From Thermodesulfovibrionia bacterium (GTDB lineage Bacteria > Nitrospirota > Thermodesulfovibrionia > UBA6902): DNA of 36,313 nt. How positions within the stretch are numbered: position 1 is the stretch's first letter; every line of letters starts with the position of its first letter. Under the pieces are notes generated by a model that ran no database searches, was not told the origin of the DNA, and saw nothing but the letters and a program-made list of their open reading frames with translations. Below, in pieces: positions 1-36,313 of this stretch. A program made the translations under genes and the position numbers. The stretch covers positions 1 through 36,313 of the forward strand of contig CAMYND010000020.1 of the NCBI GenBank assembly GCA_947259645.1, read 5' to 3'.

Positions 1-15
1 TGATGTTAATTCGTC

Positions 16-315
16 TTAACCTCCGACATACCCGCCGGCAATATGCTCCTTATCCCACCAGTCTATTTTGGCCAGGAGAGCATTTTTCTTTTTGTTAATC
101 TCATCTTTTTCAGAGCTGAAATCAGTCGGGCATGATGTGTTCAGCTTGTCAACAGTAACTGTCAGGTCATCTACAAGAGTGTGAATATCAGTGAGTTGTG
201 AAGATAACTCCTCTTTCTTTGGGGACCGCTCCAGATGACGAATTATGTCATATGCCCTTGCTTTTAGGGCTGTGAGTTCGGTATTTACTGTTCCGCAATA
301 ATATTTTGGGTCCAT
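16..315 (-). CDS. hypothetical 99-residue soluble protein
   Basis: I do not recognise a family. The product is short, charged and has no signal peptide or membrane segment. Residues about 10-80 look largely helical and rich in Lys/Glu, possibly a coiled coil, and the chain ends in a glycine-rich tail AGGYVGG after a WWDKEH segment. The ATG at 315 is preceded by a good ribosome site (AGGAGG followed by a short spacer), so translation is credible. A decayed, internally deleted second copy lies at 13461-13540, keeping the start region and the glycine tail, which confirms that this was once a duplicated gene. A CRP/FNR-type dyad lies at 447-462, about 130 bases upstream. The function is unknown. 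Confidence 0.65.
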   Translation of the reverse strand: MDPKYYCGTVNTELTALKARAYDIIRHLERSPKKEELSSQLTDIHTLVDDLTVTVDKLNTSCPTDFSSEKDEINKKKNALLAKIDWWDKEHIAGGYVGG

Positions 316-446
316 TTTATTACCTCCTGTTTTTTAGTAGTATCCATTCTGATAAGTGATTGTACTTGCTTGAAATTCTTCTCCTTTCTGCCAGTTATAT
401 ATAGATTATATGTTTTATTAATTTATCTCTTACTTCTGATCGGAAG

Positions 447-462
447 TATGATTTAGATCATA
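447..462. promoter_or_regulatory. CRP/FNR-type dyad TATGAT-TTAG-ATCATA
   Basis: This is a perfect inverted repeat with 6-base arms and a 4-base spacer, matching the TGAT-N4-ATCA core bound by FNR-class members of the CRP superfamily. On the minus strand a TAAATT hexamer (425-420) begins about 29 bases from the dyad centre, the spacing expected for an activator site near -41. It may control the 99-residue gene at 16-315, with a leader of roughly 100 bases. Similar dyads occur at 778-791, 13595-13610 and 15611-15622. Confidence 0.5.
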
Positions 463-519
463 AGGCCGCCGGATATATTTATGGACATTCAGATTGCAGT
501 CCACCCTGGATAGAATGCT

Positions 520-718
520 TACATTTCACCAGCCCAGGGTGCCGGCTTCTCCTTTAAAAGGGCCCACAATATTGCCTGTTATCCATCAGACCGGGATAAA
601 AAAGCAACATGATTTTTAATGGTTGCGAAGTCAGGAGCCGAATCAGGATAGTACTTTTGTTTCTTTTTCATTTACCGCAACCTTACAGTAGTGAACATTC
701 CCTTAAAATTCAGACCAT
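520..718 (-). pseudogene. decayed copy of the DUF427 gene
   Basis: The minus strand aligns base for base with the 3' part of the intact DUF427 gene at 8792-9286. In shifting frames it reads EF-stop-GN, then YYPDSAPDF and IKNHVAF, and finally the region encoding the GPFKG end. It carries an in-frame TAA, at least one frameshift and a deletion of roughly 65-70 bases that removes the segment for the central ACYVNDEKV part. The N-terminal half is absent. The stretch from 316 to 830 otherwise holds only two regulatory dyads and AT-rich sequence. Confidence 0.85.
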
Positions 719-777
719 AATGAGCTTTAATCATGTATATTTATTATGTATTATATCTTCACTTGATCCGCAATCAT

Positions 778-798
778 ATGACATTTGTCATGTATAAT
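778..798 (+). promoter_or_regulatory. operator ATGAC-ATTT-GTCAT beside a TATAAT box
   Basis: A perfect dyad (778-791) abuts a consensus TATAAT at 793-798, about 33 bases before the first gene of the lipid operon. It has the same layout as the ATGAT-N4-ATCAT sites elsewhere in the window, with C/G at the inner position. Its place just upstream of the -10 box would suit repression or a non-classical arrangement. A TTGATC at 763-768 is too far from the -10 box (24 bases) to be a normal -35. Confidence 0.5.
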
Positions 799-830
799 AT
801 GAAATTATTCGATGCTTTGCATTCAATAAT

Positions 831-1451
831 ATGTTTGGTATGATGAATGAAGAGATGAAACCTCGAAACATAAAAATAACTATTTTTATGATGATCACAT
901 TGATCTTGTTTGTGAGGTCAGATGAGATATTTGGAGCTGAGATCAATGGTATTTACTTTGAAGAAGCTATAACTGAAGGCAATAATGTTTTGACTTTCAG
1001 GGGGGGCGGTCTACTGAAATGGCTTTTTTTCAAGGTATACAGAGTTGCACTATATCTGCCGCTTGACGTACCAAGCAAAAATGCACTTGACGATGTCCCT
1101 AAAAAAATGGTGTTTCATTATCTGTTGAATATGAATACTGAACAGTTTGCCCAGTCCGGAGAGAACCTACTGGTAAATAATGCATCTGAATATGAACTTT
1201 CACAAATTAAAACAGAACTTGATGCAATCCATAATATGTATCGCGATGTCAAAAAAGGTGAACGTTACTCATTAACATACCTGCCGGGAAAAGGTACTGA
1301 GCTTGCATTAAACGGCGACGTCCTCGGTCTTATTGAAGGCTATAATTTTGCGGCCGTATATTTCCGGATCTGGCTCGGTGAAAACCCTGTTAATGATAAA
1401 CTTAAGCATATGTTGCTCAATGATACCGGAAGAGAATTCAGCTCAAACTAG
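831..1451 (+). CDS. chalcone isomerase-like periplasmic protein
   Basis: The product has an N-terminal signal or anchor segment (about residues 14-36), followed by a chalcone isomerase-like domain. Recognisable elements are the FRGGGLL turn and the KVYRVALYLP strand that opens the fold. Bacterial members of this family are mostly not flavonoid enzymes; related plant proteins bind fatty acids, so a lipid-related role here is an inference supported by the neighbours. It heads an operon that runs to 6529. The start is uncertain: ATG at 831, 840, 843 or 855 are all in frame and none has a strong ribosome site; 855 would give the tidiest signal peptide (MKPRNIK followed by a hydrophobic run). Confidence 0.75.
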   Translation: MFGMMNEEMKPRNIKITIFMMITLILFVRSDEIFGAEINGIYFEEAITEGNNVLTFRGGGLLKWLFFKVYRVALYLPLDVPSKNALDDVPKKMVFHYLLNMNTEQFAQSGENLLVNNASEYELSQIKTELDAIHNMYRDVKKGERYSLTYLPGKGTELALNGDVLGLIEGYNFAAVYFRIWLGENPVNDKLKHMLLNDTGREFSSN

Positions 1452-1494
1452 TTCTTCGCAATTTGGCTTGTGAAGTCCATAGGTATAAAAGATT

Positions 1495-2271
1495 ATGTAT
1501 AAAGTTCTTATTATTGAAACAATCGTGATCATGCTATATATGACAGGATGGTTTGTTATTGCCCAGGCACGCAGGCGCAATGATGTTGCTGATGTCGCAT
1601 GGGGCACCGGTTTTATTGTGACCGCTGTAACAGCACTCCTTCTTAGTGAAAGCATAACGCAGCGGGGTATGCTTGCCATGATTCTTGTAGCATTATGGGG
1701 CGTGCGCCTTGCCGTGCATATTTATATGCGCAATCAAGGGAAACCGGAGGACCGCCGTTACAGAAAGTGGAGAGAGGAATGGGGCAGGCACGCTGTGATT
1801 CGTGCTTTTGTTCAGCTATTTCTCTTTCAGGGACTTCTCATGATTATCATCTCTTTGCCTGTCACGTTTATTATTTTATTCGGACAGGGGCCTGTTGGTC
1901 TGTTAGATATACTTGGTCTGTTTATCTGGGTTACAGGATTCTTTTTTGAGACAGTAGGAGATTATCAGCTTTTAAAGTACAAAAGTGACCCTGCAAGCAA
2001 AGGGAAAATCATGACAACGGGACTGTGGACGTATACGAGACATCCAAACTATTTTGGAGAAGTAACCCTCTGGTGGGGAATATATATTATTGCTCTTTCT
2101 GTTTCTCAGGGATGGCTCACCATTCTGGGACCACTCACCATTACCTTTCTTATTCTTAAAGTCTCGGGAATCCCTCTTCTTGAAGAAAAATATAAAGACA
2201 ATCCGGAATTTCAAGTATACAAGCGGCGGACGAGCGCTTTTTTCCCTCTTCCGACCCGAAAGGAGGCATGA
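1495..2271 (+). CDS. DUF1295 membrane protein, steroid 5-alpha-reductase-like
   Basis: This 258-residue integral membrane protein belongs to the DUF1295 family (PF06966), related to the C-terminal domain of steroid 5-alpha reductases and isoprenylcysteine methyltransferases. About six hydrophobic segments are visible. The diagnostic C-terminal motif TGLWTYTRHPNYFGE near residues 178-194 corresponds to the cofactor-binding region of the superfamily. The preceding RNDVADVAWG segment is also typical. In this operon it probably reduces or otherwise modifies an acyl chain in the membrane, but the substrate cannot be read from the sequence. The stop codon overlaps an in-frame ATG of the next gene, which points to translational coupling. 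Confidence 0.85.
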   Translation: MYKVLIIETIVIMLYMTGWFVIAQARRRNDVADVAWGTGFIVTAVTALLLSESITQRGMLAMILVALWGVRLAVHIYMRNQGKPEDRRYRKWREEWGRHAVIRAFVQLFLFQGLLMIIISLPVTFIILFGQGPVGLLDILGLFIWVTGFFFETVGDYQLLKYKSDPASKGKIMTTGLWTYTRHPNYFGEVTLWWGIYIIALSVSQGWLTILGPLTITFLILKVSGIPLLEEKYKDNPEFQVYKRRTSAFFPLPTRKEA

Positions 2272-2273
2272 TT

Positions 2274-2687
2274 ATGCATACGTTAAAGGTGTACGGAGCT
2301 GTTCTCCCGGTATTTCTGGCCATCGACTTTCTCTGGCTCGGGGTTATTATGTCAAAATTTTACAAGGATGAACTTGGGGTACTGGCGAGAATATCCAATG
2401 GGGCACTCACCCCTGTGATCTGGGCAGCAGGTATTGTCTATGCGCTCATTCCGCTTGGTATTGTGCTTTTTGCCCTGCCCCGGGTATCCCCGGGAAATAT
2501 GGTATCCTCGGCTCTGTTCTGGGGATTCATCTATGGTATCGTTGTGTACGGGGTCTATGACATGACGAATTACTCACTGGTGAGCAAATGGTCACTCCGC
2601 ATGTCGATTGTCGACATATTATGGGGCGGCACGATCAATGCAGTTGTAACGTGTGTTGCGGCTTTTTTTGACAGGTGGATTACGTAA
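2274..2687 (+). CDS. DUF2177 small membrane protein
   Basis: The product has about 137 residues and four predicted membrane helices, matching the DUF2177 family (PF09945): an AIDFLWLGVIM segment in helix 1, then GIVYGVYDMTNYSL and a WGGTINAV motif near the end. I chose ATG 2274 because a strong AAAGGAGG ends at 2266, leaving seven bases; the ATG at 2268 overlapping the upstream stop would leave only one. The family's activity is not established in detail. It regularly accompanies the FAD oxidoreductase, DUF1365 and CFA-type methyltransferase genes, as here, so it probably acts with them on membrane lipids. The next gene starts immediately after its stop. Confidence 0.85.
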   Translation: MHTLKVYGAVLPVFLAIDFLWLGVIMSKFYKDELGVLARISNGALTPVIWAAGIVYALIPLGIVLFALPRVSPGNMVSSALFWGFIYGIVVYGVYDMTNYSLVSKWSLRMSIVDILWGGTINAVVTCVAAFFDRWIT

Positions 2688-3929
2688 ATGAAGATCGCTA
2701 TTATCGGCAGTGGTATTTCAGGTATGACAGCAGCGTATCTCCTGAATGATGAACATGATATCCAGGTTTTTGAAGCCAATGATTATATCGGTGGACATAC
2801 ACATACCATTGACGTGGAGCGGAACAGCGAGCGGTACGCTGTAGACACAGGCTTTATAGTATATAACAGGAAGACCTATCCAAATTTCTGCACAATGATG
2901 GACCGGCTGGGGGTAGAATCTCAACCAACAGAGATGACCTTCAGTGTGAAGGATGCGCACACCGGTCTTGAGTACAGTCCCCATACAATGAATACTTTTT
3001 TTGCTCAGAGGAGAAACCTCCTCTCACTCTCTTTTTATCGAATGATTTATGACATATTCAGACTCAGGCGTCAACTTAACACTGTGCTGGAAGGAAAAGA
3101 AGAGATTGAAATAGGTCGATACCTGAAAAGGGAAGGATATTCCAAAAAATTTTATGATCACTTTATCGTTCCCCTTGGATCTTCGTTGTGGTCAACCGAT
3201 CCCAAGACGTTCAAGTATTTCCCGTTAAGAACATTTGTACGATTCTTTAAAAATCATGGGTTTCTGAATATCATTCATCCCTTTAAGTGGCTTGTTATAA
3301 AGGGCGGATCAGAGCGATATGTTGAAAAATTAACAGCAGCCTATGCTGATAAGGTCCGTCTGAACTGTGCAGTGAAAAGGGTATCACGAAAGAATGACAG
3401 CGTTGAACTCATGCTCCATTCAGGGAAAACCGAACAGTTTGATCATGTGGTGCTTGCAACTCATAGTGATCAGGCCCTTTCATTACTGACAGATGCTTCT
3501 CAGGCAGAGAAACAGATTCTTCAGGCAATTCCTTTTCAGGAGAATCTTGCGGTCCTCCACACTGATTCGTCCCTGCTTCCCGCTCGAAACAGCATATGGT
3601 CCAGCTGGAATTATCTCATTCCAAAAGAAGATACAGGTCGTGCATGCCTCACATACGATATGAATATTCTTCAATCAATTACGTCTCCCCAGGAGTTCTG
3701 CGTTACTCTTAACAGAGATGAAGACATAGATGCAGACAAAAGGATTGGACGTTATCTTTACCATCACCCTGTTTTCACCAAAGATGCGATAGCAGCACAG
3801 AAAAGGCATGGAGAAATAAGCGGTCAAAATCGCACTCATTTTTGCGGGGCCTACTGGGGCTATGGATTTCACGAGGACGGGGTAAAGAGCGCGCTGGCTG
3901 CATGTGAATATTTCGGGAAGGGACTCTGA
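2688..3929 (+). CDS. FAD/NAD(P)-dependent oxidoreductase (COG2907 type)
   Basis: The N-terminus IAIIGSGISGMTAAYLL is a complete Rossmann dinucleotide motif, followed by an acidic strand end (FEAND) and the GGHTHT segment typical of amine oxidase/phytoene desaturase-like flavoproteins. The C-terminus YWGYGFHEDGVKSALAA closes the FAD site. At 413 residues it has the usual length of the COG2907 group. Members sit beside DUF1365 and CFA-type methyltransferases in many bacteria; in the furan fatty acid pathway of Rhodobacter, a flavoprotein desaturase acts on a methylated acyl chain, and this gene could play that part (inference). It begins at the base after the DUF2177 stop, and DUF1365 follows one base after its own stop. 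Confidence 0.88.
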   Translation: MKIAIIGSGISGMTAAYLLNDEHDIQVFEANDYIGGHTHTIDVERNSERYAVDTGFIVYNRKTYPNFCTMMDRLGVESQPTEMTFSVKDAHTGLEYSPHTMNTFFAQRRNLLSLSFYRMIYDIFRLRRQLNTVLEGKEEIEIGRYLKREGYSKKFYDHFIVPLGSSLWSTDPKTFKYFPLRTFVRFFKNHGFLNIIHPFKWLVIKGGSERYVEKLTAAYADKVRLNCAVKRVSRKNDSVELMLHSGKTEQFDHVVLATHSDQALSLLTDASQAEKQILQAIPFQENLAVLHTDSSLLPARNSIWSSWNYLIPKEDTGRACLTYDMNILQSITSPQEFCVTLNRDEDIDADKRIGRYLYHHPVFTKDAIAAQKRHGEISGQNRTHFCGAYWGYGFHEDGVKSALAACEYFGKGL

Positions 3930-3930
3930 T

Positions 3931-4707
3931 ATGGAGAGTTGCATTTATGAGGGGACCGTACGGCATGGCCGTATGAAGCCGATGAACTCATTCCGTTACT
4001 CACTCTTCATGATATGCCTTGATCTTTCAGAACTGGACGAGGTGTTCAAAGGGAGGTGGCTCTGGTCTGCAGACCATTTCAACGTTGCCTGTTTTAACAG
4101 GGCTTACCATCTCGGAGATCCCGCTGTCCCTCTTGAACGGGCAGTCAGGGACTTTGTTGCAGAAAGAACCGGAATCCGGCCTGAGGGCCCGGTAAGGATG
4201 CTTACACAACTGCGGTATTTCGGCTATAACTTCAATCCCGTAAGCTTTTACTATTGCTATGACAACGAGGGAAGGACTGTCGAGACCATCATCGTGGAGA
4301 TCCATAATACTCCATGGGGGGAACTCTTCTGCTATGTACTCGGTGAAGAAAAAAATAAGGGTGCGGACAAAGATAAATTGTACCGGTTATCCAAGGAATT
4401 CCATATCTCTCCCTTCATGGATATGGACATCAGTTATGAGTGGGAATTTACCGATCCTTCAGATTCTGTCCATATTCTCATGACAAGCTATGAACAGAGT
4501 AAAAAAGTCTTTGATGCTGAACTTTCCATGAACCGTCATGAAATTTCAGGCCCTGCCCTATCCCGTATGCTTATGAAATATCCGTTTATGAACATGAAAA
4601 TAACTGGAGCGATTTACTGGCAAGCCCTCCGTCTTAAGATCAAAGGCGCGAAATTTCATACCCATCCCTCAAAGCGCAGTAATTCTCCGGAGTCACCGGT
4701 CCAATGA
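3931..4707 (+). CDS. DUF1365 protein
   Basis: The product is a 258-residue DUF1365 (PF07103) protein. Family hallmarks are the N-terminal YEGTVRHGRMKP and FRYSLFM segments, the LRYFGYNFNPVSFYYCYD block near residues 92-109 and the EIHNTPWGE block after it. I start it at ATG 3931 rather than the upstream in-frame ATG at 3904, because GGGAAGGGA ends seven bases before 3931 and the shorter start avoids a 26-base overlap. There is no signal peptide. The enzymatic role of the family is unproven. Constant neighbourhood with the flavoprotein and the CFA-type methyltransferase suggests action on the same lipid. Its TGA overlaps the ATG of the next gene by four bases. Confidence 0.88.
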   Translation: MESCIYEGTVRHGRMKPMNSFRYSLFMICLDLSELDEVFKGRWLWSADHFNVACFNRAYHLGDPAVPLERAVRDFVAERTGIRPEGPVRMLTQLRYFGYNFNPVSFYYCYDNEGRTVETIIVEIHNTPWGELFCYVLGEEKNKGADKDKLYRLSKEFHISPFMDMDISYEWEFTDPSDSVHILMTSYEQSKKVFDAELSMNRHEISGPALSRMLMKYPFMNMKITGAIYWQALRLKIKGAKFHTHPSKRSNSPESPVQ

Positions 4708-6026
4708 AAGAAACTATTATTCCAGCCGCCCAAAGACCGGGCATACAGCTCATACCAAAGGGCATTTCCGGGATGCTTGCCAATATCGCAAGGAAAGCCC
4801 TTATAGGGAGGCTGCAGAAACTCGCCACAGGGCAACTGGTTCTCAATGAAGGAGATCGCGAGATTGTCTTTGGAAAGAGTGGTGACAGTGAAGAACTCAG
4901 TGCCACGTTATCTGTTCATGATCACCGTTTTTATACGGACATGGCATTTGGCGGCAGCATAGGTGCAGGTGAGGCATATATGGCCGGTTTCTGGACAACC
5001 GATGATCTTACGCAACTCATCCGCATTATTATACGTAACAGGCATATCCTCACAGATCTTGATGGGGGCGCTGCGCGACTTTCAGGGCCGCTCAACAGAA
5101 TGCTCCATTTTATGAGAAAAAATACAAAACAGGGGAGCAGGAAAAATATAGAAGCCCATTATGACCTTGGAAATGATTTCTATAAGCTTTTTCTGGATGA
5201 TACCATGACCTATTCCTGCGGAATTTTCAGGTCATCATCAAGCTCACTGCGTGACGCATCAATTGAAAAATACGACCGGATCTGCAGGAAACTGCTTCTA
5301 TGTCGCGATGACCATGTACTTGAAATCGGCACAGGCTGGGGCGGGTTTGCATTATACGCTGCCAGAAATTATGGATGCCGTGTCACCACAACCACAATAT
5401 CCGATCAGCAGTATGAATATGCACAGCAGCTGATTCGTAATGAGGGGATGGGCGACAGTATCAGGATTATTCAGAAGGATTACCGTGATATTCAGGGAAC
5501 CTATGACAAACTCGTTTCCATCGAAATGATCGAGGCGGTGGGTCATCAGTATCTTGAGACATTCTTCAGTTGCTGCAGCAACAGGATTAAAGAAGACGGC
5601 ATGATGATGCTCCAGGCCATTACCATTGCTGATCAGGAATATGACCACCATGCACGATCAGTTGATTTTATCAAGCGATATATCTTTCCCGGGAGCTGTA
5701 TCCCTTCGGTCACTGCAATCACAGAGTCAATCACACAGGGAACAGACATGCGTCTCTTTCATCTTGAAGACATTACTCCTCATTATGCCCGGACTCTCAG
5801 GGAATGGAGGAACAGGTTCTTCTCCCGAATAGCTGATGTTCGAAGACAGGGGTATTCCGAAAAGTTCATAAGGATGTGGGAGTATTACCTCTGCTACTGT
5901 GAAGCTGGTTTTGCTGAGCGTTACATCGGTGACGTACAGATACTGTTCACAAAGCCTCACTCACGGAGAGATGCACTTCTGCCACCTCTGGAAGGAGGGG
6001 ACCAAAACTGTTCCGCACTCTCGTAA
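4704..6026 (+). CDS. cfa: cyclopropane-fatty-acid-synthase family methyltransferase
   Basis: The 440-residue product belongs to PF02353. It transfers a one-carbon unit from S-adenosylmethionine to the double bond of an unsaturated phospholipid acyl chain. Visible landmarks are an N-terminal lipid-facing domain (about 1-140), the EAHYDLGNDFYKLFLDD motif, YSCGIF with Cys172, the SAM site LEIGTGWGG at 206-214, IEMIEAVGH, the RYIFPGS loop and the C-terminal YYLCYCEAGF helix. All residues usually needed for catalysis and bicarbonate binding appear to be present. Because it sits with an FAD oxidoreductase, DUF1365 and DUF1295, the product may be a methylated or furan fatty acid rather than a plain cyclopropane (inference). 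It overlaps its neighbours by 4 and 19 bases. Confidence 0.9.
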   Translation: MKETIIPAAQRPGIQLIPKGISGMLANIARKALIGRLQKLATGQLVLNEGDREIVFGKSGDSEELSATLSVHDHRFYTDMAFGGSIGAGEAYMAGFWTTDDLTQLIRIIIRNRHILTDLDGGAARLSGPLNRMLHFMRKNTKQGSRKNIEAHYDLGNDFYKLFLDDTMTYSCGIFRSSSSSLRDASIEKYDRICRKLLLCRDDHVLEIGTGWGGFALYAARNYGCRVTTTTISDQQYEYAQQLIRNEGMGDSIRIIQKDYRDIQGTYDKLVSIEMIEAVGHQYLETFFSCCSNRIKEDGMMMLQAITIADQEYDHHARSVDFIKRYIFPGSCIPSVTAITESITQGTDMRLFHLEDITPHYARTLREWRNRFFSRIADVRRQGYSEKFIRMWEYYLCYCEAGFAERYIGDVQILFTKPHSRRDALLPPLEGGDQNCSALS

Positions 6027-6529
6027 ACTTCACAGGATTTCAGGCAGGCTGGTTTGCTGCGGTGCTGGGAGCCGCTCACGGGATGCCGTGGCTGGGGGTG
6101 ATAGTTGTACCGATCGTACTTGTGATCCATGTTGTCCCTTCACCGAACAGAAAAGGTGAGGTCTTGCTTGTCCTTTCAGCAGGTGCGATGGGTTTCATTA
6201 TCGATACCCTGTTGGTATCTGCCGATATTTTCACACCGATCCTTTATCTTTTGCCCTCTCCATTTAGTCCTCCCTGGATGGTCATGTTATGGGTAAACTT
6301 TGCCACTACGATTAATGTCTCTCTTCAGAAGCTTCATGGACATTATCTTCTGGCAGCAGTCCTCGGTTCTATCGGGGGTCCTGCTGCATACTATGGGGGA
6401 GCAAAACTCGGTGCAACGACCGCGTTACCCGGCACATCAGACTTGATCCTTCTCTCTGTTGTCTGGGCTGTGGCTGTACCTGTGCTCTTCTGGATAGCGG
6501 CGAGGATGAATGAAAAGTATAAAGCATGA
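6008..6529 (+). CDS. DUF2878 membrane protein, probable CTG start
   Basis: The 173-residue product has about five membrane helices and fits DUF2878, the usual last gene of this lipid operon. The nearest conventional start (GTG 6062) would remove the conserved N-terminal block NFTGFQAGWFAAVLGAA. No ATG, GTG or TTG lies upstream in frame, but a CTG at 6008 is preceded by AGGAGGGG with a seven-base spacer, an ideal ribosome site. I therefore annotate a CTG start, giving an 19-base overlap with the cfa gene. Later landmarks are FIIDTLLV and a PPWMVMLWVNFATT helix. The function is unknown; a membrane partner of the lipid-modifying enzymes is likely. Confidence 0.8.
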   Translation: MFRTLVNFTGFQAGWFAAVLGAAHGMPWLGVIVVPIVLVIHVVPSPNRKGEVLLVLSAGAMGFIIDTLLVSADIFTPILYLLPSPFSPPWMVMLWVNFATTINVSLQKLHGHYLLAAVLGSIGGPAAYYGGAKLGATTALPGTSDLILLSVVWAVAVPVLFWIAARMNEKYKA

Positions 6530-6576
6530 AGCTGCTTTAATCATTCAGTTACTAGTGGCATAAGACTCATTGGATT

Positions 6577-6623
6577 GTCATTCCCGAGATTTGTTAATCG
6601 CGAATCCAGGCCGCGGGAATGAC
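6577..6623. repeat. inverted repeat GTCATTCCCG/CGGGAATGAC
   Basis: Ten-base perfect arms (6577-6586 and 6614-6623) are separated by 27 bases. The element sits between two converging genes, the lipid operon and the radical SAM gene. The GTCATTCCCG arm resembles REP-like or MITE-like intergenic palindromes dispersed in many bacterial genomes. It could act as a two-way transcription terminator, although no long T run follows either arm. Confidence 0.6.
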
Positions 6624-6688
6624 GGAATTAATATTAATTGAAAATACTATCATCTTTTCGAGGGGGACACTTTTAATACTTAACTCGA

Positions 6689-8413
6689 TTATTCTGTATT
6701 CTCTGACTCATCACCACAAGAACAGATAGGACAGGTGCTGCTGGTGCCAAGTATAGAGGCGGGTGCAGTCGATTTCAGATCTTCTGTTATACTTTCAGAC
6801 CTGTGTGCAGGAGTTGCAGGGTGCTCGAGGCGAAGCAATTTTGGCTGCTGAGCGATATGAAGTTTTTTTGTGAGCCATGTCCAGGCGGTAAGGGGAATAG
6901 TAGCAATGCCGAAGAGTCGATCTGTAATCGAGAGGCTGCCGGTTTCCTGTATTATCTCATTGAGCAGTTCCTTTGCTTCAGTCCTGCGTTCTTTATTTGG
7001 TCCGAGGAGAATGGCAGGGTACATTGCCGGTATTGCACGTCTCACATATATTCTCATACGTTCTGCTCTGCCGCTCAGCAGAGGATTGGAAGAGTCCTTT
7101 AAATTGCGATACCCCTCAAACCAGACTCTGACCACTCTGAGAATGGATGGACCGAGGATCTCGAAGTTTTTTCGGTAGAGCTCGCTCTGAAGGTCTTTAA
7201 GTTCAGGAGCAGAGAAATGGGGATGGCTGAAATGCATGGCAAAGCCGTCATATGTGCGGTAATCCGGATTCTTCCGGTATTCCGGCAGATAGCGGTTTTC
7301 CTCGATCATCTGCTTATGCAGGGGTGTGCCGGGGAAGGCAAAATAAATAAGGACCTGCCAGAGAGACGGACCGAGTTCGGTAATCATCAGGAACTCCTCC
7401 ATTATCTTTGCTCTGTCCTGATACGGAAACCCTATGATCATCGATGTAAGGAGTGCCACCCCGCGTGACTTCAGGGATGAATATAGCTCTGATAGAGACC
7501 TTCCTTTCAGTTTGCTGAAATTTGACTCAGTACCTTCAAAGGCGGTCCAGAGAATATCAAAACCCATTTCAGCAATCTCATCCGGTGTGAACTTGGAAAG
7601 ACCGCGAACACTGCCAAATCCCATAATTGACATGCTCTTTCCCCCTTCACGTACACATTGAAGAAACTCCCGGGCCCTTTTTTCATGAAGAAAAAAGTCC
7701 TCGTCGATTAAAATAAAGCCGCTTAAATCATCTCCTGCTATTTCAGCTTTTTTCTCCATGTCCAGCATGAGTCTGTACAATTCCTGCCCGTTTTTTACAA
7801 AGGGGATATATTTTCGCTTGAAAAAATGGGAGGTACAGCAGAAGTCACAGCCATTGGGACAGCCCAGTCCGCCGGTGATGTGCGCTACTTTTGTCTTGAG
7901 AGGAAAGGAGTAAATGCGCGGTGATTCAACCGGAGCATAGGGATGGACAAGTGGTTTGACTGTGTCCTCACCAAACAGCCGCCGCATATATTCAATCCCC
8001 TCTTCCCTGCATATGAGGTCACCATAAGGGGAAAGTTCTTCATCTGAAAGCACCGTACCGTACCCGCCGAGAATTATCTTTGTCCCTGGAGCATGAGTGC
8101 GTATCAGTCGAACCATCGGTTTTACTTTATGATAGGTTGCGACAACAAAGTTTATACCGATATAGTCATAAGTGCTATTTTTTAATTCCCTCGCAAACTC
8201 ACGCTCTGAAGGATAATGGAGAACAACAGAAGAGGCCTCGATATTTTCAGCAATATAATCAAGAGCCCAACAGCGGATTACCTGGCGGTAACTGAATATA
8301 CCCTGTTCCCGGGTGATCTGCGGGTGAAAGAGCTCTGCTCCGACAGAATCGCCCTCCCCCTCTCCTCCAAATGGACGGCAGACAGTTGTAAGAAGAATAT
8401 TTGGTTTATGCAC
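6689..8413 (-). CDS. B12-binding-domain radical SAM protein
   Basis: This 574-residue protein has an N-terminal cobalamin-binding-like fold (about 10-165, with YIGINFVVATYHKV and KIILGGYGTVLSDEE strands) and a radical SAM core opening with GCPNGCDFCC, where Cys185, Cys189 and Cys192 form the CX3CX2C cluster site. The later segment DEDFFLHEKRAREFL and the C-terminal helical region are typical of B12-dependent radical SAM enzymes such as methyltransferases. No DXHXXG cobalamin motif stands out, which is common in this class. The last residues contain a cysteine cluster CPICSCGD of unknown use. The start is a GTG at 8413, with AGGAG nine bases upstream. Its location beside a lipid-modifying operon makes a lipid substrate possible, but this is inference. 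Confidence 0.85.
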   Translation of the reverse strand: MHKPNILLTTVCRPFGGEGEGDSVGAELFHPQITREQGIFSYRQVIRCWALDYIAENIEASSVVLHYPSEREFARELKNSTYDYIGINFVVATYHKVKPMVRLIRTHAPGTKIILGGYGTVLSDEELSPYGDLICREEGIEYMRRLFGEDTVKPLVHPYAPVESPRIYSFPLKTKVAHITGGLGCPNGCDFCCTSHFFKRKYIPFVKNGQELYRLMLDMEKKAEIAGDDLSGFILIDEDFFLHEKRAREFLQCVREGGKSMSIMGFGSVRGLSKFTPDEIAEMGFDILWTAFEGTESNFSKLKGRSLSELYSSLKSRGVALLTSMIIGFPYQDRAKIMEEFLMITELGPSLWQVLIYFAFPGTPLHKQMIEENRYLPEYRKNPDYRTYDGFAMHFSHPHFSAPELKDLQSELYRKNFEILGPSILRVVRVWFEGYRNLKDSSNPLLSGRAERMRIYVRRAIPAMYPAILLGPNKERRTEAKELLNEIIQETGSLSITDRLFGIATIPLTAWTWLTKKLHIAQQPKLLRLEHPATPAHRSESITEDLKSTAPASILGTSSTCPICSCGDESENTE

Positions 8414-8573
8414 GCTTTTGTTCTCCTGAAGTTTATCGACCAGAATATCGGGAACTCCATGAAAAAATTAAAGTATACCATATAAGAAAATACGAGGTTA
8501 CATAGAATTGAGCCGCTTGAATGGATCGAACAGCTCAAGCAGTTGAAGCTAGTTTTATCCCTCTAAATATTTT

Positions 8574-8705
8574 TTAATCAAGAACAATCGTCTGCCCATG
8601 ATGCAGAACTAGAAAATCTTGATCAGACAGGTTGTTTTCATTCATAGCTGCTTTTAGTCGTCGGGGAGGCTCATCAAGAGGTTCATCTGTAAGAACGAAT
8701 ATCCC
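8574..8705 (-). pseudogene. 40-codon remnant of an unidentified gene
   Basis: An open frame with no start codon of its own runs from just after a TAG (8706-8708) to a TAA (8574-8576). It reads FVLTDEPLDEPPRRLKAAM and ends DFLVLHHGQTIVLD. The composition is protein-like and looks like the C-terminal end of a lost gene, but I cannot name the family. It lies in the 378-base gap between the DUF427 and radical SAM genes; in the rest of that gap (8414-8573, 8706-8791) I see no gene or clear signal. Confidence 0.35.
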
Positions 8706-8791
8706 CTAATTTTGTCCTTGGAAAGCAGAGGATTGTATCATCTCTTATTTAAAGTGAATAGTGACATGATAATTATTATTTTTTCAGCATT

Positions 8792-9286
8792 TCACCATCC
8801 CCGGGATCCGGTTTCTCCTTTAAAGGGACCCACAATATTCTTTGTTATCCACCCGCCGTAAAAGTCTCCCTTCTGTGCCTTCACCTTTTCATCGTTAACA
8901 TAACAGGCATCCATGAGACCGGGATAAAAGGCAACATAATCTTTAAGTGCAGAATAATCAGAAACCGGTTCAGGATAATACCATCCGGCGTTTTCCGCTT
9001 TTTTTTCATTTACCAAAACCGTATAGTAGTGAGCATTCCCTTTAAATTCGCACCACGAGGTTAAGGAACTCTTCTTGAGATAGTTCATCTGAATATCACG
9101 GGTCGGAATATAATAGACGGGGGGATGACTCGTTTCAAGCACCCGTTTGGCATCATGTGTATCAGCAATGACAAGGGTATTGAATATTACCCTGATATGT
9201 CCCGTAAAATGTTCAATCCGAGGCGGCCGGGGATAATCCCATACTGATTCCTGCCCGGGCGCTGGTTCTGTCTGTTCTGGTCTCAT
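8792..9286 (-). CDS. DUF427 domain protein
   Basis: The 164-residue product is a clear DUF427 (PF04248) member. It contains VWDYPRPPRIE, a RVIFNTLVIADT strand, the PPVYYIPTRDI block, CEFKGNAHYY, then LKDYVAFYPGLMDACYVNDE and the closing DFYGGWITKNIVGPFKG. The family forms a small beta-rich fold of unknown biochemical role and is often found in stress-related islands. The ATG at 9286 follows AGGTG by eight bases. It lies 50 bases after the flavodiiron gene on the same strand, so the two are probably co-transcribed. A decayed copy lies at 520-718. Confidence 0.88.
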   Translation of the reverse strand: MRPEQTEPAPGQESVWDYPRPPRIEHFTGHIRVIFNTLVIADTHDAKRVLETSHPPVYYIPTRDIQMNYLKKSSLTSWCEFKGNAHYYTVLVNEKKAENAGWYYPEPVSDYSALKDYVAFYPGLMDACYVNDEKVKAQKGDFYGGWITKNIVGPFKGETGSRGW

Positions 9287-9336
9287 ATTGTTAACACCTA
9301 TATTAACATTTGTTGAAAGATGGACGAGGGCCAGAA

Positions 9337-10536
9337 TTATGCAGACTTTAATTTACTCGCAACTTTTTTGCCCAGGAGAATACAGTCATTTATGATATCC
9401 TCTGTTGCGGCACCCTTCGACTCTACAACAGGCTCCACGAGCTCCCACTTCATTGTTGTCACAAATTCTCTCAGCTCCTTCACAGCGCCGCCGCTCCATC
9501 CATAGGAACCGAATAGTCCTGAGACACGGCTTTTTATCGTCTCGTTTCCAAGAAAACGGATCAGATCCCCCATCAAAGGGAACAGTTTCGTATTATAGGT
9601 AGGGCTGCCGAAAATCACAGCCCGGTATCGCCAGATATCTCTAATGATAAAGGACATGTGGTCTTTCGACACGTTACAGACCTTGACCTTTTTTATCCCT
9701 TCACCGGCAAGTGAGCGGACAATTGCCTCCATCATTTTCTCTGTGTTTCCGTACATGGACGCATAAACCAGAACTACGCCATCTTCAGTTTCCTGACGAC
9801 TCCAGCGGTCATAGAGGCTTATGATGTGCCCGGGATTATCTCTCCAGACAGGTCCGTGTGTCGAGGCAATAATATTGATATTTAAATCAGCTATACTGGA
9901 AAGGGCCTTCTGAACCATCACGCTGTACCTGCCGACTATATTTGAGAAATATCGCAAAACTTCATCTTCGTAATAATCGATATTCTCTATCTCGTTGTCA
10001 AAGATACCCTCGTCAAGAGTTCCAAATCCGCCGAAGACATCCCCGGAAAAGAGTATGCGCCCCCTTTCTTCAAAGGACATCATGGTTTCGGGCCAGTGGA
10101 CCATTGGCGCGATAAAAAACCTCAGCTTATGATGACCAAGATCGAGTATTTCGTCATTCTCAATTATTTTTATCTGAGATGTTATGCCATAAAAACTGTT
10201 GAGAAAATCCGCAGTTTTTTTATTACCAATAATGATTAAATCCGGGTATGTTTCCAGGACCGCTCTGAGTGATCCCGAGTGATCAGGCTCAATATGATTA
10301 ATGATGAGATAGTCCACCTTCCTGTTTTCACCAAGCACTCCTTTTATTTTCTTGAGGTACTCCAAGGAAAAAGCGGCTTTCACCGTATCGATAATTGCCA
10401 CTTTTTCGTCCATAATAAGATAAGAATTATAAGCAACACCTCTCGGCAGCGGCCATATGGACTCAAAGAGTGCGGTCTCCCGATCATTCACACCGATCCA
10501 GTAAATATTTTCAGCTATAGGGATTTCCTTTATCAT
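9337..10536 (-). CDS. flavodiiron protein (FprA family)
   Basis: The 399-residue product joins a metallo-beta-lactamase-like domain (about 1-250) to a C-terminal flavodoxin domain (about 254-399, FMN loop ASMYGNTEKMM). The di-iron ligands are all present: H81-x-E83-x-D85-H86 in NHIEPDHSGSL, His147, Asp166 and His227. Such proteins reduce O2 to water and/or NO to N2O in the cytoplasm of anaerobes, taking electrons from rubredoxin or a related donor; no rubredoxin domain or gene is attached here. The ATG at 10536 has a GAGGAG site. The gene diverges from the photolyase-like gene and is followed by DUF427. Confidence 0.93.
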   Translation of the reverse strand: MIKEIPIAENIYWIGVNDRETALFESIWPLPRGVAYNSYLIMDEKVAIIDTVKAAFSLEYLKKIKGVLGENRKVDYLIINHIEPDHSGSLRAVLETYPDLIIIGNKKTADFLNSFYGITSQIKIIENDEILDLGHHKLRFFIAPMVHWPETMMSFEERGRILFSGDVFGGFGTLDEGIFDNEIENIDYYEDEVLRYFSNIVGRYSVMVQKALSSIADLNINIIASTHGPVWRDNPGHIISLYDRWSRQETEDGVVLVYASMYGNTEKMMEAIVRSLAGEGIKKVKVCNVSKDHMSFIIRDIWRYRAVIFGSPTYNTKLFPLMGDLIRFLGNETIKSRVSGLFGSYGWSGGAVKELREFVTTMKWELVEPVVESKGAATEDIINDCILLGKKVASKLKSA

Positions 10537-10677
10537 ATGTCTCCTCTCTTTTTCTGATATTCAAGTAAAGAAAGATATAGTTTATTATCTCTGATATGAT
10601 TAAAAATGCAACCCCATGATATATCTTTTACCTGTAATGCAGGTTGTGAAATCTCGGGTAATAAAGGACAATAGCCC

Positions 10678-12156
10678 ATGAAGGACATTACCCTTGTATA
10701 TCCCCACCAGTTGTATGAACACCATCCCGCCATCAAAAAGGGGCGACATGCTGCGCTTATCGAAGATCCATTTTTTTTCGGAGGCAAAGGCAATTCCCAT
10801 ATCTTTCACAAACACAAACTCATTTACCACCGTGCCACAATGAAAATGTATGCATCTCATCTGAAAAAATACGGGGTAACAGTCCGATATTACGAGCATG
10901 CTCCAAAGAGATTATCGGCTGATATTCTGAAGGAACTCATAAAACAGGGGTACGATGAATTTCACTTTACCGATGTATCGGACCATCGTCTAATGAGTGA
11001 AATCGAAAAGGTCGCGAGGGCTCATAAAATTCCCTTAAGACAGTATAAGTCTCCTCTTTTTTTGACACCCCGATCTTTTATTGAGGAATTGTTTTCAGAG
11101 CAGAAGCACTATTTGATGGCCACCTTTTACCAGGCCCAGAGAAAGCGGCTGAACATTCTTACGGAAAATGGTAGGCCAGTGGGAGGAAAGTGGAGCTTTG
11201 ACAAGGAAAACCGGAAGAAGATTCCAAAGGGCCATATCATACCCTCTGTACCAAAACCAGCTCGTTCTAAAGAGTTGAGTAAAGCCTGCGCCTCTGTGGA
11301 TAAAGAGTTCCCCAATAATTATGGCAACAGCAAGAGTTTCTGGTATCCTGTATCGCATGCAGAATCCCGCCTCTGGCTCAAAGACTTTCTTGAAAGCCGT
11401 CTTGTCCTTTTTGGTGACTACGAAGACGCTATCGTCGAAAGGGAAAGCGTGCTGTACCACTCGGTGCTTTCACCGGTTTTAAACATAGGACTCCTGACGC
11501 CTGAAGATGTCATTGCAGAAACAATAAAATTCTCGGAGAAAGAGAAAATCCCCATCAACTCCCTGGAGGGTTTCATCAGACAAATCGTCGGATGGCGCGA
11601 GTTTATCCGTGCAGCATATGAGGAGGTCGGAGAAAAACAGCGTTCCGGAAACTTCTGGAATCATGACAGAGAAATCCCGGGGGCTTTCTATACCGGAATG
11701 ACAGGGGTTGATCCCGTTGACACAGTTATCCACCGGCTTCTTGACCGTTCTTATTGCCACCATATTGAGCGCCTAATGATCCTGGGAAACTTCATGCTTC
11801 TCTGCGGGATAAAACCGGACAGTGTCTATCAATGGTTCATGGAATTGTTTATCGATGCCTACGACTGGGTAATGGTTCCCAATGTCTATGGAATGAGCCA
11901 GTTTGCAGACGGTGGAATTTTTGCGACAAAACCCTATATTTGCGGGGCAAATTATATCCTCAAAATGAGCGATTTCAAAAAGGGGCCCTGGTGCGATATT
12001 TGGAACTCACTATTTTGGAACTTTATCTCCAATCACCGCAGTTTTTTTGAAAAACAGCCCCGCCTGTCTCTCATGGTCCGTCAGTTGGACCGGCAGGGAG
12101 AAAAAGCATCAAAGGTCCACAAAAAAAGGGCAGAAACTTTTCTGGAAAAGCTTTAG
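10678..12156 (+). CDS. cryptochrome/photolyase-like protein lacking part of the Fe-S site
   Basis: The 492-residue product belongs to the prokaryotic photolyase-related group (PF04244 N-terminus, COG3046) that includes bacterial (6-4) photolyases and CryB/PhrB. The FAD domain is recognisable from LEGFIRQIVGWREF, the Cys360-HHIERLMILGNF helix and the MSQFADGGIFATKPYI block. Classic members hold a [4Fe-4S] cluster with four cysteines, two of them in a CxxC after MSDY. Here that segment reads MSDFKKGPWCDIWNSLFW: Cys360 and Cys439 remain, the CxxC pair is replaced by Lys434 and Pro437, and a loop of about ten residues is missing. It probably binds FAD and may repair or sense light damage, but without a normal cluster. 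It diverges from the flavodiiron gene. Confidence 0.88.
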   Translation: MKDITLVYPHQLYEHHPAIKKGRHAALIEDPFFFGGKGNSHIFHKHKLIYHRATMKMYASHLKKYGVTVRYYEHAPKRLSADILKELIKQGYDEFHFTDVSDHRLMSEIEKVARAHKIPLRQYKSPLFLTPRSFIEELFSEQKHYLMATFYQAQRKRLNILTENGRPVGGKWSFDKENRKKIPKGHIIPSVPKPARSKELSKACASVDKEFPNNYGNSKSFWYPVSHAESRLWLKDFLESRLVLFGDYEDAIVERESVLYHSVLSPVLNIGLLTPEDVIAETIKFSEKEKIPINSLEGFIRQIVGWREFIRAAYEEVGEKQRSGNFWNHDREIPGAFYTGMTGVDPVDTVIHRLLDRSYCHHIERLMILGNFMLLCGIKPDSVYQWFMELFIDAYDWVMVPNVYGMSQFADGGIFATKPYICGANYILKMSDFKKGPWCDIWNSLFWNFISNHRSFFEKQPRLSLMVRQLDRQGEKASKVHKKRAETFLEKL

Positions 12157-12370
12157 GGATAATATATCTTAAGACATGACTTCCTGGCCTGTACAATGCA
12201 CCAGAAACGCGGTTAGTCTGAAAATAGTATTCCTTAAAAATATCTGCAAATAATTCCTATACCCATTTTCTTCGCAGTTGACAGCTTTGAGCTTTCAGAG
12301 ACAAACCCTTATAATCAAGCAATATATATTGCCCGGATTCTGGAAATAACCATATGTTGCTCAACGAGAC

Positions 12371-12763
12371 TTAAATACCCCTTCTTTGACAATTAAGAAA
12401 AAGATAGAGCGCAATCAAAACATTATAGCCAAGACAAAACTCAGGCCACCAGGAAGGAACTCCCTGGTTGTGGATTATAGCATTATGGAAATAATCCCAG
12501 AGACTATGAGCGGCAAATCCGGTCACAAGCCACCACTGGTTTATTTTATATCCTGAAACTGAGAGAACGAGAATAATGGTTATAACAAGGCCTTCTCCTA
12601 TGATTACCTCTTTATTGCTGTCAATGACGGAAAAGAGAAGGTACTGAAGTGCCATAAAGATCAGGAGGAGCGGATAAAATGATTTTTCTCTTTCAAATCC
12701 GGCCAGTCTCGCTGAAATACAGGTAACTCCGGCCAGTATCATTCCTGTAATCAGAGGGGACAA
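12371..12763 (-). CDS. four-helix membrane protein of unknown function
   Basis: The 130-residue product has about four hydrophobic segments. A distinctive stretch near residues 82-113 (AAHSLWDYFHN, then PSWWPEFCLGYNV) resembles conserved histidine/tryptophan motifs of small bacterial membrane proteins whose function is unknown. The chosen start is TTG 12763, because AGGAGG lies about nine bases upstream and no ATG is better placed; ATG at 12742 is the alternative. It stands alone on the minus strand, with 214 bases of unremarkable AT-rich sequence between it and the photolyase-like gene. Confidence 0.55.
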   Translation of the reverse strand: MSPLITGMILAGVTCISARLAGFEREKSFYPLLLIFMALQYLLFSVIDSNKEVIIGEGLVITIILVLSVSGYKINQWWLVTGFAAHSLWDYFHNAIIHNQGVPSWWPEFCLGYNVLIALYLFLNCQRRGI

Positions 12764-12933
12764 ACTTGATATTCCTCCTGATGGACACTGTTAATATTTG
12801 CTCCAAGCCCCATCCGGGGATTAATCAGACAGTCACGTAATGTAACGCTGCAATAAAGAATGCGTCTTTTCTCCATGTTACAACAGTACAACAGGGCTCT
12901 ATACATATCACGAAGAATTATCTTCAAATATAT

Positions 12934-13341
12934 TCAGCCTTTGTTGAGGTGCTTCAAAAGAATATTGTAAAGATGCAATACATCATCAGTACCGGCATGT
13001 TTCTCGTTGAATAAGAGATCCGAGATTTTGACTTTGTCAACTCCCAGCCTGTCACAGAGCAGACGAGCCTGATGCCATGTGGGGACCCAGATCAGTTTTT
13101 TGACTATGTTCTCAAGAGAACCAAATATTTCCAGGAAACGCCCCAGATTCAAAATAAAATACAATCTGTCCGGAAAGGGGGAAGGCACATCCATATGCTC
13201 GTCTCGGTCCCATACAAAACACCCTGCGCAGGGTTTCCAAGGAAGCCCGGATTTTTTTAGTTGCGCAGCCATTTCGTAGACCCTTTGATCAAAGGGGATT
13301 GGCGGCAGATCAGTTTCAATATTAAAAGGCGTTGAATGCAT
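12934..13341 (-). CDS. hypothetical protein with a CAGC motif
   Basis: The 135-residue product is soluble, with no signal peptide. I do not recognise the family. Landmarks are an N-terminal ETDLPPIPFD segment, a KPCAGCFVWDRDEHM segment near residues 36-50 with a CxxC pair that could bind metal or act in redox chemistry, and a VPTWHQARLLCDRLGV helix. The ATG at 13341 has a clear GAGGAG ribosome site. The coding pattern is convincing and the neighbours are stress genes, but no role can be stated. Confidence 0.6.
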   Translation of the reverse strand: MHSTPFNIETDLPPIPFDQRVYEMAAQLKKSGLPWKPCAGCFVWDRDEHMDVPSPFPDRLYFILNLGRFLEIFGSLENIVKKLIWVPTWHQARLLCDRLGVDKVKISDLLFNEKHAGTDDVLHLYNILLKHLNKG

Positions 13342-13460
13342 TTGAGCTGTCTCCTCTTGATTTTTCCTTCATGAATAAAAAAATTCTTCAGGAAAAAGAA
13401 AAGCGGGATAAACTCACGTTTTCTTTCCAAGAATACATTTTATCTCTACACAAAAGTATA

Positions 13461-13540
13461 CTGTCCGCCGGCATATCCTCCGGGAAAATGCTCCTGATCC
13501 TACCACAATAATATTCAGCGTCCTTGATAATACCTCCTTA
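13461..13540 (-). pseudogene. internally deleted copy of the 99-residue gene
   Basis: Reading the minus strand, the 5' end matches the start of the gene at 16-315 (KDAEYYCG against MDPKYYCG, with the same AGGAGG leader). The sequence then jumps directly to the 3' end, which in another frame reads DQEHFPGGYAGG against DKEHIAGGYVGG. About 230 bases in the middle are missing and the start codon is lost. It lies in the 331-base gap between the CxxC gene and the SDR; the remaining sequence there is AT-rich and holds the dyad at 13595-13610. Confidence 0.8.
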
Positions 13541-13594
13541 TTAAATTTGTACTTCTCTCTTTAATATCGAATACTATCAACGCTCAGCGCTTAC

Positions 13595-13610
13595 TATGAT
13601 AAATATCATA
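13595..13610. promoter_or_regulatory. CRP/FNR-type dyad TATGAT-AAAT-ATCATA
   Basis: A perfect 16-base dyad with the same arms as the site at 447-462. It lies about 63 bases upstream of the SDR start (plus strand), with a TATATT at 13625-13630 that may serve as -10, and also just upstream of the decayed gene copy on the minus strand. It may therefore have been duplicated along with that gene and now serve the SDR. Confidence 0.5.
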
Positions 13611-13672
13611 GATTTCGGTATTTGTATATTTTAAAAAAAAACCTTTGTGTTAGCAAAAAAAACGTATACAAT

Positions 13673-14377
13673 ATGTATATTGTGAGTTATCTCATAGTTG
13701 GAGGATCAAGCGGTATAGGGCTGAAGATTTCCGAACTTCTTGGGAAATCTGGCAGGGAAACTATCATTGCATCGAGAACAAAGGAAAAACTGCCAGAAAA
13801 TCTCCAAGCAGGACACATTCAGACAGATGTGACAACGGATGTGCTTAGCGACGACATGCTGCCGGAATTACTCGAGGGGGTTGTTTATTGCCCGGGAACA
13901 ATCAAGCTGCGCCCATTTCATCGATTAAAAGACGATGATTTTCTTAACGATTTCATGGTAAACGTTATCGGTGCTGTACGTACAGTGCGGGCATGTCTGC
14001 CCCGCCTAAAAAAAGCAGGAAACAGTGCTTCAGTCGTGTTCTTCAGCACGGTAGCTGTGGACACAGGCATGCCCTATCATGCTTCCATTGCATCTGCGAA
14101 AGGCGCCATTCAGGGCCTTACCCGCTCTCTAGCGGCCGAACTTGCACCGCAGATACGGGTGAATACTATCGCTCCCTCGCTGACTGACACTCCTTTGGCG
14201 GAGCAGTTTCTGTCTACTGAACAGAAACGGAAACTTGCTGCAGAGCGACACCCTCTGCAGCGTTATGGGAAACCGGAAGATTGCGCAAACCTTGCGGTTT
14301 TCCTCCTTGGAGAGGAGTCATCGTGGATAACGGGACAGGTTTTTCACGTCGATGGCGGGATGTCATCTATCAAATGA
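13673..14377 (+). CDS. SDR-family protein lacking the catalytic tyrosine
   Basis: The 234-residue product is a short-chain dehydrogenase/reductase: the cofactor motif GGSSGIG (residues 10-16), an ASRT turn after strand 2, a VYCPGTI segment in place of NNAG, the serine strand FFSTVAV and the C-terminal WITGQVFHVDGGMSS. The normal YxxxK active site reads I139-A-S-A-K143, so the tyrosine is isoleucine while the lysine is kept. A small SDR branch with HASIAxAKGA sequences shares this change, so it may be a non-classical reductase or a binding protein. I use ATG 13673; there is no good ribosome site, and the longer frame back to 13622 is unlikely. Confidence 0.8.
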   Translation: MYIVSYLIVGGSSGIGLKISELLGKSGRETIIASRTKEKLPENLQAGHIQTDVTTDVLSDDMLPELLEGVVYCPGTIKLRPFHRLKDDDFLNDFMVNVIGAVRTVRACLPRLKKAGNSASVVFFSTVAVDTGMPYHASIASAKGAIQGLTRSLAAELAPQIRVNTIAPSLTDTPLAEQFLSTEQKRKLAAERHPLQRYGKPEDCANLAVFLLGEESSWITGQVFHVDGGMSSIK

Positions 14378-14394
14378 TTGAGCATCTCTAATTT

Positions 14395-15036
14395 CTATTG
14401 AATCACAATCATTACTTCATTCCGCCTCATAAAAGGCGGTGTCCAGGGAGGATTATAGAGCGCCAGTTGATAGGATGAAATTATCCGGTAACCATCACCT
14501 GTAAGGAGTTCCTCGAGCCTGACGCGTTTTTTCTCTATCCGCTCATTAGTGGCATATCCGGCGAACCTCAGAACCGCAACTTTTTTCTTCTCTCTCTCAA
14601 CTAATGTGACTGCAGAATCAGAAGGAGCCGGAAGCGTCTCCGGGGTGTAGTTCTTCGGCATCATGAAAGATATGGAATGGGAACCCTCCCTCTCTTCCTG
14701 CATAACCGGAGCAGTCATTGCAATTTTTTCAGACCCCTCCTCTGGCTGCTGAGTAACGGGTGCGGTCATTTTTATTGACTCCTGTGATTTGTTATTTCCC
14801 GATATGTAGTCAAAAAGTATTTTAAAACCTCTTCCAAGTGCCTCTTTCCGTGTTCCCTCAACTACGACTTCGGCTGCAAGATAGGAATCGTACTCTCTGA
14901 TTTCATACCCGTGATGTTTCTTCAGGACAATGTACGAGGGATGCTCGATTCCCCGGACAGAAAGATAACTGTAACCAATCCAGACAATTCCAAATATGAT
15001 CAGGACAATAACGATCATGAATCCCTGCTTTCTCAC
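14395..15036 (-). CDS. SOUL haem-binding family protein, membrane-anchored
   Basis: The 213-residue product has one N-terminal membrane segment (about residues 7-26) and a SOUL/HBP domain (PF04832), the latter shown by GYEIREYDSYLAAEV, the KIAMTAPVMQ repeats, FMMPKNYTPETLP, LRFAGYATNE and the end motif YNPPWTPPFMRRNEV. SOUL proteins bind haem or tetrapyrroles; bacterial roles are poorly known. The domain would face the periplasm. The start used is GTG 15036, three bases after the peroxiredoxin stop; ATG 15018 with a GCAGGGA site is an alternative. Pairing with a peroxiredoxin suggests haem or peroxide protection. Confidence 0.87.
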   Translation of the reverse strand: MRKQGFMIVIVLIIFGIVWIGYSYLSVRGIEHPSYIVLKKHHGYEIREYDSYLAAEVVVEGTRKEALGRGFKILFDYISGNNKSQESIKMTAPVTQQPEEGSEKIAMTAPVMQEEREGSHSISFMMPKNYTPETLPAPSDSAVTLVEREKKKVAVLRFAGYATNERIEKKRVRLEELLTGDGYRIISSYQLALYNPPWTPPFMRRNEVMIVIQ

Positions 15037-15038
15037 TC

Positions 15039-15557
15039 TTATTTCTCGTTTGTATATTTACTGCTAACGCTTCCAGGATCGCGTGACAGTTTTTTTAATT
15101 CTCGCAGAAAATCTTTGTTCTCAGGCACACCCTTCTGAATAAAGCGCACAATCCCTTTTTTATCAATGAGATAGGTAATTCTGCTGCTGCCGTATACATC
15201 TTTTATCTGTCTTTCGCTATCTGATATGAGAGGGAATGTAATGTCGTATTCTTTCGCGAATTTCATATGTGTTTCCATGCTGTCGCCGCTCACTCCCAAT
15301 ATCTGTGCCTCAAGACGCTCAAACTTTTCCAGGTCACGCTGGAAAGATTGCATTTCACCCGTTCAGACCGGGGTGAAGTCAGCGTAATACAGGGCCAGTA
15401 CTACGTGTTTGTTCCCTTTAAATTCAGACAGTATGACAGTGCCGTGTGTTGAAACAGCCTCAAAGCCGGGGGCTTCTTCTCCCATACTCAATGCAGTAGA
15501 TATTGCCGGAACAGACATGATGATTACCAGAGTTACCGCAGTTATAATTTTTTTCAC
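15039..15557 (-). CDS. periplasmic peroxiredoxin, selenoprotein (Sec65, UGA at 15363-15365)
   Basis: Two adjacent open frames are one gene read through an in-frame TGA. The joined 172-residue product has a signal peptide (residues 1 to about 24), then a thioredoxin-fold peroxiredoxin of the BCP/AhpC-TSA type. The TGA falls exactly at the peroxidatic position: ADFTPV-U-TGEMQSFQRDLEKF, where ordinary members have Cys in TPVC. Later blocks ILGVSGDS, FPLISDSERQIKDVYG and TYLIDKKGIV confirm the family. The mature protein has no cysteine, so it would be a 1-Sec enzyme. A hairpin fitting a bacterial SECIS follows the UGA. The GTG at 15557 follows GGAGGTGAT, a near-perfect ribosome site; the upstream ATG 15572 is nearly at the predicted transcript start and less likely. 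SOUL follows in the operon. Confidence 0.85.
15324..15346 (-). promoter_or_regulatory. putative bacterial SECIS hairpin
   Basis: On the mRNA, the stem CUUUCCAG (15346-15339) pairs with CUGGAAAAG (15332-15324) with one bulged A, closing a six-base loop CGUGAC. The stem begins 16 bases and the loop 24 bases after the UGA. A short stem at this distance with GU in the apical loop fits the known bacterial SECIS pattern recognised by SelB. It lies within the coding sequence, as bacterial SECIS elements do. Confidence 0.75.
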
Positions 15558-15581
15558 CTTATCACCTCCCATTTATTTAAT

Positions 15582-15622
15582 AATATACCCTTCACATTCT
15601 TGTATAAACATGATGCATATCA
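15582..15622 (-). promoter_or_regulatory. peroxiredoxin-SOUL promoter with CRP/FNR-type site
   Basis: A dyad ATGAT-GCAT-ATCAT centred on 15616.5 (core 15611-15622) lies upstream of TATATT at 15587-15582. If transcription starts about seven bases after that box (near 15575), the dyad is centred at -41.5, the classical class II activator position. The resulting leader of about 18 bases carries the GGAGGTGAT ribosome site of the peroxiredoxin. No good -35 hexamer is seen, as expected for an activator-dependent promoter. Confidence 0.6.
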
Positions 15623-15624
15623 TA

Positions 15625-16671
15625 TCAGGCTCTGCCCCAGGCAGCAAAGAGCGGATCCATCTCCTCGATCTGCCCGGCGTACCGGTCATCCCGGGAACGC
15701 TCCAATCCCCGCTCCACCTGACTGTGAAGATCAGAAAATCCTGCTTTACTAAGTAACTGGAGTACCCACCCAAGGCGTTCTGCAGGATGGAGCTCAGTCC
15801 ATAACCTGATCGCCTTTGGTGAAAAATAGCGGTTGGAAAATGTCACGATAACAAGACCTCCGGGCTTCAGAATTCTTCTGATTTCAGCAAATATACGCTC
15901 AGGTTCGATAAGGTATTCTATTGAAACCGTGTTTACCACAGCATGAAAAACCCCGTCGTCAAAGGGCAGCTCAGGATTCGCGTTTAAGTCATGAACTACA
16001 TGTGCATGCAGCTGGGGATTATCGTTCATCTCGAGGGAATTCATTCCCAGGCCTGTTGCCTTGAGTATCTTTTCCGGAAGATGAGAACGCCAGCTGCTCA
16101 TCAGATCAAGAACGGAATCAGCATCATGCAGCATGCTGCTATATAGAGCCCTTATACGGGAAATACATGTCTGGTCAACGTGAGTCACATTGCGCGGCTT
16201 CTCATAAAAAATAGTGTCATCAGAGGAGTCCGTGCGGTCATAGGCGTGAGGAATCGAATAGTCTGTATCCCTTTCCTTCAGTGGAGCATCCATGCCGGCC
16301 CATTCGAGAATCAACGAGGACTCTCCCACAGCAGAACTTTCATCCCGACAGGAAATAGTTTTTATCCTGACCTTTTTGCCCGCAAGGGGATGATTGAAGT
16401 CTATAGTGAATGATCTTTCATCAATTCCCGTTATGCGGAATATTTTAGCAGGCGAATTGAAAGAACCCTTTAATATTTCTATCGGGTAAAAACGGCCGTA
16501 CTTAAGGGGAGTCATATTCAGGTCAAATGAAGATGGAGGTAACGTTATGACTAATTCCTTTTTAAAGGTGGGAACAGAGACATGATGTCCTGCATGCTGA
16601 TCGTCAGTCCACAGTATATGACAGTGCTGTCCAAGACAGGACGTAAAACTCAGTTTTTGCTTAACAGGCAT
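15625..16671 (-). CDS. SlyD/FKBP-like domain fused to a methyltransferase
   Basis: The 348-residue product has an N-terminal region (about 35-125) with the SlyD/FKBP hallmark DFNHPLAGKKVRIK, and a C-terminal class I methyltransferase-like region (about 160-340) with MLHDADSVLDLMSSW, LNANPELPFDDGVFHAVV, FAEIRRILKPGGLVIVTFSN and a terminal helix. The usual glycine-rich SAM loop (DxGxG) is replaced by LMSSWRSHLP, as in a known sub-branch of predicted methyltransferases, so SAM binding must be tested. There is no signal peptide. The ATG at 16671 lacks a clear ribosome site. It is separated from the peroxiredoxin by 52 bases that contain that gene's promoter. Confidence 0.78.
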   Translation of the reverse strand: MPVKQKLSFTSCLGQHCHILWTDDQHAGHHVSVPTFKKELVITLPPSSFDLNMTPLKYGRFYPIEILKGSFNSPAKIFRITGIDERSFTIDFNHPLAGKKVRIKTISCRDESSAVGESSLILEWAGMDAPLKERDTDYSIPHAYDRTDSSDDTIFYEKPRNVTHVDQTCISRIRALYSSMLHDADSVLDLMSSWRSHLPEKILKATGLGMNSLEMNDNPQLHAHVVHDLNANPELPFDDGVFHAVVNTVSIEYLIEPERIFAEIRRILKPGGLVIVTFSNRYFSPKAIRLWTELHPAERLGWVLQLLSKAGFSDLHSQVERGLERSRDDRYAGQIEEMDPLFAAWGRA

Positions 16672-16770
16672 ATCATAAACATATCATATATCTCTTTTAA
16701 TGTTTGTTTTTAAACATCGTGCATTGTTTTTTTCTGGCGAAGTGACCATTGAGAGCTGAATACTGCATTT

Positions 16771-16800
16771 TTGCTTTGCCTGACTTGATATCACTATAAA
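16771..16800 (+). promoter_or_regulatory. possible sigma-70-like promoter for the cytochrome gene
   Basis: TTGCTT (16771-16776) and TATAAA (16795-16800) are 18 bases apart in the 261-base divergent gap upstream of the multihaem cytochrome. Transcription would start about 125 bases before the ATG. This rests on two hexamers only. Confidence 0.3.
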
Positions 16801-16932
16801 ATTCATACAATTTTTGCTGAGCCTTTTCTCCTTCACAATTATTTCATGATTGAGATTTATTATAAGAGTGAGCCTGGTTCTTGGAAGAGAGAGCCAGTAA
16901 AGGAAAGGATAAAGCTATCAAAACAATAAATC

Positions 16933-18348
16933 ATGATAAAAAAACAGATCAAATCAGGGGGCAACGCAAGAAGATGCTTCATAATACTTTTTCTTGCCCT
17001 GTTAATAGTTGTTGCAGGCACACCTGCCTATTCTTTCACACCGGGGGTGCTGGACACAGAGGCTCTTCAGAAGACAAATGAAAGCTGTATGACCGCGCAA
17101 TGTCACGGAGAGCTGCAGGACCGGAAGTTTGTTCACGGACCGGTTTCTGCCGGTGAATGTACCATCTGTCATGGGGAATCACCAAACCACAAAGACAGGC
17201 CTGAGGATTATGCATTTAATCAAATTCAGGATTCTTCAAAAATATGTTATACCTGTCACGAACCATTTCAGGAGAAAGCCTTCACTCACAGCCCAACAGG
17301 TGAAGGAGAGTGCACGGCCTGTCACGATCCTCATGGATCATCGAACAAGTTCCAGCTCCTTTCCAGGGGAAGTAACCTCTGTTTTACCTGCCATGATGAA
17401 GACATCGTGGGAGGGAAATATGCACATGGTCCAGCAGCGGTGGGCGGATGTATTACCTGTCATGATCCCCATACTGCTGATTACGCTCATAATCTGAGGG
17501 CCAAGGGGTCAGATCTTTGCTATACCTGCCACACGGAAAAGAGAGAAGCCATTCATACTGCTGAATTTGTCCATAAACCCGTATCAGAGGATTGTACCAG
17601 CTGCCACAATCCCCACTCTTCTCAGGAGAAATACATGCTTCTTAGTAAAGTGCCAACGTTGTGCCTGGATTGTCATGAAGATCAAAAAAATAAAATAGAA
17701 TCAGCAACAGTAAAGCACGATGCACTTGAAATAGACAGGACCTGCCTGAACTGTCATGATGCCCATATGTCAAACATTGCGAAGAACCTGACCATGGAAC
17801 CGATGGATCTCTGCATGAACTGTCACGACAGGGTCTATGAGAAAGAAAAGGGGCGAGATATTGTAAACATGGAGAAGTGGCTGGCAGAGAACAGTGATCA
17901 CCACGGCCCCATAAAACAGAAAGACTGCTCAGGATGTCACAACCCCCACGGGTCAGAGAATTTCAGAATATTACGGGATACCTATCCCGCGACCTTTTAC
18001 ATGCCCTTTGCAGTGGAGAACTACAGCCTCTGTTTTAGCTGCCACGAGAAGACCCTCGTTCTCGAGCCGGAAACAACGCAACTGACGAACTTCAGAAACG
18101 GGAACCAGAACCTCCATTTCACCCATGTAAACAAGAAAGGGAAAGGAAGGACCTGCCGTGCCTGTCATGAAACCCATGGGAGTAATTATCCCAAACATAT
18201 ACGTGAAGCTGTTCCCTTTGGTTCATGGGACATGCCGGTGGAATTTCAGAAGACCGAGACAGGAGGAAGCTGTACGAGCGGCTGCCACCAGGAGAAAAAA
18301 TACGACAGGGTAAACAGGGAGAAGAACAGACATGATCTCGTTTCATGA
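16933..18348 (+). CDS. periplasmic multihaem c-type cytochrome (about 15 haems)
   Basis: The 471-residue product has a signal peptide (about 1-34, ending PAYSF) and haem sites along its whole length. I count 13 CXXCH motifs, one CX4CH at the N-terminus (CMTAQCH) and one CX3CH at the C-terminus (CTSGCH). Many fall in the doubled CXXCH pattern with recurring HGPV, CxxCHDPH and CxxCHNPHGS blocks, the signature of paired-CXXCH cytochromes. Such proteins carry electrons across the periplasm or to extracellular acceptors. The final residues (KKYDRVNREKNRHDLVS) follow the last haem without an anchor. The ATG at 16933 lacks a close ribosome site; a GGAAAGGA is about 25 bases away. It appears to be transcribed alone. 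Confidence 0.9.
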   Translation: MIKKQIKSGGNARRCFIILFLALLIVVAGTPAYSFTPGVLDTEALQKTNESCMTAQCHGELQDRKFVHGPVSAGECTICHGESPNHKDRPEDYAFNQIQDSSKICYTCHEPFQEKAFTHSPTGEGECTACHDPHGSSNKFQLLSRGSNLCFTCHDEDIVGGKYAHGPAAVGGCITCHDPHTADYAHNLRAKGSDLCYTCHTEKREAIHTAEFVHKPVSEDCTSCHNPHSSQEKYMLLSKVPTLCLDCHEDQKNKIESATVKHDALEIDRTCLNCHDAHMSNIAKNLTMEPMDLCMNCHDRVYEKEKGRDIVNMEKWLAENSDHHGPIKQKDCSGCHNPHGSENFRILRDTYPATFYMPFAVENYSLCFSCHEKTLVLEPETTQLTNFRNGNQNLHFTHVNKKGKGRTCRACHETHGSNYPKHIREAVPFGSWDMPVEFQKTETGGSCTSGCHQEKKYDRVNREKNRHDLVS

Positions 18349-18486
18349 CTTGATGCAGGACCATAGTTCGGTTCCCGATCATACGGAACCTTAACAAAGA
18401 AAGAATATGAAATGAACAGTATGAAAGAGCGAAGGAAATCATAACGGCCCATCGGCAGGTTCTTGAAGAGGGGGCGGAAGAACAGG

Positions 18487-18648
18487 GGCTCAGCAACCTT
18501 CAAATGGAGAGAAACGCGCTCCTATCTGAGGTGGGAAACTCCGGTGCTCGGCATTAATTCGGAAAGCAGGGATTCGCCCTTCATGCCCGGCTGTCAGGCG
18601 ATTTTCACAGTGGATTCACCGAAAAATCAATTCTATCTTTATGGATAG
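18487..18648 (+). pseudogene. C-terminal remnant of a gene, probably cytochrome-related
   Basis: An open plus-strand frame reads FKWRETRSYLRWETPVLGIN, then SPFMPGCQAIFTV and ends QFYLYG before a TAG. It has a protein-like composition, but no upstream gene body or credible start. The LRWE-PVLGIN / PF-PGCQ pattern recalls segments of octahaem tetrathionate-reductase-like cytochromes from memory, which I cannot verify. It lies in the 423-base gap between the multihaem cytochrome and katG, where I see no intact gene; the rest of the gap holds only the hairpin at 18686-18719. Confidence 0.35.
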
Positions 18649-18685
18649 ATATTAAGAATTACCGCTTTAAAGCTTTAACATTCCG

Positions 18686-18719
18686 GTTCCAGCGGCGGCG
18701 ATACGCCATCCGCTGGAAC
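18686..18719. terminator. strong hairpin downstream of katG
   Basis: Ten-base perfect arms GTTCCAGCGG (18686-18695) and CCGCTGGAAC (18710-18719) enclose 14 bases that themselves can pair (GGCG-ATA-CGCC). It lies 52 bases beyond the katG stop. No T run follows on either strand, so it may be a terminator of limited efficiency, a transcript-stabilising hairpin or a dispersed repeat. Confidence 0.45.
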
Positions 18720-18771
18720 TGGTTGTTATTTGCCGCCCTGTCATAAGCCCTCGAAGATGTTTCTACCACGA

Positions 18772-20994
<2,223 letters not shown>

Positions 20995-21112
20995 TTATGA
21001 ACCGTGCTGCTATGAAAATAGTACTTAGGTGCTCATATTTTTTATCCAAAAGCCTTTCGCCCTAAAAAGGGGGCACGTCCTTTCTTATGTGTAAGTATCT
21101 TGTGGATACTTT

Positions 21113-22087
21113 TTATCGGTACCCTATATTTTCAGTCTTACCCTTATGACAGGTAGTGCATTCAAACCCGAATTTTTTCACAATAATATGATGATAGGAA
21201 TGCTCTCCTTCATTCGGCTTGAACTTGCGATATCGCGAAACCTCTTTTGTCCCCTGATGACAGGCATAACATGTCTCCATTGCAGACTCCCACACTTTGA
21301 TAGATTGCTGCCTGTCCTTTGCCATGAGAGCTTCCCTGAGGTCTTTAAATACCAGTTTGTTTCTTTTCTGAGCAACCTTCAGCATATCTGGAGACAGATT
21401 TTCTTTATTACTAATTGCCAGTATCACCGGTTTGCCGCATCCCCTTACTCCTTCCGGATTATCAAGCGAGAATAATGCCTCATCAAGGTTTCCCTTCTCA
21501 ATCAGGAGCCGGGTTTTTACAAAGTTGAAATATCCCTTGTATGCGCCTGATTTAAAATAGAGTCGCTTGTTTGCCAGATAAAAGGCTGCCTTCCGGTCTG
21601 AGACAAACATGAGATCCCTGCCTTCAGCTAATCCATCCTTAATGACTTCTATAAATGAACCCTCTCCTTTCAGCCTGCTCTTCAACTGATCATAGATAAT
21701 GTTATTTTTCCCAACCACTACCAGATTGTGGGCTTTTATATCCTCATCTGAGATATCTTTATCGAGAATAATCGGGGGAAGGTTTTTATTCTGCTTTATC
21801 TTTTCAACAGATGTTCCCGGTTCCTGCGACCACTGCCCGATCATATAGGCCATACTGGCAACCTGGATGAACAGCTCCGGTGATTCTTTCTCTCCAATAA
21901 CAATAAGCGCATAGGGGACAAGAGCTTCTACTTCAAGGGGAGTCCCCATAAATGTTTTGCTGATTTGCAGATACTGAAATGTCCTGTCTGATACAGGTGT
22001 CGGTAATATTTGGAGCTTTCCGCCTGCATTGGACTGGGAAATCCCCATGAATATACAAATCAGCAACAGACTCAGTCCCTTTTTCAT
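21113..22087 (-). CDS. periplasmic di-haem c-type cytochrome-like protein
   Basis: The 324-residue product has a signal peptide (MKKGLSLLLICIFMGISQSNA), a long N-terminal region of about 230 residues without haem sites that looks alpha/beta (HNLVVVGKNNIIYDQL, LMFVSDRKAAFYLANKRL) and a C-terminal module with CYACH near residue 273 and CTTCH near residue 310. I do not recognise the N-terminal domain. ATG 22087 is chosen over 22099 because GGAGG lies five bases before it. It is the last gene of the minus-strand HEAT-MauG-lipoprotein set and probably exchanges electrons with the MauG-type enzyme. A short hairpin (AAGTATC/GATACTT, 21093-21111) follows the stop. Confidence 0.75.
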   Translation of the reverse strand: MKKGLSLLLICIFMGISQSNAGGKLQILPTPVSDRTFQYLQISKTFMGTPLEVEALVPYALIVIGEKESPELFIQVASMAYMIGQWSQEPGTSVEKIKQNKNLPPIILDKDISDEDIKAHNLVVVGKNNIIYDQLKSRLKGEGSFIEVIKDGLAEGRDLMFVSDRKAAFYLANKRLYFKSGAYKGYFNFVKTRLLIEKGNLDEALFSLDNPEGVRGCGKPVILAISNKENLSPDMLKVAQKRNKLVFKDLREALMAKDRQQSIKVWESAMETCYACHQGTKEVSRYRKFKPNEGEHSYHHIIVKKFGFECTTCHKGKTENIGYR

Positions 22088-22198
22088 TTTTTCCTCCATG
22101 CTCGTTTCACATCATCACTTATGAATCGATTCACCTGAAATCCTTAGTGAAAATTATATCTCATTTTTTGCCTTATGGCTACTCAACCATGAGAAACA

Positions 22199-22666
22199 TC
22201 AACCCGGGACTGCTATATTCTGACCGCACCGGAATGTCAGGCCGGTCGTACGAGTTAAAGGGTGATAGCCCACCCTCACAATACTCTTCTCCGGAAGATC
22301 GAATGGGAGCCTTACGGTAAAGTGTGATTCCCGCGTTCCCTTTCTTCGAATAATATTGGGAACATATCCTGTACTGATTTGTTCAATTATTTGTCCTTCG
22401 GGACCGATCACTGCTATATCAACATGGCCGCCGCTTTCAAAAACAGTAGATTTCAACTTTACACTCCCTATAATAACAGTGATTTCGCCATCAATATAAA
22501 CATTTGATTTGGAAACAAATATATTACGGGAAGACGAGGGAATAATTTCCAGATTCACTGCTCCTGTTTTCACGAGGTTCAACCCGCTTGTTGCACATGC
22601 AGATACTCCCATTACAAGTATTAAGATTAATATCGACGTCAGGGATTTTTTATATTTTTTCTCCAT
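22199..22666 (-). CDS. small lipoprotein of unknown function
   Basis: The 155-residue product has a type II signal peptide, MEKKYKKSLTSILILILVMG followed by the lipobox VSAC, with Cys23 as the lipidated residue. The mature part is beta-rich (VNLEIIPSSS, VYIDGEITVIIGSVKL, HVDIAVIGPEG, HFTVRLPFDLP), suggesting a small beta-sandwich facing the periplasm. I do not recognise a family. An AGGAG site precedes the ATG. It lies between the MauG-type gene and the di-haem gene on one strand, so it may anchor or assist those cytochromes. A 12-base palindrome TGAATCGATTCA (22122-22133) lies between it and the next gene. Confidence 0.7.
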   Translation of the reverse strand: MEKKYKKSLTSILILILVMGVSACATSGLNLVKTGAVNLEIIPSSSRNIFVSKSNVYIDGEITVIIGSVKLKSTVFESGGHVDIAVIGPEGQIIEQISTGYVPNIIRRKGTRESHFTVRLPFDLPEKSIVRVGYHPLTRTTGLTFRCGQNIAVPG

Positions 22667-22766
22667 TAGAGTAACTCCTTACAGTTAATTTCTTACTACA
22701 CTATTGTTCTTTCCCGGGCCTCAATCCTTCCGGGACAATATTTACCCGCGCCCGCTTCATGTCCGG

Positions 22767-24050
22767 TTACCTCTCCTTTTCAGGGATGAATCCATCTGAA
22801 AGTGTCTTCATGAAAGCCACTATTGCCTCTTCCTCGTCATCGGTAAGTCCAAGATTACCTAACTCATCCCTGTTCATATTCTCCTTAACTTCTGCCTCGG
22901 GCCAGCACCCTTTTGCCAGGGCATGTGACTCGATATACAGACCTGAGCAGGAAGGTTTTACATCTCTTGTATTATAGAAGTGGACGAGCCCCTTCAGGGT
23001 CTTGAAATAGCCATTATGCATATATGATTTAACAAATTCTTTATCCGGGCGTTTGTCCGCGTTTCTCAAAGTAGGGACTTTCTGTTTCCCCATGTTCTCC
23101 TGAGCCAGTTTTTGCCATGCTTCTGGATTCTCCGGTTTTTCCAGGAATCCTCCCAGGCCCTTGTCAATGAAGACAGGATTCACATCATATGCAGGGTTTT
23201 CCGGATTGACTGGAACTCCCAGGTTATCAAATGAAAAGTCCGTAAAGAGAGGCTTCTTTCCCTCTGAGATATGGCAATCAGCGCATTTCCCCTTTTCATT
23301 GAACAACTCCAGCCCCTTCATCTCCTTATGAGTCAGTTCAACTTCCCCTTTCAAATAATAATCAAATTTTGATGTATAGGGATTAACTTCCGGGGAAGCC
23401 TCATATGCGGCAATAGCCAAAGCGATAGCATCGTATGCCTTCTCAACTTTGTTCCTCTCTTTTTTAGAAAGGACAATCTTCTTTTCCTGATCACATTGAC
23501 TGTCAATATCACGGGGCCATTCAATACTGCACTCTCCGGGATTCACCCTCTTAAGGGAGATGGGATAATTCGCATTACAAACCCGGTGCACTACACATGC
23601 CGCATCGGTAAGTGCCTGCTCTACGGGATTCAGGAAAGGACCCTGTGCCTGATCTGCTGCCGCGTTTCCCAGTTTTTCCCCGGTGGCACGGCCATCCCAG
23701 AAATTACCTCCAATAAACAGTCCCTCTCTCTTATTAAAGTGAAATATTGGACTGACAGCAGCATATGCTGCTGTCGGAGGCTTCCGGTCTCCAAACCGAA
23801 TCTTTATAGAGCCATTGTACGCGGCTCCGTGTGTATTTATCCCGCTGTCAGGTCCTGTCCATCCTGTTGCAGGATCATGACAGGTAGCACAGGACTGGTT
23901 CCTGTTGATCGAGAGATTTTCGTCAAAAAATATGGACTTCCCCAGCTCCTCATTCGGTGTAAGTTTGTGCGCTGCTTCAGTCACTGTGGAAACATTGAGT
24001 GTTATGGCTGCTATAAATATAACCATACATTTAATCATTTTTTTGCTCAT
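22767..24050 (-). CDS. MauG/cytochrome c peroxidase-type di-haem enzyme
   Basis: The 427-residue product has a signal peptide (about 1-27) and two c-type haem sites, CATCH at residues 54-58 and CADCH at 256-260. The LGKSIFFDENLS opening, NFWDGRATG, FLNPVEQ, KVPTLRNADKRPDKEFVKSY and the terminal LTDDEEEAIVAFMKTL match the MauG/CcpA family. Members reduce H2O2 in the periplasm or oxidise protein side chains. Between the two haems is an insertion with four extra cysteines (ACVVHRVC, GECSIE, DSQC), and two more near the C-terminus (PSCSG, KGCWP), probably disulfides. ATG 24050 gives a clean signal peptide with AAGGAG upstream; the frame extends further to 24137 without support. Confidence 0.9.
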   Translation of the reverse strand: MSKKMIKCMVIFIAAITLNVSTVTEAAHKLTPNEELGKSIFFDENLSINRNQSCATCHDPATGWTGPDSGINTHGAAYNGSIKIRFGDRKPPTAAYAAVSPIFHFNKREGLFIGGNFWDGRATGEKLGNAAADQAQGPFLNPVEQALTDAACVVHRVCNANYPISLKRVNPGECSIEWPRDIDSQCDQEKKIVLSKKERNKVEKAYDAIALAIAAYEASPEVNPYTSKFDYYLKGEVELTHKEMKGLELFNEKGKCADCHISEGKKPLFTDFSFDNLGVPVNPENPAYDVNPVFIDKGLGGFLEKPENPEAWQKLAQENMGKQKVPTLRNADKRPDKEFVKSYMHNGYFKTLKGLVHFYNTRDVKPSCSGLYIESHALAKGCWPEAEVKENMNRDELGNLGLTDDEEEAIVAFMKTLSDGFIPEKER

Positions 24051-24118
24051 TATGTTATAACTCCTTTTTCTCACTCTCGCTCCGCTCATTGCACGGCCCG
24101 TATATACACTTATCATGT

Positions 24119-24754
24119 CTAATTTGTACTCAACCACCAGTTATTCCACTGTTCATGATCCGTCCCGAAATCCTGTTCTGTTATCTTCTTCAGCGCTTCA
24201 GCCGCATGATCACAGCACTCATCATCATTGAGCGCAGTAATCAACGCACCTACTGCCTTTGGATCCCTGATCTCTCCCAGGGCCCATGCAGCATGGGTTT
24301 TAACAACCTGTTTTTTACCGTTTAATAAATCAACCAGGGGATTTACGGCTTTCGCGTCTCTTATTTCACCTAGTGCCTGAACAATATGACTCTGAACAAA
24401 TTCATCTTCATCATTCAATGCTGCAATGAGCGGTTCTACTGCCGCGCTTTGCTTTATTTTGCCGAGAGCTTCTGCCGCATATGCCCTGACATAGATGTTG
24501 TCGTCCTTGAGTGCCTTTATCAGCGGGATTGTACCTTCCGGGTCACCCAGCTCTCCCAGATCCTGAGCTGTGTTTGCCCGCACAAATGGATCGTTACTCT
24601 TGAGCATCGATGTCATTACATCTATTTCGCTCAGTTCAATGGCTGCCATACTGGCGGCATTGAACGCTCTGTTTTGTAAAGCTGCATATGATAAGCTCGC
24701 TGTAGCGAGCATCACCATAATTATAAGGGTTGATATGATATTTTTCTTTTTCAT
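24119..24754 (-). CDS. periplasmic HEAT-repeat protein
   Basis: The 211-residue product has a signal peptide (MKKKNIISTLIIMVMLATAS, cleaved near SYA) and about five HEAT/PBS-lyase-type repeats of roughly 31 residues, each carrying a variant of VRAxAAxALGEIRDPKAVxPLIxAL. The chain ends with a tryptophan-rich WNNWWLSTN. Such solenoids serve as protein-protein platforms. It is the first gene of the minus-strand operon, 68 bases before the MauG-type start, with AAAGGAG nine bases before its ATG. A scaffolding role for the periplasmic haem proteins is plausible but inferred. Confidence 0.85.
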   Translation of the reverse strand: MKKKNIISTLIIMVMLATASLSYAALQNRAFNAASMAAIELSEIDVMTSMLKSNDPFVRANTAQDLGELGDPEGTIPLIKALKDDNIYVRAYAAEALGKIKQSAAVEPLIAALNDEDEFVQSHIVQALGEIRDAKAVNPLVDLLNGKKQVVKTHAAWALGEIRDPKAVGALITALNDDECCDHAAEALKKITEQDFGTDHEQWNNWWLSTN

Positions 24755-24864
24755 GATTCTTCACTCCTTTCAGGTTTTGTTTAATAATCTATTCGCAAAG
24801 GCCGTGCCAGAAGGATTTATATAATGATATTATGAGATTGTGATAATTTGTTATTAATTCAGGA

Positions 24865-24900
24865 GATGCAAATATTGCATCTGGATGCAATGATTGCATT
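24865..24900. promoter_or_regulatory. tandem operators ATGCAA-N3-TTGCAT
   Basis: Two inverted repeats stand side by side: GATGCAA-ATA-TTGCATC (24865-24881) and GATGCAA-TGA-TTGCATT (24884-24900), with centres 19 bases apart, almost two helical turns. They lie about 110-145 bases upstream of the HEAT gene and face no other intact gene. This arrangement suggests cooperative binding of a dimeric regulator; I cannot name it. The remaining bases of the 24755-25169 gap hold a possible gene remnant (24993-25169). Confidence 0.6.
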
Positions 24901-24992
24901 TGTAGAGAATTTCAGAAGAGATGAAAGAGAAGAAATTTATGAATTACTTATTGACGAATTATACTCCTGTATGAAAATATACTGATGAATAT

Positions 24993-25169
24993 TCAAACTA
25001 AAGAACGAAGACTCATTGCTGCAACAGTACGGTTTTTGTATTCACCGCCTTCAAGAATATGTAATCCGAAAATAGCAAACACGATGTTCATTGCTATCGC
25101 AATTAAAAGCGATAACCAGACGGCCCAAGGTCTCAACGTCCATATGACTGCTCCCGCAGCAAGTACACT
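24993..25169 (-). pseudogene. possible C-terminal remnant of a membrane protein
   Basis: Directly after the thioredoxin stop and in the same frame, an open stretch reads VLAAGAVIWTLRPWAVW, LSLLIAIAMNIVFAIFGLHI, then LEGGEYKNRTVAAMS to a TGA. Two hydrophobic helices and normal codon texture look like the end of a small membrane protein, but there is no clear start codon or ribosome site. It may be a truncated third gene of the DUF134-permease-thioredoxin operon. Confidence 0.35.
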
Positions 25170-25400
25170 TTACTTTATCAGAGCTATTATTTCATCAGAT
25201 GACAATACGCTGCCGACTGACTTTACATCTCCATCAACAACAAACCCCGGAGTCATCATGATGCCGTAATCCGTAATTTTATTGATATCTTCAACTTTGA
25301 TAACTTCAGCTTCCAGTCCCATAGCTTTTATAGCTTTTTCTGTATTTTCATAGAGTTGCCTGCATTTAGGACATCCCGATCCCAGTATTTCTATTTTCAT
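25170..25400 (-). CDS. thioredoxin-fold small redox protein
   Basis: The 76-residue product is a minimal thioredoxin-like protein (MTH895/TM-type, PF13192): MKIEILGSGCPKCRQLYEN with a CPKC active site at residues 10-13, the cis-proline segment MMTPGFVVDGDV and the closing SSDEIIALIK. It is cytoplasmic. AGGAGG lies five bases before the ATG. It follows the permease by 14 bases, the standard arrangement of DUF318-type permeases with a small thioredoxin, and may deliver or reduce the transported metalloid or thiol compound. Confidence 0.92.
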   Translation of the reverse strand: MKIEILGSGCPKCRQLYENTEKAIKAMGLEAEVIKVEDINKITDYGIMMTPGFVVDGDVKSVGSVLSSDEIIALIK

Positions 25401-25414
25401 AATAACCTCCTGTT

Positions 25415-26587
25415 TTATCCGGCGATGCTGCCGAATATAATTCCGCTTATAGTTGCCATTACAACAACCAGACTTACATATACTATCGTTTTTTGAGTTC
25501 CAATAACGCCTCTGATTACCAGCATGTTCGGCAGGCTCAATGCCGGTCCTGCCAGCAGCAGTGCCAATGCCGGTCCTTTGCCCATGCCGGAGCTGATAAG
25601 CCCCTGCAAAATAGGCACTTCCGTTAAAGTTGCGAAATACATAAACGCCCCTGCTATGGATGCAATAAAATTGGCTGCCAGAGAGTTCCCGCCAACTGCA
25701 TCTGATATGATCTGTGATGGTATCAATCCTTCCTCTCCAGGTCGTCCGAGCAAAAGGCCGGCGATCAATACACCGAAAAGCAGAAAAGGCATGATCTGCT
25801 TTGCAAACACCCATGATGATGCAATCCATTCGCTCCGCTCTTCCTTTTTAAACCATGAGACCAGCATAACAGTAATCAGGACAAGCAGCACGGTTGATAT
25901 ATACCATTTAGCATTGTAGATCAATGACCAGAAGCTGTGTTCTCCCGCCTGAGGCTCTACCCAGTTGGCAAATATAAGTAATGCGACCATAGCCGAGAAA
26001 TAGAACGCATCCTGTAATATCGATCGTGATGAGTGTTGTTCGCCTGCCAGTAATTCCCCTGGATTTTTTCTTGATCGTTCTTCCTTTCTAAAAATAAGGT
26101 GCATTAAAAGACCCACGACAACACTGAACACTACAGAACCGATTACCCGCGCAATGCCCAGCTCCCAGCCGAGTATACGGGCGGTCAATATAATAGCCAG
26201 CACATTTATGGCAGGACCGGAGTAGAGGAACGCAGTGGCCGGTCCCAATCCTGCCCCTCTTTTATATATTCCTGAAAACAGTGGCAGCACGGTACAGGAA
26301 CAAACGGCAAGGATCGTTCCGGAGACTGATGCTACTCCATATGCAAGGAATTTATTGGCCTTTGCCCCGAAATATTTAATAACTGAGGCCTGGCTTACAA
26401 ATACTGAAATGGCCCCGGCAATGAGAAACGCCGGCACCAGGCAAAGCAGCACATGCTCACGGGCATACCATTTCACGAGGGCTAATGCCTCATACAGGGG
26501 ATTCCTGAACGGCAGCATCTCTACGGGGAGATAAAAACAGCCGAGAAATGCGGCTATCATCAATAGTAGTTTCCACTGTTCTTTCAC
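25415..26587 (-). CDS. DUF318/ArsP-type permease
   Basis: The 390-residue integral membrane protein belongs to PF03773. It has about ten hydrophobic segments; landmarks are CLVPAFLIAGAI, SVSGTILAVCSCTVLPLFSG with its cysteine pair, YSGPAINVLAI, the charged cytoplasmic loop RKEERSRKNPGEL and the second-half repeat ATLTEVPILQGLI and LAGPALSLPNMLVI. ArsP members export organoarsenicals, while many others have unknown substrates. The GTG start at 26587 overlaps the DUF134 stop by four bases, so translation is coupled. The cysteine pair on helix 3 may bind the substrate. Confidence 0.9.
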   Translation of the reverse strand: MKEQWKLLLMIAAFLGCFYLPVEMLPFRNPLYEALALVKWYAREHVLLCLVPAFLIAGAISVFVSQASVIKYFGAKANKFLAYGVASVSGTILAVCSCTVLPLFSGIYKRGAGLGPATAFLYSGPAINVLAIILTARILGWELGIARVIGSVVFSVVVGLLMHLIFRKEERSRKNPGELLAGEQHSSRSILQDAFYFSAMVALLIFANWVEPQAGEHSFWSLIYNAKWYISTVLLVLITVMLVSWFKKEERSEWIASSWVFAKQIMPFLLFGVLIAGLLLGRPGEEGLIPSQIISDAVGGNSLAANFIASIAGAFMYFATLTEVPILQGLISSGMGKGPALALLLAGPALSLPNMLVIRGVIGTQKTIVYVSLVVVMATISGIIFGSIAG

Positions 26588-26889
26588 TTCTTGCCCCTTC
26601 TGATAATCTTACAATTACCCCCCTCAATCCGTATAGCTTTCACATTCACGAGGGCATCGGCTATCTTTTGATGACCAGAACTGAGAATCCTTGAGATTGT
26701 GGAACGGTGGACCTTCATTTTTTCTGCTGCCTCTTCCTGGGTCAAACCTTCCAAATCCGAGAGACGTACTGCTTCATACTCATCCATTGTCAGTACAACT
26801 TCCTCCAGCTCTTCCAATGGTCTGCACTGCGGCTTGAAGCATTTCTCCCCGGGTTCACATTTTACCCATCTTGTTTTTTTAGGCCTCAT
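26584..26889 (-). CDS. DUF134 (UPF0251) DNA-binding protein
   Basis: The 101-residue product starts MRPKKTRWVKCEPGEKCFKP, has a CX5CX4C-like cysteine set in its first 25 residues, and then the helix-turn-helix LTMDEYEAVRLSDLEGLTQ / EEAAEKMKVHRSTISRIL, all typical of DUF134 (PF02001). The cysteines could sense a metal or redox state. I start at ATG 26889, not the in-frame 26931, because GGAAGGGTGA precedes it. It heads the permease-thioredoxin operon and probably regulates it, perhaps through the palindrome at 26909-26922. Confidence 0.9.
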   Translation of the reverse strand: MRPKKTRWVKCEPGEKCFKPQCRPLEELEEVVLTMDEYEAVRLSDLEGLTQEEAAEKMKVHRSTISRILSSGHQKIADALVNVKAIRIEGGNCKIIRRGKK

Positions 26890-26908
26890 GATGTCACCCT
26901 TCCAGTAT

Positions 26909-26922
26909 TGCACATATGTGCA
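26909..26922. promoter_or_regulatory. perfect palindrome TGCACATATGTGCA
   Basis: This 14-base perfect palindrome sits 20 bases upstream of the DUF134 start, where a repressor would block transcription. A binding site for the DUF134 protein itself (autoregulation) is the simplest reading, but the sequence alone does not show which protein binds. Confidence 0.45.
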
Positions 26923-27078
26923 TATTATCATTGTACTTCATTCATGTCAAACGGCTTTCCCCAAAAGCCACTATATTGAGAGGCACAAAATCCATGCCCC
27001 AATTCTCGTTATCAGCCAGTAATAAAGGAGATCAAGAAAGAGTAATAAAGAGTTGATGTTGAATCAATATACAACAGG

Positions 27079-27459
27079 GTGTTTTCTGTCTATACAGATG
27101 CCTTAGTGAATAATTTTATTGATGGTTATGAGCTGGCTATGGCGAGAATGTTTAACACGCATCAGGAGAGCTTATTTGGTAAATATGTTGTTAAATGGTA
27201 TTTCTTAAGAAAATTTCTGGTGTGCCTATGGGCCATTCTGTTTACCGCAGTCGTTTTCAATTTGCCACTCCTTCCTGAAAGAACTCCATCCTGTCTTCAG
27301 GCTCTACAGCAAACAATGGGATGCCTGGGGGACATGGCAGTAAATAGCGGTTATTTCCGTGCAATGTATTTGTCTGTTTTTGTGGCATTTCTGTTTACGA
27401 AAGTAAGCGTACTATTTAGAATCATGGATAAAACACTGCTCCAGCTGACCGTGGTATAG
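27079..27459 (+). CDS. hypothetical membrane protein, possibly not expressed
   Basis: An open frame of 126 codons encodes two likely membrane helices (FLVCLWAILFTAVVF and MYLSVFVAFLFTKVSVLF) separated by a cysteine-containing loop (PSCLQALQQTMGCLGDM). I recognise no family. The GTG start at 27079 has only a weak ACAGGG upstream; ATG 27139 is an alternative. It stands alone on the plus strand between minus-strand genes, which lowers confidence. Confidence 0.4.
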   Translation: MFSVYTDALVNNFIDGYELAMARMFNTHQESLFGKYVVKWYFLRKFLVCLWAILFTAVVFNLPLLPERTPSCLQALQQTMGCLGDMAVNSGYFRAMYLSVFVAFLFTKVSVLFRIMDKTLLQLTVV

Positions 27460-27515
27460 TTCTCCCTCTCTAATTCAATGAAGGAGCTTATCTTCAGACT
27501 GTTTGACAGTTAATT

Positions 27516-27953
27516 TTATTTTTTCATAAATATTTTCTTTGCTGTATCGAACTGCTTTGAAAACAGGCTTTTAAGCGGAGATTGTTTTATCATTTCTGAT
27601 TCTACCATTTTCAATTCTATCATCGTCAGCAGAAAAATAACTTCTCTACTGAGTCGCTGCACTTCCTGAAAATCGCCCATGGCCTGCTCATCGGGTTGAG
27701 TACGTGGATTTGAGCTATTGTGCCATTGAGTTACCTTTTCTGCGGCTAAATGAAATAATTTATGTTCTCTTTCCAATACCTGAATCTCGGGTATCATTTT
27801 ATATATTTCACTGGCTGAACCGTAAAGCCACCTGCCCAGGTCACATTTTTTATATGAGTCAATTCTGATATGCTCACTTTTTTTCTGAAGCGCAGCCTCA
27901 AGCTGCAGTTCCCACTTTAAATGGGTAAGCCGTGCCACTGAAATATCTATCAT
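27516..27953 (-). CDS. CZB (chemoreceptor zinc-binding) domain protein
   Basis: The 145-residue product is a stand-alone CZB domain (PF13682). The zinc ligands are visible: His in THLKWELQL near residue 11, Cys in KKCDLGRWLYG near residue 37 and two histidines in LEREHKLFHLA near residues 64 and 68. CZB domains sense zinc and oxidants such as hypochlorous acid through the Cys-Zn pair. No chemoreceptor or cyclase domain is attached, so it would act through a partner or buffer zinc. A helical tail (about 100-145) follows. The ATG at 27953 has only a weak ribosome site. Confidence 0.85.
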   Translation of the reverse strand: MIDISVARLTHLKWELQLEAALQKKSEHIRIDSYKKCDLGRWLYGSASEIYKMIPEIQVLEREHKLFHLAAEKVTQWHNSSNPRTQPDEQAMGDFQEVQRLSREVIFLLTMIELKMVESEMIKQSPLKSLFSKQFDTAKKIFMKK

Positions 27954-28092
27954 TTCTACCAGTCTTCTTTTAGGTATTTTATTGTAAACTTTATTGTATC
28001 CGGTCTGTTCTTTCTAGAATTTTATTAACCATATCTTATAGTGATTCTGTGCAAGTAACTTCTTCATTTTATAGTATCTGTCTATGGTACAG

Positions 28093-29331
28093 TTAATTGC
28101 TGTTAATAACTGGTTCGGTGAAGACAGAGCTTGATTTGCCGAAATAATCCAGTAATAAGAGCTCCAACGATGTTTCATCAGTTTTTCTTGTGTCTATGCC
28201 AAAGCGATGAAACATTAACCCCGGCCCCTTGTCATGCAGATCTTCCCTGCAGCACACGGTATCCGCCCCGCTGTCAATGATGTACTCAGCCAATTTAATC
28301 CCTCTGTTTTTTTCATCACCCTGATAAGGATTGATTTCCGTTTTTACATCTGCAGATTGCCTTGTCTCCCTGTCATACTTCAGAGAGGTGAAATGGGTTG
28401 ATTTGCCAAAATAGTCTGATATTTTCTTTCCGCTTTCATCAGTGGGAACATATATCAATACTACTGCTGGAAACTCATGCGTATAATGAATGAACACCGT
28501 ATCAATAGTGCTGTCATATTCCTTGAGATTTGCTTCGATAACAGAAACCATATCATTCGCCTGATTTACATCATAGGCTTTTAATCCGATCTTCAGATCG
28601 AGAAATCTGAAGCTTCCGGCATTTCTTCCTCTTATGGAATGTACCATCAAGACACCGGGCTGCCTGGCAATTATTTTACTATACCCCTCAAGCTTATCAG
28701 ACCGCATGGAAACATCAAGCAGGACCCTGATATTGTCCCATAGTATCTCAACCCCTATTTTTGCAATTATGACGGCAACAAATAAGGCGGCCCACCTGTC
28801 AAGGTTAAAACCAAAGAGGGACCCTATAAGCCCTGCCAGTACAACTGATGATGAGTAGACATCTGAAACCGTATGGTTCCCGCTCGCCTCTATGCCCGGT
28901 GAGTTTATGAGCCTCCCGGTTTTTGCTTCAAAGCGACCCCAAAAGAAATCAAGAGCCATTCCCAATATAACCGCTGCTATACCTACGGGAATATTTTTCG
29001 GCAGAGTGGTTTTTCCGGAAAAGAATATCTGCAGCACCTCGTAGGCGCCGTACAAAATAGCAAATCCAATGGCAAGAGCCATCAGGTTTTCTATTTTGTA
29101 AAATCCATAGGGGAACTTTTTAAACTTACGGGGGGCAATCCTGACACCTATCCAGACAAGAAGGGAGCCGGCTACATCAGCTGCCGAGTGGATCGTATCT
29201 GCAAGCATGCCAGCGCTGCCGGTATAAATGGCCGCAGTTAATTTTATTCCACTTTCAACAAGGGATTCGAAGGCAGATATCAGGACGACCCATTTCCTCC
29301 GGAATTCCTTCTGTTTTACTGTAAGTTCCAT
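28093..29331 (-). CDS. cation diffusion facilitator fused to a NifX-like domain
   Basis: The 412-residue product has a CDF transporter part (about 1-290): six membrane helices, metal-site helices GMLADTIHSAADVAGS and ASGNHTVSDVYSSS, and a cytoplasmic domain ending TIDTVFIHYTHEFP. It continues with a C-terminal domain of about 110 residues resembling the dinitrogenase Fe-Mo cofactor-binding family (PF02579): LIYVPTDESGKKISDYFGKS, then KNRGIKLAEYIIDSGADTV. CDF proteins export Zn, Fe, Mn or other divalent cations by proton antiport; the added domain may sense or chaperone metal. ATG 29331 with AGGAA upstream is chosen over TTG 29364. Confidence 0.88.
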   Translation of the reverse strand: MELTVKQKEFRRKWVVLISAFESLVESGIKLTAAIYTGSAGMLADTIHSAADVAGSLLVWIGVRIAPRKFKKFPYGFYKIENLMALAIGFAILYGAYEVLQIFFSGKTTLPKNIPVGIAAVILGMALDFFWGRFEAKTGRLINSPGIEASGNHTVSDVYSSSVVLAGLIGSLFGFNLDRWAALFVAVIIAKIGVEILWDNIRVLLDVSMRSDKLEGYSKIIARQPGVLMVHSIRGRNAGSFRFLDLKIGLKAYDVNQANDMVSVIEANLKEYDSTIDTVFIHYTHEFPAVVLIYVPTDESGKKISDYFGKSTHFTSLKYDRETRQSADVKTEINPYQGDEKNRGIKLAEYIIDSGADTVCCREDLHDKGPGLMFHRFGIDTRKTDETSLELLLLDYFGKSSSVFTEPVINSN

Positions 29332-29393
29332 CTGTTTATTCCTGTTCAATTTGCCGTAACGCAATAATAAAAAAAGATTAATTTCAGATAAAT

Positions 29394-30728
29394 TTAGTTT
29401 TTTATCCCATATTCCTTAATCTTGTATTGGAGGGACCTTAATGAGATGCCAAGAACATCGGCTGCCTGCTTTCTGTTACCGCCTGTCTGCTCCAGCGCAT
29501 CATCTATTGCCCTTTTTTCCATATCTACGAGTTTCCCCCCGAACCTCACCCTTTGAGACCCGTCATTTACGAGAACCTTTGTCATATCAAGTTCGTCTCC
29601 TTTTGAGAGTATGACCGCCCTTTCCAGTACATTCTTCAGTTCTCTTACGTTCCCCGGCCAGGGATTTGAAACTATTTTTTCCATGTTCCTGTCTGATATT
29701 CTGCTTATTCTCTTTCCGATCCTCGCAGATATCAGACTGACAAGATATTCCGTAATGGCAGGCAGATATTTCCGCCTCTCTCTTAAAGGTTTCAGTTTCA
29801 GCGGAAAAACATTCAGCCTGAAAAACAGGTCCTCACGGAATGTCCCTTGAGACACTTCATCCTGGAGGTTTCTGTTGGTTGCACATATAACTCTTGCATC
29901 GGATTTCTGGGTAACATTGCTGCCTACCCTTTCAAACGATCCGGACTCAAGCACCCTCAGAAGTTTTGCCTGTAATTTGCTATCCATTTCTGATATCTCA
30001 TCAAGGAAAATGGTCCCGCTCGCAGCAAGCTCAAATTTCCCCTTTCTTGACGAAACAGCGCCAGTAAATGAGCCTTTTTCATGACCAAAAAACTCACTCT
30101 CAAGAAGGTTGTCCGGGACAGATGCACAATTTACCTCCACGAACGGCCCTCTCCTGTTGCTAACTTTATGTATTACCTGGGCAATGAGACTCTTGCCTGT
30201 GCCGGTCTCACCTGTCAAAAGCACCGTTGTGTCCGCAGGCGCAACAGCCTTGATCTCTTCCAGCAGCTCTTCCATCCCCGCAAACAGGATCTCCAGTGGG
30301 GGCACACCCTTAAGAAGCTCTGATTTCAGCGCCATGTTTTCTATTATCAGTCGTCTCCTCTCATATGCCTTTCTGATTGCATGCCTGAGTTCTTCGGGCT
30401 CTTTCAACGGCTTAAGAATATACTCAAGGGCCCCCATCTTCATTGATTTTATAGCTGTATCGATTGTCCCGTAAGCAGTCATGATAATGTAATCCGTATC
30501 ATTATCTGTCTGTTTGTACTTTTCCATCAAGGCCATCCCATCCATTACCGGCATTTTCAGGTCTGTGATTATCAGGTGCGGTTTGAAAATTTCCGCTACT
30601 CTCAAAGCTTCTTTCCCGTCTCCCGCGGATTTTACGCTGTACCCTTCCTCTTCAATAATTCTCTTCAGTAAGAGGAGAATGGATTTTTCATCATCAACTA
30701 TCAATATCCTGTAATTCGCCGCGCTCAT
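29394..30728 (-). CDS. NtrC-family sigma-54-dependent response regulator
   Basis: The 444-residue product has a receiver domain (1 to about 120, phospho-acceptor Asp56 in LIITDLKMP), an AAA+ domain (about 140-380) with Walker A TGETGTGKS, the sigma-54 contact loop GSFTGA, Walker B TIFLDEIS and the R-finger region, and a Fis-type helix-turn-helix at the end (GNRKQAADVLGISLRSLQYK). It activates sigma-54 promoters when phosphorylated. Its ATG overlaps the stop of the histidine kinase by four bases, so the two form a cognate pair. I found no clear -24/-12 promoter in the window, so its targets are unknown. Confidence 0.95.
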   Translation of the reverse strand: MSAANYRILIVDDEKSILLLLKRIIEEEGYSVKSAGDGKEALRVAEIFKPHLIITDLKMPVMDGMALMEKYKQTDNDTDYIIMTAYGTIDTAIKSMKMGALEYILKPLKEPEELRHAIRKAYERRRLIIENMALKSELLKGVPPLEILFAGMEELLEEIKAVAPADTTVLLTGETGTGKSLIAQVIHKVSNRRGPFVEVNCASVPDNLLESEFFGHEKGSFTGAVSSRKGKFELAASGTIFLDEISEMDSKLQAKLLRVLESGSFERVGSNVTQKSDARVICATNRNLQDEVSQGTFREDLFFRLNVFPLKLKPLRERRKYLPAITEYLVSLISARIGKRISRISDRNMEKIVSNPWPGNVRELKNVLERAVILSKGDELDMTKVLVNDGSQRVRFGGKLVDMEKRAIDDALEQTGGNRKQAADVLGISLRSLQYKIKEYGIKN

Positions 30729-31996
30729 TTCAATATTCTCTCAAAAGACAGAAGTACCATGGTTCCTGTATTTTCTTCACTTTCGATATGAACTGAACCA
30801 TGAATGGCCCTGGCAAAATTATACACAATTGCAAGGCCGAGACCTGTGCCGCGTGCTTTTGTAGTAAAGAATGGGTTCATGGCATTTTTCAAAGCCTCTT
30901 TATCCATCCCCTTTCCCGAATCTTTAACTGATATATAAATGATATCATCCTTTTCGTATGCATTAATCTCAACAAGCCCGTCTCTTTCTATTGAGTCCAC
31001 TGCATTTTGCAGTATGTTTATAAGTATATGCCGTATTTTCTCCTTGTCGCTAAGAATCATCTCATTTTGTAACCTGATGCTCTTTCGAATAGTTACTGAC
31101 CCGGAACCTGCAGTAAACAGTCTCTCTACTTCCTGCATCAGTTCAGTTAATGAAAATTGTTCGGTATTTACCTTCCCCGTGTGTGAATACGTCAGCAGAT
31201 CGTCAGTGAGACTCTCAAGTCGTTGCGACTCATCTATAATTACTCTAAGCCCCTCTTCATTTGACATGTCCCGATTTTTCTCATTAATAAACTGTGCAAA
31301 CCCCTTAATGGCACTGAGCGGACTTCTGATTTCATGGGCAAGCACAGCCGCCATCTCACCGAGCATGGTAAAGTGTTTTTTCTCGACTTCTTTCCTCTGA
31401 AACTCATCAATCCTTTTAGAATATCGGTAATAGGCAAAAGCCAGCATCCAGAGAAATCCCATTACTATCACGGCTGTAATAGCATGAATCTTTGCATGCC
31501 TTAAAGCATTTTCTGCGGAATATTTATGCAAAGCAATCCTGAGAAGATGAATTGAAGGAGAAAGGGAATGAATATGTACAGGGATATCCATAATATATAC
31601 CATCTCCCCCGTTTCAAGGTCAGTATAGGATGAAACGGGTCCCGCGTTTTCTAATGATTTTGCAATGTCAGGATCATCAACTGTTTCTCCTACCAGCCTT
31701 TTGCTGGAATGCAGAAGGATTTTCCCGTCTTTGTTATAAAGGGCAATGAATGCAATCTCTTCCCACGGCTGTATCTTAACGATATCAAGAAAAAGCTCTT
31801 CATCTAGCCCCGTACGCTTAAGGGCCTGGTCAAGAGTAATTCCAATGAAGTAGGCGGTAGAGTTTAAAATGTCTGCTGATGATCGTTTTGCAGCGTTATA
31901 TTGAGCTACGCTGTTAAAGACAGCAAACGCAGTAAATATAAGAGCAAATAAATATATAAGAGCGTACCGGGGCTTCATGAATTTCAGTACCAGCAT
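30725..31996 (-). CDS. membrane sensor histidine kinase (ZraS/NtrB-like)
   Basis: The 423-residue product has two membrane helices (about 10-32 and 170-192) flanking a periplasmic sensor of about 135 residues resembling a PAS/Cache fold (IAFIALYNKDGKILLHSS). The HisKA helix follows with the phospho-acceptor His221 in LAHEIRSPLSAIKGF, then an HATPase domain with N box NILQNAVDSIE, G1 DSGKGMD and FFTTKARGTGLGL. It should phosphorylate the regulator encoded next. I chose ATG 31996 because an AGGG lies just before it; TTG 32014 is possible. A dyad at 32044-32061 lies in its promoter region. Confidence 0.93.
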   Translation of the reverse strand: MLVLKFMKPRYALIYLFALIFTAFAVFNSVAQYNAAKRSSADILNSTAYFIGITLDQALKRTGLDEELFLDIVKIQPWEEIAFIALYNKDGKILLHSSKRLVGETVDDPDIAKSLENAGPVSSYTDLETGEMVYIMDIPVHIHSLSPSIHLLRIALHKYSAENALRHAKIHAITAVIVMGFLWMLAFAYYRYSKRIDEFQRKEVEKKHFTMLGEMAAVLAHEIRSPLSAIKGFAQFINEKNRDMSNEEGLRVIIDESQRLESLTDDLLTYSHTGKVNTEQFSLTELMQEVERLFTAGSGSVTIRKSIRLQNEMILSDKEKIRHILINILQNAVDSIERDGLVEINAYEKDDIIYISVKDSGKGMDKEALKNAMNPFFTTKARGTGLGLAIVYNFARAIHGSVHIESEENTGTMVLLSFERILK

Positions 31997-32043
31997 TAAG
32001 ACCCTGAACCGCAAAGATAACTATTCATAGTTCATTCTTCGAT

Positions 32044-32061
32044 TGACAATCGAGATTGTCA
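32044..32061. promoter_or_regulatory. dyad TGACAATC-GA-GATTGTCA upstream of the kinase gene
   Basis: Two perfect 8-base arms with a 2-base spacer lie 48 bases before the kinase start. The size and position suggest an operator, perhaps for autoregulation by the Fis-type domain of the partner regulator. The binding protein is not known. Confidence 0.45.
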
Positions 32062-32167
32062 TAATTATAGCAGAGTTTATTGTTAACAATTACTGCATGG
32101 GATTTGACAGGATCATGTTGGGGATTCACCTGTTATTCAGTCGAATCGGGGAATAATCATAACAACA

Positions 32168-32187
32168 GGGCACGGCATGCCGTGCCC
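32168..32187. repeat. 20-base perfect palindrome (GGGCACGGCA and its complement)
   Basis: The palindrome lies seven bases downstream of the nucleotide-sugar dehydrogenase stop. Its GC-rich arms in AT-rich surroundings resemble the dispersed REP-like GGGGCACGGCATGCC elements found between genes in many bacteria. It may terminate or stabilise the upstream transcript. Confidence 0.55.
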
Positions 32188-32193
32188 CTACAT

Positions 32194-33840
32194 TTATTTC
32201 TTCATCTTCTCTTGTCTCACCTCATCCTTGATCCATCTCACATGACCTCTTCCCAGGCCTTTCACTTCACAGCCAAGCTCAAAGTATCTGCGGATCTTGT
32301 CATCATCAAGAATGCCGAAACAGTCTATGACAGCAAAGGTATTGCCGACCATCTTGAATACTTTGTCAGGATCAAGGTCCAGGTACGCCTCATGGCGGAC
32401 CGCAAGAATAATCGCGTCTGCACCCTTAAACGCTTTTTTGAGGTCTTCCTCAGGCTTCAGATTTTTAAGTTTATCCTGGTTTCTGAAAAAACGGGAGAGG
32501 CTGTATCCTTTCTTCGGATATTCATCCTGCTTTTCAAATTCCCACCAGTGACTGAGGTACGGGTCATGGACCTTCATTTCAGCTCCCATCTCAGTCAGCC
32601 GCCTTACGATAACCTCAGAACCGCTGTACCGGGTATCTCCCACGTCTTCCCTGTATGACGCGCCCAGAAGAAGTATGTCTGCCGCTGCGATCTGCTTGTT
32701 CATATTCCGCAAGGCATCACGCACAAGCTGCCCCACATGAAGGGACCTTGTGTCATTAATATTAATCGCCATGGGAGTGATCTTGAATATATCATCTTCA
32801 AATCCGTGTATGTGCTTGTATGCCCATACTCCGAGACCACCGTCTTTCGGGAGGCAATAGCCGCCGATGCCGGGGCCGGGAAATATCATATTGCTGTGGG
32901 TGGGCCGCGCCTTGATCGCCTTGATGACCTTGAGGAGGTCAACCCCGTTTCTCTCGGAAAAAAGGCTCCATTCATCAAGAAACGCAAGCATCGCAGCACG
33001 GTAGCTGTTTTCAATGATCTTTGCTGTTTCCGACTCGATCGGTCTGTCGAGAACAGTAAGAGGGAATTCATCTGTATTTAAGACATCATGGAGAAATGTT
33101 GCCACTCTTTTCTGCGCCTTTTTGTTTATACCGCTGCATACCCTCCAGAAGTCCCTGATACTGGCTACATATTCTTTCCCGGGCATGACCCTTTCATAAC
33201 TGTGGGCAAGCAGGGGATCTGTTTTAATGCCGCGCTTCTGAAAGGCCTTTTTCATTATAGGGTAGGCTACCTGTTCCGTAGTTCCCGGAGCAACTGTCGT
33301 TTCAATAAGGACCAGGGCATCCGGATTTATGTGCTCGGCAATTACCGCCATAGCATTTTCAAGGTGGGACATTTCTGCCCGCCCGTTGTGTACATTCCCG
33401 ATGGACTCTTTCAGGTAATCGCACTGAATGTCCACGACTACAACATCAGCAAGCGAGAGTGCATCGTATATAAATGTGGCAGTAAGTGTTTTCTTGTCCT
33501 TAACACACCGTTCAATCATCGGGGCAAGCTCTTCGTCTTCAGACGTCACCGGGGAAACCCCTCTGTTGAGAACGGGTATCTTCCAGTAACTCCTGGGGCT
33601 GGGCCTCTGCATGCCGATAACATATTTATTGGGTTTACCCTTTTTATCCACAGTGTCTGCTACGACCGCCGCCATAGCTGCACCGACAAACCCGACGCCC
33701 ATAACAACAACGATCTCTCTTTTCTTTTTTCTCTCCCGGCTGACAGCAGACTTCAGCCGCTTCAGCTCTGCGGCATATTCTTTTTTCCCTGGCAGGGCAA
33801 ATTTTTCGCCGTCAGGGCTGACTGAATATTCAACACTCAT
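32194..33840 (-). CDS. nucleotide-sugar (UDP-glucose/GDP-mannose type) dehydrogenase
   Basis: The 548-residue product oxidises the C6 alcohol of an NDP-sugar to the uronate with two NAD+ per turnover. The NAD site is VVVMGVGFVGAAMA near residue 44-57, the middle has ETTVAPGTTEQV, the catalytic Cys329 lies in GPGIGGYCLPKDGG, and the C-terminal sugar-binding domain has LGASYREDVGDTRYSGS. It is about 100 residues longer than typical members: an N-terminal charged extension of about 40 residues and insertions, including a FEKQDEYPKKGYSLSRFF segment. Which sugar is used cannot be read from sequence. AAGGAGATT precedes the ATG. Uronates of this type feed surface polysaccharide synthesis, but no glycosyltransferase is nearby. 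Confidence 0.9.
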   Translation of the reverse strand: MSVEYSVSPDGEKFALPGKKEYAAELKRLKSAVSRERKKKREIVVVMGVGFVGAAMAAVVADTVDKKGKPNKYVIGMQRPSPRSYWKIPVLNRGVSPVTSEDEELAPMIERCVKDKKTLTATFIYDALSLADVVVVDIQCDYLKESIGNVHNGRAEMSHLENAMAVIAEHINPDALVLIETTVAPGTTEQVAYPIMKKAFQKRGIKTDPLLAHSYERVMPGKEYVASIRDFWRVCSGINKKAQKRVATFLHDVLNTDEFPLTVLDRPIESETAKIIENSYRAAMLAFLDEWSLFSERNGVDLLKVIKAIKARPTHSNMIFPGPGIGGYCLPKDGGLGVWAYKHIHGFEDDIFKITPMAININDTRSLHVGQLVRDALRNMNKQIAAADILLLGASYREDVGDTRYSGSEVIVRRLTEMGAEMKVHDPYLSHWWEFEKQDEYPKKGYSLSRFFRNQDKLKNLKPEEDLKKAFKGADAIILAVRHEAYLDLDPDKVFKMVGNTFAVIDCFGILDDDKIRRYFELGCEVKGLGRGHVRWIKDEVRQEKMKK

Positions 33841-33926
33841 TTAGTAATCTCCTTTTTAATATTTCACGTTCTTTTATACAATACATACGGCTTGAAACTC
33901 GTATGTCTTTAAATTTCTCGGGTTTT

Positions 33927-34130
33927 TTATGAAACCACTTTGAATCCTGCTTTTTGAACTGCCTGCTCAAGTGCGTCTTTATTGACTTTTGACTCATCAT
34001 AGGAAACAACGGCTTCACCAACAGTTACTTCAGCAGATGTAACACCGTCCAGTGCTTCAACTGCCTGTTTAACACTCATGACGCAGTGCTGACAACTCAT
34101 GCCATCAATTTTTATGGTAGTTCCGCTCAT
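33927..34130 (-). CDS. HMA-domain metal chaperone (CopZ-like)
   Basis: The 67-residue product is a single heavy-metal-associated domain with the metal site GMSCQHCVMSV (Cys at about residues 12 and 15) and the ferredoxin-like fold pattern VEALDGVTSAEVTVGEAVVSY and ALEQAVQKAGFKV. It binds Cu(I) or a similar soft metal and hands it to a P-type ATPase or sensor, neither of which is in the window. I start at ATG 34130 because GAGGAGGG is well spaced upstream; 34145 is a less likely start. It stands about 44 bases from the cupin gene and 86 from the dehydrogenase on the same strand. Confidence 0.92.
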   Translation of the reverse strand: MSGTTIKIDGMSCQHCVMSVKQAVEALDGVTSAEVTVGEAVVSYDESKVNKDALEQAVQKAGFKVVS

Positions 34131-34173
34131 TTCAGCCCTCCTCAAAGTATAAGTTTTTATTATAAAGATCCTG

Positions 34174-34632
34174 TTATTTTTTTACCGGAACCGGCCTGTC
34201 ACGCCTCGCATTGACAATGCACAGAAAACCAAATGGTTCGCTATGGGGATTGCTCAACCGGTGCGGGGTATCAGGTTTGATATAGAGCAGATCCAGATAC
34301 TTTACAACAAGAGTTTTTTTGTTGACCCGTGCCCTGCCCTGACCCCGTATCCCTATAACAACATGTTCATGTTTATGTTTCTCGAAACTGCTGAATCCCC
34401 CGGGCTGTATTTCAAAGTACCTGACATGAAATCTGGTAGTCTCCCCGGAAGCCCCTATTAAAACCTGCCTGATTATATCGGACCAGTCATCTCCTTTTTG
34501 TTTGTATCTCTCTACCTTGACCCCTTTCCAGGTATAGTCACTCTTAAATGCGTAATGCCTGTTCCGGTGTGCTCTTCTTCTGCTGCTTCGAAGCGGTATT
34601 TCACAGGATGATAAATGCCGTTTGTCCGTCAT
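34174..34632 (-). CDS. cupin-domain protein
   Basis: The 152-residue product has a single cupin barrel (about 45-145). The metal-binding first motif is seen in SSFEKHKHEHVVIGIRGQG, with histidines at HKHEH, and the second in PDTPHRLSNPHSEPFGFLCIV. An arginine-rich N-terminal tail (RSSRRRAHRNRHY) precedes it. Cupins are too varied for a function call; the context next to a metal chaperone gives no firm hint. The start at ATG 34632 (MTDKRHL) has a weak GGGA site; TTG 34650 is the other option. Confidence 0.82.
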   Translation of the reverse strand: MTDKRHLSSCEIPLRSSRRRAHRNRHYAFKSDYTWKGVKVERYKQKGDDWSDIIRQVLIGASGETTRFHVRYFEIQPGGFSSFEKHKHEHVVIGIRGQGRARVNKKTLVVKYLDLLYIKPDTPHRLSNPHSEPFGFLCIVNARRDRPVPVKK

Positions 34633-34664
34633 AGTTCCCAGTATAGCCAATAAGAGTTATTTAA

Positions 34665-34678
34665 ACAATTTAAATTGT
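34665..34678. promoter_or_regulatory. AT-rich palindrome ACAATTTAAATTGT
   Basis: A 14-base perfect palindrome lies 32 bases upstream of the cupin start. AT-rich palindromes of this length can arise by chance, so it is offered only as a candidate operator. The rest of the 287-base gap to argD shows a TATAAT at 34894-34899, which may be the argD -10 box. Confidence 0.3.
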
Positions 34679-34919
34679 ATTAATAGGCAGTTAAGATAAG
34701 GGGCAGTAAAAATATACCTGGCAATTATGAATCGAAAAAACCGGTTCAACTCTGATATTTTTCCCTCTCTGTCTCAATGAATACTCTTCAGGCAATATTT
34801 CTTTTCTGAAATCTCTCTCAATGTTTACGCAAAAGAATGAGTGATTGCCCAAATAAATAATAAGATATTGCCGGCAAACTCTTTTGGAACTTCTATAATT
34901 TATGTTATATTTCTAGACT

Positions 34920-36113
34920 ATGGACAGGAAATTTATCGAGGAATCAAATAAGTATTTGATGAATACCTATAACCGGGCCCCGATTAACATGCGAAAAGGA
35001 CGAGGCCTGAAAGTCTGGGACGCAGGAGGCAGGGAATACCTGGATTTTGTTGCCGGTATAGCGGTTAACTGTCTGGGCCATTGTCATCCCAAAGTTGTTA
35101 TTGCGATACAAAAACAGGCCCAGCGACTCCTTCACGTGTCTAACCTATACCATATAGAGCCTCAAACAGTGCTGGCTAAGCACCTTGTTGAAAATTCCTT
35201 CGCGGACAAGGCGTTCTTCTGCAACTCCGGCGCTGAAGCGGTTGAAGGCGCGATTAAACTTGCAAGGAAATACGCCAAAGAGCATATGGCCCCGGAAAAG
35301 CATGAAATAATTACAGCATACGGCTCTTTCCACGGAAGGACCTTCGCTGCTTTGACAGCCACAGGCCAGGAGAATTTACAGAAAGGGTTTGAACCACTGT
35401 TGCCAGGGTTCAGGCATGTTCCCTTTAATGATATTGAAGCCCTCAGAAAAGCGGTCAATGAGCGGACATGCGCGATTATGCTTGAGCCGATTCAGGGAGA
35501 AGGGGGCGTCAAAGTACCCGCTGAAGATTACTTTAAAAAAGTCCGTGAATTGTGTGACAGTCATAATATTTTACTCATACTGGACGAAATTCAGACCGGC
35601 ATGGGAAGGACGGGGAAGCTCTTTGCCTATGAGCATTTTGATATAAAACCTGACATAATGACACTCGCAAAGGGCCTTGGAGGCGGCATCGCTATCGGAG
35701 CGGTTCTTGCCCGTGACGCGATAGCTTCTTCTTTTCAGCCCGGCACTCATGGATCAACCTTTGGCGGCAATCCTCTGGCCTGCGCTGCCGGGATCGCAAC
35801 AATTGAGACCCTTCTGGAGGACGGTTTCATACTGGAAAACTGTTCCCGTATCGGGAAATATTTTTTCAATAAGCTAAGGGTGCTAAAAAAGGACTTCTCA
35901 TCGAGTATCATTGATGTGCGGGGCCTGGGTCTCATGATAGGTCTGGAACTGACAATGCCAGGAGGGCCTATTGTGGAAGCATGCGTCAAGAGGGGCATTC
36001 TGATTAACTGCACAAGCGGCAGTGTCCTCCGTTTTACTCCGCCCCTGATCGTTGTTGAAAAAGAGATTGACCAGCTCATTGATACCCTTGAAGATATTTT
36101 GGAACGTCAATAA
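34920..36113 (+). CDS. argD: acetylornithine aminotransferase
   Basis: The 397-residue product is a class III PLP-dependent aminotransferase that converts N-acetylglutamate semialdehyde to N-acetylornithine in arginine synthesis. Landmarks are YLDFVAGIAVNCLGHCHP, FFCNSGAEAVEGAIKLARKY with the phosphate-binding loop, SFHGRTFAALTATGQ, the cofactor aspartate in LILDEIQTGMGRTG and the Schiff-base Lys251 in TLAKGLGGG. The length is normal. The ATG at 34920 has a poor ribosome site. Linkage to argF, 23 bases further on, distinguishes it from other class III aminotransferases. Confidence 0.94.
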   Translation: MDRKFIEESNKYLMNTYNRAPINMRKGRGLKVWDAGGREYLDFVAGIAVNCLGHCHPKVVIAIQKQAQRLLHVSNLYHIEPQTVLAKHLVENSFADKAFFCNSGAEAVEGAIKLARKYAKEHMAPEKHEIITAYGSFHGRTFAALTATGQENLQKGFEPLLPGFRHVPFNDIEALRKAVNERTCAIMLEPIQGEGGVKVPAEDYFKKVRELCDSHNILLILDEIQTGMGRTGKLFAYEHFDIKPDIMTLAKGLGGGIAIGAVLARDAIASSFQPGTHGSTFGGNPLACAAGIATIETLLEDGFILENCSRIGKYFFNKLRVLKKDFSSSIIDVRGLGLMIGLELTMPGGPIVEACVKRGILINCTSGSVLRFTPPLIVVEKEIDQLIDTLEDILERQ

Positions 36114-36136
36114 TAAACTGAGAAGAGAGACTATTT

Positions 36137-36313
36137 ATGAAAAAGGATTTTCTTACAATACTGGATCTTTCGGCAGAAGAACTGGATGCCCTTTTAATAC
36201 GGGCCTCTGAACTCAAATCAGGCAGGGACAGGACCGCCTGCCCGCTTATCGGAAAGAGCATCGGCCTGCTCTTTGACAAAACATCTACCAGAACAAGGAT
36301 ATCTTTTCAAACC
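36137..36313 (+). CDS. argF: ornithine carbamoyltransferase, N-terminal part
   Basis: The window ends after 59 codons. The sequence begins MKKDFLTILDLSAEELDALL and reaches the carbamoyl-phosphate-binding motif DKTSTRTRISF, which is diagnostic for transcarbamoylases; the position after argD and the LLxRASELK helix point to the ornithine enzyme, catalysing citrulline formation. A GAGAAGAGAGA purine-rich stretch precedes the ATG. The gene is incomplete only because the window stops. Confidence 0.92.
   Translation, partial: MKKDFLTILDLSAEELDALLIRASELKSGRDRTACPLIGKSIGLLFDKTSTRTRISFQT

Follow-up and report, generated by a model that had tools for sequence, protein, structure and literature searches.

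The stretch of DNA analysed here (the window, 36,313 nucleotides from a Thermodesulfovibrionia bacterium) raises the question of whether an in-frame UGA on its minus strand terminates a reading frame or is translated as selenocysteine (Sec) at the catalytic position of a peroxiredoxin. The initial annotation had proposed a single gene at 15039-15557, read through the TGA, with Sec at the peroxidatic position. The gene and its signals are as follows:

15039..15557, minus strand: coding sequence of the Sec-peroxiredoxin, with a GTG start (15557-15555), a TAA stop (15041-15039), 172 aa, Sec65
15363..15365, minus strand: in-frame UGA, the selenocysteine codon (Sec65), at the peroxidatic Cys position by alignment
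15565..15570, minus strand: Shine-Dalgarno GGGAGG, 7 nt upstream of the GTG at 15557, identified in the sequence

Translation with TGA as U yields a product with a single UGA, at residue 65, in the context ...YYADFTPV-U-TGEMQ.... The product reads MKKIITAVTLVIIMSVPAISTA↓LSMGEEAPGFEAVSTHGTVILSEFKGNKHVVLALYYADFTPV-U-TGEMQ..., where the arrow marks the predicted cleavage site, and the whole 172-aa chain contains no Cys, which bears out and extends the earlier observation that the mature chain holds no other Cys. When the open reading frames were listed without recoding, only the downstream frame at 15039-15353 (104 aa) was obtained. Both strands of the window were also scanned for read-through candidates, defined by at least 40 open codons on each side of a TGA and a SECIS-like hairpin, and the Sec-peroxiredoxin was the only one. 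Since TGA is the normal terminator of 11 of the 28 ORFs in the window, the genetic code is ordinary. In alignments the UGA falls precisely on the peroxidatic Cys of AhpC/TSA proteins, as had been claimed, and this column is occupied only by Cys or Sec in 66 sequences. Purifying selection between the window gene and its paralogue in the same genome was detected both upstream (dN 0.125 / dS 0.71) and downstream of the UGA (dN 0.136 / dS 2.7, the latter dS being near saturation).

A SECIS-type hairpin follows the UGA:

15326..15345, minus strand: bacterial SECIS hairpin UUUCCAG-CGUGAC-CUGGAAA, loop from UGA+25, G at loop position 2

The hairpin starts 18 nt past the UGA, with 24 nt from the UGA to the loop, and consists of a 7-bp stem and a 6-nt loop in which the G at position 2 is followed by U; its MFE is -8.8 kcal/mol. 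Published limits for bacterial SECIS elements are a loop of 3-9 nt, a stem of 4-16 bp, a G in the first two loop positions, a distance of 16-37 nt from the UGA and an MFE of at most -7.5 (PMC13188914), and the hairpin of the window gene lies within all of them. A single geometric scoring rule gave values of at least 16 for 14 of the 15 Sec homologues. The window gene scored 17, a value attained at 1.5% of 16,708 control positions, and the mean for Cys homologues was 6.7. The homologues in G015 and G024 have the stem offset by one pair (UUCCAGA-UGGA-UCUGGAA), again with G second in the loop. The G452 homologue has an imperfect, interrupted hairpin, and a more distant homologue (L037) did not fit the scoring rule; some genuine bacterial SECIS elements are known to violate the model (PMC9312934). 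Codon identity at identical residues was 0.89 in the hairpin codons against 0.36 directly before the hairpin, 0.51 upstream of the UGA and 0.43 farther downstream. Because the folding energy of the 48 nt from the UGA was not below that of shuffled sequences (z = -0.22), the argument for the hairpin draws on geometry and conservation. An Rfam scan of the locus returned no SECIS family match (one chance match). Thus, the fitting SECIS that had been described after the TGA is upheld by its geometry and conserved codons, with folding energy alone not significant.

The initial annotation had made its reading depend, in advance, on Sec machinery elsewhere in the genome. In the source genome (99.6% complete, 131 contigs) we found the full set of selA, selB, selD and tRNA-Sec (selC). 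The selB gene lies on contig C11 (369 bits) with selA immediately upstream (520 bits), and the tRNA-Sec, with anticodon TCA, is on C83 (72 bits). The selD gene (323 bits) carries an in-frame UGA of its own within AGG-U-AAKL, followed by a SECIS-like hairpin. Across the order, 42 of 47 genomes have selA, so the use of Sec is general in this group. No selA was found in the 91% complete draft G024, though it carries the Sec-peroxiredoxin gene, and we read this absence as a probable gap in the draft.

Homologues were searched for in the order, the phylum and the class (230 class genomes). Eight loci in seven class genomes form the clade: the window gene, a paralogue on contig C42 of the same genome (74% identity), and single loci in G014, G015, G016, G024, G391 and G452. 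Four of these correspond to named records: one is a Thermodesulfovibrionia MAG, two are MAG chromosomes given as 'Nitrospiraceae', and one is a MAG that bears the label Nitrospira sp. isolate BS150m-G55. All eight loci have TGA at the peroxidatic codon, and no Cys form was found among them in the 230 class genomes; together with the verified coordinates and strand, this confirms the single gene at 15039-15557. In a tree of 66 proteins, which includes seven of the eight clade members, the clade is one branch (support 100/99) separate from other Sec and Cys peroxiredoxins. Only A29, the Cys/Sec column, D113 and R126 are invariant across these proteins. Elsewhere in the tree, a Cys form (L031:286-822) is nested in the Acidobacteriota Sec-peroxiredoxin branch, likely a Sec-to-Cys conversion. 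For several Cys homologues among the phylum matches (L115, L121 and others) a stop was counted inside the match; probably the matched range simply takes in the terminal stop of each gene, and no recoding is involved.

The protein belongs to the peroxiredoxins by both sequence and fold. It matches PF00578 (AhpC-TSA) with an E-value of 2.1e-30 over a region spanning the UGA, and the AF2 model (pLDDT 91) has a peroxiredoxin fold with values above 90 except in the leader and tail, where confidence is low. Among solved structures, BCP/PrxQ proteins and AhpE (3drn, 5enu, 3hjp, 1xvw) come closest in fold, at 28-34% identity and, for the best, about 1.5-1.8 Å. The protein scores below every NCBIfam cut-off, including those of the PrxU equivalog NF040737 (53.4 against 270 bits) and the PrxQ/BCP equivalog NF006960, PRK09437 (52.6 against 140 bits). 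No curated NCBIfam family covers the clade.

Peroxiredoxins carry a PxxxT/SxxC motif. In the clade the full motif, with C or U at its end, is broken: its near-universal Pro, at position -7, is replaced by Tyr in seven members and by Phe in the G452 homologue. Thr/Ser at -3, Sec at 0 and the active-site Arg126, the same in all 66 sequences, are kept. The form PxxxTxxU has been termed highly conserved in Sec peroxiredoxins in a 2026 review (PMC13188914). At -7 most Cys homologues have Pro, with Val, Ala or Ser in a small number of them. Since these few also lack Pro, its loss is not exclusive to Sec forms, and its absence excludes the classic motif only, not membership of the superfamily. The missing Pro could alter activity. 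Val replaces the motif Pro in two Sec homologues outside the clade, L044:3595-4113 (Myxococcota) and L037:3181-3645 (Rokubacteria); as both are without Pro, the loss may recur in Sec forms.

The clade shares a peroxidatic Sec, the AhpC/TSA fold, the TxxU motif and a SECIS after the UGA with PrxU of Eubacterium acidaminophilum and the PF00578 TxxU selenoproteins. It differs from them in its predicted export, in Tyr or Phe for the Pro of PxxxTxxU and in its own well-supported branch. With PrxQ/BCP and AhpE it shares the nearest folds and, as in 1-Cys AhpE, a mechanism with a single catalytic residue. Those proteins use Cys, whereas the clade has a leader, no Cys and NCBIfam scores below the cut-offs. 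Most BCP/PrxQ proteins have a resolving Cys.

The N-terminus suggests that the enzyme works outside the cytoplasm:

15492..15557, minus strand: predicted signal peptide MKKIITAVTLVIIMSVPAISTA, cleavage likely before LS, read from the sequence

The SxA↓L-type cleavage site is kept in close homologues, and in every clade member the domain is preceded by a basic N-terminus, then a hydrophobic segment and a cleavage site of the small-x-Ala type. The signal peptide claimed earlier therefore has a signal-peptide-like counterpart in all clade copies. As none of these copies has another Cys in the mature chain either, we infer that the clade represents a one-Sec enzyme outside the cytoplasm. The initial annotation had also held exported Sec-peroxiredoxins to be uncommon, and this did not stand: a leader-like sequence is also present at the start of L041, L044, L066, L068, L070, L073 and L075, seven of the eight Sec homologues more distant than the clade, L037 alone appearing to lack one. 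The leader-bearing proteins come from Acidobacteriota, Myxococcota and a contig binned as Planctomycetota. Like the clade, they have the putative leader, the Sec column and a SECIS of like geometry but other sequence. They differ in being only 30-38% identical, on separate tree branches, in keeping the Pro (except L044) and in having no SOUL gene in the loci examined.

Directly downstream of the peroxiredoxin, beginning 2 nt past its stop codon, lies a second gene:

14395..15036, minus strand: SOUL heme-binding-family protein with an N-terminal membrane anchor, 213 aa, PF04832

Its PF04832 match is strong (E = 2.1e-50; 171.5 bits against a cut-off of 27). By sequence it is a clear relative of SOUL and heme-binding proteins 1 and 2, from which it differs in its membrane anchor and its apparent operon link to a Sec-peroxiredoxin. 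The N-terminus has basic residues followed by a hydrophobic helix, which by the positive-inside rule would place the SOUL domain outside the cytoplasm. The order peroxiredoxin-SOUL is found in four of the eight loci (the window, the C42 paralogue, G014 and G016), and the two genes overlap or are separated by less than 30 nt in C42, G014 and G016. No SOUL gene was found near the homologues in G015, G024, G391 and G452; G015 has one elsewhere in its genome and G024 none. Of the order's 47 genomes, four encode SOUL, and all four are among the five that carry the peroxiredoxin. A hand calculation puts the probability of this co-occurrence at 5/178365 = 3e-5, on the assumption of independent genomes, which does not hold. 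The pairing is not general for Sec-peroxiredoxins, as no SOUL gene was present in the examined loci of Acidobacteriota, Myxococcota, Rokubacteria and Planctomycetota. We also rejected SOUL as the source of a resolving thiol: Cys is absent from the five SOUL proteins examined, so SOUL cannot resolve a selenenic acid by a thiol. A search of the open-access literature found no paper linking SOUL to a Sec-peroxiredoxin, and by that search this probable operon partner is unreported. The initial annotation had mentioned neither the downstream SOUL gene nor the second genomic copy nor the replaced motif Pro. A weak SOUL fragment (39% over 49 aa, in a 52-aa open frame) occurs at L153 (G000:C55:18046-18186), where the examined locus has no peroxiredoxin match; it is perhaps the remnant of a further copy.

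The wider surroundings include further redox genes:

18772..20985, minus strand: KatG-type catalase-peroxidase (context), also near the G024 homologue (80% identity)
16933..18348, plus strand: multihaem c-type cytochrome with paired CXXCH (context), also adjoining the G016 homologue (69% identity)

A di-haem cytochrome c peroxidase (CCP/MauG) is also present in the window. KatG, the multihaem cytochrome c and CCP/MauG lie at 16933-24137, all within 9 kb of the gene, and this is a possible peroxide-defence region. Near the G452 homologue a ferritin-like and an MsrA-like gene were recognized by eye only. These neighbours fit peroxide defence. The paralogous peroxiredoxin-SOUL pair (L135, G000:C42, 8580-13693) adjoins what by eye is an NAD-linked NiFe hydrogenase-like cluster, and two subunits of that cluster (85-87% identity) are also found near the pair in G014.

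Taken as a whole, the gene very probably encodes an exported one-Sec peroxiredoxin, with Sec inserted at UGA65, which is reduced externally and co-made with SOUL where SOUL is present. SelB, acting on the SECIS just after the UGA, would bring Sec-tRNA(Sec), and the ribosome would insert Sec65 without stopping. The chain would then be exported and probably cleaved after STA. From the chemistry of the family, the selenolate of Sec65, placed where a helix begins, would attack peroxide together with the conserved Arg126 and become a selenenic acid. Since the chain has no second Cys or Sec, an outside reductant is required, presumably a thiol or redox protein of the same compartment. In SOUL-bearing lineages gene order suggests an operon, through which the Sec-peroxiredoxin would be co-made with a membrane-anchored SOUL protein facing the same compartment; SOUL might act as a heme binder or have a supporting role at the membrane.

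A conventional ORF caller shows only the 104-aa downstream frame, as would be expected if the UGA were a real stop within a decaying pseudogene or between two separate small proteins. However, the same UGA recurs in eight loci of seven genomes with purifying selection on both sides, the split sits precisely at the catalytic residue, a SECIS follows it and the genome encodes the full Sec machinery; the conservation in particular makes a real stop very unlikely. Decoding of the UGA as some other amino acid, through a genome-wide code change or a suppressor tRNA, has nothing beyond the open frame to recommend it. It conflicts with the ordinary use of TGA as terminator, with a tRNA-Sec carrying the TCA anticodon and with the occurrence of read-through plus SECIS at only one UGA in the window, and we regard it as more improbable still.

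What the selenoprotein does leaves more room for doubt. We infer its peroxidase function by analogy, and a protein with the peroxiredoxin fold might instead be an exported thiol/selenol oxidoreductase, a peroxide sensor or a SOUL partner and not a general peroxidase. The lost motif Pro, the lack of a resolving Cys and the tight pairing with SOUL in four loci would agree with such a role, but Thr/Ser at -3 and Arg126 are retained, and genes for peroxide defence are close by (in the window, KatG and cytochrome c peroxidase; at G452, by eye, the ferritin-like and MsrA-like genes). The protein also lacks UxxC, the motif of Prx-like thiol:disulfide oxidoreductases (PMC13188914), and we consider a non-peroxidase role unlikely. 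A more speculative proposal, to which we give a slim but real chance, is that Sec-peroxiredoxin and SOUL work as a dedicated pair outside the cytoplasm: the selenoenzyme, lacking the motif Pro, would protect a heme-binding partner in the membrane or receive help from it, and its electrons might come from heme or cytochromes instead of thiols.

The one-Sec peroxiredoxin is thus a genuine selenoprotein whose general type is known; its subfamily is distinct and apparently exported, and has an altered motif and a seemingly unreported partner. New here are the replacement of the motif Pro by Tyr or Phe, the pairing with SOUL and the lack of a curated NCBIfam family. Because the UGA cuts the gene at the catalytic residue, a whole clade of putatively exported selenoenzymes escapes ordinary gene prediction. 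The clade suggests that Nitrospirota carry out Sec-based chemistry beyond the cytoplasm, and it allows a test of whether Sec can dispense with the Pro that is thought to shape the peroxiredoxin active site. The pairing with SOUL provides a genetic lead to the role of bacterial SOUL proteins, which is poorly known.
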